This document shows positions 1 through 64,000 of a stretch of DNA of 64,000 bases, piece after piece. The position numbers and the translations under genes were made by a program. Every line of letters begins with the position of its first letter. Position 1 is the stretch's first letter. Under the pieces are notes generated by a model. That model saw only the letters and a program-made list of their open reading frames with translations, made no database searches and was not told where the DNA came from. Location: positions 1-64,000 of the forward strand of contig OMXV01000003.1 in the NCBI GenBank assembly GCA_900315075.1. The letters are read 5' to 3'. Source of the DNA: an uncultured Prevotellaceae bacterium. GTDB taxonomy: Bacteria > Bacteroidota > Bacteroidia > Bacteroidales > Bacteroidaceae.

Positions 1-321
1 GAATTAATGGGCAATAGTCATGTGATTGTGGAACCAGGTGGAGCACTTATTATTGATGGCTGCACGTTGTCAAATGTAGATTTGGACATAAAATCGGGAA
101 CCTATTTCCAAATTATCAACAATGGTGTCGTCGAGACACGGGATGGCTTTAATGCGCCCGTAGGTGCTATGGTTGATGTTGAGCATACCATCGACCAGAT
201 TCACCGCCGCCAATATCCTGCGAAAGTGGCGCAATACACCGGTGACCTCCTTCTCGTGGGCATCAACTACGACTGCGAGAAAAAGACGCATGAGTGCAAG
301 ATTGAAAAATTGAAAAGTTGA
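1..321 (+). CDS. C-terminal fragment of a secreted beta-rich (probably beta-helical) protein
   Basis: The frame is open from the first base and ends with TGA at 319-321, so this is the 3' end of a gene that begins outside the window; the ATG at base 7 is probably internal. The visible 106 codons show short runs of alternating hydrophobic residues separated by Gly/Asn turns (SHVIVEPGGALIIDGCTL, then GTYFQIINNGVVETRDGF), the pattern of stacked strands in a beta-helix or beta-roll. Similar tails occur at the end of long exported Bacteroidetes surface proteins. The last 30 residues are Lys/Glu-rich with two Cys and do not look like a type IX secretion domain. No enzymatic motif is visible, so function is unknown. 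It converges on the inositol-phosphate synthase gene with a shared terminator between them. Confidence 0.5.
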   Translation, partial: ELMGNSHVIVEPGGALIIDGCTLSNVDLDIKSGTYFQIINNGVVETRDGFNAPVGAMVDVEHTIDQIHRRQYPAKVAQYTGDLLLVGINYDCEKKTHECKIEKLKS

Positions 322-413
322 CTAGAGAAGAAAAAACAATAGAACGTAACAAAAGATCAGACGCTTTACAAAGTCACATTACGTCAAACACATTCATAAA
401 AATGATTATATAC

Positions 414-450
414 AAAAACGAGGGTGTGTCATTTTGACACACCCTCGTTT
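414..450. terminator. Bidirectional rho-independent terminator
   Basis: A perfect 13-bp stem, 418-430 pairing with 436-448, encloses a 5-base loop. It is flanked by an A-run on the left (414-418) and a T-run on the right (448-450), so it can end transcription from both sides. It lies between the convergent partial gene and the inositol-phosphate synthase gene. Confidence 0.9.
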
Positions 451-467
451 ATACAAGGATATCACCC

Positions 468-1775
468 TTAGTCGATTTCTTCGTCTGCTTCATATCCACC
501 CATTTCACGGATGGCATTCTTCAGCATGGTGTGCTGACGATAGAGGTGGTTGACAGCCTCTTCGCCTTTGGTGTAGTCGTGCATCGGACTCTTGAGGAAG
601 AAACTTAGGAAACGCTGTGTGCCATAGCGCCCCGCACGTGCAGCCAAGTCAATCAGCAGACAGAGGTCGAGGCAGACAGGAGCAGCGAGAATGGAGTCTC
701 GGCAAAGGAAGTTGATCTTTATCTGCATGGGATAACCCATCCAACCAACGATGTCGATGTTATCCCACGATTCCTTATTATCATTGCGTGGCGGATAGTA
801 ATTGATACGTACTTTGTGATAGTAATCAGTGTAAAGGTCGGGCTGTTCATCCTCCTTGAGAATAGTCTCAAGAGTAGAGAGCTTCGACACCTCTTTTGTG
901 CGGAAATTCTCTGGCACGTCAAGCACAAGACCATCGCGATTGCCAAGAATATTGGTTGAGAACCAACCGTCCAACCCCAAGCAGCGAGTACCGATAATGG
1001 GTGCAAAACCACTCTTCACCAGAGTCTGACCAGTCTTGAAATCTTTACCTGCAATCGGCATCTTTGTCTTCTCTGCCATCTCCCACATAGCAGGAATGTC
1101 AACAGTGGTATTGGGAGCACCCATCACAAATGGACAACCCTCAGCCAGTGCAGCATAGGCATAGCACATGGATGGGGCGATATGCTCACGGTCGTCGGCT
1201 TTCATGGCTTTCTCAAGAGCTTCAAGCGAATAGTGTACTTCCTCATTGATTGGGACATAGATTTCTGTAGATGCAGCCCACAATACAACAACACGATTGC
1301 AATTCTTGACGGCTTTGAACTTACGGATATCCTCACGGAGCATTTCCACCATCTCCCAGCGATTCTTACATGGTTTTACATTGTCACCATCAAGACGCTT
1401 AGCAAAGTTCTTGTCGAAAGCGGCTGGCATCGGTACGATTTGCTCCAATTCATCCTTAACAGGGTCGATGTCCTCACGTTTTAACACTTCTGCATATACT
1501 GCAGCCTGATAGGCATTCTGAGGATATACATCCCAACAGCCAAATTCAATGTCACTAAGATTGGCTATTGGCACAATCTCATCATACTTCAAATACTTTT
1601 TCTCATCATCACGCCCAATACGGATTTTATCGTACTGAGTCATGGAACCAATGGGTTTTGTCAATCCACGACGTGCCATCAACACACCAGTCATAAACGT
1701 TGTTGCTACAGCACCGTTGCCAACAATGAGAATTCCCAATTTACCCTCTGCGGGCTTTACTGTTGAATTTTTCAT
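468..1775 (-). CDS. ino1: Inositol-3-phosphate synthase (myo-inositol-1-phosphate synthase)
   Basis: Predicted cytoplasmic NAD-dependent enzyme that isomerises glucose 6-phosphate to inositol 3-phosphate, the first step in making inositol. The 435-residue protein has an N-terminal dinucleotide-binding stretch (GILIVGNGAVATTFMTGVL, about residues 13-31). Family segments follow, including the Asn/Thr-rich GAPNTTVDIPA, the catalytic-domain segment IAGKDFKTGQTLVKSG (about 240-256) and the C-terminal domain with NFLCRDSILAAPVCLDL. The length fits the prokaryotic family. In gut Bacteroidetes this enzyme feeds inositol lipid synthesis. In Bacteroides it sits beside a CDP-alcohol phosphotransferase, whereas here a candidate partner operon lies 32 kb away at 33.7-37.1 kb. 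It is transcribed alone, with a 5' leader of about 165 bases after a TAnnTTTG box. Confidence 0.9.
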   Translation of the reverse strand: MKNSTVKPAEGKLGILIVGNGAVATTFMTGVLMARRGLTKPIGSMTQYDKIRIGRDDEKKYLKYDEIVPIANLSDIEFGCWDVYPQNAYQAAVYAEVLKREDIDPVKDELEQIVPMPAAFDKNFAKRLDGDNVKPCKNRWEMVEMLREDIRKFKAVKNCNRVVVLWAASTEIYVPINEEVHYSLEALEKAMKADDREHIAPSMCYAYAALAEGCPFVMGAPNTTVDIPAMWEMAEKTKMPIAGKDFKTGQTLVKSGFAPIIGTRCLGLDGWFSTNILGNRDGLVLDVPENFRTKEVSKLSTLETILKEDEQPDLYTDYYHKVRINYYPPRNDNKESWDNIDIVGWMGYPMQIKINFLCRDSILAAPVCLDLCLLIDLAARAGRYGTQRFLSFFLKSPMHDYTKGEEAVNHLYRQHTMLKNAIREMGGYEADEEID

Positions 1776-1947
1776 TATAATTGTTTAAGATTATAAATAG
1801 AGATTCAAAGATTGATATGTGATGCCTCATTTTATAACAATTGGTTGTAAAAAGTCACGTTGACACTGTCACTTCTTAACCATCAAGCTCCCATAATAGA
1901 GAAATTGTAATATGAAGCATTAAAATGTTACTATCCTTTTTGCCATG

Positions 1948-1955
1948 CAAAGGTA
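1948..1955 (-). promoter_or_regulatory. Bacteroidetes-type -7 box for the inositol-phosphate synthase gene
   Basis: On the minus strand the sequence reads TACCTTTG followed by CA, a good match to the TAnnTTTG -7 element. No clear TTTG -33 element is found 19-21 bases upstream. It lies downstream of the TPR gene's stop codon, so the synthase gene probably has its own promoter. Confidence 0.5.
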
Positions 1956-1997
1956 AACATTTTTTCTAAAAAAGCATAATAAAAGGCATAATATCCT

Positions 1998-2690
1998 TCA
2001 TTTTCTTCCTTTTTTCACACATTTGGCGAATAATTCATCAAGTGCCGGACGTGGAATACCCTTTTTTACTGCAAGTTCCAAATCTTCACGTGCCTCATTT
2101 CTGCGTCCTAATTGCAGCCTAACATCCACACGATTCAGGATATAGTCGGTGTTATCGGGACTCAGCCTCATAGCTTCTCCATAATCATATTCAGCCAGTT
2201 CAAGCATCCCTCTCTCCTGCTCCATTCCTGCTCGCGCAGCGTATGCAACAGCACTATCGGGATATTGCTGCACCAACAGATTGATCATGTCCATTGCCTC
2301 GGTATAATGCATGTCTGTTTGGTTGAGCAATGCCAATCCCAATTGACCATTAAAGTTGCCTGGTACGATTTTCAGCATTCTCTCATAGTCTTGCCGAGCA
2401 TATTTATATCTTTTCTGTTTTTCATTCGTAAATGCCCTATAATATAGTGCGGCTACATTTGAAGGGTCACGCGACAAAACGATGTCATACTCCCTTTGAG
2501 CATATGACCACTGCTCCAGCATTATGTTCCACGATGCTTTTTTGAGCCTTAGGTCATTATCATCTGGGAATTTTTCACATAGTTTTGTCGCTGCCTCCAG
2601 CGAATCCTTCATTTCCTCATAGGTCTGCCCATAGACCTCTGACAAAATGAAGAGCAAGAATAATAATACTATAAATGGTTTGAGGCGCAT
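1998..2690 (-). CDS. Exported tetratricopeptide-repeat protein, last gene of the leu operon
   Basis: The 230-residue protein begins with a signal peptide (MRLKPFIVLLFLLFILSEVYG, then Q) and continues as about five degenerate TPR units (for example residues 68-101 with LYYRAFTNEKQKRYKYARQD and 139-170 with YAARAGMEQERGMLELAEYD). TPR arrays bind protein partners; nothing indicates which. The gene begins only 5 bases after leuB ends, so it is probably co-transcribed with the leucine genes even though it is an exported protein. A functional link to amino acid synthesis is not evident. No hairpin terminator was found after its stop codon. Confidence 0.75.
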   Translation of the reverse strand: MRLKPFIVLLFLLFILSEVYGQTYEEMKDSLEAATKLCEKFPDDNDLRLKKASWNIMLEQWSYAQREYDIVLSRDPSNVAALYYRAFTNEKQKRYKYARQDYERMLKIVPGNFNGQLGLALLNQTDMHYTEAMDMINLLVQQYPDSAVAYAARAGMEQERGMLELAEYDYGEAMRLSPDNTDYILNRVDVRLQLGRRNEAREDLELAVKKGIPRPALDELFAKCVKKGRK

Positions 2691-2695
2691 CTCGT

Positions 2696-3757
2696 TTAGT
2701 TATTCTTTATCCAATTGACAATCCACTCTCCCACTTCCTTGGTACCATATATCGCTCCACCTTCCACTTGTATTTCTGGCGTGCGTACATTGGCATCAAG
2801 ACTGGCATCAACAGCTTTTCTAACCAAGGTCTCCTCTTTTGTCAGTCCAAAATAATTCAACATCATCGCAACCGAGAGAATTTGAGCTAACGGATTAGCA
2901 AGGTTTTTCCCTGCAGCCTGTGGCCATGAACCATGAACCGGTTCAAAAAGGGGTGTATGTTCACCTGTTGAAGCCGATGGCAGCAGTCCCATAGACCCTG
3001 AAATGCAACTGCCCTCGTCGGTAAGAATATCGCCGAATGTATTTTCTGTGACTATTACATCAAAGAAAGTCGGTTCGGCAATCATCCGCATAGCAGCATT
3101 ATCCACAAACATATAGTCCACTTTCACGTCGGGATATTGTGGCTCCATCTCTTTTGCTATCTGTCTCCATAAACGACTTGATGCTAAAATGTTAGCCTTA
3201 TCTACCACAGTCAAGTGATGGTGTCTTCTGCGGGCATAGTCAAATCCCACCTTTAGTATTCTCTCGATTTCAGGACGAGTATATATATTGGTGTCATAGG
3301 CTTTGTCGTTATCCTGGTATTTCTCGCCAAAATACATACCTCCTGTTAATTCGCGGATACAGATAAAATCGGCTCCATCCACCAATTCAGCTCTTAACGG
3401 ACTTTTGTGCAACAAACATTTAAAAGTTTGTACTGGACGAATATTAGCAAACAAGCCTAATTTCTTACGCATAGCAAGTAGTCCTTGCTCTGGACGTACT
3501 TTTGCCGTGGGGTCATTGTCATATTTCAAATCACCAACGGCAGCGAACAACACGGCATCAGCCTCCATACATGTTTGGAATGTTTCATCTGGGAAGGGGT
3601 CACCAACGACATCGATGGCATGTGCACCACAGATGGCTTCTTTGTATTCTACTTCGTGGCCAAATTTCTCTGCAATGGCATCCATCACAGCCACACCTTG
3701 TCGCATAATCTCGGGTCCTATGCCATCACCTGGCAGTACTGCTATTTTCAATTTCAT
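2696..3757 (-). CDS. leuB: 3-isopropylmalate dehydrogenase
   Basis: Oxidatively decarboxylates 3-isopropylmalate to 2-oxoisocaproate with NAD+, the third step of leucine synthesis; in organisms with citramalate synthase it can also act on 3-methylmalate on the way to isoleucine. The 353-residue length is normal. Family signatures are present in order: [10 protein letters not shown] near the N-terminus, the Arg-containing loop [31 protein letters not shown], the catalytic TVVDKANIL, the metal-binding [14 protein letters not shown], and [18 protein letters not shown]. It follows the citramalate-synthase-like gene by 142 bases that hold a repeat stretch, and is followed closely by the TPR gene. 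Confidence 0.96.
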
Positions 3758-3760
3758 AAA

Positions 3761-3902
3761 ATTATAGTTTTTTTAGTTTATAAGTTTTTTAGTTTGTAAG
3801 TTTTAGGAGTTCAGGAGTTGCAGGAGTTCGGACAACACCATTACTGTCATCTTCGATGCAAATAGCTTGTCAACTCGTTTACTTGTCAACTCGTCAACTT
3901 CA
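3761..3902. repeat. Intergenic short-unit repeat tract between the citramalate-synthase-like gene and leuB
   Basis: The gap holds two repeat blocks. At 3804-3831 the unit AGGAGTT recurs three times (TAGGAGTTCAGGAGTTGCAG...). At 3865-3900 the units TTGTCAACTCG and GTCAACTT recur. The 18-base word TTGTCAACTCGTCAACTT at 3883-3900 is found again at 59825-59842. The tract runs into the stop codon of the upstream gene (3900-3902) and probably encodes its last residues. A related tract lies at 6066-6181 in the same operon. Confidence 0.75.
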
Positions 3903-5468
3903 ATCAACTTGTTGCTCCTCAAAGATGTTAAGCATACGGAAGGTAGCTTTAATGGCAGCTTCCGTCTGGTCAGCGTCAAGTCCTCGTGTGCGGAGTAACT
4001 TGTTGCCAAAACGCCATGTGATAACGGTTTGCACCAATGCGTCAGTTCTACCCCCTGGGGGGATGGTTACAGCATAATTAGCAAGGATAGGAAATTCACG
4101 GTTGAGATTCACCCTGTATATTTTTCGTAAAGCTTTCACAAAGGCATCATATTGTCCGTCACCTGTAGAATCAGCGGCATATTGTTGTCCATTGATTTGC
4201 ACCTTAATACTGGCCAAAGGCTTCAATCCATATGATAACGACACCATATAACTGAGCAGTTTCACTTTATCATCGGGAATAGTGTGTTTCAACACATCAT
4301 TGACAATATAAGGTAAATCTTCCTGTGTGACAATTTCCTTTCTATCGCCCAATTCGGTGATACGTTTGGTTACCTTGCTCATCTGTTCAGGAGTTAATTC
4401 CATGCCTAATTCCTGCAAGTTGAGTTCGATATTAGCCTTTCCACTATTCTTGCCAAGGGCATATTCCCGTTTACGACCAAAACGCTCTGGAATTAGTGCA
4501 TTACAATACAGACTATCTTTATTGTCACCATCAGCATGCACACCTGCTACCTGTGTAAAAACATTCTCACCAACAATAGGTTGGTTTGGAGCCACAGCAA
4601 TACCGCTACATTCCTCAACCAATCGACTGACATCACATAATTTCTCCTCGTTGATGCTGGTTCTTGCTTGGAAATGGTCTTTCAGAATTGCCTGAACACT
4701 CGATAGTGGTGCATTTCCACAACGCTCACCCAAGCCATTGACAGTGACATGTATGCCTTTCGCACCACAGAGCACAGCTGCCAAGGAATTTGAAACGGCG
4801 AGATCGTAGTCGTTATGGGCATGGAAATCAAAGTGTACATCGGGATAATGGCGGCGCATTTTCCTGAAGAACTCAATAATTTGCAGCGGATTAGTGATGC
4901 CCAAAGTGTCGGGAAGCATAAACCGTTTGACGGGAGTCTTCACTAATGTGTCCATCATTGCATAGACATAATCAGGCGACTCTATCATTCCATTACTCCA
5001 GTCTTCCAGGTATATGTTTACCCCGATACCAAGTTTTTCGGCATATTCGATGGAGAAAAGTATATCATCAAGATGCTCTTTGACTGTTTTGTTGAGTTGC
5101 TGCGTGCAATGTCTCAACGACCCTTTGGCAAGTAAGTTCATATTCTTACAGCCACATTCATGAATCCAGTCTAAAGACAGCTTATGGTCCACAAATCCTA
5201 ACACCTCCACCTTCTGCAACATGCCTATTTTGCTTGCATATTGGCAAATCATCTTCACAGCATCTTTCTCACCTTCTGAGACACGTGCTGAAGCTACCTC
5301 AATACGATCAACATTAATGTCTTTGATCAACATTCTTGCGATAGACAATTTTTCGTGAGGTAGAAACGACACACCGCTGGTCTGCTCACCATCGCGGAGT
5401 GTGCAGTCCATAATTTCCACATACGGGTGTAAGGCAGGTGTTAGTCGCAGTTGTTCTGGAGTTCCCAT
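3900..5468 (-). CDS. Citramalate synthase-like 2-isopropylmalate synthase paralogue
   Basis: A DRE-TIM metallolyase of the isopropylmalate/homocitrate/citramalate synthase family, 522 residues. Visible motifs: CTLRDGEQTSG (about residues 22-32), the metal-binding FHAHNDYDLAVSN, GLGERCGNAPL, GVHADGDNKDSLY, and a C-terminal regulatory domain with STGDGQYDAFVKAL. It differs clearly from LeuA at 7586-9082. In Bacteroides the gene at this place in the operon is usually annotated as alpha-isopropylmalate/homocitrate synthase, and citramalate synthase (acetyl-CoA plus pyruvate, leading to isoleucine) is the likeliest role; this is inference. The start chosen overlaps leuD by 28 bases in another frame. 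The last residues (QVD) fall in the intergenic repeat. Confidence 0.8.
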   Translation of the reverse strand: MGTPEQLRLTPALHPYVEIMDCTLRDGEQTSGVSFLPHEKLSIARMLIKDINVDRIEVASARVSEGEKDAVKMICQYASKIGMLQKVEVLGFVDHKLSLDWIHECGCKNMNLLAKGSLRHCTQQLNKTVKEHLDDILFSIEYAEKLGIGVNIYLEDWSNGMIESPDYVYAMMDTLVKTPVKRFMLPDTLGITNPLQIIEFFRKMRRHYPDVHFDFHAHNDYDLAVSNSLAAVLCGAKGIHVTVNGLGERCGNAPLSSVQAILKDHFQARTSINEEKLCDVSRLVEECSGIAVAPNQPIVGENVFTQVAGVHADGDNKDSLYCNALIPERFGRKREYALGKNSGKANIELNLQELGMELTPEQMSKVTKRITELGDRKEIVTQEDLPYIVNDVLKHTIPDDKVKLLSYMVSLSYGLKPLASIKVQINGQQYAADSTGDGQYDAFVKALRKIYRVNLNREFPILANYAVTIPPGGRTDALVQTVITWRFGNKLLRTRGLDADQTEAAIKATFRMLNIFEEQQVD

Positions 5469-6037
5469 TGTTCTATCTTTTCCTTATTTTGCATCAAAAA
5501 ATCTATATCGTCGAGACCATTCATTAGGCAATGTTTCTTGTAGCCATTGATTTCAAACGTCTCCCATTCCCCTGTAGCCAAATTGGTTACTGTCTGCTTC
5601 GGCAGGTTTACTTCCACAAGTGTTTTCGGATTGTCTTTGATTGACGAAAAGAGCTGTGCAAGGAATTTCTCTGACACCACCACAGGGAGGACAAAGTTGT
5701 TGAGTTCATTGTTTTTGTGTATGTCGGCAAAAAACGAACTTATGACCACGCGAAAACCATAACCGGCGATGGCCCATGCCGCATGTTCACGTGACGAGCC
5801 AGAACCAAAATTTTTTCCAGCGACAAGGATGGTTCCCTGATAAGTGGGATTGTTTAACACAAAGTCTTTCACTGGATTTCCCTCTTTGTCAAATCTCCAG
5901 TCACGGAAGAGATATTCACCGAAGCCTTCTTTGTCTGTTAATTTCAAATACCTGGCTGGTATGATTTGGTCGGTATCCACATTCTCGAGTGGAAGTGGGA
6001 CACAAGTACTTGTGATTATATCGAATTTTTGTTTCAT
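5441..6037 (-). CDS. leuD: 3-isopropylmalate dehydratase small subunit
   Basis: Small (swivel-domain) subunit of isopropylmalate isomerase, working with LeuC; it probably also isomerises citramalate. Motifs: NVDTDQIIPARYL near the N-terminus, LVAGKNFGSGSSREHAAWA in the middle, and NNFVLPVVVSEKF. An in-frame ATG at 6064 would add nine residues (MYYPNFPNN). The ATG at 6037 is chosen because it gives MKQKFDIITSTCVPLP, the usual beginning, and a protein of 198 residues, typical for the family. It follows leuC after a repeat-bearing gap and overlaps the start of the citramalate-synthase-like gene, which suggests translational coupling. Confidence 0.93.
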   Translation of the reverse strand: MKQKFDIITSTCVPLPLENVDTDQIIPARYLKLTDKEGFGEYLFRDWRFDKEGNPVKDFVLNNPTYQGTILVAGKNFGSGSSREHAAWAIAGYGFRVVISSFFADIHKNNELNNFVLPVVVSEKFLAQLFSSIKDNPKTLVEVNLPKQTVTNLATGEWETFEINGYKKHCLMNGLDDIDFLMQNKEKIEQWELQNNCD

Positions 6038-6065
6038 ATTATTGGGAAAGTTTGGATAATACAAT

Positions 6066-6181
6066 AAAGGTGTTCAGAAGTTACAGGAGTTCAGACGATA
6101 CTTTCGTTGTCACTGAAGGGGCATGAACCAAAAACGGACACCATTAACGCTATATCTTATTAACTTGTTTGCTTATCTACT
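6066..6181. repeat. Intergenic repeat tract between leuC and leuD
   Basis: This gap resembles the one at 3804-3902. It has GTTCAGAAGTTACAGGAGTT at 6072-6091 against TTCAGGAGTTGCAGGAGTTC there. Its other end (TTAACTTGTTTGCTTATC, then TACTTCAA running to the leuC stop codon) matches TTTACTTGTCAACTCGTC, then AACTTCAA running to the other gene's stop. The two tracts therefore look like diverged copies in one operon. Confidence 0.6.
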
Positions 6182-7582
6182 TCAATTATCAATCATCTCT
6201 CTTGGGTCGGTAATGACACCTGTCACTGCTGCTGCTGCAGCCATCAAAGGACTTGCTAAGATAGTACGAGCGCCAGGTCCTTGTCTTCCTTCGAAATTGC
6301 GGTTACTTGTCGAGACACTGTATTTTCCTGCGGGAATCTTATCATCATTCATGGCTAAACAGGCAGAGCATCCTGGTTGACGAATCTCAAATCCAGCGTC
6401 TTTCAAAATTCTGTCAATACCTTCTTCACGAATCTGTTTATCTACAGCCCAACTTCCAGGTACGAGCCAAGCTGTCACTCTATCAGATTTTTTGCGTCCT
6501 TTTACCACTGAGGCAAATGCCCTGAAATCTTCTATACGTCCATTGGTGCAGGCACCAAGAAACACATAGTCAATGGGTTTGCCAAGGAGACACTCACCTG
6601 GTTTAAAACCCATATAGTTGAGTGACTTCTTGAAAGATGCCTTAGCGGTTTCACTGATATCCTCTAATGCTGGAATGCACTCGCTGATTCCGATTCCCAT
6701 CCCTGGATTTGTGCCGTAGGTGATACGTGGTTCGATATCAGTGGCATCAAAAGAAATTTCACGGTCGAACACGGCATCCGGGTCACTCTTCAACGTTTTC
6801 CAGTAAGCAACGGCGTGTTCCCAAGCCTCTCCTTTCGGAGCATGCTCTCTTCCCTTTAAATAGGCGAATGTTGTTTCGTCGGGAGCGATGAAACCGCCTC
6901 TGGCGCCCATCTCAATACTCAGATTACAAAGCGTAAGCCTGCCTTCCATCGACATGTCACGCACTACTTCTCCAGCATATTCAATAAAGCAGCCTGTGCC
7001 TCCAGAGGTGGTAAGTTTTGACATCAAGAACAATGCAACATCTTTTGGTGTCACTCCCTTACCCAACTTCCCATTTATATTGATACGCATCGACTTAGGT
7101 TTCTGCTGCAAAATACATTGCGAAGCAAGCACCATCTCAACTTCCGATGTACCAATACCAAAAGCGATGGCTCCCATAGCGCCATGTGTCGAGGTATGCG
7201 AATCGCCGCAGACGATGGTCATCCCCGGCAGAGAAAGGCCTTTTTCTGGTCCTACCACATGCACAATGCCATTGTCGGGCGACATCATGCCATAATAGGT
7301 AAGTCCGAACTCACGTGCATTCCGCTCTAACAAATCTACTTGGTATTTTGACACGGGGTCGGCGATAGGCTTGTCCTGGTCATGCGTTGGCGTATTGTGG
7401 TCGGGCATACAAACAATCTGTTGTGGACGCAGACATTGAAGCCCTCTTTTTCTTAATCCTTCAAAAGCCTGTGGTGAGGTCACCTCATGACAATACAGAC
7501 GGTCGATATACAATTGAGTGGGACCATCTTCCACCTGTTGCACTACATGTTTGTCCCAGATTTTATCAAATAGTGTATTCAT
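6182..7582 (-). CDS. leuC: 3-isopropylmalate dehydratase large subunit
   Basis: Aconitase-family large subunit carrying a [4Fe-4S] cluster; with LeuD it isomerises 2-isopropylmalate to 3-isopropylmalate. The 466-residue length is standard. Motifs: [19 protein letters not shown], the cluster cysteines in FLGACTNGR and [12 protein letters not shown], and [20 protein letters not shown] near the C-terminus. It starts 3 bases after leuA ends, so the two are almost certainly co-translated from the attenuator-controlled transcript. Confidence 0.97.
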
Positions 7583-7585
7583 ATC

Positions 7586-9082
7586 TCATTTTCTAAATTT
7601 GTTAATGCAATCGATATAGGCTTCCACAGAAGCAGTCACAATGTCGGTGTTGGCTCCGAAGCCATAATAAAGGTTGTCTGCATATTCCACTTGCATGTGT
7701 ACCTTTCCCACATCGTTGGAACCTTTGGATATAGCCTGAATAGTGAACTCTCGTATAGTCATCTTTTTCTGGATGATCTTCTTCAGTGCATTGATGGCAG
7801 CATCTACTGGTCCATTTCCTGTCGAAGCAGCCTCAAACTTCTGATTGCTGATATCCAAACCGATGCATGCCACACTTCTTACACCCATACCTGTGGTCAC
7901 TTGGAGGAAGTCGAGTTTTACAGCATGAGACTCTGCCGTATCAGCACCTGCGAGCATCAAGATGTCGGCATCATTGATTTCCTTCTTTTGGTCGGCAAGT
8001 TTCAGGAATTTCTCATATATTTTGTCAATACGTTTTTCATTATCCACATCTACACCAAGCACATGCAACCTATATTTTAAGGCTGCCCGACCCGACCTTG
8101 CTGTCAATACGATGGAATTGTCGTCCAGACCGATATCCTGTGGTGTGATAATCTCGTAGGTGCTAACATTTTTCAAAACTCCATCCTGATGGATGCCACT
8201 ACTGTGGGCAAAGGCATTGCGACCAACTACGGCTTTGTTGGGCTGTACGGGCATATTCATCAATCCAGAAACCATCCTACTTATCGGATAAATCTTGGTG
8301 GTATTGATATTGGTCTCAATATTCAGGTGTTTGTGACATTTCAAAATCATGGCTATTTCCTCTAATGCTGTGTTACCAGCACGCTCACCGATGCCATTAA
8401 TGGTAACTTCCACCTGACGAGCACCATTGACGACACCACTAAACGAATTGGCAGTGGCTAAGCCCAAATCATTATGACAGTGAGTCGAGAGAATGGCCTT
8501 ATCGATGCCATCTACATGGTCGAAGAGATATTTTATTTTTGCACCGTATTCCTCTGGGAGGCAATAACCTGTGGTGTCAGGAATATTCACCACAGTTGCC
8601 CCTGCACGGATGACAGCCTCTACCACTCGGGCAAGGTATTCATTGTCGGTACGCCCTGCATCTTCAGCATAGAACTCCACATCTTCGACATACTTCTTGG
8701 CATATTTCACGGCAGCGACCGCTCTCTCAATAATTTCCTCACGTGTAGAGTTGAATTTGTATTTGATATGCGTGTCACTGGTCCCAATACCTGTGTGGAT
8801 ACGCTTACGCTTTGCATATTGCAAAGACTCGGCGGCTACGTCGATATCTTTTTCCACTGCCCGTGTCAAGGCGCAGATAGTGGGCCATGTCACAGCTTTC
8901 GAAATTTCTATCACTGAATGATAGTCGCCTGGGCTGGAGATGGGAAATCCTGCTTCTATCACATCAACCCCCAATAATTCTAATTGTTTAGCTACTTGAA
9001 TTTTCTCAATGGTGTTGAGTTGGCATCCAGGAACTTGTTCTCCGTCGCGCAAAGTCGTGTCGAAAATAAAGAGTCTGTCCAT
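7586..9082 (-). CDS. leuA: 2-isopropylmalate synthase
   Basis: Condenses acetyl-CoA with 2-oxoisovalerate, the committed and normally leucine-inhibited step of leucine synthesis. The 498-residue protein has the catalytic TIM barrel with [15 protein letters not shown] at the N-terminus, [30 protein letters not shown] and [13 protein letters not shown]. The C-terminal allosteric domain (about 390-498) includes [16 protein letters not shown]. It is the first structural gene after the leader peptide and terminator at 9121-9270, so expression is expected to rise when charged branched-chain tRNAs are scarce. Confidence 0.95.
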
Positions 9083-9120
9083 TTAAAGAAATTTATGCTT
9101 ATAAAGCTATTAATTGTTAT

Positions 9121-9159
9121 AAAAAAAACCTTTCACACTATTTGGAAGTGAGAAAGGTT
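9121..9159 (-). terminator. Attenuator terminator of the leu operon
   Basis: On the minus strand, an AACCTTTC arm (9152-9159) pairs with 9127-9134. After one mismatch the stem continues through 9147-9150 pairing with 9136-9139, around a 7-base loop. An 8-base run of T in the transcript (9121-9128) follows. It lies between the leader peptide and leuA, as in classical amino acid attenuators. Confidence 0.88.
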
Positions 9160-9229
9160 CTAAATTATTACTTTAATAATAGGTGAAAATCACATACATA
9201 CCTTATCACTTCCAACTTTTCTTTGAAGT
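9144..9229 (-). promoter_or_regulatory. Alternative antiterminator and pause pairings of the leu attenuator
   Basis: Bases 9206-9213 (TCACTTCC on the plus strand) are perfectly complementary to 9144-9151 (GGAAGTGA), which form part of the terminator arm, so their pairing would prevent the terminator. Bases 9208-9212 can instead pair with 9225-9229, inside the leader reading frame, freeing the terminator. This is the region 1:2, 2:3, 3:4 logic of ribosome-dependent attenuation. The pairing was found by eye, without energy calculation. Confidence 0.75.
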
Positions 9230-9270
9230 CGGATGGATAGGATGCTAATAATAATCACTGAATTATTCAT
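9190..9270 (-). CDS. Leader peptide of the leucine/isoleucine operon
   Basis: A 26-codon frame starts with ATG at 9270 and stops with TGA at 9190-9192. It encodes MNNSVIIISILSIRLQ, then RKVGSDKVCM. Residues 5-15 contain eight branched-chain residues (Val, Ile x5, Leu x2), far above chance. The ATG lies about 13 bases after the expected transcription start from the promoter at 9289-9319. The run of Ile/Leu/Val codons sits just upstream of, and over, the first pairing segment (9225-9229), so a ribosome stalled there would favour the antiterminator. Confidence 0.85.
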   Translation of the reverse strand: MNNSVIIISILSIRLQRKVGSDKVCM

Positions 9271-9288
9271 TGTCTCTAATTTTGGCTG

Positions 9289-9319
9289 CAAATTTACGCA
9301 TTATTTTATATCTCACAAA
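9289..9319 (-). promoter_or_regulatory. Promoter of the leu operon
   Basis: Read on the minus strand: TTTG at 9319-9316, exactly 19 bases, then TAAATTTG at 9296-9289. This matches both elements of the Bacteroidetes primary sigma consensus. Predicted transcription start is near 9283. Confidence 0.85.
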
Positions 9320-9411
9320 TAAATTGGCGTTTTTTTTGCTTATTTCGTTTCAAATTGACATTATTTTAGCATATTTGAAGAAAGCGACTGTTTTTTCACC
9401 AATTTATGGGA

Positions 9412-10515
9412 CTATTTTAAAAAATTGCGGATACGTTCCAACGGAATACCGAAATTGAAGTTATCGCTGCCTGCGAGTTTAGCGAAATTCACAGCCACCA
9501 CGTTGCCATCCTCATTAATTACCGGACTACCGCTCGACCCTTGTACTGTTGGAATGCTATAGAGCAAACGGTCGCCATCTGGAGTCTGTGTAACCTTTCC
9601 ACTGGTCATTTGCACACTAATACCCTTCTGAGTATTTGCCAGGGCTAAGCCAGCATTATATCCAATCATATACAGTTGCTGGTCTATCTTTACTTTCCCT
9701 TCATCAGCATATCCAGTAAAATACTCTTTGTTGCCCTCACCGGCGAATTTAAAAACATACGCATCATTGGGCGTTGTCTTACTTTCCAACTGAAGTAAAG
9801 CTAAATCGGTACCCTCATCTTGTGCTATTTTCAGAATACGGCATGGATTCTTCTTCAAGAAGTCATCTGGACTATTTACTTTCTCGCCATCATACGAAAT
9901 GCCGATCTCACATACAGGATTTACCTCGATATCACTCAAGTCGGTGTTCTGAAGATATCGAGCACGTGCCACTACTTCTTCATACATCCTCTGCAATTCC
10001 CGTTGCTGTGCAACAATTTTCGACAACATGGCCTGGTCGCCAGCCACGACGTTACCATAGAAGTCGTATTCCATATACTGGAACTTCTGCGCCTCGAGCA
10101 TATCGTATTTCGACTTTATTTGCCTTGCCAATATGCCACATTGCATGAGTGAACTCTGAACAAGTTGACACAAGTTGGCTTGCAGTTGTTGCACATTCAC
10201 GTCTGTGATAGCTACATGACGGTTGGTAATAAACTTGCCATCATCGCTGATAAAAAAACCTGTTCCATTGAGCATCGAGGCATTTTGTCTTGCCTCTGCC
10301 TCATTGGTGGTAAAACCCTGCATGTTGCCATTCTGGTCCATTCCTGTAAAATACAAGCATTGGCCGTCGGGCATCTTTATTTCATAATAGAATTTATTGA
10401 GCACCAACACAACTCCACCTTTCTGCTCTTCAAAAATCTCATCTGCAGTTTTTTTGCCACAGGAGCCAAGTATGAGAATGGATATTAATACGAATAGATA
10501 ATTAATTCTCTGCAT
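9412..10515 (-). CDS. Trypsin-like serine protease lipoprotein with a helical insertion
   Basis: Predicted envelope-anchored serine protease of the trypsin/DegP fold. The signal peptide ends in a lipobox (ILGSC, Cys19). The catalytic triad is readable as His100 (TNRHVA), Asp237 (GTDLALL) and Ser328 (GSSGSP). Between His and Asp, where usual proteases have about 30-50 residues, there are about 135, including a charged helical stretch (about 105-190; AQQRELQRMYEEVVARARYL) that could form a coiled coil. The ATG at 10515 is preferred over an upstream in-frame TTG at 10524. No PDZ domain follows, so it is not a complete DegP/HtrA. Substrate unknown. It is transcribed alone and ends about 90 bases from the leu promoter. 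Confidence 0.8.
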   Translation of the reverse strand: MQRINYLFVLISILILGSCGKKTADEIFEEQKGGVVLVLNKFYYEIKMPDGQCLYFTGMDQNGNMQGFTTNEAEARQNASMLNGTGFFISDDGKFITNRHVAITDVNVQQLQANLCQLVQSSLMQCGILARQIKSKYDMLEAQKFQYMEYDFYGNVVAGDQAMLSKIVAQQRELQRMYEEVVARARYLQNTDLSDIEVNPVCEIGISYDGEKVNSPDDFLKKNPCRILKIAQDEGTDLALLQLESKTTPNDAYVFKFAGEGNKEYFTGYADEGKVKIDQQLYMIGYNAGLALANTQKGISVQMTSGKVTQTPDGDRLLYSIPTVQGSSGSPVINEDGNVVAVNFAKLAGSDNFNFGIPLERIRNFLK

Positions 10516-10675
10516 TTTTGACAATAGGTTTTTATATTACAGTGATTATATTTGATATGGATAAACAATCAGGCTATCTGCTTTAATTCTTTATACACAT
10601 TGCAATTTCCATGCCAAAAATGAGGAATATCACAAGTGCGAATGCGCAGCGCGCCATACTTGTTACAAATCGTTG

Positions 10676-10683
10676 CAAAAGTA
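10676..10683 (-). promoter_or_regulatory. Possible -7 box for the protease gene in the 317-base divergent gap
   Basis: The gap 10516-10832 separates divergent genes. On the minus strand TACTTTTG at 10683-10676 fits TAnnTTTG, but no -33 TTTG is found at the expected spacing. The rest of the gap is AT-rich with long A/T runs (10707-10770), and no convincing short gene or hairpin was seen. Confidence 0.35.
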
Positions 10684-10787
10684 CACCACGATGATGAAAT
10701 ATGGATTTTTTTTGTCTTTTTTTAGTACAGATTGGCAGTATGAAAGAAAAAAATGTGTTTTTTTTTCTTCTTATCGCAATAAAACGT

Positions 10788-10795
10788 TAATTTTG
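10788..10795 (+). promoter_or_regulatory. -7 box for glmS
   Basis: TAATTTTG, matching TAnnTTTG, lies 37 bases upstream of the glmS start. No TTTG is present at the -33 position; a T-rich tract (10758-10772) occupies that area. Confidence 0.5.
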
Positions 10796-10832
10796 TATGT
10801 TTAAAGAGCGTGAAATCTAAAATAATTAAAAT

Positions 10833-12689
10833 ATGTGTGGAATCGTTGGTTATATAGGCAAGCGTAATGCCTATCCTATTTTAATACAAGGTTTGAAACG
10901 TCTGGAATATCGTGGCTATGACTCAGCGGGTGTGGCTATCATCAATTCTACGAATCATTTGAACGTATATAAGGAAAAAGGCAAAGTTTCGAACTTGGAG
11001 GAATATGTCACTTCACACGACACTTCGGGCACTGTGGGCATTGCTCATACCCGATGGGCAACACATGGTGAACCTTCATCGGTCAATGCCCACCCTCATC
11101 TTTCAGAAAGCGGCCGTTTCGCATTGGTGCACAATGGCATCATAGAGAATTATGCAAGCATCAAAGAATACCTTATCGGCAAAGGCTATCATTTCAAGAG
11201 TAGTACGGATACAGAGGTGCTCATTCAGTTGATAGAATTTGTGCAGCAGCGTTTCCATTTAGATTTAGGATTGGCTGTGCTCTATGCTCTCCGTCGTGTG
11301 GTAGGTGCATACGCTATTGTCGTGCTCGACCGCGAGCATCCCGAAGAACTGATCTGCGCCCGCAAAAGTAGCCCATTGGTGATAGGTATCGGTGACAACG
11401 AACAGGAATATTTCTTAGCTTCTGATGCCCTTCCAATTGTAGGCTACACCAAACATCTTGTTTATTTAAACGATGAGGAAGTGGCTGTCATTCGTTGTGG
11501 TGAGAAGATAGACATCAAGAACCTGTCGGATGCCCACAAACAAATAGCCCCCAATGTCCAAGATGTAGATATAGACCTTGACAAATTGGAGAAAGGTGGT
11601 TTTCCACACTATATGCTCAAGGAAATTTTTGAGCAGCCGCGCTGTATCGCCGACTGTATGCGCGGTCGTCTGCTGCAGAATGAGCATAAGATTGTCCTCA
11701 GTACTATCAACCTGCACCGTGATCAGTTGTTGAAAGCTGGACGCTTCATCATTGTAGCCTGTGGCACTTCCTGGCATGCCGGTCTGATAGGCAAGCAATT
11801 GATAGAAGAATTCTGCAAAGTACCAGTGGAAGTGGAATATGCAAGCGAATTTCGTTACCGCAACCCTGTAATTCTGCCCACGGATATAGTCATCGCAATA
11901 TCACAAAGTGGTGAGACAGCCGACACTTTGGCTGCATTTAACTTGGCCAAAGAGAACGGCGCCTTATGTTTTGGCATTGTCAATGCAGTCGGTTCCAGCA
12001 TCGCCCGTGCCTCCGACACAGGCATCTACATTCACGTAGGTCCTGAAATCGGCGTTGCCAGTACAAAGGCTTTTACAGGACAAGTGACCGTATTGACACT
12101 TTTCGCTTTAGCGTTAGGATATGAAAGAGGTGTGCTATCTCGAAAGGTATATGAAGAGAATATCGACGAACTGGCACGCATACCTTCAAAGATTGACCAA
12201 ATTTTAAAACAAAATGACACCATACGCGACATCGCTCGTACACTGACCTATGCCCGAAATACCCTTTACATGGGACGTGGCATGAACTATCCAGTGGCGT
12301 TGGAGGGTGCCTTGAAACTCAAGGAAATCAGTTACATCCACGCCGAGGGCTACCCAGCTGCTGAGATGAAACATGGCCCTATCGCCTTAATTGACGAGAA
12401 TATGCCAGTGGTGTTTATTGCCACTCACCATCAACTATACAAAAAAATCATCAGCAATATACAAGAGGTAATAGCCCGTAATGGAAGAATTATTGCTATT
12501 GTCACCGAGGGCGACAAAGAGGTGAAAGAACTCGCCTCGTTTGTCATCGAAATTCCAGAGACCATCGGTACCCTCGCCCCATTGCTCTCTGTCATACCAC
12601 TACAACTGATAGCTTATCATGTGGCCGTTGTCAAAGGTCTTAATGTAGATATGCCACGTAATTTGGCAAAGAGTGTTACTGTAGAATAA
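10833..12689 (+). CDS. glmS: Glutamine--fructose-6-phosphate aminotransferase (isomerizing)
   Basis: Makes glucosamine 6-phosphate from fructose 6-phosphate and glutamine, the entry to peptidoglycan and lipopolysaccharide amino sugars. The 618-residue length is standard. The N-terminal glutaminase domain starts with the catalytic Cys2 (MCGIVGYIG), which fixes the start codon; TRWATHGEPSSVNAHPH and HNGIIENY follow. Two SIS domains follow (SQSGETADTLAAF and ALKLKEISYIHAEGYPAAEM), and the protein ends with PRNLAKSVTVE, the usual C-terminus that closes the active site. No glmS ribozyme was seen in the upstream gap, as expected outside Firmicutes. The methyltransferase gene follows after 17 bases. 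Confidence 0.98.
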   Translation: MCGIVGYIGKRNAYPILIQGLKRLEYRGYDSAGVAIINSTNHLNVYKEKGKVSNLEEYVTSHDTSGTVGIAHTRWATHGEPSSVNAHPHLSESGRFALVHNGIIENYASIKEYLIGKGYHFKSSTDTEVLIQLIEFVQQRFHLDLGLAVLYALRRVVGAYAIVVLDREHPEELICARKSSPLVIGIGDNEQEYFLASDALPIVGYTKHLVYLNDEEVAVIRCGEKIDIKNLSDAHKQIAPNVQDVDIDLDKLEKGGFPHYMLKEIFEQPRCIADCMRGRLLQNEHKIVLSTINLHRDQLLKAGRFIIVACGTSWHAGLIGKQLIEEFCKVPVEVEYASEFRYRNPVILPTDIVIAISQSGETADTLAAFNLAKENGALCFGIVNAVGSSIARASDTGIYIHVGPEIGVASTKAFTGQVTVLTLFALALGYERGVLSRKVYEENIDELARIPSKIDQILKQNDTIRDIARTLTYARNTLYMGRGMNYPVALEGALKLKEISYIHAEGYPAAEMKHGPIALIDENMPVVFIATHHQLYKKIISNIQEVIARNGRIIAIVTEGDKEVKELASFVIEIPETIGTLAPLLSVIPLQLIAYHVAVVKGLNVDMPRNLAKSVTVE

Positions 12690-12706
12690 TTCTAAATAAG
12701 ATAATC

Positions 12707-13501
12707 ATGCCACTGATAGAGATTTCTTCTCTCACGGAGACAGGTGTAGAGGTGTTTAGCACTCTCACTGAGGCACAACTTCGCAATAGGGTTGAGCCAG
12801 AGAAAGGGATTTTCATTACAGAGAGTCCCAAAGTAATCCATGTGGCATTGAATGCGGGTTACGAACCGCTTTCGTTGCTTTGCGAGCGACGACATATCAC
12901 TGGTGATGCCGCCGACATCATTCGAAGATGTGGCGACATACCTGTATATACTGGCAACCGCGAATTACTTGCCCAACTCACAGGCTACACACTCACTCGT
13001 GGTGTGTTGTGTGCTATGCGCCGCCCTACTCCAAAAAGTGTGGAAGAAGTGTGTCGAGATGCACGACGTGTGGTGGTAATTCATGGGGTGGTAGATACCA
13101 CCAACATCGGTGCTATTTTCCGTTCTGCGGCTGCATTGGGCATCAATGCAGTATTGTTGACAACCGACTCCTGCGATCCTCTGAACCGTCGTGCCGTACG
13201 GGTATCTATGGGTTCGGTGTTTTTGGTGCCATGGACATGGGTTGACCGAGATCTGAGTGCTCTTCAAAAAATGGGATTCAAAACTGTCGCAATGGCCCTG
13301 ACAGATAATTCCATCAGCATCGATTCGCCTTTACTCAAGTCAGCAGACCGCTTAGCCATAGTCATGGGTACAGAGGGCGATGGTCTGCCTCATGAAGTGA
13401 TTGCCCAATGCGACTTTACAGCTCGAATCCCCATGTCGCACAACGTAGATTCCTTGAACGTAGCCGCTGCCGCTGCCGTTGCATTCTGGGAATTAAGATA
13501 G
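12707..13501 (+). CDS. TrmH/SpoU-family RNA 2'-O-methyltransferase
   Basis: S-adenosylmethionine-dependent ribose methyltransferase of the SPOUT knot class, acting on rRNA or tRNA. The N-terminal substrate-binding domain (about 1-95) is followed by the knot domain with its three signatures: VVDTTNIGAIFRSAAALG (about 126-143), VMGTEGDGLPHEV (about 222-234) and IPMSHNVDSLNVAAAAAV (about 243-260). Length 264 is typical for the RlmB/TsnR-like subgroup, but the target nucleotide cannot be told from the sequence. It is probably co-transcribed with glmS (17-base gap). Confidence 0.9.
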   Translation: MPLIEISSLTETGVEVFSTLTEAQLRNRVEPEKGIFITESPKVIHVALNAGYEPLSLLCERRHITGDAADIIRRCGDIPVYTGNRELLAQLTGYTLTRGVLCAMRRPTPKSVEEVCRDARRVVVIHGVVDTTNIGAIFRSAAALGINAVLLTTDSCDPLNRRAVRVSMGSVFLVPWTWVDRDLSALQKMGFKTVAMALTDNSISIDSPLLKSADRLAIVMGTEGDGLPHEVIAQCDFTARIPMSHNVDSLNVAAAAAVAFWELR

Positions 13502-13547
13502 GCCTTAGAAAATAAGGCTCTACACGATAGTAAATCTTTCTCCGTAT

Positions 13548-13606
13548 GCAACGGCTCTGCCGTTGCCTTCTAACAACTAAAAACTAAAAACTAACAACTA
13601 AAAAAA
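13548..13606 (+). repeat. Hairpin followed by an AACTAAAA-type repeat tract
   Basis: GCAACGGC (13548-13555) pairs perfectly with GCCGTTGC (13559-13566) around TCT. There is no T-run after it, so it is at best a weak terminator. It is followed by a run of 7-8 base units (CTAACAACTAAAAACTAAAA, 13570-13589, continuing to about 13605) similar to other gaps in this window. The sulfatase gene begins 8 bases later. Confidence 0.55.
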
Positions 13607-13613
13607 CACCCAC

Positions 13614-15017
13614 ATGCCTCCTTCAAAAGAAATGCTAATGGCCATTGGCGCATTGCTCAGTCAGCAAGCCACGGCAGACGATGGTAAGCCCAAAGCCACT
13701 CCCGAACATCCGAACATCATCTTCATTCTTGCCGACGATATGGGCTATGGAGACCTAGCTTGTTATGGCAATAAATATATCCAGACTCCCAATATCGACC
13801 GCTTAGCTGCTACAGGCACACGTTTCAGTCAGGCATACGCCGGTAGTGGTATCAGTTCTCCCTCACGTTGTTCGCTGATGACAGGTAAGAACAGTGGCAA
13901 TGCGCGTATTCGCGACAATTTTTGCTATGCCGGTGGCATCGAAGGATTGAAAATTTCCCCAAGAGGCGACACTACAATTGTTCGACGTGCTAACCTTTTG
14001 CCCCAAGATACCACCATAGCCACCGTGCTTGGTGCTGCAGGTTATCGCACCTGTCTGGTCAACAAGTGGCATCTCGACGGCTATGACCCAGGGTCGTCTC
14101 CCAATCATCGTGGTTTCGACGAATTTTATGGCTGGACTATCTCAACCGTCCATAGCAATTCCCCCTATTATTATCCCTACTACCGCTTCGACAATGATGT
14201 GCTCACCCATATCGATGCCAACGAGCATGATGCCCATGTGCGACACAATACGGAAATTTCCACTGATGATGCTATTGCGTTCATCCACCGCAACAAAGAT
14301 AATGCGTTTTTCCTGTATTTAGCTTATGATGCGCCACATGAGCCGTATATCATCGACAACACCTCATGGTATGACGACTACGATAATTGGGATATGGACA
14401 CCAAGCGGTATGCTGCACTTGTCACACATATGGATGCCAATATAGGCCGCCTCTTGGGAACGCTTGACAATTTAGGATTGCGAGAGAACACACTGGTAAT
14501 ATTTGCCTCTGACAATGGTGCTGCTGTTATGGCACCAATCAAGGAACTTAATTGCGGTGCCGGACTGAAAGGACGTAAAGGCCAACTCTATGAAGGAGGC
14601 ATCAAAGTGCCACTCATCGTCAATCAACCAGGGCGGGTGCCTGTCAGAAATATTCCCAACCTCGTTTATTTTGCCGATTTCATGCCTACACTTGCTGCCA
14701 TTACAGGACAAAGGCCACCCCTTCCAGCAAACATTGACGGTATGGACATATCTCCACTTTTCTATGGCGAGAATGCTGATACCGACCACCGCTACCTGTA
14801 TTGGGAATTTCCTGGCAAGCAGCGCGCCCTGCGACATGGTGAATGGAAATGCGTCACTGTAAAAAAGGATGCGCCATTGGAACTGTACAATATTCAGGAA
14901 GATCCCAATGAGCAGCATAACCTCGCCAACGAATATCCCGGGAAAGTGAAAGAAATGGATAAAATCATGAAGCAGATGCACAAACCCTCTGTCAATTATC
15001 CATTGCCAGGAGAATAA
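13614..15017 (+). CDS. Exported sulfatase, serine-type
   Basis: Arylsulfatase/N-acetylhexosamine-6-sulfatase-like enzyme of the alkaline phosphatase superfamily, 467 residues, that removes sulfate from glycans. Metal-binding Asp residues lie in ILADDMGYGDLACYG. The modification motif is SSPSR (Ser81-Arg85) followed by CSLMTGK, so Ser81 would be turned into formylglycine by an anaerobic maturase, which is not encoded here. Further family motifs: NKWHLDG, YDAPHEPY, FASDNGA and GLKGRKGQLYEGGIKVPL. The N-terminus (MPPSKEMLMAIGALLSQQAT, then ADD) could be a short signal peptide. No SusCD pair or glycosidase is adjacent, so the substrate is not indicated. A strong terminator follows. Confidence 0.9.
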   Translation: MPPSKEMLMAIGALLSQQATADDGKPKATPEHPNIIFILADDMGYGDLACYGNKYIQTPNIDRLAATGTRFSQAYAGSGISSPSRCSLMTGKNSGNARIRDNFCYAGGIEGLKISPRGDTTIVRRANLLPQDTTIATVLGAAGYRTCLVNKWHLDGYDPGSSPNHRGFDEFYGWTISTVHSNSPYYYPYYRFDNDVLTHIDANEHDAHVRHNTEISTDDAIAFIHRNKDNAFFLYLAYDAPHEPYIIDNTSWYDDYDNWDMDTKRYAALVTHMDANIGRLLGTLDNLGLRENTLVIFASDNGAAVMAPIKELNCGAGLKGRKGQLYEGGIKVPLIVNQPGRVPVRNIPNLVYFADFMPTLAAITGQRPPLPANIDGMDISPLFYGENADTDHRYLYWEFPGKQRALRHGEWKCVTVKKDAPLELYNIQEDPNEQHNLANEYPGKVKEMDKIMKQMHKPSVNYPLPGE

Positions 15018-15064
15018 GAATGACATGATTTAAAACTTATCGTTTATATTCAATACATGGATAG

Positions 15065-15097
15065 AGCATTCAGGATGCAAATCTTGAATGCTTTTTT
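15065..15097 (+). terminator. Rho-independent terminator after the sulfatase gene
   Basis: AGCATTCA (15065-15072) pairs with TGAATGCT (15085-15092). The stem extends through a G-T pair and three more pairs to a GCAA tetraloop, followed by six T residues (15092-15097). Confidence 0.9.
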
Positions 15098-15107
15098 GTT
15101 GAAATAG

Positions 15108-15138
15108 TTTGCTATTTGCAAGACTTTTATTAATTTTG
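15108..15138 (+). promoter_or_regulatory. Promoter of the cation efflux gene
   Basis: TTTG (15108-15111), 19 bases, then TAATTTTG (15131-15138): both elements of the Bacteroidetes consensus at the right spacing. The start codon is at 15161, so the leader would be about 15 bases. Confidence 0.85.
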
Positions 15139-15160
15139 CCGATATTAAATATCTACTATT

Positions 15161-16063
15161 ATGAGCAAAGATAAATCGGGAGTGATTTTTCGAACGACAC
15201 TTCGCAGCGCCGTCATCAATATATTGCTGACAATCTTTAAGTATGTGGCAGGATTCTTAGGACATTCGGCCGCCATGATTGCCGATGCAACCCATTCGTT
15301 GTCGGACTTAATTACAGATGTCATTGTGCTGGTTTTCAGTAAGTTGAAAATCAAAGGAAAAGATACTCGACACGACTATGGACGTGGAAAGATAGAAACA
15401 TTGATAACAGTCATCGTAGGGTTCATCATATTGGCAATTGGCATTTCAGTATGTTATCATGGTATTGCCAAGATAGTAAGATATGCTCAAGGAGAAGCCA
15501 TCGAACAGCCAGGTTATATTGCTCTCATAGCTGCCATTATCAGCATGGTCATTAAAGAATGGGCATTCCGTTTTACACTGCGCACTGCACAAAAAACAAA
15601 AACCATCGCCGTCACTTCAAACGCCTGGCAGCACCGCTCAGATGCCTTCTCTTCGTTTGTCACCGCCGTTTGTATCGCATGTGCAATCTTCCTAAATGAA
15701 AAATGGCGCGTGCTTGATGTGGTGGCAGTCATTTTGGTGGGTCTGTTTATTGCTCGTGAAGCCATTCACCTGATTATAGATGCCTCAAATATATTGTTAG
15801 ATAAGAGTCTCCCCGATGAGACAGAGGCTTTGATTGCAAAACTATCAATGGAGGAAGAAGGTGTCAACGGTGTGCGTAACGTACTTACCCGTCAATTAGG
15901 TCGCGATATGGCCATCGAGGTCTATGTCACCATGTCGGGTGACGACACTGTGCAAAATGCATACAAGCGTACACTTGGCATCGAGAAACGCCTCAAAGCA
16001 CAATTTGGTGAAGATGCCTATGTGAATGTACACATCGAACCAACAGAAAACGAAGAACAATAA
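15161..16063 (+). CDS. Cation diffusion facilitator (CDF) family efflux transporter
   Basis: Inner-membrane divalent metal (Zn/Co/Cd/Fe type)/proton antiporter of 300 residues. The membrane domain of about six helices contains the two metal-site signatures: MIADATHSLSDLITDV in helix 2 (about 39-54) and NAWQHRSDAFSSF near helix 5 (about 152-164). The cytoplasmic C-terminal domain (about 220-300), with the fold of a metallochaperone, ends in a histidine-containing VNVHIEPTENEEQ. Metal specificity cannot be assigned. The gene has its own promoter, and the alpha-galactosidase gene follows after 23 bases. Confidence 0.93.
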   Translation: MSKDKSGVIFRTTLRSAVINILLTIFKYVAGFLGHSAAMIADATHSLSDLITDVIVLVFSKLKIKGKDTRHDYGRGKIETLITVIVGFIILAIGISVCYHGIAKIVRYAQGEAIEQPGYIALIAAIISMVIKEWAFRFTLRTAQKTKTIAVTSNAWQHRSDAFSSFVTAVCIACAIFLNEKWRVLDVVAVILVGLFIAREAIHLIIDASNILLDKSLPDETEALIAKLSMEEEGVNGVRNVLTRQLGRDMAIEVYVTMSGDDTVQNAYKRTLGIEKRLKAQFGEDAYVNVHIEPTENEEQ

Positions 16064-16086
16064 CGATAACACCTAAAAGACCTAAC

Positions 16087-18270
16087 ATGAGAAAAATTAT
16101 TATGGCATTGCTTACACTGGTATCTTTGACTATCAGTGCCCAAGTATCATTGCACACTCCCAAAATGACATTGGTGCTGAATGCAGAAAATGGCAAGGCG
16201 CCCCAATATGTGTATTTCGGCTCGCGCCTGAGTAATTCTGATCTCAACCGACTGCAATTTCCTACCGGTGGACGTATGGATGCCTATCCCGCCTACGGAA
16301 TGAATTGCATGGCAGAAGCAGCCCTGGCATTACGCCACGCCGACGGCAATATGTCAACCGAGCTTTACACCACTGGCATTGACACTCAGAAAGATGGCAA
16401 CTCTGAAACCGTCACTATTCATCTGAAAGATCCTAAATACCCCATCACTGTAGATCTCCATTATCGTGCTTATAGCGATGTGGATATGATAGAGACCTGG
16501 ACAGACATCACTAATAATGAGAAATCCCCTGTAACGCTGACCACCTTTGCATCTGGTATGCTCCCTATCCGTCGGGGCGATGTCTGGGCAACACATCTTT
16601 CCGGTTCATGGGGCAATGAAGCTCGTGTTACCGAAGAACCTCTGGAGCCAGGACAATTGATTGTGAAGAACAAAGACGGGGTTCGCAATGCACACACCGA
16701 CCATGCTGAAATGATGTTTTCACTCGATGGCAAAGGACGTGAGAATGAAGGCGACGTGATAGGTGCCGCTCTCTGTTATTCCGGTAATTATCGTCTGAAA
16801 GTTGAGACCGACGATACAGAATACCATTATCTTTTTGCCGGTATCAACGAAGACAACTCAGAATACCATCTCAAAAAAGGCGAAACCTTTACCACTCCAC
16901 CACTCGCCCTAACCTATAGCACAGAGGGACTGAGTGGTGTATCCCGTAATTTTCACAAATGGGGCCGTAAATACAAACTGATGCATGGCGATAAAGAGCG
17001 CAAAATATTGCTGAACAGTTGGGAAGGTGTTTATTTTGACATCAACCAAGAGGGTATGGACCAGATGATGGCCGACATTGCCAGCATGGGGGGAGAACTG
17101 TTCGTCATGGACGACGGATGGTTCGGTGACAAATACCCCCGCAAAACCGACAATTCATCCTTGGGTGACTGGGTGGTAGATACAAACAAATTACCAGAGG
17201 GCATTGAGGGACTGCTGCGTGATGCCAAGAAAAACGGTGTAAAATTCGGTATCTGGATAGAACCAGAGATGAGCAATACTGTAAGCGAACTATACGAGAA
17301 ACATCCCGACTGGATTATTAAGCCCGCCAACCGCGATGCTGTCTTGGGGCGTGGTGGCACACAGGTAGTTCTTGACTTAAGCAATCCCAAAGTTCAGGAC
17401 TTCGTCTTCAGCATCGTGGACAATCTACTGTCGAAATATCCTGAAATCGACTACATCAAATGGGATGCAAATATGGCAATTGCCAACCATGGCAGCCAAT
17501 ATTTGAAAATGCAAGATCAGAGCCATCTCTATATTGAATACCACCGTGGATTTGAGAAAGTATGCCAACGTGTACGTGAAAAATATCCCGACGTGACCAT
17601 CCAGGCATGCGCCAGCGGTGGTGGACGTGCCAACTGGGGTGTCCTACCCTATTTTGATGAATTCTGGGTGAGTGACAACACCGATGCTCTCCAGCGCATC
17701 TATATGCAATGGGGCACTAGCTATTTCTTCCCATCCATCGCCATGGCATGCCATATAAGCGCAGTTCCCAACCATACCGTTTTCCGTACTACAGCATTGA
17801 AATACCGTATCGATGTGGCCATGAGCGGACGTCTTGGCATGGAAATACAACCCAAGAATATGACCGACGAAGAGAAAGCACTCTGCCGAAAGGCCATCAG
17901 CGAATACAAGCAGATACGTCCTATTGTGCAGTTTGGTGACATTTATCGCTTGGTGTCACCTTATGACCATAAAGGATTAGCGTCGATGATGTATGTGACC
18001 GAGAGAAAAGACAAGGCTGTGTTCTATTGGTGGAAGACAGAGACGATGCAAAATCAGCACCTGCCAAGGGTGAAAATGGCGGGACTTGATCCCACACGCA
18101 CCTATACGATACATGAACTCAATCGTATAGACGTGAGACCCCTCGAATTCGAAGGAAAGAGTTTCAGCGGCTCATATCTGATGAACCACGGACTGGAAAT
18201 TCCATACAACAACGATGTGGAATGGAACAAGAAGAATGAGTGGAGCAGCCGTGTGCTTTTGCTGGAATAA
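16087..18270 (+). CDS. Exported alpha-galactosidase, glycoside hydrolase family 36
   Basis: Removes terminal alpha-galactose from oligosaccharides such as raffinose-type sugars or galactomannan. The 727-residue protein has a signal peptide (MRKIIMALLTLVSLTISA, then Q), an N-terminal beta-sandwich domain (to about 290), a TIM barrel and a C-terminal beta domain. Catalytic residues by family comparison: nucleophile Asp460 in YIKWDAN and acid/base Asp530 in FWVSDNTDAL. Other family motifs are WEGVYFDI, DDGWFG, KFGIWIEPEM and CASGGGRANWGVLPYFDEFW. The exported location suggests periplasmic or surface action. No transporter or regulator of a polysaccharide locus is nearby; downstream is the HPPK gene (15-base gap). 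Confidence 0.94.
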   Translation: MRKIIMALLTLVSLTISAQVSLHTPKMTLVLNAENGKAPQYVYFGSRLSNSDLNRLQFPTGGRMDAYPAYGMNCMAEAALALRHADGNMSTELYTTGIDTQKDGNSETVTIHLKDPKYPITVDLHYRAYSDVDMIETWTDITNNEKSPVTLTTFASGMLPIRRGDVWATHLSGSWGNEARVTEEPLEPGQLIVKNKDGVRNAHTDHAEMMFSLDGKGRENEGDVIGAALCYSGNYRLKVETDDTEYHYLFAGINEDNSEYHLKKGETFTTPPLALTYSTEGLSGVSRNFHKWGRKYKLMHGDKERKILLNSWEGVYFDINQEGMDQMMADIASMGGELFVMDDGWFGDKYPRKTDNSSLGDWVVDTNKLPEGIEGLLRDAKKNGVKFGIWIEPEMSNTVSELYEKHPDWIIKPANRDAVLGRGGTQVVLDLSNPKVQDFVFSIVDNLLSKYPEIDYIKWDANMAIANHGSQYLKMQDQSHLYIEYHRGFEKVCQRVREKYPDVTIQACASGGGRANWGVLPYFDEFWVSDNTDALQRIYMQWGTSYFFPSIAMACHISAVPNHTVFRTTALKYRIDVAMSGRLGMEIQPKNMTDEEKALCRKAISEYKQIRPIVQFGDIYRLVSPYDHKGLASMMYVTERKDKAVFYWWKTETMQNQHLPRVKMAGLDPTRTYTIHELNRIDVRPLEFEGKSFSGSYLMNHGLEIPYNNDVEWNKKNEWSSRVLLLE

Positions 18271-18285
18271 AAAAGCAGCACAACC

Positions 18286-18690
18286 ATGGGAGGAACCAAC
18301 ACAAAACTTGTGGTTTTAGCATTGGGTGCCAATGTTGATGCTGAGGATAACATTTCGAAAGCACTGAAACTTCTTCAGCTACATTTGGCATCCATGCACC
18401 ATTCCACTCCCATCTGGACTTTACCCATCGGCATACAGTCTGATAACTTTCTGAATTGCGTCGTCATGGGACAATACGACAAAGATTACGAAGAACTCCG
18501 CAAACTGACCAAAAAAATTGAACAAGACTGTGGAAACACCTTAGAAAAGAGGAGAAGTGGCAAAATTGCCATGGACATAGACATCCTGTTATACAATAAA
18601 AAGAAATATCATCCCCAAGATTGGAAACGACAGTATATCATAGAGGGGATAGAAAAACTCTCGCCCATAACTATAAAAAAGAAACAATGA
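18286..18690 (+). CDS. folK: HPPK-like protein (6-hydroxymethyl-dihydropterin pyrophosphokinase), short
   Basis: Related to the enzyme that transfers pyrophosphate from ATP to 6-hydroxymethyl-dihydropterin in folate synthesis. Visible family features: LALGANVDAEDNISKALKLL at the N-terminus, DNFLNCVV, and the metal-binding MDIDILLYN (about 97-105). At 134 residues it is shorter than typical HPPK (about 155-170). The usual L-P-H-P segment is replaced by YHPQDWKRQYIIEGIEKLSP, and the first Arg-rich catalytic loop is minimal (LEKRRSGKIA). It may be a functional short form or a diverged homologue. Its stop codon overlaps the next gene's ATG (ATGA). Confidence 0.7.
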   Translation: MGGTNTKLVVLALGANVDAEDNISKALKLLQLHLASMHHSTPIWTLPIGIQSDNFLNCVVMGQYDKDYEELRKLTKKIEQDCGNTLEKRRSGKIAMDIDILLYNKKKYHPQDWKRQYIIEGIEKLSPITIKKKQ

Positions 18691-19970
18691 AAAGAATAAC
18701 CGCACTATTATTATTTCTGGTCAGCCTGACATGGGTTTATGGTCAGGTTTTTGACCAATATTTCACAGATGCCACTCTACGTATAGACTATATTTTTTCT
18801 GGTGATGTGAACAAACAGAATATTGCCGTTGATGAACTATGTACTTCTCCGCGATGGTATGGAAAGCGACAACGACTGTCGGAAGTACCTGTGGAAGGCA
18901 ACGGACAGATTATCGTGCGCGACCATCATAGTCAGCAAGTTATCTACCGCAATTCTTTCTCCACGCTCTTTCAGGAATGGCTATCCTACGACGAAGCCCA
19001 AACTACCACCCGTGCGTTTCAGAATGTATTCCTTACCCCAATGCCCAAGGACACTGTTGATGTGACGGTAGAACTATACAACAACCGTCGGACTGTCATG
19101 ACAACTCTCACCCACACCGTAGTGCCCACCGACATATTGATTCGGCACGTAGGCGACCACGATGTTACACCATACGAAACCATTCAGGAGGCCGAAGACT
19201 CATCGCATTGCATACATATCGCTTTTATTGCTGAAGGTTATCAGGAAAGTGAGATGAATGTGTTTATGAAAGACTGCCAAGATGCCTATAAGGCTATGTT
19301 TTCTCATGAGCCTTTCAAATCATTGCGCGGACGCTTTAATGTCGTGGCTGTGAAAGCACCATCATTAGAAAGCGGTACCAGCAGTCCATCGCAAGGTATA
19401 TGGAAGAAGACTGCGCTCCACTCCCATTTCGATACATTCTATAGTGACCGCTATCTGACCACCCTCAATCTGAAAGACTTGCACGACTGGTTGGCTGGGA
19501 CACCATATGAGCATATCATCATCTTGGTGAATTCCGACCAATATGGAGGAGGAGGAATATTGAACTCCTATAATCTTACATCCACCCATCACTCCTATTT
19601 CAAACCAGTTGTCGTGCATGAATTCGGACATAGTTTTGGCGGTCTGGGTGACGAGTATGCATACGTCTTTGAACAGATTCCCATGTACCCACACGATGTG
19701 GAACCATGGGAGCCCAATCTGACAACATTGGCTGACTTCCATGGCAAGTGGGAAGACTTGATTGAAGAGGGTACTCCCATACCCACCCCAGAATCAACCT
19801 CCAAGAAGACCATCCGTCATCGTGTTGGACTATTCGAGGGTGCTGGTTATAGTCTGAAAGGTGTATATCGTGCCTGCCAGGACTGTCGGATGCGCACGAA
19901 CGAAAATCCGATTTTCTGTCCCGTATGCGACAGGGCTTTACGTCGATTGATTGATTTCTATACGAAATAA
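18687..19970 (+). CDS. Exported M64-family (IgA peptidase-like) metallopeptidase
   Basis: Zinc metallopeptidase of the M64 family, whose founding member is an IgA-cleaving enzyme; here the natural substrate is unknown. The start at 18687 gives a clean signal peptide (MKRITALLLFLVSLTWVYG, then Q); an upstream in-frame ATG at 18621 lies inside folK and would bury it. The N-terminal M64 domain (about 20-150) precedes the catalytic domain. The zinc motif is HEFGHSFGGLGDE (His311, His315, with the metzincin-like Gly/Asp). The C-terminus carries two CxxC pairs (CQDC and CPVC, about 392-414), a possible structural zinc site. Length is 427 residues. The gene is translationally coupled to folK. Confidence 0.88.
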   Translation: MKRITALLLFLVSLTWVYGQVFDQYFTDATLRIDYIFSGDVNKQNIAVDELCTSPRWYGKRQRLSEVPVEGNGQIIVRDHHSQQVIYRNSFSTLFQEWLSYDEAQTTTRAFQNVFLTPMPKDTVDVTVELYNNRRTVMTTLTHTVVPTDILIRHVGDHDVTPYETIQEAEDSSHCIHIAFIAEGYQESEMNVFMKDCQDAYKAMFSHEPFKSLRGRFNVVAVKAPSLESGTSSPSQGIWKKTALHSHFDTFYSDRYLTTLNLKDLHDWLAGTPYEHIIILVNSDQYGGGGILNSYNLTSTHHSYFKPVVVHEFGHSFGGLGDEYAYVFEQIPMYPHDVEPWEPNLTTLADFHGKWEDLIEEGTPIPTPESTSKKTIRHRVGLFEGAGYSLKGVYRACQDCRMRTNENPIFCPVCDRALRRLIDFYTK

Positions 19971-19982
19971 GTATTCTTATCC

Positions 19983-20855
19983 ATGACAAGAGGCATTTTG
20001 CTGTTCATCGCCAGTGTAGTGATGGCACTATCGTATGCCATCCATGACGATCCACCCGACGACACAGAGCGTCTGGGCAGAGCCATTGACTATTTCCAGA
20101 GCGGCAAATACCATGAAGCATTGCTAATATTCGAAGAACTGGATGAAGAATATGACCTCAACCCCCGTTATCATGCCTACATGGGGATATGCTATTACCA
20201 TGAATGGTCATACCCAGAAGCTTGCAAATATTTGGATGAAGCCATACCGCAATTAGAAGGTTTTGCCCCACACGAGCGATCAGTGTATTATTTCACTGAC
20301 GGCGAGAGCCATTTCCAGCTCCAACAATACCACGAAGCTATTCCCTATTTTGAAAAGGCACTCACCGTATGCTTCGAGAATGAAAAGGCAGAAATCAATT
20401 ACCGTCTTGGCTTTTGCTACATGTTTGAAGAACAATGGGAGAAAGCACGTGATCATTATCAGCAAGCCCTTGACAACTATCTGACTTTCTACAACAACGA
20501 CGAAAATCGCTCCCGTATACTTCAGACTGCACACATGCTGAAAGGCTGCGAAAGCCATCTGAAAGAAATAAAGCCAAATGATGTGACCATCGACATTCAA
20601 GAAAAAGAAGCCGTTTTCACACCAACCGACAGCACAGAATTCGTAGAAAATGAGGTACAGCCTGAAGAAACAGGAAAACCATTGGAAACGACCCTCCAAC
20701 AGTCATTTACCCCATCAGTTATACCTCAACCCAATATAAACACGAATATCCCCCTTCTTACTCTTCCAGTAAGAAAGGACACTATAAGTGCAAAAGTTCC
20801 CGAGGGAATTAATATAGAAGATATCTACCAACAGCATGTGGAAATTCAGGAATAG
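19983..20855 (+). CDS. Exported TPR protein
   Basis: A 290-residue protein with an N-terminal hydrophobic signal (MTRGILLFIASVVMALSYA) and TPR-like helices between about 30 and 180, such as AIDYFQSGKYHEALLIFEEL, SHFQLQQYHEAIPYFEKAL and GFCYMFEEQWEKARDHYQQA. The last 100 residues are low-complexity, rich in Thr, Pro and Glu, and probably unstructured. A scaffold role is plausible, but no partner is evident. It follows the M64 gene by 12 bases, so it may be in the same transcript. It converges on the cytidine deaminase gene with 14 bases between. Confidence 0.75.
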   Translation: MTRGILLFIASVVMALSYAIHDDPPDDTERLGRAIDYFQSGKYHEALLIFEELDEEYDLNPRYHAYMGICYYHEWSYPEACKYLDEAIPQLEGFAPHERSVYYFTDGESHFQLQQYHEAIPYFEKALTVCFENEKAEINYRLGFCYMFEEQWEKARDHYQQALDNYLTFYNNDENRSRILQTAHMLKGCESHLKEIKPNDVTIDIQEKEAVFTPTDSTEFVENEVQPEETGKPLETTLQQSFTPSVIPQPNINTNIPLLTLPVRKDTISAKVPEGINIEDIYQQHVEIQE

Positions 20856-20869
20856 CCCTGGAACAGCCA

Positions 20870-21349
20870 CTATATCATGCTATCTTCAACAAAGCACAAA
20901 GGCAACAAATCTTTTACACTTTCGATTGCATAAACCCCATCAGTACCATAGAGCAGAATCCGGATAGGTTGATGATATCTTTCCTCTATTTCGAGAATTA
21001 CCTGTCGACATGAGCCACACGGACTCACAGGTTTAGCCATCAATCCATTCTGATTTCGCGCGGCGATGGCCAATTTCAGGATGGAGTGCTCAGGATATTG
21101 TGCCTGAGCTGCAAAGATGGCTGTTCGTTCTGCACACAATCCCAACGGATAAACGGCATTCTCCTGATTAGCACCAATGACCACTCGGCCGTCATCAAGT
21201 AACAGGGCCGCTCCAACATTGAATTTGGAATATTTGGCATAGGAATTGTCGGTGGCCTTTATGGCACTCTCCACCAACGCACGATCCTCTTCTGAGAGTT
21301 CCTCCATCTGCAGAAATTCCATGGAAGTTTTAATTTCTATTTTTTTCAT
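20870..21349 (-). CDS. cdd: Cytidine deaminase
   Basis: Hydrolytically deaminates cytidine and deoxycytidine in pyrimidine salvage. The 159-residue protein has the zinc-site motifs CAERTAIFAA (with catalytic Glu) and PCGSCRQVILE, plus the N-terminal substrate loop SKFNVGAALL and the NQENA segment. An open frame extends to 21409, but the ATG at 21349 is chosen. It lies 10 bases after the stop of the beta-helix gene and gives the usual beginning, whereas the longer form overlaps that gene. The two are probably co-transcribed. Confidence 0.93.
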   Translation of the reverse strand: MKKIEIKTSMEFLQMEELSEEDRALVESAIKATDNSYAKYSKFNVGAALLLDDGRVVIGANQENAVYPLGLCAERTAIFAAQAQYPEHSILKLAIAARNQNGLMAKPVSPCGSCRQVILEIEERYHQPIRILLYGTDGVYAIESVKDLLPLCFVEDSMI

Positions 21350-21359
21350 AGTGTTGAGG

Positions 21360-22808
21360 TTAGTTTTCTTTAACATATTCATAACAGCCAAGGTCGGGTT
21401 CCTCATCACGTCGAATACCTAAACGGTCGAAAGGTAACGACTCTAATGGTAGCGCCTTGCCGATGGCTGTGGAAAGAGAGTCTAAACGGAAATCATAAAT
21501 AAGGTTTTCGGTGTCGAAAACTCTAAAATGCTTATGCCCATATACGGTAACCGTGTCTTCAGGGTCTTCCCAAATCACATTCTTGATGTTTATGGTGTCT
21601 TCTATTGCTGGTGTTCGCAGCATACAATGGTCGAAACTAAATTTATAATTTGCAGTGCTGTCTGCTTCCCCCATCACCACATCATCAGCATAGCCGGTGA
21701 CAATGCTATTGATACAGCTGAAGTCGTAGAGGGGTAGAACCTGATCGTCTTTTATATTTGCAAATCGCAGTGCTGCACCACGATTGGCATCGTATGGGTA
21801 GAACTGTGCAATAGTGGATTGCATCACACGCCCTACACCGCCGTAGAAAGCCACACAGTCATTTAGGGTGTTGGTAATCTGGCAATTCACCACATCTACA
21901 ACGGAATGGATGGATAGCAGACCATATCCTTGACAATTATGGATGACGCTATTGTAAAGGTTGAGTTTCAGTCGTGACACATCCGAGGAGTCGCACACGA
22001 TGCCATTGTATGTGCTATGAATATCAGCATATTCTATCAAATTATCATAGGAAGACTCGTGGATTTTAATACCCTGCCATTGTCCACTCACACGGTCGTA
22101 TGGTAGATAGTCGAACATACGGTCGATGCGGTCGCCACGCAGGATGACATTATTATCAACTGTGCCTTCCACCAGTAGTCTGCCATATACATCGATACCG
22201 GCATTCTCGTGAAAATAGAGTGTCGTACCAGCTTTCAGGGTTAGTGTTGCACCTTCTTCTACAGTGATGCCGCCATAAATGATAATGGGTTTCGTTGATT
22301 CAATGGTCTTATCCTCACTAACGATCATGTTGTCATACATGTCGGCATCCCAAGTAAAAGCCTGGAGGCAGACTTTTTGTTGGGCACCGCTCTCCAAATT
22401 AAAAATCAGATTTTCAGTGAGCAGTGTGGGTACATCTTTGTTGTTGGCTGGCGAGGTGAGTTCGACAAATACACGGATGCTGTCTCGGTTGCGCACTTCA
22501 ATATCGTTCACCATAAAGCCATCGGAGGCACCAAGGTATGATCCATCGACGTTCACACGGAAACCAGTCTGATTACCCTTCTCAAGTCGGATATTTGTAC
22601 ACCTGATGCCACTACCCGACTTATTATACACCCAAAAAGTCTTGGTCGCCGTGGGCACTCTTGAAAATATTGTGTCAAGGCTCACCGTGTCCTGTGAAAA
22701 GGTCAACAAATTCCCTGGCGACATTGTGAAATCGTCGTCATCTGAGCAAGATGGCATTACAAATGCCATCATTGCCATCAATAATAACACATAGAGAGAC
22801 CTATACAT
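21360..22808 (-). CDS. Right-handed parallel beta-helix lipoprotein
   Basis: A surface or periplasmic lipoprotein of 482 residues. The signal peptide ends in a lipobox (FVMPSC, Cys21) followed by DDDD, an acidic stretch that resembles the surface-export signals of Bacteroidetes lipoproteins (inference). An N-terminal immunoglobulin-like region (about 30-165) is followed by turns of a right-handed beta-helix (about 170-400): IIIYGGITVEEGATLTLKAG, IDVYGRLLVEGT, LYNSVIHNCQGYGLLSI. The C-terminus has LGIRRDEEPDLGCYEY, a common ending of this family. Such proteins usually bind or cleave polysaccharide, but no catalytic set can be pointed to. Confidence 0.82.
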   Translation of the reverse strand: MYRSLYVLLLMAMMAFVMPSCSDDDDFTMSPGNLLTFSQDTVSLDTIFSRVPTATKTFWVYNKSGSGIRCTNIRLEKGNQTGFRVNVDGSYLGASDGFMVNDIEVRNRDSIRVFVELTSPANNKDVPTLLTENLIFNLESGAQQKVCLQAFTWDADMYDNMIVSEDKTIESTKPIIIYGGITVEEGATLTLKAGTTLYFHENAGIDVYGRLLVEGTVDNNVILRGDRIDRMFDYLPYDRVSGQWQGIKIHESSYDNLIEYADIHSTYNGIVCDSSDVSRLKLNLYNSVIHNCQGYGLLSIHSVVDVVNCQITNTLNDCVAFYGGVGRVMQSTIAQFYPYDANRGAALRFANIKDDQVLPLYDFSCINSIVTGYADDVVMGEADSTANYKFSFDHCMLRTPAIEDTINIKNVIWEDPEDTVTVYGHKHFRVFDTENLIYDFRLDSLSTAIGKALPLESLPFDRLGIRRDEEPDLGCYEYVKEN

Positions 22809-23164
22809 TATTAGTATAACGTAAGGATTCCCGTTTTATTGTATTTATGTATTTACTACCTCTAACTTCCAACTCTAACTTACGACTTCTAATCATCTTA
22901 CCACATACTTCCTGCCATTTTGAATGTATATGCCATGATTCAAATTCTAGACCCACTAATAGTCTGACCCATTGATGAAAGAAACATAATAGAAAAGAAA
23001 ACAAAAAGACATGTCAAAAGACAATTATTTACCCATCATTCCGTTTTGTTTGGGAAAAATGATTACCTTTGCAGCACACAAGTAGGAGGTGCGGCATTCC
23101 TGCCGCATCTAACTATAATTAAAACTGACGAGAATGTCGGTGCTCTCAAATAATAAGACTGTAT
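22809..23164. other. 356-base divergent intergenic region with a -7 box and weak repeats
   Basis: The region lies between the beta-helix gene and the ABC ATPase gene. Bases 22856-22895 hold a weak pyrimidine-rich repeat (CTCTAACTTCCAACTCTAAC). A good -7 box, TACCTTTG, lies at 23064-23071 on the plus strand, with TTTG at 23045-23048 (15-base spacing, shorter than usual). The remainder is AT-rich, and neither a short gene nor a structured RNA was recognised. Confidence 0.5.
23064..23071 (+). promoter_or_regulatory. -7 box for the ABC ATPase gene
   Basis: TACCTTTG followed by CA, a standard Bacteroidetes element, about 94 bases before the start codon. The leader between them (GGAGGTGCGGCATTCCTGCC, 23085-23104) contains a short palindromic core, GCGGCATTCCTGCCGC. 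Confidence 0.55.
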
Positions 23165-23905
23165 ATGAAAATCAACGTAAAGAATCTTCGCAAGGCATTC
23201 GGTGAGACCGTTGCCGTGGATATTGAGGAATACAAGGCAGGTGCTGGTGAACTCATTGGTCTTGTAGGTAACAATGGAGCCGGAAAAACCACCATGTTCC
23301 GCCTGTTGTTGGATTTGCTCAAAGCCGACACCGGCAACGTGGAATATGAGATTGTCTCATCTGCAGATAACCAGACTGTCGTCACAGTGAATCCCGCTGA
23401 GAGTGAGGACTGGAAGAATTACACAGGTTCCTATATCGATGATGGCTTTCTGATTGACTTTCTCACCCCCGAGGAATACTTTGCCTTCATCGGCAAGGTA
23501 TGTGGCATCAGCAAGGAGGATTTGGAACAGCGACTTAGCAAATACGAGCACTTCATGGCTGGGGAGATTCTTGGACATAAGAAACTCATCCGCGACCTCT
23601 CGGCAGGTAACAAGCATAAAGTGGGTATCGTGGCTGCACTACTGAACGAGCCAGAACTGCTCATCCTTGACGAACCATTTAATTTTTTGGACCCCACCAG
23701 CCAGAATGTGCTGAAAAATGTGCTCCGTGAATATCATGAGAGCAGTGGGGCCACCATTATTATCAGCAGCCACAACCTTGCGCATACCATCGACATCAGC
23801 CAAAGAATTACTTTATTGGAGCACGGCAAGATTGTAAAAGACCTGGAAAACATCGACCGCAGCGCAGAACAAGAACTGAATGAGTATTTTAATGCCGAAG
23901 GGTAG
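23165..23905 (+). CDS. ABC transporter ATP-binding protein without an adjacent permease
   Basis: Cytoplasmic ATPase subunit of an ABC-2 type exporter, 246 residues. Walker A is VGNNGAGKTTMF (about 36-47), the signature is LSAGNKHKVG (LSGGQ variant, about 147-156), Walker B is LLILDEPFNFLDP, and the switch His is in IIISSHNLAHT. A permease gene would normally follow. Here the next 270 bases hold only repeats and a terminator, then the unrelated iron transporter gene. It either works with a permease encoded elsewhere or is a remnant of a larger operon. Confidence 0.88.
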   Translation: MKINVKNLRKAFGETVAVDIEEYKAGAGELIGLVGNNGAGKTTMFRLLLDLLKADTGNVEYEIVSSADNQTVVTVNPAESEDWKNYTGSYIDDGFLIDFLTPEEYFAFIGKVCGISKEDLEQRLSKYEHFMAGEILGHKKLIRDLSAGNKHKVGIVAALLNEPELLILDEPFNFLDPTSQNVLKNVLREYHESSGATIIISSHNLAHTIDISQRITLLEHGKIVKDLENIDRSAEQELNEYFNAEG

Positions 23906-23973
23906 TTAAAGAGGGGGGAAAGGGTAGTTAAGAGGGCAATAGCACTACAGATTTGAGGGTTAAGAGTTGAGAT

Positions 23974-24019
23974 TTCGATATATCGACATATCGATATACC
24001 AATATACCGATATATCGAA
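23974..24019. repeat. CGATATATCG palindromic repeat cluster
   Basis: The 10-base palindrome CGATATATCG occurs at 23976-23985 and again at 24008-24017, with a related palindrome ATATCGATAT at 23988-23997 between them. The block begins TTCGATATATCGA and ends with its mirror. It could fold as a cruciform or bind a symmetric protein. G/T-rich direct repeats (GGGTAGTTAA) flank it at 23899-23940, and an AACTATAAACTAAAAC tract follows. Confidence 0.7.
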
Positions 24020-24120
24020 TCTAACAACTATAAACTAAAACTCCCCCTCTTAGGTATTTTCCTTCAATCATAGACGCAGAAATACCTATTTCAAGGTATT
24101 TTTGTGAACAAGTTATAATG

Positions 24121-24146
24121 AGCAAGACGAATGTCTTGCTTTTTTT
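24121..24146 (+). terminator. Rho-independent terminator before feoAB
   Basis: AGCAAGAC (24121-24128) pairs perfectly with GTCTTGCT (24133-24140) around GAAT, followed by a T-run to 24146. It would end transcription from the ABC ATPase gene, just ahead of the feoAB -7 box. Confidence 0.85.
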
Positions 24147-24147
24147 G

Positions 24148-24155
24148 TAATTTTG
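24148..24155 (+). promoter_or_regulatory. -7 box for feoAB
   Basis: TAATTTTG immediately follows the terminator T-run; the start codon is 21 bases downstream. The -33 element would fall inside the terminator hairpin and is not recognisable, so promoter and terminator are packed together. Confidence 0.55.
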
Positions 24156-24176
24156 CAGCACAGAAACGAATAAGAC

Positions 24177-26708
24177 ATGAGACTATCGGATTTGAAGACA
24201 GGTGACAGAGGTGTCATTGTGAAAGTATTGGGACACGGAGGTTTCAGAAAGCGCATTATTGAAATGGGCTTCATTAAGGGAACCACCGTGGAGGTGCTGC
24301 TCAATGCACCGCTACAAGACCCTGTAAAATATAAACTTCTCGGTTATGAGGTGTCGCTCCGCCATGACGAAGCATCAATGATAGAGATTATCAGCGAGGA
24401 AGAGGCAAAGGAGATAGCCCGTAATAACACTGAAAACCTTCAAGGTATTAACACCATAGACGACGATTCTCCATTGAGCGAGTCGCAGTTACACGATGCT
24501 GCTATGAAGAAGCGCCGTCGCATCAACGTTGCCCTTGTGGGCAATCCCAACTGCGGCAAGACATCGCTGTTTAACTTCGTCTCGGGTGCCCATGAGCGTG
24601 TGGGCAATTATTCAGGTGTGACTGTGGATGCCAAGGAGGGGTACGCCAAATTCGAGGGTTATGAATTCAACATCGTTGATCTTCCTGGTACTTACTCCCT
24701 TTCCGCATACAGTCCGGAAGAGCTCTATGTTCGCAAACAAATTATAGAAAAGACCCCCGACATCGTCATCAATGTGATAGATGCCAGTAACTTGGAACGC
24801 AATCTATACCTGACTACACAGTTGATTGACATGAACCTGCGTATGGTGTGCGCATTGAACATGTTTGACGAGACAGAGAAACGTGGTGACAATATTGACA
24901 TCAACAAGTTGGGACAGCTCTTTGGTACCCCAATGGTGCCAACAGTCTTTAAAAATGGCACTGGAGTTCCCCTGCTTTTCCATATCATCATCAACATGTA
25001 TGAAGGTTTGGACTATGTAAAGGAAGACGGTAGTATCGACCCAAAAATCGCGGCTGAAATCCAGGCATGGCATAAGGACTATGAGAAACACCATGGCGGC
25101 GACCATGCCGAAGACTTCGGCCATGGCCCGCGTCGCAACAAAGCCGTTTCACGCCACATCCATATCAACCATGGCGAGTATGTAGAAACTGGTATCGACA
25201 TGGTAAAGGAGGAGATTAAGAAATCCGAGAATGTACGGCACAAATACTCTACTCGTTACTTAGCAATCAAACTCCTTGAAATGGACCGAGAGGCTGAGCG
25301 GTATGTCCGCACACTATCGAATGCGAAAACCATCTTCAAAAAGAGAGACAAAGCAGCTGCCCTCATCAAAGAGAACACCAATGAAGACAGTGAGACTGCC
25401 ATTATGGATGCCAAATATGGTTTTATCCATGGTGCATTGCAAGAAGCAGAATATAGCGAGGGGAAAAAAGAGGACACCTATCACGTGACCCATATCATCG
25501 ATGGTGTAATTACCAATAAGTATTTAGGTTTTCCACTGTTTTTGTTGATTCTGTACGTGATGTTTCAAACGACCTTCTCGTTAGGGCAATATCCTATGGA
25601 TTGGATTGAGGCAGGATTTGAGGCACTCGGTAATTTCCTTAGTACAACCCTACCCAATGGTCCACTACGCGATATGTTAGTCGATGGCGTGGTAGCAGGC
25701 GTAGGCTCTGTTATCGTCTTCCTACCACAAATTCTCATCTTGTATGCATTCATATCGTTCATGGAAGACTCCGGCTATATGGCACGTGCAGCCTTTATTA
25801 TGGACAAGTTGATGCACAAAATGGGACTTCACGGCAAATCATTCATTCCACTAATAATGGGTTTTGGATGCAATGTGCCCGCCGTAATGGCATCACGTAC
25901 GATTGAAAGCCGTAAGTCGCGATTAGTCACCATACTTATCCTGCCATTTATGAGCTGTTCTGCCCGTCTGCCTATCTATCTGATGATTGTCGGCACATTC
26001 TTTGCAGTAAAATATCAGGCATGGATAATGATTTCACTTTATGTGATAGGTGTACTGACGGCTATCATCATGAGTCGGCTCCTTTGTCGTTTTCTTGTCA
26101 AAGGCGATGACACACCGTTTGTTATGGAACTGCCACCTTACCGTTTTCCTACAACCAAAGCTATGCTTCGTCATACCTGGGAAAAAGGGAAACAGTATCT
26201 GAAGAAGATGGGAGGCATCATCCTTGTCGCAAGCATCATCGTATGGGCATTGGGATATTTCCCCCACGATGACAGCCTGTCAAAACAGGAGCAGCAAGAA
26301 CAAAGCTATATCGGTTATATTGGCAAGGGTATCGAGCCCATATTTAAGCCCCAGGGATTTAACTGGAAGCTTGACGTGGGTTTGGTAGCAGGTGTAGGTG
26401 CAAAGGAAATTGTTGCTTCGACAATGGGTGTGCTATATGCCGACAATGAGGAATTTGGCAGTGAAGATGCCGACGACAGCCGTTATCCTGTGCTTCGCGA
26501 GCAAATGACACGTGATGGCATCACTCCATTGGCAGGTTTCTGCTTCCTGCTCTTCGTACTGCTCTACTTCCCATGTATCGCTACCATCGCTGCCATCAAG
26601 AATGAGACGGGCAGTTGGAAATGGGCTCTATTCGCTGCTGGATACACCACACTGACCGCCTGGGTCGTGTCAGCCGTTGTCTATCAAGTGGGTTGTCTTA
26701 TCGGCTGA
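24177..26708 (+). CDS. feoB: FeoA-FeoB fusion, ferrous iron transporter
   Basis: Inner-membrane Fe(II) uptake system with both Feo proteins in one chain of 843 residues, an arrangement common in Bacteroidetes. The FeoA SH3-like domain occupies about 1-75 (MRLSDLKTGDRGVIVKVLG, MGFIKGTTVEVL). The FeoB G domain has G1 GNPNCGKTS (122-130), the switch segment NYSGVTVDAK, G3 DLPGTYS and G4 NMFD. A soluble linker (about 300-330) is His-rich (HKDYEKHHGGDHAEDFGHGP). The membrane part contains both Gate motifs (MGFGCNVPAVMASRTIESRK with FMSCSARLPIYL, and VAGVGAKEIVASTMG). The 3' end overlaps the convergent neighbour by 11 bases. Confidence 0.96.
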   Translation: MRLSDLKTGDRGVIVKVLGHGGFRKRIIEMGFIKGTTVEVLLNAPLQDPVKYKLLGYEVSLRHDEASMIEIISEEEAKEIARNNTENLQGINTIDDDSPLSESQLHDAAMKKRRRINVALVGNPNCGKTSLFNFVSGAHERVGNYSGVTVDAKEGYAKFEGYEFNIVDLPGTYSLSAYSPEELYVRKQIIEKTPDIVINVIDASNLERNLYLTTQLIDMNLRMVCALNMFDETEKRGDNIDINKLGQLFGTPMVPTVFKNGTGVPLLFHIIINMYEGLDYVKEDGSIDPKIAAEIQAWHKDYEKHHGGDHAEDFGHGPRRNKAVSRHIHINHGEYVETGIDMVKEEIKKSENVRHKYSTRYLAIKLLEMDREAERYVRTLSNAKTIFKKRDKAAALIKENTNEDSETAIMDAKYGFIHGALQEAEYSEGKKEDTYHVTHIIDGVITNKYLGFPLFLLILYVMFQTTFSLGQYPMDWIEAGFEALGNFLSTTLPNGPLRDMLVDGVVAGVGSVIVFLPQILILYAFISFMEDSGYMARAAFIMDKLMHKMGLHGKSFIPLIMGFGCNVPAVMASRTIESRKSRLVTILILPFMSCSARLPIYLMIVGTFFAVKYQAWIMISLYVIGVLTAIIMSRLLCRFLVKGDDTPFVMELPPYRFPTTKAMLRHTWEKGKQYLKKMGGIILVASIIVWALGYFPHDDSLSKQEQQEQSYIGYIGKGIEPIFKPQGFNWKLDVGLVAGVGAKEIVASTMGVLYADNEEFGSEDADDSRYPVLREQMTRDGITPLAGFCFLLFVLLYFPCIATIAAIKNETGSWKWALFAAGYTTLTAWVVSAVVYQVGCLIG

Positions 26709-27174
26709 CGCAAACGGCTCCATAATAATCCCCTGTGTCGGGACGGCGGGCAACAAAACAGTATGCAGGAACCACACCACCCCTCTCGGCAACAGATGCC
26801 GAGAGTTTGGGCTGCGGAGATGAAATACGGGCAATTTCTTTGCGATCTTTCTGAATGGAAAGATAGCCATCTTTCGCCAGCACTTCCACATAATACATTC
26901 CCAGAGCCTCGTCATTGACAGACCTGGGAGGTGCAATCTCATATTGCACGAAACCTTTTTTCGTGATCAACTTGATTTCACCCTCATATTGCGTGAAGAC
27001 AGATGGATCTTCTGGTGGATTATCTATATGGAGCAAACCATTGAAAACCCATTTTTTACCACTCGGCTTATACTTTTCTTCCTTATAGTCAGAATCCTTG
27101 TCCTTACGTCGAGGAAGAAATATTATGCCTAAAATAATTATCGTAAAAACGACAAGTATGACAATGGTTTTCAT
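26698..27174 (-). CDS. Membrane-anchored protein of unknown function
   Basis: A 158-residue protein with one N-terminal membrane segment (MKTIVILVVFTIIILGIIFL) followed by a basic RRKDKDSDYK stretch and a soluble domain outside the membrane. The soluble part has alternating strands and ends with AYCFVARRPDTGDYYGAVCV. No enzyme motif or known domain was recognised. It overlaps the end of feoAB tail to tail by 11 bases. Upstream, the GH115 gene ends 28 bases before its start, so it could be the last gene of that transcript. Confidence 0.65.
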   Translation of the reverse strand: MKTIVILVVFTIIILGIIFLPRRKDKDSDYKEEKYKPSGKKWVFNGLLHIDNPPEDPSVFTQYEGEIKLITKKGFVQYEIAPPRSVNDEALGMYYVEVLAKDGYLSIQKDRKEIARISSPQPKLSASVAERGGVVPAYCFVARRPDTGDYYGAVCVSR

Positions 27175-27202
27175 AATATGTCGAGTTTAGTTATAATATA
27201 AT

Positions 27203-29617
27203 TTATTCCACCTTTCTTGGTGACTCTTGCCAATGAAGGTATGACGGAGTGTATCCGCCACAGTCGATGACGATTTTCTCGAATACAATGCCTGGATCCA
27301 TTGGTACTAAACGCAGTGTGTGATTGCCGGCTTGCAGATTTACTTCTACAGTTTTCTCCACCACTCTTTTAGCTACTGTGGGATAATAGATGCTATAGAT
27401 ATTCTCCGGATTCTCATTTAAGTTGTCGTTGAAGTTCACAGTTTGCACGAGATTATCATCTATCCACACCTGATAACAGAGCCCTCCCTTATTAAGAAAG
27501 TCGAGAGTAGATTTCACGACAACCAACACTTTTTTCGCTTCAGTTGTGTTGTTGAAACGGTATGAAAGCGAAGCTCCCGTGGTGGGAACGGTATAGGGAC
27601 GAAGAGAAATACCACTCAGAGTGCGTCCCATAAAAGGAATTATGGTCCATTGTGCTTTTTCGGCATCCACCTTATTATAGTAGTGCTCTGCCTCGATGGC
27701 TACCACCCCATCTTTCTCTGTGAAGACATTGCCCCCCACTTTATTTTCCAACCTTTGCACTCGTGGCATGATGTCCTTGGGTCCGAAGTCGTCATTCCAA
27801 CTTCTATATCCGATATGTTTCTGGGTCATCATACCATTCCATTTACCATTGGCAAATTCATGGTTGTAGGCAGCACAGAGCACAGAGTCGCGACGGAACG
27901 CATCCTCTACTTTATCTGCCCAGAGATTAGCGTCAGGGTTGCCCTCAGAATAGAGTTTTGCGTTCATAGCCTGAGCATAATACATCTGATAGACATTTCC
28001 CATTGCCTGTATGGGGAAAAGTATGATTTGCTGGTAAGCGTCGCGGTATTCAGGTTTTAGAGTGATATACTGACGCAACGCCTCCATTTCCAAACGGTTG
28101 TAATCATCAACCACAGTCTTCCATTCACCGCTTTCAAGGTTGTAGGTGCGATGATTTAGCATTTCGGCAGTTACTCGGCCATTATATTTACAGCATAGGT
28201 TAAGCAATCTTTCTGCTTCAACAGCTTGTTCTTCTCCAAACGTAGCCTTGCAAAATTCTAACGTATGGTTTGGCAAAGTCTCACCACCTTTCCATGCCAT
28301 ATCCATAAACAATTGTATAGGATACTCCATTGGCTTCAGGTCACCCACATTCAGTATCCACATTTTGTCGATGCCATATTCGTAAGCCAAGGTAAGTTGT
28401 TCCCACATATTCTGTATGGGGGTGACATTGAGCCATTTGGAATTTCTTGGTGCACCAACATAATCCACATGATAGTACAAACCCCATCCACCTTTGTGTT
28501 TTCGCTCACGCTCGTTGGGCACACGTCTTACATTTCCCCAGTTGTCGTCGCAGAGCAACATAATGACATCGTCGGGCACACGCATGCCCTTATCATAATA
28601 GTCGAGCACCTCTTTATATAATGCCCACACCTGCGGTGTTTTATTAGCTGGTTTTCCTGTAACGTCGCTGATGATTTTACGTTGGTTCTTGACAATATCA
28701 AGGAGCAATTTTGTATCAGCATCTTCGCTCATGGCTTCGTCACCATCGCCACGCATACCGATGGTGATTACATCCTCGGTGTTTTTGGCACGCTCCATAC
28801 CCTCACGGAAAAATTTGTCGAGAACAGCTTTATTTGTCTGATAATTCCATGCACCATATTCCTTGCGATGACGCGCCCATTCTTGGTGATTTCTTGCCAT
28901 TGGTTCATGATGGGATGTTCCGATGACCACTCCCATCTCATCGGCAAGAGGCGAATTGAGTGGGTCGTCGGCATAAAAAGCCCACGACCACATAGCTGGC
29001 CAAAGAAAATTACCCTTTAAGCGAAGAATCAGTTCAAACACCTTCTCATAAAATTCATGTCCACCAAAGTCGGTATTAAAAGTATTCTTAACCCATGATG
29101 TGAGACATGGTGCTTCATCATTTAGGAAAATACCTCTGTATCGTACTGCAGGTTCTCCATCGGTATAGGTACCTGGGATAAGCCATATCTGTGGATGTTT
29201 CTCAATAGGAACGTCTGCCCAGTAATACCAGGGTGAAACACCTATTTGCCTCGACACTTCGTATATACCATAGATAGCCCCTCTTTTGTCGCTACCGGTG
29301 ATAGTCATCTGTCCCTGCCCGTCAATCTCAATAATAAACTTTTCTGTGGCTTTCATCTTAGGGCTGACTCGTACGACGATTGCAACATCGGTATTGTCTG
29401 AAACGATTGCCTCGGCATCACATACTTTTTGAATATCCTTACACAAATCGCAGACAGCACGTCTTATGCCTTTGTCGGTGATACCGTCGAGATAAATACC
29501 AACCTTGCCATTACGATTGAGCATCCATCCCTCTCCATCGAAATTCACAAAGCAGTCTGCTGCTTTCACATACGATGCCATGAGGAGCATCATCAATAAT
29601 ACCATTATCTTTTTCAT
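27203..29617 (-). CDS. Glycoside hydrolase family 115 (xylan alpha-1,2-glucuronidase type)
   Basis: Exported enzyme that in known cases removes (4-O-methyl)glucuronic acid from xylan. The ATG at 29617 gives a signal peptide (MKKIMVLLMMLLMASYVKA). A longer frame to 29662 starts upstream of the -7 box at 29640-29647 and is rejected. The 804-residue protein has an N-terminal domain (to about 150), the catalytic barrel with RYRGIFLNDEAPCLTSWV, LKGNFLWPAMWSWAF, MGVVIGTSHHEPMARN, GMRGDGDEAM, LLCDDNWGNVRRVP and WILNVGDLKPMEYP, a helical bundle, and a C-terminal beta-sandwich (about 640-804). It is a single gene without a polysaccharide utilisation locus around it. Confidence 0.92.
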   Translation of the reverse strand: MKKIMVLLMMLLMASYVKAADCFVNFDGEGWMLNRNGKVGIYLDGITDKGIRRAVCDLCKDIQKVCDAEAIVSDNTDVAIVVRVSPKMKATEKFIIEIDGQGQMTITGSDKRGAIYGIYEVSRQIGVSPWYYWADVPIEKHPQIWLIPGTYTDGEPAVRYRGIFLNDEAPCLTSWVKNTFNTDFGGHEFYEKVFELILRLKGNFLWPAMWSWAFYADDPLNSPLADEMGVVIGTSHHEPMARNHQEWARHRKEYGAWNYQTNKAVLDKFFREGMERAKNTEDVITIGMRGDGDEAMSEDADTKLLLDIVKNQRKIISDVTGKPANKTPQVWALYKEVLDYYDKGMRVPDDVIMLLCDDNWGNVRRVPNERERKHKGGWGLYYHVDYVGAPRNSKWLNVTPIQNMWEQLTLAYEYGIDKMWILNVGDLKPMEYPIQLFMDMAWKGGETLPNHTLEFCKATFGEEQAVEAERLLNLCCKYNGRVTAEMLNHRTYNLESGEWKTVVDDYNRLEMEALRQYITLKPEYRDAYQQIILFPIQAMGNVYQMYYAQAMNAKLYSEGNPDANLWADKVEDAFRRDSVLCAAYNHEFANGKWNGMMTQKHIGYRSWNDDFGPKDIMPRVQRLENKVGGNVFTEKDGVVAIEAEHYYNKVDAEKAQWTIIPFMGRTLSGISLRPYTVPTTGASLSYRFNNTTEAKKVLVVVKSTLDFLNKGGLCYQVWIDDNLVQTVNFNDNLNENPENIYSIYYPTVAKRVVEKTVEVNLQAGNHTLRLVPMDPGIVFEKIVIDCGGYTPSYLHWQESPRKVE

Positions 29618-29639
29618 AGACTTAAGAAATAAATTTCCA

Positions 29640-29647
29640 CAAAGATA
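29640..29647 (-). promoter_or_regulatory. -7 box for the GH115 gene
   Basis: On the minus strand the sequence is TATCTTTG, fitting TAnnTTTG, 23 bases upstream of the chosen start codon. No clear -33 element was found. Confidence 0.5.
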
Positions 29648-29777
29648 ATGGTTATTTTTCAATGATGATAGATTCTACCTCCACAAAAAAGCTATATGAC
29701 ACAAAATTAAATAATAAAGAGACATTTATTGTTTATCCTACAAACATAAGCGAACAAATGATGAGAGAAAATAATAA

Positions 29778-30365
29778 TTACTTTCTCCAAGCATTTACCA
29801 CTTCACCGATATACATGGAGTGGATGCCAGCGGGGAAATGGGAGTACATATTTTTAGGAACATCGCTCTTGAAGCCATTGGGGTCGAAAGGGGCGGCATA
29901 CATAATTTTGCACTCAATGACCATATTTGCTTCTGTATAATATGGAGTACCATTGGCTGTATAGGCTGTATGAAGTCCAAGAGCTGCAGCTTTATCACCA
30001 TCACGGCCACTCTTGGTACCCATATAGTTGAGTATTTTGCTATATTCAACATCGAAAGACATGACTGTGAAATACTCAGCTTTGTCCATATACTCCTTGG
30101 TATAGCGTTTCTCTGCCACATAGACAGTCATGGCAGGCCTTTGCCATAGCGTTCCTATGCCACCCCACCCGATGGTCATGGCATTGCTTTTTGTCTTATC
30201 ACCAGCAGCTAATAACTGTGCATCACGAAACCATTGAAAACCATTGTCGGTGAAATCCTCTGCCACATTAAACTTTGTATATCCATTCTCCTCTTGTGCC
30301 AAAACAGGCATTGTTGCAGTCATAAACAATACTGCCAACAAAGTGATTGTAGTTCTTGTTTTCAT
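29778..30365 (-). CDS. Exported flavin-reductase-like (split-barrel flavoprotein) protein
   Basis: The mature part belongs to the flavin reductase-like FMN-binding split-barrel family. The diagnostic stretch NAMTIGWGGIGTLWQRPAMT is followed by VYVAEKRYTKEYMDKAEYFT (about 61-101). Unusually for this family it starts with a signal peptide (MKTRTTITLLAVLFMTATMP, then VLAQ), which would place it in the periplasm, where NAD(P)H is not available. It may therefore bind flavin or haem-like cofactors or use another donor. It lies 5 bases after the response-regulator gene and is probably in its operon. Length is 195 residues; no lipobox. Confidence 0.8.
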   Translation of the reverse strand: MKTRTTITLLAVLFMTATMPVLAQEENGYTKFNVAEDFTDNGFQWFRDAQLLAAGDKTKSNAMTIGWGGIGTLWQRPAMTVYVAEKRYTKEYMDKAEYFTVMSFDVEYSKILNYMGTKSGRDGDKAAALGLHTAYTANGTPYYTEANMVIECKIMYAAPFDPNGFKSDVPKNMYSHFPAGIHSMYIGEVVNAWRK

Positions 30366-30370
30366 TTTAT

Positions 30371-31009
30371 TTAAATATAATACTCCGCTGAATCCACCAA
30401 TCCTGCACGTAATGCATATTTTGTGGCCTCATGGACATTGTTGACGTTAAGTTTTCGGAAAATATTCTTTCTATGGGTATTCACGGTGTGGAAACTGGAA
30501 AACCGTTTTTCGGCGATTTCCTTGGTAGTCATACCCAGGGCAATATCCTTGAGAATTTCATTTTCGGTTTTCGTCAGTATCGTCTTTTCTTCTTCCTGCC
30601 TATTGTTAGTGAGCAGCATCTCCATCATTCTCTGACAAATAAAACGCCTGCGCAACATCACTTGCGCCAAACATTCACGTATCTCACTCAACGGTGACTC
30701 TTTTAGCAGAATACTCGCTTGCGGCAAAGTCACGATAAGTCTATTGGCAAAGTCAACACTGAGATCCTCACTGAAAATAAGCCACTGAGCTTGTATGAAC
30801 CTTTGTGAAAGAACCATCAGTTCCTCTATGTCGTTGATATCGAAGAGTGTATAATCTATGACGACCATCGAATCGGGATGTTCTTTCAGCAATTGTATCA
30901 TAGTCGCCTTGTCGCTCACTACATGATACGGACTATTGTCGAATGTCTGGAGTACAAATTGTAATCCCGCACGCGTAATATCCTGGTTGTCGGCAAGGAT
31001 GATATGCAT
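30371..31009 (-). CDS. LuxR/NarL-family response regulator
   Basis: Two-domain DNA-binding regulator of 212 residues. The receiver domain (about 1-120) has the acidic pocket (ADNQD, with a single Asp7 where two acidic residues are usual), candidate phospho-acceptor Asp52 (VVIDYTLFD) and the conserved Lys in ILLKES. The C-terminal LuxR helix-turn-helix (about 145-205) reads LTKTENEILKDIALGMTTKE, then IAEKRFSSFHTVNTHRKNIF. No histidine kinase is encoded nearby. It sits between a DUF5686 outer-membrane protein gene (23-base gap) and the exported flavin-reductase-like gene (5-base gap), which may be one of its targets. Confidence 0.9.
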   Translation of the reverse strand: MHIILADNQDITRAGLQFVLQTFDNSPYHVVSDKATMIQLLKEHPDSMVVIDYTLFDINDIEELMVLSQRFIQAQWLIFSEDLSVDFANRLIVTLPQASILLKESPLSEIRECLAQVMLRRRFICQRMMEMLLTNNRQEEEKTILTKTENEILKDIALGMTTKEIAEKRFSSFHTVNTHRKNIFRKLNVNNVHEATKYALRAGLVDSAEYYI

Positions 31010-31032
31010 GATTTATATTGATTAATTAATCG

Positions 31033-33588
31033 TTAGAATGTAAATTCAAAGGTAAAGCGGATACCGTCTTTCTTAACACCTTTATAACCAGTGTAATTGA
31101 GTCGCCGTACATAGTCAATCTCAAAGAATTTGAAAATATTGTGAATACCTGCATGGAATTCCCAATATGGCTCATTACTTCGCATGAGATGGGTATCGGT
31201 TGGAAACTCGAATAGCATATTGTCATTGGCGTTTTGAGGCAAGAATGGATTGTTCTTATCTGTCAGCCTTCCCATCATACCCTTAAATCCAAATGACTCT
31301 CTCCATTTAAGTTTTTTAATCAGTGGGATTCGATTGAATATTTTACCGTTCAATTCCCATGAAATGTCGGCGTAGGCATACCGGTCGTTGAGGAATTCCA
31401 TATTGTTCATCAGAGAGAATGTTCCTTCCTCTATGACATACGACAAGTTGGCAGGAGGCATAATAAGTAGTGGGAATGGAACTTTGTTCCATTGTGCCCC
31501 TAACTTAAGACGTATGTTCATGCGCCCCCAACTGTTGAGCCATATTCGCTTATAAATGCCAGCCTCAGTATAATTATATCGATATTGTCCACCTAATAGT
31601 CCTTTGAATCCCATGGTATGATTGATGGAAAACTCAGGTGCGTCGAAATTGACCGGCAGACGATGCTGTTTGGTATTGATATATGTTCGGCCTGGACAAT
31701 AGGTGAAGCCAAGCGACATCTCTGTAGTACGTATTTTATTGACAGGTTCACCATCAGCGATGCGATTGAATGCCATCTCACCTGTAGGCTCGTTGCTTTC
31801 ACATTTGAAGTCGATGTTTGTACGGAAGCCCCAGTCAGTTTCCCAGTCAAACTTTAAGTCCTGACGTTGGTAGAAATACATCTGGTTGACTTTCTTCCAA
31901 CGGAATGAAGTGAAGACATTGTCTTTGTCGGTATAGAGGAACTTATCGGATGGCGACATCACATCGTATGTTGATGTGAAAGAGATAGACTTTATCGGGA
32001 ATTCTGTCGGCTGATATTCCTTTTTGTTGAATGAATAGGTGATTTGTGAATTATAATAATGCTTTTTAGTATCACGACCATAGGCGTAATACCCTTTAAA
32101 GAACAAATGAGGGTTGAGGGCAGCCGTGGTTTGTCCACTTAAGCGATATCTGATACCATCAACATAGTTGCTCGAGATAACCGTATTGACAGGTCCGATA
32201 TCAAACTTGCTTTTCGATTTTTGTGTTCCTGTCTCAACAAAATTCTCTATTACAGCCTTTGCAAACCATAGGATATATTTGAAACCCTTAACCTGCTGCA
32301 TATTATGGATAAAGTCATCCATCGACGACTCACTCTTGGTAAGTTCTGTCTGACGTACTTCACTCCAATATGTATCATCACGCATTTTTGCGTTTGCCTC
32401 TGTAAATTTAGTGGCCTTTCCCTTAAACATTTTATTAGGTATCGGGTCGAATGAATAGTCATAGAGATGAGTTGTTCTCAGTACCACCGCTTTGCTAAGG
32501 AACTTAGTGAGCGACATCTCTACCATCATATTGTCGGTGACAAGCACCCATTCGCCATTGTCTAACTGTTTGTATTCTTGCTCTATCCTCATATTTTCGA
32601 CGAAGTTGACATCGCTTCTCTGAGGAATCGTCAGGTTGCATTTTCTGACATGGAGAGAAGAATCTGCCAAGATGAACAATTCACCACGGAAGCCGAAATC
32701 CTGCTGGTTGTTGGGCAGAAACTGCAAATGATAGCAATAGTCATTCTCTACATAGACGGTATCTTCTATATAATAACGATAAAACCTGATAGCATCTTTG
32801 CCGATTGGACTCGTGAAGGGGAATTGTAACAGACGGATTTGGTCATCGTAGATATCAACATCGGTAAAAACATCCTTCAACATGGAATTCAAAATGTTTC
32901 CAGTCTCTATGAGTTGGTTGACTCCTCTGGTGTTTTGTCCTTTGATAATCTCTTTGGTCTTTTTGGGTGCTTTACGATATAAGTGTTGCGTCACCGTCTC
33001 ATCAACAGAGAGAGGGAGAATCAATTTATTATTGAAAGGACATGGTTCAATCTGGTTGACAATCCACCCCATTTTTTTATCTTCAGCCTCTAAGATGTCT
33101 TCCGCTGTGACATCATTAACAGCGAGGGTAATCTTCTGGTAATTATGGTACTGGTAATAGTCGTAATTTTCCAAGTCAGTACGCTTTTTAGCATCGATAA
33201 CTCTCTTCATCAGTTCTACTGCAGGATTATCTTTTCGGCTATATTTGCTTTTTCGCTTCCTTTTAACCACGACTTCACCAAGTGATGTAGATTCAGATTT
33301 CAATTCTATGATAAGATGGTCGGGAGTAGAAGCATTGACAGAGATTTTCTGCGACTTATATCCCAATGCCGTTATAGTCAACGAAAATCCATTGTGACGA
33401 GGTATGATAAATGTGCCATCCTCTTCCGTACCAACAGTGATTTTCTTCGATTTATATGAGATACCGACCGATGAGATGCTGTCGCCAGTGTCTTTATCAA
33501 CAATGACACCAGTCAGCATAGGCGTATTTTCCTGGGCCACACCCCATGATGCCACCATAACCAATAACAAAATTAAATAATATCTCAT
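31033..33588 (-). CDS. DUF5686-type outer-membrane protein with carboxypeptidase-like regulatory domain
   Basis: An 851-residue envelope protein. A signal peptide (MRYYLILLLVMVASWGVAQ) is followed by a CarboxypepD_reg-like beta-sandwich (about 25-105, LTGVIVDKDTGDSISSVGIS and the like), which in Bacteroidetes often precedes outer-membrane barrels. The rest alternates short amphipathic strands and ends in an aromatic residue (GIRFTFEFTF), as expected for a barrel inserted by the BAM complex. The lineage-specific DUF5686 family is my best match; its function is unknown. The ATG at 33588 is preferred to a TTG three bases upstream. It is probably the first gene of a transcript that includes the response regulator. 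Confidence 0.75.
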   Translation of the reverse strand: MRYYLILLLVMVASWGVAQENTPMLTGVIVDKDTGDSISSVGISYKSKKITVGTEEDGTFIIPRHNGFSLTITALGYKSQKISVNASTPDHLIIELKSESTSLGEVVVKRKRKSKYSRKDNPAVELMKRVIDAKKRTDLENYDYYQYHNYQKITLAVNDVTAEDILEAEDKKMGWIVNQIEPCPFNNKLILPLSVDETVTQHLYRKAPKKTKEIIKGQNTRGVNQLIETGNILNSMLKDVFTDVDIYDDQIRLLQFPFTSPIGKDAIRFYRYYIEDTVYVENDYCYHLQFLPNNQQDFGFRGELFILADSSLHVRKCNLTIPQRSDVNFVENMRIEQEYKQLDNGEWVLVTDNMMVEMSLTKFLSKAVVLRTTHLYDYSFDPIPNKMFKGKATKFTEANAKMRDDTYWSEVRQTELTKSESSMDDFIHNMQQVKGFKYILWFAKAVIENFVETGTQKSKSKFDIGPVNTVISSNYVDGIRYRLSGQTTAALNPHLFFKGYYAYGRDTKKHYYNSQITYSFNKKEYQPTEFPIKSISFTSTYDVMSPSDKFLYTDKDNVFTSFRWKKVNQMYFYQRQDLKFDWETDWGFRTNIDFKCESNEPTGEMAFNRIADGEPVNKIRTTEMSLGFTYCPGRTYINTKQHRLPVNFDAPEFSINHTMGFKGLLGGQYRYNYTEAGIYKRIWLNSWGRMNIRLKLGAQWNKVPFPLLIMPPANLSYVIEEGTFSLMNNMEFLNDRYAYADISWELNGKIFNRIPLIKKLKWRESFGFKGMMGRLTDKNNPFLPQNANDNMLFEFPTDTHLMRSNEPYWEFHAGIHNIFKFFEIDYVRRLNYTGYKGVKKDGIRFTFEFTF

Positions 33589-33733
33589 CAAATTTATGAA
33601 GATTAAAGATTGAAAAATAAAAAATGAAGCTCAAAAACTCCTTCTGGCGTTTTTTCCGCAAACGGCAACTTTATAGTCGCTGCAACCATCTTTATATTAA
33701 GGAGAACGTCTCTATTTTCTTCTCTATTATTAT

Positions 33734-33763
33734 CCTAACTCCTAAACTCCTAAAAACCCGGGA
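33734..33763. repeat. Repeat tract (AGGAGTTT unit) running into the HAD gene's 3' end
   Basis: On the minus strand the sequence is GGGTTTTTAGGAGTTTAGGA followed by GTTAGG. The AGGAGTT(T/C)-type units match those at 3804-3831. The last residues of the HAD protein (GFLGV) and its TAG stop codon at 33742-33744 lie inside this tract. Confidence 0.65.
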
Positions 33764-34458
33764 ATCAATTCATTTAGTGATTTTATCACCCTGTCAGGGA
33801 CGTTCTCGTCGTAGGAATCGTCTGTCCATCCCTCACCTTTTATCCAAATAGTCTTACAACCAGCTTTTTGGGCTGCTAAAATGTCCTTTGTGAAACTGTC
33901 GCCTACTACGACCACCTCAGCTGGTTCCATCCCTAATGCTTCCACTCCAAGAGTAAAAATGCGTGGGTCGGGTTTTCTCACCCCAACAACTGCTGATTCT
34001 ATGACACAACCGAAGAGATGAGCAAGGTCAAATTCGTGTAGTACGACTTCAATATTCCCATAAAAATTGCTTACCAACACCAAAGGATATACCTTTGCCA
34101 ATTCTGTCAGCACATCCCTACTCTCCTTGACAGTTTCACATACACTCTGATACAGATTGTGAAGCAGTGTATGAGTCATTTCTTCTGTTTTCACTGGCTT
34201 GCTAAAGAGCAGATGACTATCAAGATATTCCATCTGTAGATGCAATTTTGCGTCCAATGTCTGTTTAAACGTAAACGATGGTTTGATGATAGGATTCTTC
34301 CCTAATGTCCTCTCGGCATACACATACGCATCCCGGAATGACGTTTCGTTCACAGGCACTTGAGCATTCTCATACGCGTGCCAGATTTTTTTTCCCCAAT
34401 GACATCCACGAGTGTCAATGGTTCCTCCATAATCGAAAATACACCCTTTTACCATCAT
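33742..34458 (-). CDS. HAD-superfamily hydrolase, probable phosphatase of the polyol-lipid operon
   Basis: A 238-residue HAD protein with a helical cap between motifs I and II. Motif I is IFDYGGTID (nucleophile Asp9; the second Asp of the usual DxD is Gly11), motif II LVSNF, motif III Lys in VRKPDPRIF and motif IV VGDSFTKD. The substituted second Asp is unusual for a plain phosphatase and could mean a different chemistry. Its ATG overlaps the stop of the CDP-alcohol phosphotransferase gene (TAATG), so translation is coupled and a shared pathway is likely. By analogy with inositol-phosphate lipid pathways it could dephosphorylate the phosphotransferase product; this is inference. The C-terminal residues are encoded by an intergenic repeat. 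Confidence 0.82.
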   Translation of the reverse strand: MMVKGCIFDYGGTIDTRGCHWGKKIWHAYENAQVPVNETSFRDAYVYAERTLGKNPIIKPSFTFKQTLDAKLHLQMEYLDSHLLFSKPVKTEEMTHTLLHNLYQSVCETVKESRDVLTELAKVYPLVLVSNFYGNIEVVLHEFDLAHLFGCVIESAVVGVRKPDPRIFTLGVEALGMEPAEVVVVGDSFTKDILAAQKAGCKTIWIKGEGWTDDSYDENVPDRVIKSLNELIPGFLGV

Positions 34459-35486
34459 TATGAATTGACAAGTGAAGTCTCTGAAGTAGAATTATCGACT
34501 ACCATCTCCTCATTCTCCTGTGAGAAATATTTGGTATAGATTCGTTTACACAAGAATTCATGACTCCTATGCATGTGGACATACATGCCAGTATGGATAA
34601 TGACTTCTACAAGAGGATATAACCATGGTTCATTGAGAAGGCAGGCGACATACAAACAAATAGCGCGTGAATTGAATGTGAGCAGGTTGGTATATTTCAT
34701 AAGGGGACGACTCCCCTCCAGGAACTCGTTTTTCAAGTCATCAGGTAAAGATTCTGGTGATCCATATCTTCGAAGCAGTTCCGCATACAGTTTTTGAAAA
34801 TGTGGCGTGCGCTCTTCCTGCCCTTTGCAGTAGTTGGCATAATTAAAATAAAATGCTTTATAGAAGAGTCTTGACACAAGAGGACCTTCTTTAGGCAGTG
34901 TTTCATAAATCTGCCGTTGCTGGGCATAATTATCTAATTCGCTGCCATCTTTACCTTTAAGGAACCAAAGATGTATCTGTCGATAATAGTCTGAAAGTGA
35001 TGCTTCAGGAATATGTCCAAGTACGCCTGCCGCGAAACAAAGAATCCAAATAGCAATACCCCAATTAATGTCAGTACCTGGCATGGGAACGTTGGTAAGA
35101 CGGATCGAGAGTGCAGTATAAATCACAGCGAAATTCACATCGCCCGAAAAGCCATCAAGTACTCTGCCCACCAACGTTTTCTTACCCGTTAGTCGAGCCA
35201 TCTGTCCATCGGTGGAATCGCCGAAATTAGCCAACATTAATAAAATGACACCTAGGATATTGTGCAGTAAGTCTGGGAAGCCAAACATCACACCTGCAGC
35301 CACACCAAGAAAGATAGACAAGATTGTCACGACATTGGGATGCACATCAAACTTCATCCAAAAGAGTGCGAACATCAGTCCGATAGGTCGTGTAAAATGT
35401 ACATCAAGCCACTCCTCCGTATCGTCTGATTTGAACGACACCTTGAGCATTTCCTTAAAGGTCATATTTTCAGAGTCCGTGTTCAT
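34458..35486 (-). CDS. CDP-alcohol phosphotransferase family membrane enzyme
   Basis: Membrane enzyme joining a CDP-activated alcohol to an acceptor with release of CMP, 342 residues. The family motif lies in NFGDSTDGQMARLTG followed by GRVLDGFSGD. Asp90, Asp93, Gly94, Ala97, Arg98, Gly107 and Asp111 are in place, but the last Asp (Asp116) is one residue later than the usual spacing. About six membrane segments are visible (for example 32-70 and 76-90). A soluble region (about 165-265) is inserted between membrane segments, which most bacterial members lack. Upstream, the ATP-grasp gene ends 41 bases before; downstream the HAD gene is coupled. Confidence 0.87.
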   Translation of the reverse strand: MNTDSENMTFKEMLKVSFKSDDTEEWLDVHFTRPIGLMFALFWMKFDVHPNVVTILSIFLGVAAGVMFGFPDLLHNILGVILLMLANFGDSTDGQMARLTGKKTLVGRVLDGFSGDVNFAVIYTALSIRLTNVPMPGTDINWGIAIWILCFAAGVLGHIPEASLSDYYRQIHLWFLKGKDGSELDNYAQQRQIYETLPKEGPLVSRLFYKAFYFNYANYCKGQEERTPHFQKLYAELLRRYGSPESLPDDLKNEFLEGSRPLMKYTNLLTFNSRAICLYVACLLNEPWLYPLVEVIIHTGMYVHMHRSHEFLCKRIYTKYFSQENEEMVVDNSTSETSLVNS

Positions 35487-35527
35487 TCTTAAATATGTAA
35501 ATTATTCAAATTCCTTATCTTAACAAA

Positions 35528-36349
35528 TTATGAGTAAGGGGTAAGTAACGACGTTATTGCCACTGCTGCATCAAGCCTACAACGTGAAAAACTTGGCCAG
35601 TCGTTGAAATCGATGATTCTATAATCTCCACTTTCCGACACCACACAATCACCGCCATAGACTTTTACATCTGCCAAAGATGAAAGCTGTTCGGCATGGT
35701 GTTGAAGACATACCTGGTCAAAGTCATAGTGGTGAGGCCTGCCATTAATTATTTCGTCGCCAAATTTTGTCATCTCATCATCACCAGGGTAGAAAATACG
35801 GAAAAATCCAGTGCCCTGTACACCATAGAATTTTACCACATCACCCACGACATGTGCCTGAACCACAACATCTTGTATACCCCTTGCTTTGAAACGGGCA
35901 ATCACTTCATCCGCATGAGCTTTGTTTGACGCAAAGACAACATCTTCGTGTGACTGGGCTGCCATGTCAGCCCGTTTCACCCAATAGCCATTGTCGCCCT
36001 TATCATCAGGAATGGGTATCCCAGCATCTCTCATCAAATGTCTCAAAACGTCCCTTCTGCAATTTTCCACACCATATCCACTGTTGATGACCAATGCACC
36101 ATGTTGTTGCTCTGCCTTGAGTACATTCAGTGTCGATGACATTCTACCCATCGAGAGCCACACATCGAAAAGAGGCTTTTTGTCGGAAAATGAATTATAA
36201 TGCGACAACACCTCACTATCTTCACCGATTATGGTCACTTCATGTCCGAAACCTCTGAGGATGGCAGTCACCTCATCGAGAATGGCAGCATCGTTCTCAA
36301 TTGAATTTGGCGAGAAACACTCCTTGCGTCGAACGGCACAAATTCTCAT
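35528..36349 (-). CDS. ATP-grasp-like protein
   Basis: A 273-residue protein with features of an ATP-grasp ligase or kinase: an N-terminal Rossmann-like region (to about 90), an ATP-binding segment (YWVKRADM; VVVQAHVVGDVVKFYGVQG, about 165-183) and a metal-binding end, YRIIDFNDWPSFSRC (about 243-257). ATP-grasp enzymes activate carboxylates or, in one branch, phosphorylate inositol phosphates; which applies here is not determined. The ATG at 36349 is chosen over an in-frame TTG at 36355 because it overlaps the stop of the nucleotidyltransferase gene (ATGA), showing translational coupling. No ATP-grasp enzyme is part of any inositol-lipid route I can name with confidence. Confidence 0.7.
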   Translation of the reverse strand: MRICAVRRKECFSPNSIENDAAILDEVTAILRGFGHEVTIIGEDSEVLSHYNSFSDKKPLFDVWLSMGRMSSTLNVLKAEQQHGALVINSGYGVENCRRDVLRHLMRDAGIPIPDDKGDNGYWVKRADMAAQSHEDVVFASNKAHADEVIARFKARGIQDVVVQAHVVGDVVKFYGVQGTGFFRIFYPGDDEMTKFGDEIINGRPHHYDFDQVCLQHHAEQLSSLADVKVYGGDCVVSESGDYRIIDFNDWPSFSRCRLDAAVAITSLLTPYS

Positions 36350-37077
36350 ACACAACCATTGTTAATAAATGCCTCAGCCTTCTGGATGTCTGCCGCATGG
36401 TCGATGTCAAGCACCTTTGTGAACCGATATCCAAGGAGTCTTTTTCCGTCAACCACTAATGCTCGTTGGAAATTGCGCATACGGCTCTCTCCCCTGCTTA
36501 CACATCTTTCAAGTGTATCGATTGAGCTGGGGGTCAGTCCATAGATGCCTCCAGAAATATATTGACAATGGTGTGCATCATCGTAGAAACCTGTGATGAC
36601 ATCTTCCTCGTCCATTCCTACATATAATGGAGCTTCGTCATCGATAAAATCAGTAATCCCCATCACACCATCTGCAGTTCCCGACATATAGACATTCTGC
36701 AGGGTATAGATGTATGATTTGAATGCTTTTTCATCAAAAATGGTATCTACTGTCGTCAGGCAGAATGGTTCATCCTGCAAGAAATGCCGTAACTCATAAA
36801 AACTATGCATCGAACTTGGCGTTGACTTAACGATATAATGCAGTGGCACCTTCTTTCCGTCGATACCATTTTCTTGTATCTCTGCCAAATGGGATTGCAC
36901 AGCGGGATTTATCTCATTACAAATCACATAAATACCTGTAGCATTGTTGTTCATGAAAATACGTATGAGCCTGTCTATGATGGGCACTCCATTAACCTTT
37001 ACCAATGGCTTGGGCAGTGAAACACCATCTTTTGCTAATCTGGACCCCTCGCCAGCGGCTATAATTGCATATTTCAT
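36346..37077 (-). CDS. Sugar/polyol-phosphate nucleotidyltransferase
   Basis: A 243-residue NTP-transferase of the GT-A-like fold. The N-terminus MKYAIIAAGEGSRLAKDGVS is followed by PKPLVKVNGVPIIDR, the nucleotide and Lys signature, and metal-binding TTVDTIF lies at about residues 107-113. It resembles cytidylyl/inositol-phosphate nucleotidyltransferases in the PKPLVKV-G-xII pattern, so CDP-inositol or CDP-polyol formation is plausible but unproven. An open frame extends to 37194; the ATG at 37077 is chosen because the extension lies upstream of a -7 box at 37123-37130 and is hydrophobic without family resemblance. It is the first gene of the four-gene operon. Confidence 0.83.
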   Translation of the reverse strand: MKYAIIAAGEGSRLAKDGVSLPKPLVKVNGVPIIDRLIRIFMNNNATGIYVICNEINPAVQSHLAEIQENGIDGKKVPLHYIVKSTPSSMHSFYELRHFLQDEPFCLTTVDTIFDEKAFKSYIYTLQNVYMSGTADGVMGITDFIDDEAPLYVGMDEEDVITGFYDDAHHCQYISGGIYGLTPSSIDTLERCVSRGESRMRNFQRALVVDGKRLLGYRFTKVLDIDHAADIQKAEAFINNGCV

Positions 37078-37122
37078 ACTGATAATTGTCTCTTTTATAT
37101 TACTTACTTGTTTATTAATCGG

Positions 37123-37130
37123 CAAAATTA
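37123..37130 (-). promoter_or_regulatory. -7 box for the nucleotidyltransferase operon
   Basis: On the minus strand it reads TAATTTTG, matching TAnnTTTG. The predicted start of transcription is about 39 bases before the chosen ATG. No -33 TTTG was recognised. Confidence 0.5.
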
Positions 37131-37312
37131 CTAATAATGTTCCATATAATAAAACTTTTGAAGTAAGTTTTTCTTGAAGAGATGTATTTACCAATATAAT
37201 GTTGCCCGCTATACCCCATCGTCTGAGAGAAATTTGTCACATTTCACGACAGCAAAAATCTTAGTAACATAATTTAATAGAGAATAGTTGACATAATATC
37301 GAATATTAGTAG

Positions 37313-37320
37313 TAATTTTG
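37313..37320 (+). promoter_or_regulatory. -7 box for the CobW GTPase gene
   Basis: TAATTTTG lies 27 bases before the start codon; TTGACA at 37288-37293 is the nearest upstream element (22-base spacing from its TTG). The 270-base gap 37078-37347 between divergent genes shows no other recognisable feature. Confidence 0.45.
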
Positions 37321-37347
37321 CAAGCTGAATAGAAAAAATAAAAAGAA

Positions 37348-38583
37348 ATGGTAATCAACGAAATTCCTGTTTTGCTGCTTACAGGATACTTAGGCAGTGG
37401 CAAAACCACATTATTAAACAGAATTCTTGCAAACAAACAAGGCATTAAGTTTGCCGTCATCGTCAACGACATCGGCGAGGTGAATATCGACGCAGATTTA
37501 ATAGAAAAGGGTGGCATTGTGGGCCAGAAAGACGATAGTCTGGTGGCGCTGCAAAATGGTTGTATTTGCTGTACGCTCAAAATGGACCTGGTGGAACAAC
37601 TACGTGATATCACCCGTATGAAGCGATTCGACTACATTGTCATCGAGGCCAGTGGCATCTGCGAACCAGCCCCTATCGCCCAAACCATCTGTTCGATACC
37701 TGCCATGGGGCCCGAATACGTGAAAGACGGGCTAGTACGCCTCGACTGCATCGTCACCATCGTAGATGCCTTGCGTATGCAAGATGAATTTGGATGTGGT
37801 GGCGACCTCTTACGCCAGAACATTGAAGAGGATGACATTGAGAATCTTGTTATTCAACAGATAGAATTTTGCAATATCGTACTTCTGAATAAGGCCTCGG
37901 AGGTTTCACCCTCGGAGCTGAAAAGAATTGAGGAAATCGTTAAAGCACTTCAACCTCAAGCTGAGATTATCCCTTGCGACTATGGGGATGTGGACCTTAA
38001 CAGAATCATCAACACCCATACCTTTGACTTCAACCAAGTGGCCACTTCTGCGGCATGGATACAAGCAATAGAAGGTGAGCATGGAGATGATGATGATGAT
38101 GATGACGATGACGAACATGAGCATGAACATGAACATGACGGCAATCATCATGAACACCATGACCATGACCATCACCACCATCACCATGACCATCATCATG
38201 AGGGAGGTGAGGTAGAGGAATATGGTATTGGTACATATGTATATTATCGCCGCCAACCAATGGACTTAGGCCGCTTTGATGAGTTTGTAGCTCGTTTTTG
38301 GCCCAAGAATATCATTCGTGCAAAAGGCATCTGCTATTTCTATGATGAACAACAAACATGTTATCTTTTTGAGCAGGCAGGCAAACAAGTATCCATTCGC
38401 AATGCCGGGCAGTGGTACGCTACAATGCCAAAAGATGAATTGGAGCAACTGATGCAACGTGAGCCAGGCTTGCAACGTGACTGGGATGAGCAATATGGCG
38501 ATCGGATGCAAAAAATCGTCTTCATCGGTCAAAAACTAGACAAAAAAGCCATCGCCGAGGCATTAGACAAATGCCTTGTATAA
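37348..38583 (+). CDS. CobW/G3E-family metal-chaperone GTPase with a His/Asp tract
   Basis: A 411-residue P-loop GTPase of the COG0523 group, which insert or traffic metals (Zn, Co or Ni). Walker A is GYLGSGKTT (13-21), the metal-binding loop GCICC (Cys72, Cys74, Cys75), and Walker B/Mg site VIEASGICEP. Between the GTPase and C-terminal CobW_C domains (about 244-290) lies a low-complexity stretch with nine Asp in a row, then many His separated by Glu, Asp and Asn, a probable metal-storage loop. The C-terminal domain continues to about 405. No Zur or other metal regulator is encoded alongside. Confidence 0.9.
   Translation: MVINEIPVLLLTGYLGSGKTTLLNRILANKQGIKFAVIVNDIGEVNIDADLIEKGGIVGQKDDSLVALQNGCICCTLKMDLVEQLRDITRMKRFDYIVIEASGICEPAPIAQTICSIPAMGPEYVKDGLVRLDCIVTIVDALRMQDEFGCGGDLLRQNIEEDDIENLVIQQIEFCNIVLLNKASEVSPSELKRIEEIVKALQPQAEIIPCDYGDVDLNRIINTHTFDFNQVATSAAWIQAIEGEHGDDDDDDDDDEHEHEHEHDGNHHEHHDHDHHHHHHDHHHEGGEVEEYGIGTYVYYRRQPMDLGRFDEFVARFWPKNIIRAKGICYFYDEQQTCYLFEQAGKQVSIRNAGQWYATMPKDELEQLMQREPGLQRDWDEQYGDRMQKIVFIGQKLDKKAIAEALDKCLV
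38085..38206 (+). repeat. Trinucleotide/hexanucleotide repeat encoding the Asp/His tract
   Basis: GAT and GAC codons repeat about nine times (38085-38112). GAACATGAGCAT-type and CAT/CAC/GAC-type units follow to about 38206. The repeats are pure enough to allow slippage, and codon-sized changes would only alter tract length. Confidence 0.75.
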
Positions 38584-38616
38584 TCATATAAGCCAATCAC
38601 CCCTAAAGTATTATCC

Positions 38617-41076
38617 ATGAAACTAACTGTTAAGTTTTGGCTCACCACCATTCTCTTCTCTTTGAGCATCCTGGAAAGTTATAGCCAGTTGATTATCAAT
38701 GAGATCATGCAATCCAACGTGGATTGTATCACCGACGACTTGAATGAGTTTCCCGATTCATGGGTAGAGCTTTATAACAGTAGTAAATCCATTGTCAATC
38801 TAGGTGAATACAAAATCGGAGTAACCGACCGACCTGAAGATGCATGGCAATTACGAAGTGAGAATGTGGCCTCCGGCAGATACGTCATCATCTATTGTGA
38901 CAAGGAAGCCAATGGCAAGCACACAAACTTTCGCCTTGAATCCGACAAAGGTGGAGCGGTTTATCTATTTCATAATAATGAAGTAGTTGATCAATTGACA
39001 AATATTGCCAAACAACCCGCCCCCAATGTGGCATACGGACGACAAACTGACACCTCACTAAAATGGGGCTATCAAAATGTTCCTACACCAGGTGCTGCCA
39101 ACTGCGGGAAAATTGTCAGCGAGCTACTCGGCGAACCTATTTTTAATGTTCCAGGAAAGGTGGTAAACGACAGGCAAAGTATTGTACTCACCCTCTCATT
39201 ACCAGAGGGTAGTCCCGATGGATCTGTCATTCGTATGACCTACGATGGTAGCGAGCCCACCTCAAACAGCTCTCTCTACACTACCCCCATCACTATCAAT
39301 TCCACACGTACTATACGTGCGAAAATATTTTGCGATGGCTACATCAGTCCACGCTCAACTACTCATTCCTATATCTATTTTACTCGAGATGTCACCCTGC
39401 CTGTAGTCTCTATCGTTACAGACAACAAGTATTTCTACGACAACAAATTCGGCATTTACGTAGACGGCACCTACAACAGTGGAAAGAAAAACTATGAATA
39501 TGATTGGCGTCGCCCAATCAATATAGAGATGTTTGAGAGTGTAGATGAGGAAAGCGTTATCAATCAAGTCTGTGAGACACGTGTTCAGGGTGGTGCATCA
39601 CGAGGCAGCCAATTGAAATCACTCATCATTTATGCAAACAAGCGGTTTGGACAGAAAAGACTGAAATATGAATTTTTCCCTGACCAAAAGCCAGGAATGG
39701 CTAAATTCAAGTCAATTATCCTACGCAATGCTGGCAACGACTTCGACTATCTATATATGCGTGATGCTATCATACAACGCACCATGGCTACTCATACCGA
39801 CCTCGATTGGCAGGCCTGGCGTCCCGTCATTATCTATATCAATGGGACATACAAAGGAATGTTGAACGTGCGCGAACGAAGTACCGACGACTATGTGTGG
39901 GGCAACTACGATGGACTGGAAGACATCGACATGATAGAAAACTGGTATGAGCTGAAAGCTGGCGACAAGGAAAACTATGAACAATTCCAAAATTTCTACA
40001 ACGAGCATGGTCATACTCTCGCCGAATATGCCAACTGGATTGACTGGGAGGAATTCATCAACTTGATGGTCATGAATCTTTACTACAACAATCAGGACTT
40101 TCCAGGAAACAATATCGTCATGTGGAGAAACAGAAGCCAAGATGGCAGATGGCGTTTCGTTGCGAAAGACACTGATTTCGGACTGGGGCTTTATGGTTCT
40201 AATGCCAACTATAACACCATCAAGTGGTTGTATGACCCCAATTACGACAGTAACCGCAACTGGGCCAACCATTATGAGCACACCCGTCTGTTCAGAAGGA
40301 TGATGGAGGACGAGGACTTCAAGCGCGAGTTTATTGACCGCGCATCCATCTATATGGGCGATTTCATGAACAGTCAAGGAACCCGTGAGATATGGGACCC
40401 CATGTACAACATGATTAAGACTGAATATCCCAACCATCGCAAACTTATCAACCAATGGTGGCCCAACTACGACCAAGAGCTATCACAAGCCCGACAATGG
40501 ATCGACAACCGCACAGGCTATTTTTATCAACATCTAAAAGATTATTATAGCCTTGGTACCATAACTCCCATGGTTATCAATAATAACCTGACCAACGACG
40601 AATTACAAAACGTGGACATCAGATTCAATGGCATCAAACTGTCACGAGGGAAATTCGATGGAAAATTCTATGCAAATCGCAAGGTGACCCTCCAAGGCAT
40701 ACCTGTCAATGGGAAAAAAGTGACAGGATGGTCTATTATTTGCGTCAAAAATAGTGGTACAGACATGAGTACTATCAGCGGTAGTGAATACACCTTTAAT
40801 CTCCCTATATGTAATAAGATGATTATCAATGCCATTATTGGAGAAGAAACAGAAATATGCGAAACCTCTGTATCAAGATCTTGGAAATGGCATAAGGATG
40901 GTGCTCTGGTCACACTCACCGGTATCGTCCCCAACAAAGTCGTTAAAGTATATAACATTGCCGGCCAACTATTGTATCAGACACTGACAGACGGTAGTGA
41001 AACCATCATACATTTACCAGAGAAAGGGATGTTTATCATACAGGCTGATGAGAATCAGGTTAAAATACAAAACTGA
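38617..41076 (+). CDS. CotH-type protein with lamin-tail domain and type IX secretion C-terminal domain
   Basis: An 819-residue secreted protein. A signal peptide (MKLTVKFWLTTILFSLSILE, then SYSQ) is followed by a lamin-tail-like domain (about 25-160, LIINEIMQSNVDC and WVELYNSS). Next come a chitobiase/hexosaminidase-like beta-sandwich (about 170-245, SLPEGSPDGSVIRMTYDGSE) and a CotH kinase-like domain (about 255-620), with GGASRGSQLKSL, MLNVRERSTDDYVWGNYDGL and the metal-site DTDFGLGL. The last 75 residues resemble a type A type IX secretion signal (KVYNIAGQLLYQ, IHLPEKGMFIIQ), so the protein is probably exported across the outer membrane and anchored at the surface. Substrate unknown. The cobW gene ends 33 bases upstream. 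Confidence 0.85.
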   Translation: MKLTVKFWLTTILFSLSILESYSQLIINEIMQSNVDCITDDLNEFPDSWVELYNSSKSIVNLGEYKIGVTDRPEDAWQLRSENVASGRYVIIYCDKEANGKHTNFRLESDKGGAVYLFHNNEVVDQLTNIAKQPAPNVAYGRQTDTSLKWGYQNVPTPGAANCGKIVSELLGEPIFNVPGKVVNDRQSIVLTLSLPEGSPDGSVIRMTYDGSEPTSNSSLYTTPITINSTRTIRAKIFCDGYISPRSTTHSYIYFTRDVTLPVVSIVTDNKYFYDNKFGIYVDGTYNSGKKNYEYDWRRPINIEMFESVDEESVINQVCETRVQGGASRGSQLKSLIIYANKRFGQKRLKYEFFPDQKPGMAKFKSIILRNAGNDFDYLYMRDAIIQRTMATHTDLDWQAWRPVIIYINGTYKGMLNVRERSTDDYVWGNYDGLEDIDMIENWYELKAGDKENYEQFQNFYNEHGHTLAEYANWIDWEEFINLMVMNLYYNNQDFPGNNIVMWRNRSQDGRWRFVAKDTDFGLGLYGSNANYNTIKWLYDPNYDSNRNWANHYEHTRLFRRMMEDEDFKREFIDRASIYMGDFMNSQGTREIWDPMYNMIKTEYPNHRKLINQWWPNYDQELSQARQWIDNRTGYFYQHLKDYYSLGTITPMVINNNLTNDELQNVDIRFNGIKLSRGKFDGKFYANRKVTLQGIPVNGKKVTGWSIICVKNSGTDMSTISGSEYTFNLPICNKMIINAIIGEETEICETSVSRSWKWHKDGALVTLTGIVPNKVVKVYNIAGQLLYQTLTDGSETIIHLPEKGMFIIQADENQVKIQN

Positions 41077-41164
41077 ACAAGGTTAGGATTTTAGAATCGA
41101 GGTTTTATCATATCTATTTTTGTGAAAAATCAATTCTTTCTTACGAAGATAAAAAAATAAATAG

Positions 41165-41172
41165 TACCTTTG
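41165..41172 (+). promoter_or_regulatory. -7 box placed next to the DUF4199 start codon
   Basis: TACCTTTG followed by CA, a strong -7 match, ends only 4 bases before the GTG start of the DUF4199-like gene. Transcription would be expected to begin at or just after that codon. Either translation is leaderless from a different codon, or the box is not used. Confidence 0.4.
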
Positions 41173-41176
41173 CAGC

Positions 41177-41719
41177 GTGAGTTTACATGAATCATACATA
41201 CATACAAGAGCCTTCGCCAGAATAGACGGAGGCAAACTTGGTTTATTCTGGATATGCAGTTTTGCCCTGTTTGTATTCAATTTCAGTTATCCATTATGCG
41301 GCATGTTATGGGTAATAACTCTGATTGCGACACCATTCCTTATTGGAATCATGACACGTCGCTATGCAGTCAACCAACTCAATGGCAAAATATCCTATCG
41401 TAGAGCTTACGTCTATTCATTTCTTTTGACATTCTACGCAGGCCTCATTCTTGCCATTGTTCAATGGGTATATTTTCAGTATTTAGATCATGGTACTCTT
41501 ATCGACAAATATACCAGTTTGATTAGCAGTAAAGATGTAAACGACGCATTGAAAAACATGGGGTATAAAATGGAAGACATTCACGATATGATAGGTATGT
41601 TTAAATCTCTCCGCCCCATCGATATAGCACTGCAAATACTATGGAGCAATATGTTTGCAGGACTTATCATAAGTCTTACCACTGCCCTATATGCCAGCAG
41701 CCGTAAAATGCTAAAATAG
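41177..41719 (+). CDS. DUF4199-like integral membrane protein
   Basis: A 180-residue membrane protein with about four hydrophobic helices (about 20-42, 45-62, 75-100 and 150-172) and a loop containing a charged segment (SLISSKDVNDALKNMGYKME). Matches the layout of the lineage-specific DUF4199 family of unknown function. The start is GTG at 41177; no in-frame ATG is available until residue 42, so the N-terminus is uncertain. In Bacteroidetes this gene is often followed by a polyprenyl-type glycosyltransferase, as here (31-base gap). Confidence 0.7.
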   Translation: MSLHESYIHTRAFARIDGGKLGLFWICSFALFVFNFSYPLCGMLWVITLIATPFLIGIMTRRYAVNQLNGKISYRRAYVYSFLLTFYAGLILAIVQWVYFQYLDHGTLIDKYTSLISSKDVNDALKNMGYKMEDIHDMIGMFKSLRPIDIALQILWSNMFAGLIISLTTALYASSRKMLK

Positions 41720-41750
41720 AATATTAAGTATAATACTGAAAGAAATAGAA

Positions 41751-42713
41751 ATGGACGTATCTGTCGTTATACCGCTATACAATGAAGAGGAATCATTGCC
41801 CGAACTATATGATTGGATCGAGCGTGTGATGAATGAGCACAATCTGACTTTTGAAGTCATCTTTGTCAACGACGGCTCCACAGACCACTCATGGGATGTG
41901 ATACAGTCGCTTAGTGAGAAATCTGAATATGTGAAGGGTATCAAGTTCCGTCGCAATTACGGCAAGAGCCCTGCCCTCTTTTGTGGTTTTAAGGAAGCTC
42001 AAGGCAATGTGGTCATCACAATGGATGCTGATTTACAGGATTCGCCAGATGAAATTCCCGAACTTTACCGGATGATAACCGTAGAAGGTTATGACTTGGT
42101 ATCTGGTTATAAACAAAAGCGTTACGACCCCCTCTCAAAGACTATCCCGACAAAATTATTCAATGCCACTGTTCGTCGTATCAGTGGTATCAAAAATCTC
42201 CATGATTTCAACTGTGGTCTTAAAGCCTATCGAAAGGATGTGGTGAAAAACATTGAAGTTTATGGTGAAATGCATCGATTCATACCCTATCTTGCCAAGA
42301 ATGCAGGATTCGACAAAATTGGTGAGAAAGTAGTGCAGCACCAAGCTCGCAAATATGGAAAGTCGAAATTTGGACTAAATCGCTTTGTCAACGGCTATCT
42401 CGACTTGATGACGCTTTGGTTTCTTAGTGGCTTTGGCAGGAAGCCTATGCATGTCTTTGGCTTCTTAGGCACCATCATGTTTCTTGTTGGTGTGATAGCC
42501 GCCATCATCATAGGTGCCGGCAAACTCATCGCATTAAGTCGTGGCGTTCCACAGCGTTTGGTCACCGACTCGCCGTATTTTTATATTTCACTGACGATGA
42601 TGATATTAGGAACCCAACTATTCTTGGCTGGTTTTTTGGGCGACCTCATCAGCCGTTCGTCATCCAACCGTAATGAATATCAGATAGAGGAGGTCATCAG
42701 ATGCGACGTATAA
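41751..42713 (+). CDS. Membrane-anchored GT2 glycosyltransferase (polyprenyl-phosphate type)
   Basis: A 320-residue enzyme with a GT-A domain (about 1-230): SVVIPLYNEEESLPELYDWI, VNDGSTDHS and the DAD metal motif MDADLQDSPDEI. It ends in two membrane helices (about 238-262 and 278-305). Such enzymes typically transfer a sugar from a nucleotide donor to polyprenyl phosphate or act on lipid-linked substrates on the cytoplasmic face. It lies in a conserved-looking set with the upstream DUF4199 gene and the two small envelope proteins downstream, the first of which begins inside this gene's last codons (13-base overlap). Confidence 0.9.
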   Translation: MDVSVVIPLYNEEESLPELYDWIERVMNEHNLTFEVIFVNDGSTDHSWDVIQSLSEKSEYVKGIKFRRNYGKSPALFCGFKEAQGNVVITMDADLQDSPDEIPELYRMITVEGYDLVSGYKQKRYDPLSKTIPTKLFNATVRRISGIKNLHDFNCGLKAYRKDVVKNIEVYGEMHRFIPYLAKNAGFDKIGEKVVQHQARKYGKSKFGLNRFVNGYLDLMTLWFLSGFGRKPMHVFGFLGTIMFLVGVIAAIIIGAGKLIALSRGVPQRLVTDSPYFYISLTMMILGTQLFLAGFLGDLISRSSSNRNEYQIEEVIRCDV

Positions 42714-43177
42714 TCGTATTACCCTTGATAGTGTTGCTTTTGAGTGCATGTTCGTCTGTGGACTGTCCGCTCAACAATACAGTCTATTGTGTCTATTCCT
42801 TAAAAGGGGACGTGGATATGCTCGGCGATACCCTGACGGTATCTACACCGAGAGTTTATGGTGCAGATACTATTCTTATTGATAGAAAGGTAAATATTTC
42901 GAGTCTGCTAATGCCAATGAGCTATATACAGGATAATGATATTCTATATTTCGCTATGACCGATAGCAACCATGTCACACGTCGCGACACCGTGGTTGTG
43001 AGCAAGACCAACGATCCCCATTTTGAATCAGTGGATTGTCCTCCTTGTTTTTTCCATACGATAAAAGATATTAGCTATACACACAATACCATCGATTCCA
43101 TCATCATCAGAAAATCCAAAGTCGATTATGACACAGAGGTGGGTAACTTACATATTTATTTTAAGCCTCGCAATTAG
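42701..43177 (+). CDS. Small lipoprotein, DUF6452-like
   Basis: A 158-residue lipoprotein with lipobox LLLSAC (Cys17) followed by SSVDCPLNNTVYCVYSL. The mature domain is beta-rich with Cys-Pro-Pro-Cys late in the sequence (SVDCPPCFFH, about residues 113-122). It is placed in the DUF6452-like family by pattern; function is unknown. An unusual Shine-Dalgarno-like AGAGGAGG lies at 42686-42693, seven bases before the ATG and within the preceding glycosyltransferase's codons. It overlaps that gene by 13 bases and the next gene by 50 bases. Confidence 0.7.
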   Translation: MRRIIVLPLIVLLLSACSSVDCPLNNTVYCVYSLKGDVDMLGDTLTVSTPRVYGADTILIDRKVNISSLLMPMSYIQDNDILYFAMTDSNHVTRRDTVVVSKTNDPHFESVDCPPCFFHTIKDISYTHNTIDSIIIRKSKVDYDTEVGNLHIYFKPRN

Positions 43178-43820
43178 TCTTATACGAGCAAATCCGACGT
43201 ATGCGCAGGCAGAGCAAAGACAGCTGTCGTTGGTTGAGCCAACCGACAGTGTACCACTATTTAATGGCTTTGCCGTCTCTGCCGATATTGCCGGCATGAT
43301 ACAATATGCAGTAAGTGACTACGGACAATTCGAGGGTGCTGTACGTGTCAACCTCCGCGACACCTATTTCCCCATTGTTGAAATAGGAATAGGCAAAGCA
43401 AGCCATAACGATGCAGTCACACAGATTCAATACACCTCCACCGCTCCATACGCTCGTTTAGGAGTGGATTATAATCTGATGAATGACAAGCATGATTTAT
43501 ATCGTATATATGGTGGTATACGCTATGCCATCACCTATTTTAAATACGACATCTCACATCCAGAATTAAAAGACCCATATTGGGGTGATAAAGTTCCCTA
43601 CGGGGCGGAGGGCGTGAAATGCAACTATCATTGGGCTGAGTTTGTGGGCGGCGTGGATGCCTATGTCTTTGGTCCACTTCGCTTGGGATGGACAGTAAGA
43701 TATCGCAAACGGTTGAGTCATTCAGATGGCTCATTGGGCAATGTTTGGTATGTGCCTGGATTCGGAAAGGCTGGAAGTTCACGACTTGGCTTGACATTCA
43801 ATGTAAGTCTGAGTCTTTAG
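43128..43820 (+). CDS. Outer-membrane beta-barrel protein, DUF6048-like
   Basis: A 230-residue protein with a signal peptide (MTQRWVTYIFILSLAISLIR, then ANPTYAQ). Repeated amphipathic strands follow, ending in an aromatic-poor strand (SRLGLTFNVSLSL), consistent with a small outer-membrane barrel of the DUF6048 type. Its first 50 bases overlap the 3' end of the lipoprotein gene in another frame. The signal peptide requires this start, so the long overlap is real rather than a misplaced start. The pair with the upstream lipoprotein suggests a functional unit in the envelope. Confidence 0.7.
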   Translation: MTQRWVTYIFILSLAISLIRANPTYAQAEQRQLSLVEPTDSVPLFNGFAVSADIAGMIQYAVSDYGQFEGAVRVNLRDTYFPIVEIGIGKASHNDAVTQIQYTSTAPYARLGVDYNLMNDKHDLYRIYGGIRYAITYFKYDISHPELKDPYWGDKVPYGAEGVKCNYHWAEFVGGVDAYVFGPLRLGWTVRYRKRLSHSDGSLGNVWYVPGFGKAGSSRLGLTFNVSLSL

Positions 43821-43869
43821 CTAAGTGCCAACATACACCTGGAACATCATCACAGAATAAATCAACATT

Positions 43870-44922
43870 ATGAAGAAAAACAGAATAGAGGAGGCACCCC
43901 CAAAAAGAAAAATAAAAATAATATTTCAAGGATTATTCCTACTGTTCTTGATTGTTGGTACGATATGGGTGATACGGCAAAATAATAATATGACCTATCA
44001 CACCAACCATGGATTTATTTTTGGGACCCAATACAATATCACCTACAAATACGACAAAGATTTACAATCGGATATAGAAGCCGAATTACAAAAGGTGGAC
44101 AATTCGCTGTCACCTTTTAACAAGCAGTCAATCATCACAAAAGTGAACAACAACGAGGAAATCGTCGTTGACAAAATGTTCAAAGAGGTCTTCCTTCTTG
44201 CCATGAACATATCCAAAGAGACGGATGGTGCTTTCGACATCACAGTCGCCCCACTTGTCAATGTATGGGGATTCGGTTTCAAAAATGACCAGACACCCAA
44301 CGAACAAAGTGTGGACAGTTTACGACAATTCATCGGTTACCAAAAAGTAAAACTATCATCTTCAGGGCATGTGACAAAGGAAGACCCACGTATTATGCTT
44401 GATTGCAGCGCCATCGCCAAGGGGTATGGTTGCGATGCTGTGGCACGGCTTTTCAATCGTTTAGGCATCAATAATTACATGGTGGAAATAGGAGGTGAAG
44501 TGGTAACACGTGGTGAAAGTGCGAAACAGCAACCATGGCATATAGGAGTCTCTAAACCTACCGATGACAGTATTCATGTCAACAATGGACTTCAGACCAT
44601 ATTAAATGTCACCAATTATGCCATGGCTACCAGTGGAAACTATAGGAATTTTTATTACAAGGATGGCATAAAATATGCCCACACCATCGACCCACGAACA
44701 GGGTATCCTGTGCAACATAGTCTCTTGTCTGCCACAGTCTTGGCTAAAGATTGTGCCACCGCTGATGCATATGCCACTTCGTTTATGGTATTGGGAGTGG
44801 ACAAAGCTAAAGAAATACTTAGACGACATCCAGAGTTGATGGCTTATTTCATTTATGCCAAACCAAACGGGGACAATGCCGTATGGTTTAGTGACGCATT
44901 GCGTGAAAAAATAATCGACTAA
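43870..44922 (+). CDS. apbE: FAD:protein FMN transferase
   Basis: Membrane-anchored flavin transferase that attaches FMN to Thr/Ser of exported flavoproteins. The 350-residue protein has an N-terminal membrane helix (about 15-36) in place of the usual lipobox. Then come GFIFGTQYNITYK, SLSPFNKQSIITKVNN, DGAFDITVAPLVNVWGFG, the metal/FAD-binding LDCSAIAKGYGCDAVAR and GGEVVTRG, and the C-terminal HTIDPRTGYPV and DCATADAYATSFMVLG. Possible substrates such as RnfG or NqrC are not encoded in this window. The Crp-type regulator gene follows after 8 bases. Confidence 0.93.
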   Translation: MKKNRIEEAPPKRKIKIIFQGLFLLFLIVGTIWVIRQNNNMTYHTNHGFIFGTQYNITYKYDKDLQSDIEAELQKVDNSLSPFNKQSIITKVNNNEEIVVDKMFKEVFLLAMNISKETDGAFDITVAPLVNVWGFGFKNDQTPNEQSVDSLRQFIGYQKVKLSSSGHVTKEDPRIMLDCSAIAKGYGCDAVARLFNRLGINNYMVEIGGEVVTRGESAKQQPWHIGVSKPTDDSIHVNNGLQTILNVTNYAMATSGNYRNFYYKDGIKYAHTIDPRTGYPVQHSLLSATVLAKDCATADAYATSFMVLGVDKAKEILRRHPELMAYFIYAKPNGDNAVWFSDALREKIID

Positions 44923-44930
44923 TAACAGCT

Positions 44931-45605
44931 ATGCAGGAGAAACAGTCCAACATGTATGATAAGTTGCTACAACTCCCTCTTTTCCAAGGGATGAGCGAAC
45001 ATGACTGGTCATACGTTGTAGGGCATACCCGTTTTGAATTTGAACGTACAAACACTGGTATCACTATCATTCATGAAGGGGATCGTTGTACAAATTTGCG
45101 CATCCTTATCAAAGGTAAATTACTTGGAGAAAGTATTGCTGACGACCATAGTTATAAAGTGATAGAAACATATCATGCTCCATTAATTCTTCAGCCAGAA
45201 AATTTGTTTGGATTAACACAACGATATAGCCAAAATTTCACTACTGCGACATCGTGCGAATTTCTCAAACTCAGCAAAGAAGAAACATTGAAAATATCAG
45301 ACAACTTCGAGGTTTTTCGTATCAATTTACTCAATATTATCACCACCTATGCTCAACGCCATGCCCGCCGTCCATGGCATGTACCTCCTGTCACACTCCG
45401 TGGCAAAATCATCCGTTTTGTCAGCGACAGATGTAGAATTCCTGCAGGGCATAAACTGGTGGTCATCAAAATGGCACAATTGGCCTCGATGATAGGTGTC
45501 AGCCGTCTGAATTTATCCCGCGAGTTGCATGCCATGGAAAACGAAGGTCTAATAATATTGCGACGTAGCGAGTTTGAGATTTTCGCTCTACAAAATATAC
45601 TATAA
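44931..45605 (+). CDS. Crp/Fnr-family transcription regulator
   Basis: A 224-residue regulator with an N-terminal cyclic-nucleotide-binding-like beta-roll (about 10-130, LFQGMSEHDW and GDRCTNLRILIKGKL) and a C-terminal winged helix (about 145-215, MAQLASMIGVSRLNLSRELH). No cysteine cluster for an iron-sulphur centre is present, and the residues that bind cAMP in Crp are not conserved by eye, so the effector is unknown. It follows apbE by 8 bases and is probably co-transcribed. Confidence 0.88.
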   Translation: MQEKQSNMYDKLLQLPLFQGMSEHDWSYVVGHTRFEFERTNTGITIIHEGDRCTNLRILIKGKLLGESIADDHSYKVIETYHAPLILQPENLFGLTQRYSQNFTTATSCEFLKLSKEETLKISDNFEVFRINLLNIITTYAQRHARRPWHVPPVTLRGKIIRFVSDRCRIPAGHKLVVIKMAQLASMIGVSRLNLSRELHAMENEGLIILRRSEFEIFALQNIL

Positions 45606-45693
45606 TTTTGCCATCGGCGGGCTACAAAGCGATTTCTCAACTTAACTCAAAAACTAAAAAACCAAAAATCTCACTATAAAAGTTAAAAACTAT

Positions 45694-45724
45694 TTTGTAA
45701 TTACTTTTGTTTTCATTAATTTTG
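45694..45724 (+). promoter_or_regulatory. Promoter upstream of the M3 oligopeptidase gene
   Basis: TTTG (45694-45697), 19 bases, then TAATTTTG (45717-45724): a full Bacteroidetes consensus. A second -7-like box, TACTTTTG, lies at 45702-45709. The upstream 45635-45685 is an AACTAAAA-type repeat tract. Confidence 0.8.
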
Positions 45725-45732
45725 CACAAAAT

Positions 45733-45855
45733 ATGCGGCATGATGTCGATATGATTGTAGCAGCCACTTTTCAATGGTGGAAACAGATAGTGAATTGTAT
45801 ATTAATTGATAGAGTAAACACATTAGATAGCAATGCGCAAGAATCCTTTTTTTGA
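45733..45855 (+). CDS. Possible upstream short reading frame overlapping the M3 gene start
   Basis: A 40-codon frame begins with ATG nine bases after the -7 box, almost at the predicted transcription start, and ends at TGA 45853-45855, overlapping the oligopeptidase start codon at 45833 in another frame. The product would include AATFQWWKQIVNCILI. No amino acid bias like that of the leu leader is seen. It may be a chance frame or a translated upstream frame that modulates the oligopeptidase. Confidence 0.2.
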   Translation: MRHDVDMIVAATFQWWKQIVNCILIDRVNTLDSNAQESFF

Positions 45856-47890
45856 GGAATTCAACACCCTCCACGATACGTTTCCTTTCGACCGTATCAA
45901 ACTTGAAGACTTCGAAGAGGCTTTCATTGAAGGTATTCGTCGAGACAATGAACAAATAGACAAATGCATCAATAATCCCGAAAAGCCTACTTTCGACAAC
46001 ACCATCATCAACAAAGAAGACAACGGCGACTATTATGACCTGCTTGACCGGGTATCCACCTGTTTCTTCAATCTTCTCAGTTGTGAGACCAACGACGAGA
46101 TGGATGCATTAGCTCAAAAGATAGAGCCTATGCTTACCCAACACGCCAACGATGTATCACTTAACAAACAACTTTTTGAGCGTATCAAGGCTGTCCACTT
46201 GCACCATCGTCGTCTGACGCCCGAAGAGAAAGTTCTTTTGGATGACACCTATCAGAGTTTTGTGCGTGGAGGAGCATTGTTAAATGAGGAGGGGAAGTCT
46301 CGTTTACGCAAATTGAGAGAAGAGGCTAGTATGCTCTCTCTTCAGTTTTCTCAGAATGTACTCAAAGAGCGCAAATCATACACGCTGAATATCACTGATG
46401 AGAATGATTTAGACGGATTACCAGAACGTGTACGTGAGACTGCACACCAGGAAGCCATAGAACGAGGGCTTGAGGGATGGGTAATTACCCTCGACTCCCC
46501 CAGTTATGGACCGTTTATGAAATACTCCACCCGCAGGGAATTGCGCCGCCAACTTTATATGGCGCACAACACTATCTGCACTCATGACAATGAGAACAAC
46601 AATCTTGCTATCTGCAAGCGCATTGTTAATCTGCGTCGAGAAATAGCCCAATTATTGGGTTATCCCACTTACGCCGATTATGTGCTCAAGCGCCGCATGG
46701 CCACCAACAAGCGTAATGTATATCGGTTGCTCGACCAACTTATAGAAGCTTATAAGCCAGCTGCCATAAGAGAAGTGGAAGAAATAGAAAAAACGGCACG
46801 AAAGATTGAAGGAAGACAATTTGTCATCGAGCCGTGGGATATGAACCATTACTCCTATCATCTTCAGATGCAGAAATACAATATCGACTCTGAGATGCTT
46901 CGTCCTTATTTCGAACTATCAAAGGTCATCAACGGTGTTTTTGGTCTGGCCAACCGTTTGTATGGCATTACCTTCCATGAATGCCCAGATATACCTGTGT
47001 ATCATCCCGACGTAAAAGCATACGAAGTGTTCGACCGCGACGGTTCATATCTTGCGGTGTTCTACGCCGACTTCCATCCCAGAAGGGGAAAGCAAGATGG
47101 AGCCTGGATGACAAGCTACCAAGGACAGTATATTTCCAAGAAAGGTGTGAATGTGCGTCCCCATGTCAGTGTGGTGATGAATTTCACTAAACCCACTAAT
47201 GACAAGCCCGCCCTACTGAGTCTATACGAAGTAACCACTTTCCTTCATGAATTCGGGCATTCACTACATGGTATGTTCGCAAACACACGCTTTGAGAGCC
47301 TTTCTGGTACTAATGTGTGGTGGGATTTTGTGGAACTTCCCTCACAATTTATGGAGAACTATGCAATAGAAAAAGAATTTCTTCGCACTTTTGCTTTCCA
47401 TTATCAGACAGGTGAGCCTCTGCCCGATGAATTGATCGACCGTATCATTAAAAGCCGGCATTTTATGGCTGCTTTCGGATGTATGAGACAAGTTAGCCTT
47501 GGATTGCTCGATATGGCTTATTATACCAAACGCGAAGAATTCACTGAGGATATTGTCGAATTTGAGCATCGTGCATGGGAAAAAGCACAGGTGTTCAAAC
47601 AAATCCCTGGTAATTGCATGACGGTTCAGTTCTCACATATCATGGCTGGTGGCTATGCTGCAGGATACTACAGCTACAAATGGGCGGAAGTATTGGATGC
47701 TGATGCGTTTAGCCTATTCAAGAAAAAAGGAATTTTCGACACTCATACCGCAGAGAGTTTCCGACAAAACATTCTCTCACGTGGAGGTACCGAACATCCC
47801 ATGGAACTCTACAAGCGTTTCCGAGGTAGCGAACCTACTATCGATGCTCTTCTGCGTCGCGATGGCATCCGTCGTCGTAAAACTAAATAA
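45833..47890 (+). CDS. dcp: M3-family metallo-oligopeptidase (peptidyl-dipeptidase Dcp type)
   Basis: A 685-residue zinc oligopeptidase, matching the Dcp/oligopeptidase A length. The zinc site is HEFGHSLHGMF (His472-His476), with the downstream Glu in FVELPSQFMENY. Other M3 features: QGQYISKKGVNVRPHVS, FKQIPGNCMTVQFSHIMAGG and GGYAAGYYSYKWAEVLDADA near the C-terminus. No signal peptide is visible, so it is probably cytoplasmic and recycles peptides. The gene has its own promoter and is followed after 11 bases by the dCMP deaminase gene. Confidence 0.95.
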   Translation: MRKNPFFEEFNTLHDTFPFDRIKLEDFEEAFIEGIRRDNEQIDKCINNPEKPTFDNTIINKEDNGDYYDLLDRVSTCFFNLLSCETNDEMDALAQKIEPMLTQHANDVSLNKQLFERIKAVHLHHRRLTPEEKVLLDDTYQSFVRGGALLNEEGKSRLRKLREEASMLSLQFSQNVLKERKSYTLNITDENDLDGLPERVRETAHQEAIERGLEGWVITLDSPSYGPFMKYSTRRELRRQLYMAHNTICTHDNENNNLAICKRIVNLRREIAQLLGYPTYADYVLKRRMATNKRNVYRLLDQLIEAYKPAAIREVEEIEKTARKIEGRQFVIEPWDMNHYSYHLQMQKYNIDSEMLRPYFELSKVINGVFGLANRLYGITFHECPDIPVYHPDVKAYEVFDRDGSYLAVFYADFHPRRGKQDGAWMTSYQGQYISKKGVNVRPHVSVVMNFTKPTNDKPALLSLYEVTTFLHEFGHSLHGMFANTRFESLSGTNVWWDFVELPSQFMENYAIEKEFLRTFAFHYQTGEPLPDELIDRIIKSRHFMAAFGCMRQVSLGLLDMAYYTKREEFTEDIVEFEHRAWEKAQVFKQIPGNCMTVQFSHIMAGGYAAGYYSYKWAEVLDADAFSLFKKKGIFDTHTAESFRQNILSRGGTEHPMELYKRFRGSEPTIDALLRRDGIRRRKTK

Positions 47891-47901
47891 TCATAAAAGC
47901 T

Positions 47902-48342
47902 ATGGATGCTGATAAAAAACAGACACTTTTAGACCGTCGTTATCTGCGTATGGCCCGTATATGGGCAGAAAACAGCTACTGCGAGCGCCGCAAAGTAGGT
48001 GCATTGGTGGTGAAGGACAAGATGATTATCAGTGATGGTTACAATGGCACCCCCAGCGGTTTTGAGAATATTTGTGAAGACGACAATAATACAACAAAAC
48101 CATACGTACTCCACGCCGAGGCAAACGCCATTACCAAACTGGCACGCAGCAGCAACAACAGTGATGGCGCTACACTTTACGTGACAGCCTCGCCATGCTT
48201 AGAATGTGCAAAACTAATCATTCAGTCGGGTATCAGACGCGTGGTTTATGGTGAGGACTACCGTCTGAACGATGGCATAGAATTATTGCGTCGAGCAAAT
48301 ATAGAAGTGTTATTAATAGACATTGACAACTATAAGGAATGA
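47902..48342 (+). CDS. dCMP deaminase-like zinc deaminase
   Basis: A 146-residue member of the cytidine/deoxycytidylate deaminase family, of the ComEB/dCMP deaminase type that makes dUMP for thymidylate. Zinc and catalytic residues are in HAEANAI (His and Glu) and PCLECAKLII (two Cys). The N-terminal NSYCERRKVGALVV and NGTPSGFENI also match. It overlaps the S41 protease gene by ATGA and is probably translated together with it. Confidence 0.93.
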   Translation: MDADKKQTLLDRRYLRMARIWAENSYCERRKVGALVVKDKMIISDGYNGTPSGFENICEDDNNTTKPYVLHAEANAITKLARSSNNSDGATLYVTASPCLECAKLIIQSGIRRVVYGEDYRLNDGIELLRRANIEVLLIDIDNYKE

Positions 48343-50054
48343 AAGAGAACAGTTCGAATAAAGAAATGCCCCTTTTCCTGGCACTCAGTGTAGTGTTTGG
48401 AATATTCTTAGGTGTCTTCCTGACCAATCATTTTACTGGGAATCGGTTAAATGTAATCAACACTGGAGGTCCAAGCAAACTCAATGACATATTACATTTT
48501 GTAGAAGACCAATATGTCGATACCGTGGATTTGAACGACCTAATAGAGAAATCCTTACCTGAGATTTTGGCTGAATTAGACCCACATTCTGTGTATATCA
48601 GCGCTAAGGATGTGAACACAGCAAACGACGACCTTAAGGGGTCATTCTCAGGTGTAGGCATAGAGTTTGTTATTCGCGACGATACCATTCGCATCCAGAA
48701 CGTTATCTCAGGTGGACCTTCTGAGCAAGCAGGACTTCAGGCTGGCGACAAGATTGTCAGTGTAGATGATGAAACTTTCGTAGGAAAAGAGGTTACCAAT
48801 GAAGAGGCCATGAGGAGACTCAAAGGTCCGAAAGGCTCAAAAGTGAAAATTGGTGTATTACGATATAAACAGACAAAGCCAAAGTTTTTCACCGTCACCC
48901 GCGATGATATTACTATGAAAAGTGTCAGTGTGACATATATGCTTGACAACAAAACCGGCTATATCAAAGTAAAGAATTTCGGTGAGAGAACGTATTTTGA
49001 GTTTTTGGCTTCCCTTGCCTATCTTTCTGACCAGGGATTTGAAAATCTGATTGTTGATCTATGCGACAATACAGGTGGCTATATGGCTTCTGCCATTCAG
49101 ATGGCCAATGAATTCTTACCCAACAATCAACGAATCGTATATACAGAGGGTCGTAAACAACCACGCGAAGACTACATGAGCGATGGTCATGGCTCCTATC
49201 AGGATATACCATTGGTGGTGCTAATTAACGAAGCATCGGCATCGGCTTCCGAAATTTTCGCTGGCGCTATACAAGACAATGACCGTGGTACCATCATTGG
49301 ACGGCGTTCATTTGGCAAAGGACTTGTCCAACAACAGATTCCTTTGAGTGACGGCAGCATGATTCGCCTGACTATTGCCCGTTACTATACACCATCAGGG
49401 CGTTGTATTCAGAAGCCCTACACTGCTGGAAGCAAGGACTACGAAGAGGATTTAATGGCACGTTATCTCAACGGCGAATTCTTCTCCCAGGATAGTATCA
49501 AACATACAGGACCGGCATACCACACCAGAATTGGCCGCGAAGTATTTGGTGGTGGTGGCATCACACCCGACATCTTTGTTCCAGAGGACACTACAAATAT
49601 CACATCATATTACAAGGAGGCAGCCATGAGTGGTTTAATCTTGCAATATGCCTTTGATTACACCGACGACCATCGGAGTGAGATGAAGCCTTACCACGAC
49701 ATGAAAGCTCTCTTGTCGTATCTCAAGGGAAAGAACTTGGTGGAAGATTTTGCGACGTATGCAGATAAGAATGGCCTGCAACGGAGAAATCTTCTCATCC
49801 AAAAATCTCATAAACTTCTTGAAACCTATATTCATAGTCGCATCATTTACAATATGCTTGACGAAGAGGCATGGGTAGAATATCTAAACATGGACAGTCC
49901 TTTCATCATGAAGGCAAAAGAAGTATTCAAGAAAAATGCAGCTTTCCCAAAGTTGGAAGACGACAGCACAAAGTCAAAAAAGAAGGTTGCTAAAGTATCT
50001 CAACCTGCTCCAAGATACGATAGCCATTTCAAATCGGCGCCGATGATTGTATAA
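48339..50054 (+). CDS. Exported C-terminal-processing-type serine protease (S41) with PDZ domain
   Basis: A 571-residue periplasmic protease of the CtpA/Prc type. An N-terminal membrane segment (about 11-33, FLALSVVFGIFLGVFLT) is followed by a PDZ domain (about 100-190, GVGIEFVIRDDTIRIQNVIS, PSEQAGLQAGDKIVSVDDET). The catalytic domain has SASASEIFAGAIQD (catalytic Ser) and SFGKGLVQ (Lys). The last 30 residues are Lys/Ser-rich and probably disordered. Such proteases trim or remove envelope proteins and may act with lipoprotein adaptors. A strong terminator follows. Confidence 0.94.
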   Translation: MKENSSNKEMPLFLALSVVFGIFLGVFLTNHFTGNRLNVINTGGPSKLNDILHFVEDQYVDTVDLNDLIEKSLPEILAELDPHSVYISAKDVNTANDDLKGSFSGVGIEFVIRDDTIRIQNVISGGPSEQAGLQAGDKIVSVDDETFVGKEVTNEEAMRRLKGPKGSKVKIGVLRYKQTKPKFFTVTRDDITMKSVSVTYMLDNKTGYIKVKNFGERTYFEFLASLAYLSDQGFENLIVDLCDNTGGYMASAIQMANEFLPNNQRIVYTEGRKQPREDYMSDGHGSYQDIPLVVLINEASASASEIFAGAIQDNDRGTIIGRRSFGKGLVQQQIPLSDGSMIRLTIARYYTPSGRCIQKPYTAGSKDYEEDLMARYLNGEFFSQDSIKHTGPAYHTRIGREVFGGGGITPDIFVPEDTTNITSYYKEAAMSGLILQYAFDYTDDHRSEMKPYHDMKALLSYLKGKNLVEDFATYADKNGLQRRNLLIQKSHKLLETYIHSRIIYNMLDEEAWVEYLNMDSPFIMKAKEVFKKNAAFPKLEDDSTKSKKKVAKVSQPAPRYDSHFKSAPMIV

Positions 50055-50101
50055 AAGACATTCTATTTGAATCCTTAAAAGGGTCTTACTATAGATTTAT
50101 C

Positions 50102-50133
50102 AAGTGGTTTGGGCTTATCCCAAACCACTTTTT
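50102..50133 (+). terminator. Rho-independent terminator after the S41 protease gene
   Basis: A perfect 12-bp stem, AAGTGGTTTGGG (50102-50113) with CCCAAACCACTT (50119-50130), encloses a 5-base loop and is followed by T residues. It isolates the downstream glycan locus. Confidence 0.92.
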
Positions 50134-50167
50134 GTACGTATTATTTTCATGGTTCATTATTATTTAG

Positions 50168-50355
50168 TAATTTTGCAGTCGCATTATATTGCACCCAGTT
50201 TCTGCGGAATTGCGCACCAATTCCTGATGCGGCCAACATGTAGCATGCGATGCATTTTCCCTATTCTTTTTTGCCTATTAATGTAAATTAATGGGTGGGG
50301 ATTGTATTGTATCAAAGTGAAGGTCAGGAAGATATAGCTTTTATAGTTTAGAAAA
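50168..50355 (+). promoter_or_regulatory. -7 box and 180-base leader of the glycan locus
   Basis: TAATTTTG at 50168-50175 fits the -7 consensus and no -33 TTTG is seen. The transcript would have about 170 bases of leader before the first gene. A 19-codon frame (50227-50286, MRPTCSMRCIFPILFCLLM) is present in it without amino acid bias, and no stable hairpin or known riboswitch was recognised. Long leaders are common before Bacteroidetes capsule and glycan operons, where antitermination factors act, but no such factor gene is in the window. Confidence 0.4.
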
Positions 50356-51198
50356 ATGAGCACATACAGGGTATTTTTTGTTTTTATTTCACTTATCATA
50401 TCTCTTCTTTCATGTAGCACCACTGATGACGCTACCATCAAAATAAGGGATTTGAGAGAGAACAGTGATTTCAAGCCAACTATTCTAAGTGTGGCTCATC
50501 GTGGCTATTGTCAGAGTGGTGTTCCCGAAAACGGTGCGATGGCCTATCATTACGCAGCCCGAAACGGGTTCCAATATGGTGAAACCGACATTCAATGGAC
50601 AAAAGACGACATTCCCGTTTGTTGTCATTTGCAGTATTTTTTTGACTTTCGAACAGGCGATAGTATCTTCACAGAGCGTTATACTCTGGCCAGACTCAAA
50701 CAATTCAATTATTTTGGAAGATCTATCTCCACGTTAGAGGAAGTAATGGACACCTGCAAGGCCAATGGATTGGGGTTGTACCTCGATCGTTTCGACTATT
50801 TCGAAGGTGTTCGTAAAGAGCGAATCTATAATTTAATCGATCGTTTCGGCAAAGAAAATGTTGCCTATTTGTTTGACACGTTTAACGAGAAAGGAATTCG
50901 GCAGGTTTTAGAATATGACCCAAATGCAACTATTGCCTTGGTATATTTTTCAAAACTTCATCCAAAATTATTCAATTTTGCACATTCTGTCTCTACTAAC
51001 AACAACAAAATCATCCTCGATATAGACATAACACAGAATCCATTAGACTCTGTCATCCACTATATGCCACAATTGAAGGATAATGAGAAATTTGGCATTT
51101 TTACCGTGAATAGCAAAAACGATTTCAGAAACTATATGCCATACGTTGAGTCAATCACCTCCGACAAAGTTAGTGAAATCATGTTGTTGACAAAATAA
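50356..51198 (+). CDS. Lipoprotein of the glycerophosphodiester phosphodiesterase family
   Basis: A 280-residue lipoprotein (lipobox SLLSC, Cys21) of the GDPD TIM-barrel family. Family features: VAHRGYCQSGVPENGAMAYH (catalytic His and Glu), GETDIQWTKDDIPVCCHLQ (metal-binding Glu/Asp and second His) and a C-terminal IDITQNPLDSVI. It would hydrolyse glycerophosphodiesters or related phosphodiesters in the periplasm or at the surface. It is first in the glycan locus, directly ahead of a LicD-type phosphotransferase, so a link to phospho-substituted glycans is possible but not shown. Confidence 0.8.
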   Translation: MSTYRVFFVFISLIISLLSCSTTDDATIKIRDLRENSDFKPTILSVAHRGYCQSGVPENGAMAYHYAARNGFQYGETDIQWTKDDIPVCCHLQYFFDFRTGDSIFTERYTLARLKQFNYFGRSISTLEEVMDTCKANGLGLYLDRFDYFEGVRKERIYNLIDRFGKENVAYLFDTFNEKGIRQVLEYDPNATIALVYFSKLHPKLFNFAHSVSTNNNKIILDIDITQNPLDSVIHYMPQLKDNEKFGIFTVNSKNDFRNYMPYVESITSDKVSEIMLLTK

Positions 51199-51234
51199 TT
51201 AGGCGCACAAAATCAGGCAATGACTTAGAAGGAC

Positions 51235-52116
51235 ATGGTAGAAATTGAAGGATATTTAAAGGAACGTTGGAACGAAGTCATCGTTAATATTTTCACAAAA
51301 CTAATAGACATATGTAAGACCAATCATCTGAAGTATTACTGTGCTGCTGGCACTGCCCTTGGGGCTGTCCGGCATCATGGTATCATTCCTTGGGACGACG
51401 ACATTGATATAGTTATGCCCCGTCCCGACTATGATCGTCTTAAGAAGATTTTCCATGAACAAGACTTCGACCCCTATACACTCATCGATGCAGATATTTC
51501 CGATAATTACTATCTACCTTTTGCTAAGATTTACGACACAAGAACAACACTGCTTGAATTGAAACGCTATCCTTGTGTAATTGGTCCATTCGTCGATATT
51601 TTCCCCCTTGATGGCACTTCTTCGGATGTTGCTGAGGCCGAAAGGCTCTACAATAACTACAACAAACAATTCGGACGGTTGCGCAACGTGTCATCATATT
51701 ATTCTTTTAGCGAGAAAATCAATCTATTGAAACAAAAGAAATTACGTACTTTGTATCAAGTATTACTTTATTCACTGAATAGACGATATTTTCGTAAGAA
51801 TATTGTTAAGAGACTTTTTGACATTGCCTATAAGCACCCATTTGAAAAAGCTGAGTGGGTAGTCAATTATGTTGAATTCTATGGGTTTCAAAAAGGTTTT
51901 TTTCCCAAGGCATGGTTCGCAGAGGGGGCCAAAACTCAATTTGAAAACGAAGAGGTGGTTATTCCCAAGCACTTTGACAAATATCTCCAGAAGATGTACG
52001 GAGACTACATGCAACTTCCTCCAGAGGAGAAACGTCGCACGAATCATAAGGTGACATACGTGAATTTGGAAGGTCGTAAAACGTTGAGGGATATATTCGC
52101 AGAAATTAAAGATTGA
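51235..52116 (+). CDS. LicD-family phosphotransferase
   Basis: A 293-residue cytoplasmic enzyme of the LicD family (nucleotidyltransferase fold), known members of which transfer phosphocholine or another phospho-alcohol from a CDP donor to sugars of surface glycans. The signature is AAGTALGAVRHHGIIPWDDD, with further Asp in IDIVMPRPDYDRL (about 37-68), then KIYDTRTTLLE and GPFVDIFPLDGT. The stop codon overlaps the flippase start (TGATG), so translation is coupled. The CDP donor could come from the cytidylyltransferase fusion two genes downstream. Confidence 0.88.
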   Translation: MVEIEGYLKERWNEVIVNIFTKLIDICKTNHLKYYCAAGTALGAVRHHGIIPWDDDIDIVMPRPDYDRLKKIFHEQDFDPYTLIDADISDNYYLPFAKIYDTRTTLLELKRYPCVIGPFVDIFPLDGTSSDVAEAERLYNNYNKQFGRLRNVSSYYSFSEKINLLKQKKLRTLYQVLLYSLNRRYFRKNIVKRLFDIAYKHPFEKAEWVVNYVEFYGFQKGFFPKAWFAEGAKTQFENEEVVIPKHFDKYLQKMYGDYMQLPPEEKRRTNHKVTYVNLEGRKTLRDIFAEIKD

Positions 52117-53642
52117 TGGAGACCACTGCCAACAGAGTGATGAAGAACACTGGATTTCTTTATTTGAAGATGTCCATTACCATGTTCATATCTTTGTGGA
52201 CGACCCGTGTGATTCTGAACTCCCTCGGTGCAGATGACTTTGGTATATTTTCCACAGTAGGAGGAGCCATTGCCTTCTTAGGGTTTCTCAACTCCACCAT
52301 GGTCAACACCACACAACGTTTTATGAACTACGCAGAGGGTGAAGGAAAGATGGAGAAAAAGAAGGTTATCTTCAATGTCAGTATAGTTCTCCATTTGATT
52401 ACAGCCTTCATTTTCTGTATTCTCCTTCTGATAGGTGGTATTTTCTATTTCAATGGTGTATTAGACATACCATCCGACAGAATATTTGCTGCCAAAGTGG
52501 TCTATGCCTGCCTAATGGTAAGCACGATGTTTACGGTCATGACCGTACCATACGATGCAACCATCAATGCGCATGAAAACATGAAATATTATGCCATTAT
52601 AGGCGTAGTGGAGTCGTTGCTGAAATTGGGTGTCGCTTACGCCACTGTTTTCGCAAGTTCCGACAAATTGGTGCTCTATGGCATATTGATGGCTTGCATT
52701 CCTTTGATTACGCTTACTGTGATGCGAATATATTGTCACCGCCACTACGAAGAGTGCCATGTTTCGCTTAAGCGTTACTGGGATAAAAACATGGCAAAGG
52801 AAATCACGTCATTTGTAGGTTGGAATTTTATGGGTAGTACATCTTCCTTATTGGGTAATTATGGTTTAGGGATAGTATTGAATCATTTTCATGGTGTCAT
52901 TGCCAATGCAGCCCATGGTATCGCTACTCAAGTCAACGGAATGTTGATGGTGTTTTCCCTCAACATGCAGAAATCACTCAATCCCGTCATTGCAAAAAGC
53001 GAAGGTGCAGGCCAACGAGAACGAATGATCAGGCTTACACTTACTGGTAATAAAATCACATTCTGCCTATTTGCCTTTTTTTCTATTCCTGCTATCATAG
53101 AAATGCCATATCTTCTGAGAATCTGGCTCAAGAACGTACCACAATATGCGATTATCTTTACCCAATTAGTGCTTGTCAGGACCTTGATTGAACAGACCAT
53201 TGCTTTTTTCAATACTGCCATTGGCGCCGAAGGGCACATCTCAGGGATCAATAAAGTCACCATCTTTACCAATTTCATACCTGTAGTTGTATCAATCATC
53301 CTATTCTCATATGGGTATCCGGCAGTGTGGCTATACATAGTGAGTATCATGGTTTTCGGTATTTTGAATATATTCATTAAAACATTCTTCATGGTGAAGA
53401 ACTGCAAGATGGAACTACATGTCTTTTTGAGGCAAATGTTTCTGCCTCTTCTTGCCGCTATCGCCATTCAGGTTCCCATATCGCTACTTCCATCATTGCT
53501 GATGAACGAAAGCTTTATCCGCCTGCTGCTCACCATCATTATTAGCTCCATCACTTTCATTATAGCATTTGGTAAGATTAGTTTGAATCACCGGGAATAC
53601 GCCATGATAACCTCAACAATCAAAGCCAAGTTAAGATTATGA
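52116..53642 (+). CDS. Polysaccharide flippase (MATE/MOP superfamily, Wzx type)
   Basis: A 508-residue membrane protein with about 12-14 hydrophobic helices that moves lipid-linked glycan repeats across the inner membrane. The N-terminus (MKNTGFLYLKMSITMFISLW, TTRVILNSLGADDFGIFSTV) is typical, and amphipathic loops separate helices throughout. The ATG at 52116 is chosen over a TTG three bases upstream. It lies between LicD and the cytidylyltransferase fusion, whose ATG overlaps its stop codon. Confidence 0.88.
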   Translation: METTANRVMKNTGFLYLKMSITMFISLWTTRVILNSLGADDFGIFSTVGGAIAFLGFLNSTMVNTTQRFMNYAEGEGKMEKKKVIFNVSIVLHLITAFIFCILLLIGGIFYFNGVLDIPSDRIFAAKVVYACLMVSTMFTVMTVPYDATINAHENMKYYAIIGVVESLLKLGVAYATVFASSDKLVLYGILMACIPLITLTVMRIYCHRHYEECHVSLKRYWDKNMAKEITSFVGWNFMGSTSSLLGNYGLGIVLNHFHGVIANAAHGIATQVNGMLMVFSLNMQKSLNPVIAKSEGAGQRERMIRLTLTGNKITFCLFAFFSIPAIIEMPYLLRIWLKNVPQYAIIFTQLVLVRTLIEQTIAFFNTAIGAEGHISGINKVTIFTNFIPVVVSIILFSYGYPAVWLYIVSIMVFGILNIFIKTFFMVKNCKMELHVFLRQMFLPLLAAIAIQVPISLLPSLLMNESFIRLLLTIIISSITFIIAFGKISLNHREYAMITSTIKAKLRL

Positions 53643-54988
53643 CAAAACGCAAGACCGTCATTACATACGGCACCTATGATTTGCTTCATCAAGGGCATAT
53701 CAATTTATTGAAGCGTGCCAAGGCATTGGGCAACTATCTTATTGTGGGTGTGACCAATGATAATTTCGACCGTGAGCGTGGAAAACTGAATGTCACCAAC
53801 AATGTACTTGAACGTGTAGAAGCCATCAAGGCAACAGGTTTGGCCGACAAAATTATCATTGAAGATTATTATGGGCAGAAAGTCGATGATATTCAGAAAT
53901 ACAATGTAGATGTGTTTGCCATCGGATCGGACTGGACAGGCAAATTTGACTATCTAAAGGAATATTGCGAGGTAGTGTACCTTCCACGTACAGAAGGTAT
54001 CTCCAGCACGATGTTACGTTCTACCCATCAAGGTATATACCACATTGGAATTGTTGGATGTGGACGTATTGCCAACCGTTTTGTACCTGAAGCAAAATAT
54101 GTCAGTGGTGTAGAGATAACATCTGTATTTCACCCAATTGATGAAGAAGCAAAACAATTTGGTCTGAACCATGGTTTAGATGGATATTCAGACTTTGACA
54201 CTTTTTTGTCATCAGTTGACGCTATTTACATAGCCTCGCCCCACCCCACTCACTATAACTATGCTAAAAGAGCTTTGAAAGCAGGAAAGCATGTTTTATG
54301 TGAAATCCCCATGGTACTAAAAAAGAGTGAAGCTGAGGAGTTGTTCCAGCTTGCGGGGAAAAAAGGTCTCGTGTTGTTGGAAGCCAGTAAGACTGCATTC
54401 TTCCCCGCTTTCACTCATCTTCTCACCATCGTAAAAAGTGGCGCCATTGGTGAAATTGTAGATGTGAGGACATCTTTGTCGAAAATGGTAGAAGGCAATC
54501 TACGTGAATATGACCCGCAACAGGCTGGTGGTGCTCTTACCGAGCACTCTGCTCTCACCTTGATGTCGATATTCAAAATCCTCGGTCTCGACTATAAAGA
54601 CATTCAGTTCTACTCCAAGATGAAGAACAAAGTGGATATATTCACAAAAATAATCCTTAATTATCCTCACGCAGTATCGTCCGTGACACTTGGCATCGGT
54701 GTGAAGACCGAGGGAAATCTTGTCATCTCTGGAACTGAGGGGTATATTTATGTCCCGGCTCCTTGGTGGCTCACAGATTATTTTGAAATACGTTTTGAAA
54801 ACCAAACAAACAACAAAAAGTATTTCTTCAGTTACGACGGTGATGGCCTGAGGTATGAAATACAGGAATTTATTTCGATGATAGCAAACAAGCGGCAAAC
54901 CACCTATCGTCTGCTTCCTAAAGAAGTAATTGCCATGGCTTCTGTCATAGAAAAATACCGTAATAGAGAAAATTTCACTGAAATATAA
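53639..54988 (+). CDS. Cytidylyltransferase (TagD type) fused to Gfo/Idh/MocA oxidoreductase
   Basis: A 449-residue two-domain protein. Residues 1-127 form a TagD-like nucleotidyltransferase: TYGTYDLLHQGHINLLKRA (HxGH at 17-20) and TEGISSTMLR (the ISSTxxLR element). Residues from about 133 form a Gfo/Idh oxidoreductase with a Rossmann motif GIVGCGRIANRF, HYNYAKRALKAGKHVLCEIP and a C-terminal substrate domain. The fusion would couple reduction or oxidation of a small polyol or sugar phosphate with its activation as a CDP derivative. It follows the flippase by an ATG-stop overlap and is followed by an SDR (4-base gap). The substrate is unknown; the LicD context suggests a phospho-polyol donor. 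Confidence 0.88.
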   Translation: MTKRKTVITYGTYDLLHQGHINLLKRAKALGNYLIVGVTNDNFDRERGKLNVTNNVLERVEAIKATGLADKIIIEDYYGQKVDDIQKYNVDVFAIGSDWTGKFDYLKEYCEVVYLPRTEGISSTMLRSTHQGIYHIGIVGCGRIANRFVPEAKYVSGVEITSVFHPIDEEAKQFGLNHGLDGYSDFDTFLSSVDAIYIASPHPTHYNYAKRALKAGKHVLCEIPMVLKKSEAEELFQLAGKKGLVLLEASKTAFFPAFTHLLTIVKSGAIGEIVDVRTSLSKMVEGNLREYDPQQAGGALTEHSALTLMSIFKILGLDYKDIQFYSKMKNKVDIFTKIILNYPHAVSSVTLGIGVKTEGNLVISGTEGYIYVPAPWWLTDYFEIRFENQTNNKKYFFSYDGDGLRYEIQEFISMIANKRQTTYRLLPKEVIAMASVIEKYRNRENFTEI

Positions 54989-54992
54989 GATA

Positions 54993-55739
54993 ATGAAACG
55001 TATTCTGATTGTCGGCGGTGCCAACGGGATAGGCCTTTCTATTGCTATTCAATTGGCCATGCGTCCTGAAACGGAAAAGATATATATCGTTGACAGAGCT
55101 GAATTAAGAAAAGATTATCAAAGTTCTAAGATTCAAAGTCAAGTATTTGACCTCAACAATCAGGATTATTCCATATTTGACCATTTTCCCGACATCGATA
55201 GTCTACTGATTACTGCTGGCTTCGGACAGCTTGCTCTTTTTGAGGATATCCCAGAGGAAATGCTCAACACTTATTTCACAGTCAATACAATAGCACCTAT
55301 ACGCATTATCAAGCATTTCTACGACAAGTTGCTCGGCCACGACAACTTCTATTGTGGTATTATGGTAAGTATTGCTGGTTATTTGTCTTCTCCTTTCTTT
55401 TCTGTTTATGCCGCAACCAAGGCTGCTTTGCGCATATTTATTGAAAGCGTGAATGTTGAACTAATAAAAAGTGGAAGCAACAATAGGATACTCAATGTGT
55501 CGCCAGGAAAAATCAATGGTACAAGTTTCTATAACAAAGAAAGTGATTTGTCGCAGACCATCCCTTTGGCCAAAGACATCATCCATGCAATGGAAGAAAA
55601 GTCCGACTTATTCATTCCGCAGTATGAGGAAATCTACAAGAATGTACTTGAACGCTATCATGCAGATTTCCGTGCCGAAGGAATTCACAGTTATGAATAT
55701 AAAATGAACAGTGGTAGAGTGAAACCAGATAAAGAATAA
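54993..55739 (+). CDS. Short-chain dehydrogenase/reductase
   Basis: A 248-residue Rossmann enzyme. The cofactor-binding GGANGIG (8-14) and active-site Ser with YxxxK (VSIAGYLSSPFFSVYAATKA) are present, so it should be an active NAD(P)-dependent reductase. The substrate is unknown; the position 4 bases after the cytidylyltransferase-oxidoreductase fusion suggests it acts in the same CDP-polyol or sugar pathway. Confidence 0.88.
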   Translation: MKRILIVGGANGIGLSIAIQLAMRPETEKIYIVDRAELRKDYQSSKIQSQVFDLNNQDYSIFDHFPDIDSLLITAGFGQLALFEDIPEEMLNTYFTVNTIAPIRIIKHFYDKLLGHDNFYCGIMVSIAGYLSSPFFSVYAATKAALRIFIESVNVELIKSGSNNRILNVSPGKINGTSFYNKESDLSQTIPLAKDIIHAMEEKSDLFIPQYEEIYKNVLERYHADFRAEGIHSYEYKMNSGRVKPDKE

Positions 55740-55797
55740 ATCTCCCAACACGAGAAGATTCTTATTTTCATTACCATTTTGAAATAATAACATATAC

Positions 55798-57075
55798 ATG
55801 TCTTCATCTAATAAAAGATACAGCATATTTCCATTTTTGATTCTATTGTTGACCTTTGTGTCGGTCAATCAATGGAGTGCTATGCCGATTGGCAACACAT
55901 TAATCATAAATGCACTGAAATTTCTCATATTATACGTTATGATTTATGAGAAATACAAAAACAACATCCAGTTATTTAGTCCACCATACGGCATTGTAGC
56001 CATCTATTTGATTTGGGCGGTAATTGGCATAATAAGAGGATGTTACGTGGCAGAAAACTATTGGGAATGGAAAAACCTCATGAACGATGGACTCATGGTC
56101 ATCTTCCCTATATGCGTATATACTTTTTATGAACCTGAAATACTTCGACGTACACTTAAGGTATGGTATGTATGGGCACTTTTAGCATACGTCGTGTTTT
56201 TCTATTGGCAAACAGATATCTTACAATTCTACTTAGGACCTGTCTATTTTGCAATCTGTTTTATTCCTATTATACCTACTAAACGTTGGAAAATCATATT
56301 TATCGTTTTTTGTATTTTACTGATTACAACTAATATAGAAGATGCAAGAAGCCAATTCCTTAAAGCTGTAGTTGCAACAATTATTTGTTTCTTTTGTCTC
56401 GTACATAGATTTATAGCAAAGTGGATAATCAACTTTTTGTCTTTTGCATTAATCATCGCCCCCTTTGTTTTTTTAATATTGGCTCTTACAGATGAATATA
56501 ATGTCTTTATAGAGACAGAAGATAAATATGAAGGACAATACGTTTCGGAACAATATAAGGAAGGCAGTTTTAAAGAGTATGATATTTCAAGCGACACCCG
56601 AACTTTCATCTATACTGAAGTTATTAATTCAGCATTTAAAAATGAATATGTGACCTTTGGGCGTACACCTGCTCGAGGTAATGACACCGAGGTGTTTTAT
56701 GATTTAGCAGACGAGATGCAAGCCACCCATGCTGTAGAGAACATCAAGCACGAACGTCCTAAAAATGAGGTGTGTTTTCCAAATATTTTCACATGGCTTG
56801 GCATAGTGGGACTTATTTTGTATATGGGCATATATATTGTTGCTGCTTTCTATGGTCTATTCAAGTCTAATAATTTCTATGTAAAGATGTGTGGACTTGT
56901 AACATCATTTAATTTCCTCTTCTGTTGGATTGAAAACACCACAGCCTTTGACATTCTCAATTTGACATATTGGATTTTTATTTCTATCTGTCTGTCAAAG
57001 AAGTATCGTGAGATGAATAATGAAGAATTTAAAGCATGGTTTGCAACCATTTTTAAAAGGCCAGAAACAAAATGA
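55798..57075 (+). CDS. O-antigen polymerase-like membrane protein (Wzy type)
   Basis: A 425-residue membrane protein with about 10-12 helices and a large loop (about 225-320) containing SDTRTFIYTEVINSAFKNEY, the kind of periplasmic loop seen in Wzy polymerases. Its overall layout fits a polymerase that joins glycan repeats outside the inner membrane. Sequence motifs are weak in this group, so the call rests on layout and context. The gene is visibly more AT-rich than its neighbours, as is usual for variable glycan genes acquired by transfer. Its stop codon overlaps the next gene's ATG (ATGA). Confidence 0.75.
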   Translation: MSSSNKRYSIFPFLILLLTFVSVNQWSAMPIGNTLIINALKFLILYVMIYEKYKNNIQLFSPPYGIVAIYLIWAVIGIIRGCYVAENYWEWKNLMNDGLMVIFPICVYTFYEPEILRRTLKVWYVWALLAYVVFFYWQTDILQFYLGPVYFAICFIPIIPTKRWKIIFIVFCILLITTNIEDARSQFLKAVVATIICFFCLVHRFIAKWIINFLSFALIIAPFVFLILALTDEYNVFIETEDKYEGQYVSEQYKEGSFKEYDISSDTRTFIYTEVINSAFKNEYVTFGRTPARGNDTEVFYDLADEMQATHAVENIKHERPKNEVCFPNIFTWLGIVGLILYMGIYIVAAFYGLFKSNNFYVKMCGLVTSFNFLFCWIENTTAFDILNLTYWIFISICLSKKYREMNNEEFKAWFATIFKRPETK

Positions 57076-58349
57076 GAATCTTATGGTTGTCAGCAACAAA
57101 TGGGCTATTTACTTCTTCTAACAGCCCATGTTATAATGGTGGTGGATGGATTTCATCACTTCAAAAACTTGTTGAAACATGTAATGACTTGCAGTTGGGC
57201 TTTGCATTTTTATCTACTGATTCTTCACAACGTGTCACACAAGGTAAAACAATTTATTATCCTTTGTACAATCCCCCACTTTCAAAGAAAGACAAAATTA
57301 TAAAATATTATTTGGGCTATAAACATCAGGATAATGAACATTACCTTCCTCAAATCCAGGATGTTATCACTGATTTTAAACCAGATATTATACATTTATT
57401 TGGGTTAGAAAACCCTCTTTCTATAATATTGGGAAAAACGAGCATACCTGTTATCGTCCATATTCAAGGATTATTATTACCCTACGATAATGCATTCTAT
57501 CCCCCTAATATCAATCGCCATTCATTTCTATGGCCTCCAAGTCTGAGAGAATGGATTCTTCGTAATGGTTTTATTTATGCAAAAAAACATATGCATGCTC
57601 GTGCGCTCAATGAACACAAATTGTTTCTTTCTGCAAAGTATTTTATGGGGCGTACGATTTGGGATAGACAAATGTCAAGTTTGTTGTCAGGAGGGGCTTC
57701 TTACTTTCATGTTGATGAAGTTCTTCGTGATACATTCTATGAAAAAAGCGGTAGTTGGAAACCGACAAAAGGCAAATTCACCATCTCTTCCACAATTTCT
57801 GAAACCGTTTATAAAGGGCTTGATGTAGTATTAAAAACAGCAAATCTTCTAAAAGGTCTCGTTTCTTTTGATTTTGAATGGCATATCATCGGAATATCCC
57901 CTTCATCAAGACTTGTTAGATTTTACGAACGTGCCACACAAGTAAAAAGCAATGAAGTGAATGTAATATATGATGGCATTCAGAATGAACTTGGTGTTTC
58001 AACCATATTATTACAATCTGATGTTTATATTCATCCATCCTACATTGACAACAGCCCTAACAGCCTCTGTGAAGCACAAATGCTCGGGGTACCTGTTATT
58101 GGCAGTTATGTGGGTGGCATACCCAGCCTAATTACTGACCAGATATCAGGCATTTTATCCCCTGCTAATGCTCCTTATGAACTGGCATACCATATAAAGA
58201 ATCTACATAATAATTCCGACCTGGCTACTAAGCTAAGCAAAGGAGGTACTGCAGAGGCCCAACGACGTCATGACCGTACTGCCATTGTAAACAGTTTAAT
58301 TGAAACTTATAAATCAGTTATTCATGGGGTTGATTTACAGAATAATTAG
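57072..58349 (+). CDS. GT4-type glycosyltransferase
   Basis: A 425-residue GT-B enzyme for glycan side-chain or backbone assembly. The N-terminal half has a loop TSSNSPCYNGGGWISSLQKL and the C-terminal half has the donor-binding pattern VYIHPSYIDNSPNSLCEAQM followed by LGVPVIGSYVGGIPSLI, close to the GT4 E-x7-E motif. Donor and acceptor sugars cannot be inferred. It overlaps the polymerase gene by 4 bases and the following acyltransferase gene by about 26 bases. Confidence 0.87.
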   Translation: MRILWLSATNGLFTSSNSPCYNGGGWISSLQKLVETCNDLQLGFAFLSTDSSQRVTQGKTIYYPLYNPPLSKKDKIIKYYLGYKHQDNEHYLPQIQDVITDFKPDIIHLFGLENPLSIILGKTSIPVIVHIQGLLLPYDNAFYPPNINRHSFLWPPSLREWILRNGFIYAKKHMHARALNEHKLFLSAKYFMGRTIWDRQMSSLLSGGASYFHVDEVLRDTFYEKSGSWKPTKGKFTISSTISETVYKGLDVVLKTANLLKGLVSFDFEWHIIGISPSSRLVRFYERATQVKSNEVNVIYDGIQNELGVSTILLQSDVYIHPSYIDNSPNSLCEAQMLGVPVIGSYVGGIPSLITDQISGILSPANAPYELAYHIKNLHNNSDLATKLSKGGTAEAQRRHDRTAIVNSLIETYKSVIHGVDLQNN

Positions 58350-58926
58350 AAAAATATTCTTTATTGTGAGTACCCATTTGTGTCATTTGCGCACAAAATG
58401 TATTATGTCGTGGTTGGGGGTAAAACATTCAAGCTTCAAAACCACAGGCATTCCCCATTTCACTATTTGCCGTGGTGGTCAAATGACAATTGGAGACGCT
58501 TTCAACATGCATAATACCATCCAAGGCAATCCTATTGGATGCTATGAACGATGCACTTTTTTTGTTGGTAATGATGCTCATCTTTGTATAGGCAGTCATG
58601 TCGGCATTTCACAAACAGCTCTCATAGCAATAACTAATATAACAATTAAAGACAATGTGAAAATTGGAGGAGGCACATGTATTTACACTTCTGATTTCCA
58701 TTCATTGGATCCAATTATTCGAAGAGGCACTGATGACATTCTAAATCGCAATAATGCTCCTGTAGTTATTGAGGAGGACGTATTTATTGGAGCTCGATGT
58801 ATTATCCTCAAAGGTGTGACTATTGGCAGAAATTCCATAATAGGTGCAGGATCTGTGGTTACACACTCCATACCACCTAATCAAATCTGGGGAGGAAATC
58901 CTGCTGTATTCATACGTAATTTATAA
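58324..58926 (+). CDS. Hexapeptide-repeat acyltransferase
   Basis: A 200-residue left-handed beta-helix enzyme of the xenobiotic/maltose acetyltransferase type that adds acetyl or another acyl group to a sugar. Repeats of the form [LIV]-G-x4 are visible: MTIGDAFNMHNTI, CIGSHVGISQTALI, VFIGARCIILKGVTIG, SIIGAGSVVTHSI. The end is PPNQIWGGNPAVFIRNL. The ATG at 58324 is preferred to a TTG at 58300, and it overlaps the glycosyltransferase gene. Acceptor unknown. Confidence 0.87.
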   Translation: MGLIYRIIRKIFFIVSTHLCHLRTKCIMSWLGVKHSSFKTTGIPHFTICRGGQMTIGDAFNMHNTIQGNPIGCYERCTFFVGNDAHLCIGSHVGISQTALIAITNITIKDNVKIGGGTCIYTSDFHSLDPIIRRGTDDILNRNNAPVVIEEDVFIGARCIILKGVTIGRNSIIGAGSVVTHSIPPNQIWGGNPAVFIRNL

Positions 58927-58928
58927 TT

Positions 58929-59786
58929 ATGCATCGAATAGCAGTACTAATCACTTGTTTCAACCGACGTGAAAAGACATTGCAATGTTTAAGGTTGATT
59001 TCAAGTCAGAAGACAATACCTAATATAGAAACCAACGTCTTTATTGTTGACGGAGGGTCTTCAGATGGAACTCCAGAGGCAATACAGAAAGCCTTTCCAA
59101 AAGTAAAGGTCAAAGTTGAGGAAGGGCTATATTGGGCTGGTGGAATGAGAGAAGCATGGAAGATGGCGGCAGATGAGGGAGATTATGATTATTATCTGCT
59201 GCTTAACGACGACACTGCCATCTACGACACCTGTATAGAAAAGCTTATTGAGTCGGCAGAGGCATGTTGTGAGAAATTCGGTCGATATGGGATAGTCATT
59301 GGTAGTACATGTTCCCAAGATAGTCATCAATTAACATACGGTGGTCGAAAACTCACAAGTCGTTCAAGAAGTAAGAGTGAAATGATCGACCCTCTGAAAG
59401 GTGATCTACAATCATGTGAACTCGGCAATGGTAACATCATGTTTGTGCACCAAAGTGTTTATAATGAAATTGGTGGTCTCAGCGACAAATATACGCATGG
59501 CATAGCCGACTATGATTATACATTGCGAGCATCCGATACAGGAATCCCCGTAGTCGTAGCACAAGGCTATTTTGGTGAATGCGAAAGAGACCATGGCAAC
59601 AATTGGATGTCGGCAAAGAGTAGCCTTAAACGAAGAATAGACTATTTATACAGCCCTAAGGGACTGGCATATCATGAATACCTTGGATATATCAAGACCT
59701 TTTTCCCAAAAGAGTATTTTTCTTCAAAAATCAAGCTATGGGCAAAGACCTTGTTCCCATTTATTTGGGATATCAGCAAGAAGTAG
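58929..59786 (+). CDS. GT2 glycosyltransferase
   Basis: A 285-residue GT-A enzyme: AVLITCFNRREKTLQCL at the N-terminus, VDGGSSDGTPEAI, the acceptor/donor segment GLYWAGGMREAWKMA, and the metal-binding LLLNDDTAIYD (about 94-104). Similar enzymes (rhamnosyl- or galactofuranosyltransferase-like GT2) assemble glycan side chains. It starts 2 bases after the acyltransferase and is followed by a repeat-bearing gap before the next glycosyltransferase. Confidence 0.88.
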   Translation: MHRIAVLITCFNRREKTLQCLRLISSQKTIPNIETNVFIVDGGSSDGTPEAIQKAFPKVKVKVEEGLYWAGGMREAWKMAADEGDYDYYLLLNDDTAIYDTCIEKLIESAEACCEKFGRYGIVIGSTCSQDSHQLTYGGRKLTSRSRSKSEMIDPLKGDLQSCELGNGNIMFVHQSVYNEIGGLSDKYTHGIADYDYTLRASDTGIPVVVAQGYFGECERDHGNNWMSAKSSLKRRIDYLYSPKGLAYHEYLGYIKTFFPKEYFSSKIKLWAKTLFPFIWDISKK

Positions 59787-59814
59787 AACATAAAAGCATT
59801 ATTTTCATCAAATA

Positions 59815-59852
59815 ACTTGTCATTTTGTCAACTCGTCAACTTGTCAACTCGG
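59815..59852. repeat. GTCAACTCG repeat tract that contains the next gene's start
   Basis: AACTTGTCATTTTGTCAACT is followed by CGTCAACTTGTCAACTCGG. The word TTGTCAACTCGTCAACTT (59825-59842) is identical to 3883-3900. The only usable start codons for the following glycosyltransferase fall inside it. Confidence 0.75.
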
Positions 59853-60760
59853 ATAATTTAGCTCCCATTATTGTTGTTGCATTCAACCGTCCTGAATTAT
59901 TCAAGGCTACACTTGGGTCATTAAAAGTAAATCCACTCGCTACGGAGTCGGATTTATATATATACATTGATGGGGTTCGTGAGAATCATAGCGAAGACAA
60001 AGAAAAGGTGGATGATGTAATTGCTATTGCAAATAAAGCTGATGGTTTTAAAAAAATAATCGTACGCCCATCATCACGCAACAAAGGCTTAGCAAAATCT
60101 ATCATTGGTGCTGCCACAGAAATACTGAATGTATATGGCAAAGTGATAGTTATAGAAGATGATCTCTATCTGTCACCCAGTTTCCTCACATACATGAATA
60201 TCATGCTCCAGGAATATGAGAATGACCAACGCGTTATGCAAATAACGGGATTTGGACCATTAATAAGGCATTCCGAGCGCTATGACTTCGACCATTACCT
60301 CACAAAGCGTGCTCATTCCTGGACTTGGGGTACTTGGAAAGACAGATGGGAGACCATTGACTGGGAGGTAAAGGATTTTGATGAATTGGCTTCATCAAAA
60401 AAGAAGCAAAATGCCCTTAACAAGAATGGAAGTGACCTCTATAAGATGTTAAAAGGATGGAAGACTGGGCAGAATAATTCTTGGTATATTCGCTTTCATT
60501 ATGCTATGCATAAGCAAGGTCGTTATTCTGTTGCTCCACTCCACTCTTTAGTGAGGAATGACGGGTTTGGTGTCAATGCGACCCATTGCAATGTTTATAA
60601 TCGCTACAAGACTGATTTCCAGGAGGAATACAAAGCGAACTGGAATCTGTCGAGTGGACACGAATGGAATGAGATAATCGATAAGGAATCCACTCGTTTT
60701 TGGAGCATCCCCTATCGTATCTATGGAAAAATTCGCACATTATTGGAAAAATGGATTTAG
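59825..60760 (+). CDS. Glycosyltransferase, GT-A type, with a repeat-derived start
   Basis: About 300 residues with a GT-A-like core: [20 protein letters not shown], the DID-like [32 protein letters not shown] (metal site) and [14 protein letters not shown]. The glycosyltransferase begins at about residue 12 ([13 protein letters not shown]). The codons before it (STRQLVNS) come from the intergenic repeat, and the sole possible starts are TTG at 59825 or ATT at 59822 after an in-frame TAA at 59813-59815. The true start, or the natural ATG, may have been lost. It overlaps the following acyltransferase gene by 10 bases. Confidence 0.8.
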
Positions 60761-61338
60761 AGAACAATGTAATACCCGGCCAGTCGAAGCCTATAAGATT
60801 TATCCGAAGGATATGCAACACCATTAGAACGTGGTATATGCTATCTAAATATCGGTTTATCAACACAAGCAAACATAAAAATGGCTTGCTCAGGATTCCT
60901 ACATCCACTAAAATTTGGGCTCCACACAAGCATGTGGTTTTTGGTCATCATGTACAATTTGGGCAGAATTGCCGAATACAATGCGATATAGAGATTGGAA
61001 GTTATGTATTGGTAGCTTCTAATGTATCATTCGTAGGCAAAGATGATCATCTGGTTGATTTGCCTGGCAAAACCATATGGAACTCTGGGCGCGGAGACAA
61101 TTACAAGACCATAGTAGGCAATGATGTTTGGATTGGGCATGGAGCGATTATCATCGGAGGTGTTACGATAGGTGATGGTGCTATCATTGCTGCAGGTTCA
61201 GTAGTGACAAAGGATGTCGCCCCATGTAGCATTGTTGGTGGCAATCCTGCAAGATTCATAAGAGACAGGTTCAAAAATGAGCAAGATAAGGAAAAGCATC
61301 TACACTATTTGCACACATCCCCGGAATTTGGTAGTTAG
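60751..61338 (+). CDS. Hexapeptide-repeat acyltransferase
   Basis: A 195-residue second beta-helix acyltransferase in the locus, not closely similar to the one at 58324. Visible repeats: [62 protein letters not shown], with [15 protein letters not shown] after the helix. The ATG at 60751 is chosen, 10 bases before the stop of the glycosyltransferase gene. Probably O-acetylates the glycan. Confidence 0.86.
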
Positions 61339-61365
61339 TTAAACAATACAACGACATCCTGCACC

Positions 61366-61440
61366 AGTTGCAATGTCCAAAACTTCTAAATTCCTAAACT
61401 CCCTGCCTCTCAAACTTCCTAACTCCTAATATAATAATCT
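61366..61440. repeat. Intergenic repeat tract upstream of the WecG/TagA-type gene
   Basis: The unit pattern CTTCTAAATTCCTAAACTCC (about 61378-61397), then CTTCCTAACTCC (about 61418-61429), is the complement of the TAGGAGTT(T/C) units at 33734-33763 and 3804-3831. The gap to the next gene (61339-61450) holds no other feature. Confidence 0.6.
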
Positions 61441-61450
61441 CAATCTTCAG

Positions 61451-62185
61451 ATGAAAGTAGAAAACGGTTGTCTTATTTTCGACGGCTACACTTTAATAAA
61501 AGACTCACTCGATGTAGTGCCAATTGATGGTAAGAGTTTAGTGAACACAATCAGTCCCAACAGTTATGGTTTGGCTGTACATGATAATGAAATGATGGAA
61601 GCCTTGAAAGGCTCTGACTATTTGGTGCTTGACGGAGTTTATTTTGGTTGGTGGCCTTTGTTACGATATGGCAAACGTGCTCGCCGAATCACTGGATGGG
61701 ATTGTTTTGTATATTATGCCAACCGACTTAATCAGACAGGTGGACGGATGTTTTTCTTAGGTTCGACCGAAGAAACTTTGGCAAAAATCAAAAAGCGGAT
61801 GGAGAAAGACTACCCTAATGTGATTGTTGAAACTTTCTCTCCACCTTTCAAATCATCCTTCGATGATGAAGACAACAAAGCTATGCATAGTGCAATCAAT
61901 GCATTCAATCCAGATGTCTTATGTGTAGGGATGACTGCCCCTAAGCAAGAGAAATGGAGTTACCAGAATTTTTCTCATTTGAATGTTCATGTGAGTATCT
62001 CCATCGGAAATGTTTTTGACTGGTATGCCGGCAACTCACGCCGCCCTTCACTTTTTTGGCAGAAGATAGGTATGGAATGGCTTGCCAGAATCTTCATGCG
62101 TCCTGAGATTTTCCGAAGGAATATTGGGAACCAGATGCTATTCTTCTGGCATCTCTTATTAAGATTATTAAGAATTAAAAAATAA
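61451..62185 (+). CDS. WecG/TagA/CpsF-family glycosyltransferase
   Basis: A 244-residue GT26-family enzyme that typically adds an N-acetylmannosamine-type or related sugar to a lipid-linked precursor, often the second sugar of a repeat. Signatures: LVLDGVYFGWWPLLRYGKR near the N-terminus, RMFFLGSTEETLAKIKKRM and DVLCVGMTAPKQEKW (about 155-169), then ISIGNVFDWYAGNSRRP. The N-terminal Asp is probably catalytic. No initiating transferase is encoded in this window. The next gene starts 5 bases later. Confidence 0.9.
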   Translation: MKVENGCLIFDGYTLIKDSLDVVPIDGKSLVNTISPNSYGLAVHDNEMMEALKGSDYLVLDGVYFGWWPLLRYGKRARRITGWDCFVYYANRLNQTGGRMFFLGSTEETLAKIKKRMEKDYPNVIVETFSPPFKSSFDDEDNKAMHSAINAFNPDVLCVGMTAPKQEKWSYQNFSHLNVHVSISIGNVFDWYAGNSRRPSLFWQKIGMEWLARIFMRPEIFRRNIGNQMLFFWHLLLRLLRIKK

Positions 62186-62190
62186 AAGAA

Positions 62191-63234
62191 ATGATAAGAG
62201 TTGTAATTATCGGCATGGGGAAAATGGGTATGAGCCATTGTGCCATACTCCGTGCACATCCCGATGTCAAATTGGTAGCCATGTGCGACACCGACAGTTT
62301 ACTACAAAGCGCTTTTAAAAAATTGACAGATATTTCATGCTATTCAGATTATCGTAAAATGATAGACACAGAAAAGCCTGATGCTGTATATGTGGTAACT
62401 CCAACTAAATTACACTATGACATGGTGATGTATGCACTTCAAAAAGGATGTCACGTGTTTTGTGAGAAACCTTTTAGCTTATCGACAAAAGAAGGTGAGG
62501 AAATGTGCGCTTTTGCCCAAAAGTCTGGATTAGTCAACCAAGTGGGGTATCATAATCGCTTTATCGGTACATTCAATGCCATGCGGCAGTTGTTGAAATC
62601 TGGCATCATTGGCACGCCCTTCCATTTTATGGGTGAGGCCTATGGCCCTGTGGTGTTAAAACCAAAAGGCGGAACATGGAGGAGCAGCAAAACCACAGGT
62701 GGTGGTTGTGTGATGGATTATGCTGCTCATGTACTGAATTTGGTTAATTATGTAACAGGCAGCCCTATTATCCGCACAGAAGGAGCTTTCATGCCAAGCA
62801 TTTTTTCAAAAGAAGTAGATGATGCTGTGTATTCTACACTCATTCTTGAGAATGGACTGCGTGGACAATTGTCGGTTTGCTGGAGTGATGACACCTACCG
62901 CAAGATGACCACTTCTATTAAAATAGAAGGTAGTGGTGGAAAAATGGAAGCAGATGCCACAACGTTGAAGATATATGTGAAAACACCTACAACTGTTGGG
63001 GTGGACATTGATGGTATTCCACATCGTGAACTATCACTTGAAAAAGGTTGGAATTTCTATTATCTCACCGATTTCACCCCTCAGGTATTCTTTAATCTTC
63101 GGGGTGAAGAATACAGCTTGGAAACTGACTATTTCATCCAACATATTAAGGGCAACTCTGTAGAAAACCGCAATTCTTTTGCAGAATCCTTACAGACCGA
63201 CCGAATCATCACACAACTTATCAACAACAACTAA
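62191..63234 (+). CDS. Gfo/Idh/MocA-family oxidoreductase
   Basis: A 347-residue NAD(P)-dependent sugar or polyol dehydrogenase. Rossmann motif IIGMGKMGMSHCA at the N-terminus, YVVTPTKLHYDMVMYALQ, CHVFCEKPFSLS (Lys of the family EKP motif) and a C-terminal alpha/beta domain (KGGTWRSSKTTGGGCVMDYA). Likely makes or modifies a sugar nucleotide for the glycan; its substrate is not told by sequence. It is followed 3 bases later by the partial gene at the window end. Confidence 0.88.
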   Translation: MIRVVIIGMGKMGMSHCAILRAHPDVKLVAMCDTDSLLQSAFKKLTDISCYSDYRKMIDTEKPDAVYVVTPTKLHYDMVMYALQKGCHVFCEKPFSLSTKEGEEMCAFAQKSGLVNQVGYHNRFIGTFNAMRQLLKSGIIGTPFHFMGEAYGPVVLKPKGGTWRSSKTTGGGCVMDYAAHVLNLVNYVTGSPIIRTEGAFMPSIFSKEVDDAVYSTLILENGLRGQLSVCWSDDTYRKMTTSIKIEGSGGKMEADATTLKIYVKTPTTVGVDIDGIPHRELSLEKGWNFYYLTDFTPQVFFNLRGEEYSLETDYFIQHIKGNSVENRNSFAESLQTDRIITQLINNN

Positions 63235-63237
63235 GTT

Positions 63238-64000
63238 ATGGATAGAGTAATATTAGGCGACAATCAGTTTTTTGCAGTCAATCATCTGTCTGACGAGCGC
63301 AGTCGTCAACAAGCCATCCGTTTCAAGGAAGACCAAGCCATCATTGATGTCCTTGACACTGCCATAGATTGTGGTGTGAAAACTTTTATGTGTACGACAC
63401 ACGACCGTATAGCAAACATCTGCGAACATATCCGCAACCATTCTGAGCGATATTCTGATTTTAGAATATATCCCTGTATGCCGTACGCTCATAAATATGC
63501 GAATGCTGTCACCGAACTTGGTATCCTTGGAACCTTAAAGGCATACATACCTGGCAACATATTCGCTGTAGCATCAAAAGCCGGAACAGCTTATATCCGC
63601 AAGGACTTTCCCACACTTATGGAATTGCTTGTTGATGCCGAGATGAAAATGTTCAAAGGCATAAATACACCCGTCATCTTTCTCCAAAATGTCATAGTCG
63701 ATTTACTGATGGGTCTTGGCATGCGTGAAATTCTTGTTCATTTCCATGAATATGTTCAGAAAAAATATCATGCCGAAGCCGGTTTTATCACCATGAATAT
63801 GCCTATGATGGTAGATTTGTGTAAGGAAGAGGGCATCGACAATCCTATCATCTGCTCATCCATCAACAAAATAGGTTTCCGTATGGGTGACAGCATGGAT
63901 AAATATGAACAATACCTCAACAGCGACCGTCGTTTCCGTCCGATGGCTATGCAATGTCTGGCAGCTGGAGCCCTAAAGCCTCAGGAAGCATTCGAATACG
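63238..64000 (+). CDS. Incomplete gene of unknown function in the glycan locus
   Basis: The frame starts with ATG at 63238 and stays open to the last base (254 full codons), so it continues beyond the window. The beginning is MDRVILGDNQFFAVNHLSDE, and later GVKTFMCTTHDRIANICEHI, FGLGMREILVHFHEYV-like and IICSSINKIGFRMGDSMDKY segments. The regular strand-helix alternation and small glycine-rich turns fit a TIM-barrel enzyme, possibly aldolase- or aldo-keto-like, but no family motif was recognised with confidence. It is probably coupled to the Gfo/Idh gene (3-base gap). Confidence 0.6.
   Translation, partial: MDRVILGDNQFFAVNHLSDERSRQQAIRFKEDQAIIDVLDTAIDCGVKTFMCTTHDRIANICEHIRNHSERYSDFRIYPCMPYAHKYANAVTELGILGTLKAYIPGNIFAVASKAGTAYIRKDFPTLMELLVDAEMKMFKGINTPVIFLQNVIVDLLMGLGMREILVHFHEYVQKKYHAEAGFITMNMPMMVDLCKEEGIDNPIICSSINKIGFRMGDSMDKYEQYLNSDRRFRPMAMQCLAAGALKPQEAFEY

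Follow-up and report, generated by a model that had tools for sequence, protein, structure and literature searches.

In the stretch of DNA analysed here (64,000 nucleotides from an uncultured Prevotellaceae bacterium, hereafter the window), four genes transcribed from the minus strand and encoding in this order a nucleotidyltransferase (NTP), an ATP-grasp enzyme, a CDP-alcohol phosphotransferase (PT), and a HAD-fold enzyme constitute an operon; of the readings considered, a route to CDP-inositol-derived lipids has the best support. Genome comparison revealed that these four genes go together and that the gene for inositol-3-phosphate synthase (MIPS) is linked to them. By gene content, with homology to the published proteins being indirect and B. 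vulgatus not among the loci compared, the operon is assigned to the alternative inositol-lipid cluster, as yet unproven, which Heaver et al. (2022; PMC9246714) put forward for Prevotella and B. vulgatus.

Operon Architecture and Genomic Neighborhood

According to the ORFs of the window, transcription proceeds from NTP (36346..37077, minus strand; 243 aa, ATG at 37077; PF00483/PF12804) through the ATP-grasp enzyme, a putative inositol(-phosphate) kinase (35528..36349, minus strand; 273 aa, ATG at 36349), and PT (34458..35486, minus strand; 342 aa; PF01066, E 3.4e-9) to the HAD-fold enzyme (33742..34458, minus strand; 238 aa; PF00702, E 6.7e-18). The stop of NTP overlaps the start of the ATP-grasp gene in ATGA (36349-36346), the stop of PT overlaps the start of the HAD gene in TAATG (34460-34456), and 41 bases separate the ATP-grasp gene from PT; the four-gene operon with two stop-start junctions described in the initial annotation is thus seen in the ORF coordinates. 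The same holds for the inositol-3-phosphate synthase gene placed by it 32 kb away: MIPS (468..1775, minus strand; 435 aa; PF01658, E 3.2e-31) is the sole PF01658 match in the draft genome and lies 0.5 kb from the contig end, one of its flanks being unseen. Next to the operon, a cluster-associated protein with DUF5686 and CarboxypepD_reg_2 domains (31033..33591, minus strand; PF18939, E 8.5e-53) is probably the homologue of BT_1527 of Heaver et al. (2022), and a homologue of it occurs in 58 of 80 related loci.

Recurrence of the Gene Set and Its Link to MIPS

All four genes were found in 90 of 151 family genomes and none of them in 40 (MIPS being present in 17 of these), while PT without the other three occurs in 13 and other partial sets in 8. 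NTP is present in each of the 92 genomes having the ATP-grasp gene, and the latter in 92 of the 95 genomes having NTP. Among 80 loci found with PT, 66 carry the whole set, 62 of them in the window's order. Since the four genes recur together across loci and genomes, their grouping is more than chance. Adjacent members also appear as single open frames, NTP with ATP-grasp in loci L010, L012, L024, L083, L090, and L113, and PT with HAD in L049, L057, L073, and L083. Loci L066, L077, and L105 had suggested an arrangement in two fixed modules, ATP-grasp-HAD-MIPS and NTP-PT; this was dropped because genome G005 splits as PT-HAD-MIPS and NTP-ATP-grasp.

Co-occurrence with ino1, named earlier as a check, was borne out: MIPS tracks the ATP-grasp gene, being found in 80 of the 92 genomes that have it vs 21 of 59 others (Fisher 9e-11, for genomes related to one another), and lies within 10 kb of it in 27 of the 80 genomes having both. 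In the 12 ATP-grasp genomes where MIPS was undetected all four genes are present, and 7 of these assemblies are at least 90% complete. Inositol import by MIPS-less genomes is only a lead, since the fucP-like MFS gene found near the cluster in 5 of the 12 (an assignment scoring below its cut-off) also adjoins MIPS in loci L093 and L094.

Distant Bacteroidota genomes carry the cluster as well. MIPS lies within 10 kb in 10 of the 12 distant loci compared, which often contain inositol-dehydrogenase-like, aminotransferase, and lipid-transport genes, the aminotransferase being inside the cluster in 8; the family loci examined yielded no homologue of either this aminotransferase or this dehydrogenase. 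A search of the open-access literature returned no paper connecting Ignavibacteria with phosphatidylinositol.

The earlier remark that alternative inositol-lipid clusters had been proposed in this phylum proved right (Heaver et al., 2022), and the novelty of the operon is smaller for that reason. In that paper the cluster comprises NTP, a CDP-alcohol phosphotransferase, and HAD, ordered as they are here, with MIPS nearby or elsewhere, and has DUF5686 and, in Phocaeicola, LPG-synthase-like neighbors; for P. copri it describes MIPS as present but unclustered. The window shows NTP, PT, and HAD together with MIPS elsewhere in the genome. The order NTP, ATP-grasp, PT, LPGS, HAD seen in L093 (Phocaeicola sartorii) and L094 (P. 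coprophilus) fits, judging from tag numbering, the published RS13095 (NTP), RS13105 (PT), and RS13115 (HAD) with one gene per gap. The difference is that the published scheme, as far as its available text goes, does not place the ATP-grasp gene.

Putative Cytidylyltransferase and Phosphotransferase

Sequence profiles of NTP, ATP-grasp, and PT were compared with solved protein chains. For the broader NTP profile (A6) the top match was 4JD0 (E 7.8e-12, profile positions 5-224 of 234), the inositol-1-phosphate cytidylyltransferase of T. maritima (PMC12275187), and further nearly full-length matches were 2xme (7e-6) and 4mnd (2.8e-5), with sugar nucleotidyltransferases ranking between. The first profile, built from close relatives only, was led by sugar nucleotidyltransferases with glucose-1-phosphate cytidylyltransferase on top. 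These placements are rankings rather than a tree. R13, K23, and D111 of NTP are invariant in 31 sequences and, by motif, appear to correspond to the conserved Arg, Lys, and Asp of inositol-phosphate cytidylyltransferases, of which R16, K26, and D112 were called critical active-site residues in comparison with T. maritima IMPCT (PMC12275187). NTP may thus be regarded as inositol-phosphate cytidylyltransferase-like, with inositol phosphate rather than sugar phosphate as its predicted substrate. Together with MIPS co-occurrence, the match to 4JD0 supports the original suggestion that the operon may make a CDP-polyol, plausibly inositol, lipid.

An inositol-phosphate cytidylyltransferase paired with a CDP-alcohol phosphotransferase is also what makes up the di-myo-inositol phosphate pathway of hyperthermophiles (IPCT and DIPP synthase), and model NF041135 matches both NTP (E 4.7e-8) and PT (E 2.4e-4), in each case far below its cut-off. 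In that pathway, however, the acceptor is inositol phosphate and not a lipid, no ATP-grasp partner is known, and the window PT differs by a shifted signature. Of the CDP-alcohol motif D-x2-D-G-x2-A-R-x8-G-x3-D-x3-D it keeps the first three Asp, the last being displaced (D111-x4-D116). Of 105 sequences, 99 have the x4 spacing and the remaining 6 carry Glu (4) or Asn (2) at that site, the canonical form occurring in none; Asn also occupies the site in 11 of the 12 distant loci. The nearest solved relative of PT is AF2299 (E 8.2e-12), and the best solved relatives also include inositol-using enzymes.

The B. thetaiotaomicron route (BT_1522, 1523, 1525, and 1526) likewise relies on MIPS and a CDP-alcohol phosphotransferase and ends in inositol sphingolipid, but uses CDP-diacylglycerol and passes through a PIP intermediate. 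Four PF01066 matches are present in the genome, namely PT, one above the pssA cut-off, one nearest ClsA/PgsA (below cut-off), and a short fragment, and only PT shares the contig with MIPS. A BT-like PIP synthase with canonical signature was not found beside MIPS, one flank of which lies beyond the contig end; a canonical-signature CDP-alcohol ORF does lie near MIPS in 10 of 20 genomes fetched as having MIPS and lacking the ATP-grasp gene. As to the donor, the 13 genomes with PT alone lack MIPS, NTP, ATP-grasp, and HAD, and in all 13 an IspD-like cytidylyltransferase adjoins PT or lies about 0.5 kb off. The PT family is thus accompanied also by a second, unrelated cytidylyltransferase, and because of this invariable pairing the donor of PT is probably a CDP-polyol, not CDP-diacylglycerol.

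ATP-Grasp and HAD-Fold Enzymes

For the ATP-grasp protein no Pfam match was obtained, nor did the family consensus give an ATP-grasp match in Pfam, so the label rests on motifs and profile matches to solved ATP-grasp enzymes. The best solved match of the broader profile (A5) is 7drm (E 9.8e-5, over most of the domain), which we take to be a peptide ligase. The next six sequences are all ITPK chains (E 3.2e-4 to 3e-3, four of them representing one enzyme), covering chiefly the C-terminal metal-binding part (about 54-76 of 276 A5 positions), with the best stretch of the ITPK chain 1z2n lying elsewhere (83-119). D234, D247, and N249, presumably equivalent to a triad of metal ligands, are invariant in 39 sequences, and D247-x-N249 aligns with the D-x-N of ITPK, whereas 7drm has E-x-N. 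The family shares with ITPK kinases (PF05770) the ATP-grasp assignment, the D...D-x-N metal motif, and a weak profile match, but stays far below the PF05770 cut-off, which no member passes (best E 0.0048). Among 66 members PF05770 matches more often than any other family (10, best E 0.0093), whereas among 39 it shares first place with an unrelated family (5 each), RimK-like ligase matching 3 of the 39 with similar best E; the reverse search of PF05770 against 61 genomes gave nothing over cut-off and chance-level matches in 9, none at the ATP-grasp locus. We consider the enzyme possibly an inositol-phosphate kinase, a weak call drawn from motif and profile resemblance. Its gene is constant in the cluster and does not behave as an accessory; no paper pairing an ATP-grasp enzyme with the cluster's enzymes or with inositol lipids was found in the open-access literature.

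In the HAD protein motif I reads D9-Y-G11, so the usual second Asp (acid/base) is absent, which is odd for a phosphatase. All 71 sequences compared, the window included for motif I, retain D9 and G11 as well as K162, D187, and D192 of the other motifs, and D-x-G recurs in all 12 distant loci.

Both proteins bear on the three-enzyme scheme put forward by Heaver et al. (2022), where NTP produces CDP-inositol, PT forms PI-diacylglycerol, and HAD swaps the head group onto dihydroceramide, which would leave ATP-grasp as an accessory. Its authors note a P. veroralis PT-HAD fusion and TLC bands consistent with PI-DAG, and PT-HAD open frames are present in our loci too; still, the near-perfect mutual occurrence of NTP and ATP-grasp, the missing motif I Asp of HAD, and the failure to detect diacyl-PI in B. 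vulgatus (PMC10056535) render this scheme unlikely. A similarly doubtful standing is given to ATP-grasp as a ligase that couples the head group to an amino acid or another acid and so yields a modified inositol lipid: the primacy of 7drm and the aminotransferase of distant loci, which could supply the amine, speak for it, but the family loci examined keep ATP-grasp without an aminotransferase or dehydrogenase homologue, and the metal motif is that of ITPK. That the head group is another polyol, with MIPS associated through shared habitat or lineage, is very improbable: MIPS-less genomes and the IspD-like partnership of the PT family would suit it, against which stand the proximity of MIPS in family and distant loci and the nearness of the broader NTP profile to an inositol-phosphate cytidylyltransferase.

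Proposed Pathway

We slightly prefer an operon that uses cytidylyl-activated inositol, with kinase and HAD steps, to build a phosphoinositol head group for a membrane lipid. MIPS would yield inositol-3-phosphate; the ATP-grasp enzyme, as an ITPK-like kinase, would phosphorylate inositol or inositol-3-phosphate; NTP would convert the resulting phosphate to CDP-inositol (or CDP-inositol phosphate); and PT would move phosphoinositol onto a lipid alcohol, in Bacteroidales, in our view, dihydroceramide directly and not diacylglycerol. HAD would strip the extra phosphate from one of two substrates, inositol-3-phosphate ahead of the kinase or the lipid once PT has acted. ATP-grasp and HAD may form a phosphate relay around the step that yields CDP-inositol. 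What we infer is each of the catalytic reactions, whether the kinase or HAD comes first, and the lipid acceptor. For the acceptor, ceramide-phosphoinositol was found in B. vulgatus, with the authors' caveat that a different extraction may show further lipids (PMC10056535), while TLC bands consistent with both PI-DAG and PI-DHC were described for species without the BT genes (Heaver et al., 2022); the PI-DAG bands and the extraction caveat make direct transfer to ceramide an assumption not to be relied on heavily.

In a broader and more tentative version, which we consider somewhat less likely than not, this would be an ancient phosphate-relay pathway of Bacteroidota, in which kinase and HAD reposition the MIPS phosphate to give CDP-inositol of chosen stereochemistry and PT loads ceramide directly; inositol-2-dehydrogenase-like and aminotransferase enzymes of distant genomes would lead to amino-inositol lipids moved by the linked Mla, and the IspD-like swap in other family genomes to a lipid with another polyol.

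Implications

In B. thetaiotaomicron, inositol lipids are reported to influence capsule expression, resistance to peptides, and fitness in the gut, and the route of Prevotella/Phocaeicola still awaits confirmation (Heaver et al., 2022). The present comparison contributes three things, namely the constancy of ATP-grasp, a sister cassette of IspD type, and clusters in distant genomes. A fourth, constantly present enzyme is thereby named for the route. The data argue that the activated partner is the polyol and cast doubt on a role of HAD in lipid exchange, and they predict new head groups in defined gene sets, one with amino-inositol and one with a polyol activated by an IspD-like enzyme.

Gene arrangement and relation to published clusters

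The operon occupies the minus strand and encodes, in order of transcription, a nucleotidyltransferase resembling inositol-phosphate cytidylyltransferases (NTP, 36346-37077), an ATP-grasp enzyme (35528-36349), a CDP-alcohol phosphotransferase (PT, 34458-35486) and a HAD hydrolase (33742-34458). The four-gene layout of the initial annotation was confirmed together with both overlaps, ATGA at 36349-36346 and TAATG at 34460-34456, and ORF reading leaves a gap of 41 bases between the ATP-grasp and PT genes. A DUF5686 gene (31033-33591) lies downstream; elsewhere in the window are neighbouring genes for a CobW protein containing a run rich in His and Asp (37348-38583) and for a protein of 819 aa that carries CotH kinase, lamin-tail and chitobiase-like domains (38617-41076). 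The gene for inositol-3-phosphate synthase (MIPS, 468-1775) is the sole PF01658 match in the draft genome (4.5 Mb, 111 contigs, 6.96% contamination). Within 468-5468 it is followed not by the lipid operon but by a gene for a TPR protein and by the leucine genes for isopropylmalate dehydrogenase and synthase, and its opposite flank is the contig end.

Among the best 80 of 476 loci found by PT, some of which end at contig edges, 66 carry all four genes, arranged as in the window in 62 and with ATP-grasp-HAD before NTP-PT in 4; MIPS is also present in 26 of the 80 and DUF5686 in 58. Those with a name that lie nearest to the window's locus are Prevotella-like.

The alternative inositol-lipid clusters that the initial annotation mentioned for this phylum are those of Heaver et al. 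(2022; PMC9246714), where passages of the text describe for B. vulgatus and Prevotella a cluster near MIPS composed of an NTP transferase, a CDP-alcohol phosphotransferase and a HAD protein, with putative function, MIPS of P. copri being unclustered with it. Those passages make no mention of an ATP-grasp gene. In Phocaeicola sartorii (L093) and P. coprophilus (L094) the gene order is RlmN, DUF4837, PdxA, NTP, ATP-grasp, PT, LPG-synthase-like neighbour (LPGS), HAD, MFS, MIPS, which fits the B. vulgatus tags RS13095, RS13105 and RS13115 named in the same passages and, judging by tag numbering, would place the ATP-grasp gene at RS13100.

Co-occurrence within the family and beyond

A single set of 151 family genomes, the window's included, was searched for every gene, with E thresholds of 1e-3 (ATP-grasp, MIPS), 1e-20 (PT) and 1e-25 (HAD, NTP). 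All four operon genes are found in 90 genomes, 78 with MIPS and 12 without; PT alone occurs in 13, MIPS alone in 17, other partial sets in 8 and none of the five genes in 23. The association with ino1 anticipated for the operon was borne out, ATP-grasp and MIPS being both present in 80 genomes, only the former in 12, only the latter in 21 and neither in 38, with kinship among the genomes making Fisher values overstate independence. The two genes lie less than 10 kb apart in 27 of these 80. When 13 ATP-grasp genomes lacking a PF01658 match were re-searched with the MIPS protein, one proved positive and was shifted to the MIPS set, and no match appeared in the other 12, of which seven have a completeness of 90% or more. 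In 5 of the 12 four-gene genomes without detectable MIPS (L116-L127), a fucP-like MFS gene is located near the cluster. For the 21 genomes with MIPS and no ATP-grasp gene, the MIPS region was fetched in 20 cases, and G134 was fetched via its PT; a canonical-signature CDP-alcohol ORF stands near MIPS in 10 of the 20 regions, the pattern expected of the B. thetaiotaomicron route, and was not found there in the other 10, some of the fetched stretches being short.

The ATP-grasp protein (E 1e-5) was detected in 15 of 395 genomes sampled from the phylum, of which 11 do not belong to the family (1 of the same class, 10 of the same phylum only). Twelve distant loci were drawn from these genomes via ATP-grasp, its presence there being by construction; the fetched stretches hold NTP, PT and HAD in 12/12, LPGS in 11/12, MIPS in 10/12 and MlaE, MlaF and MlaD in 8/12. 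Eight of the loci combine an aminotransferase (PF00202) with an enzyme of the GFO/IDH/MocA type, and 4 have neither; the one GFO/IDH/MocA protein tested best matches the NCBIfam model of inositol 2-dehydrogenase, TIGR04380 (E 6.4e-19, below cut-off). In these eight loci (L197, L198, L201-L206) the inositol-2-dehydrogenase-like and class III aminotransferase genes lie within the inositol cluster, MlaEFD accompanying seven of them, and the ATP-grasp gene is doubled in four distant loci, each with the aminotransferase. An amino-inositol lipid is a possible product of such clusters.

In all 13 genomes with PT alone (L128-L133, L136-L142), where NTP, ATP-grasp, HAD and MIPS gave no match at thresholds of 1e-25, 1e-3, 1e-25 and 1e-3, respectively, an IspD-like cytidylyltransferase gene adjoins PT or lies about 0.5 kb off. 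That one PT family is found alongside either of two cytidylyltransferases unrelated to each other makes a CDP-polyol the probable PT donor. One IspD-like protein tested matches two models, those of IspD and of ribitol-5-phosphate cytidylyltransferase, without reaching the cut-off of either, and this arrangement may represent a third cassette yielding another polyol lipid.

Properties of the enzymes

In the comparison of NTP with solved enzymes, a profile from 19 close and 12 distant sequences places 4JD0 on top over nearly full length (E 7.8e-12), with sugar nucleotidyltransferases close behind, whereas the narrower profile from 49 close sequences has glucose-1-phosphate cytidylyltransferase as the top solved match. 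4JD0 is named inositol-1-phosphate cytidylyltransferase in a passage of PMC12275187. The top solved match of PT is AF2299 (E 8.2e-12), followed by inositol-using enzymes and, more weakly, by cholinephosphotransferase and a serine enzyme. Where AF2299 has its final signature Asp, the alignment shows a Gly in PT, whose signature ends D-x4-D instead of D-x3-D in 99 of 105 sequences (102 distinct, some genomes being counted twice), with Glu at the last site in 4 and Asn in 2; Asn also occupies it in 11/12 distant loci. Motif I of HAD is D-x-G in 71/71 sequences (70 distinct for the same reason) and 12/12 distant loci, reading D-Y-G-G-T in the window, without the second Asp. Since D-x-G is also present in some active HAD phosphatases, this motif is compatible with HAD acting as a phosphatase.

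Against solved chains, the first ATP-grasp profile matched 7drm at E 0.0066 and inositol phosphate kinases (ITPK, PF05770) at E 0.018 to 0.33; the broader profile gave E 9.8e-5 for 7drm and 3.2e-4 to 3e-3 for six ITPK chain sequences, four of them presumably human and the others from plant and Entamoeba, the next match being at 0.41. The ITPK matches fall mostly within the metal-binding end, and all 39 sequences compared keep D234, D247 and N249. Other results speak against a kinase: no family member reaches the curated cut-off of PF05770, that model hit no ATP-grasp locus in 61 genomes, and a consensus of the family matched no ATP-grasp model in Pfam.

Possible order of reactions and acceptor

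Two relay orders are both compatible with the data. In the first, HAD would release inositol from the MIPS product, a kinase would rephosphorylate it and NTP would then activate it. This order fits the presence of the dehydrogenase and the aminotransferase, enzymes of these kinds having free inositol and the corresponding ketone as substrates, but retention of HAD in all 12 four-gene genomes without detectable MIPS is at odds with it. In the second, the kinase would produce a bisphosphate, NTP and PT would load the phosphorylated head group, and HAD would trim the lipid; this fits single open frames joining PT with HAD and LPGS with HAD, the dehydrogenase of distant loci being a poor fit. As to the acceptor, passages of PMC10056535 report ceramide-phosphoinositol as 1% of B. 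vulgatus sphingolipids with diacyl-PI not detected, which favours PT loading straight onto ceramide, though its authors note that different extractions might reveal further lipids and, according to Heaver et al. (2022; PMC9246714), TLC bands are consistent with PI-DAG too.

The window's operon is a member of a known but still only proposed pathway. There is a modest case for the ATP-grasp enzyme being an inositol kinase and a strong case for its being a constant part of the alternative inositol-lipid pathway.
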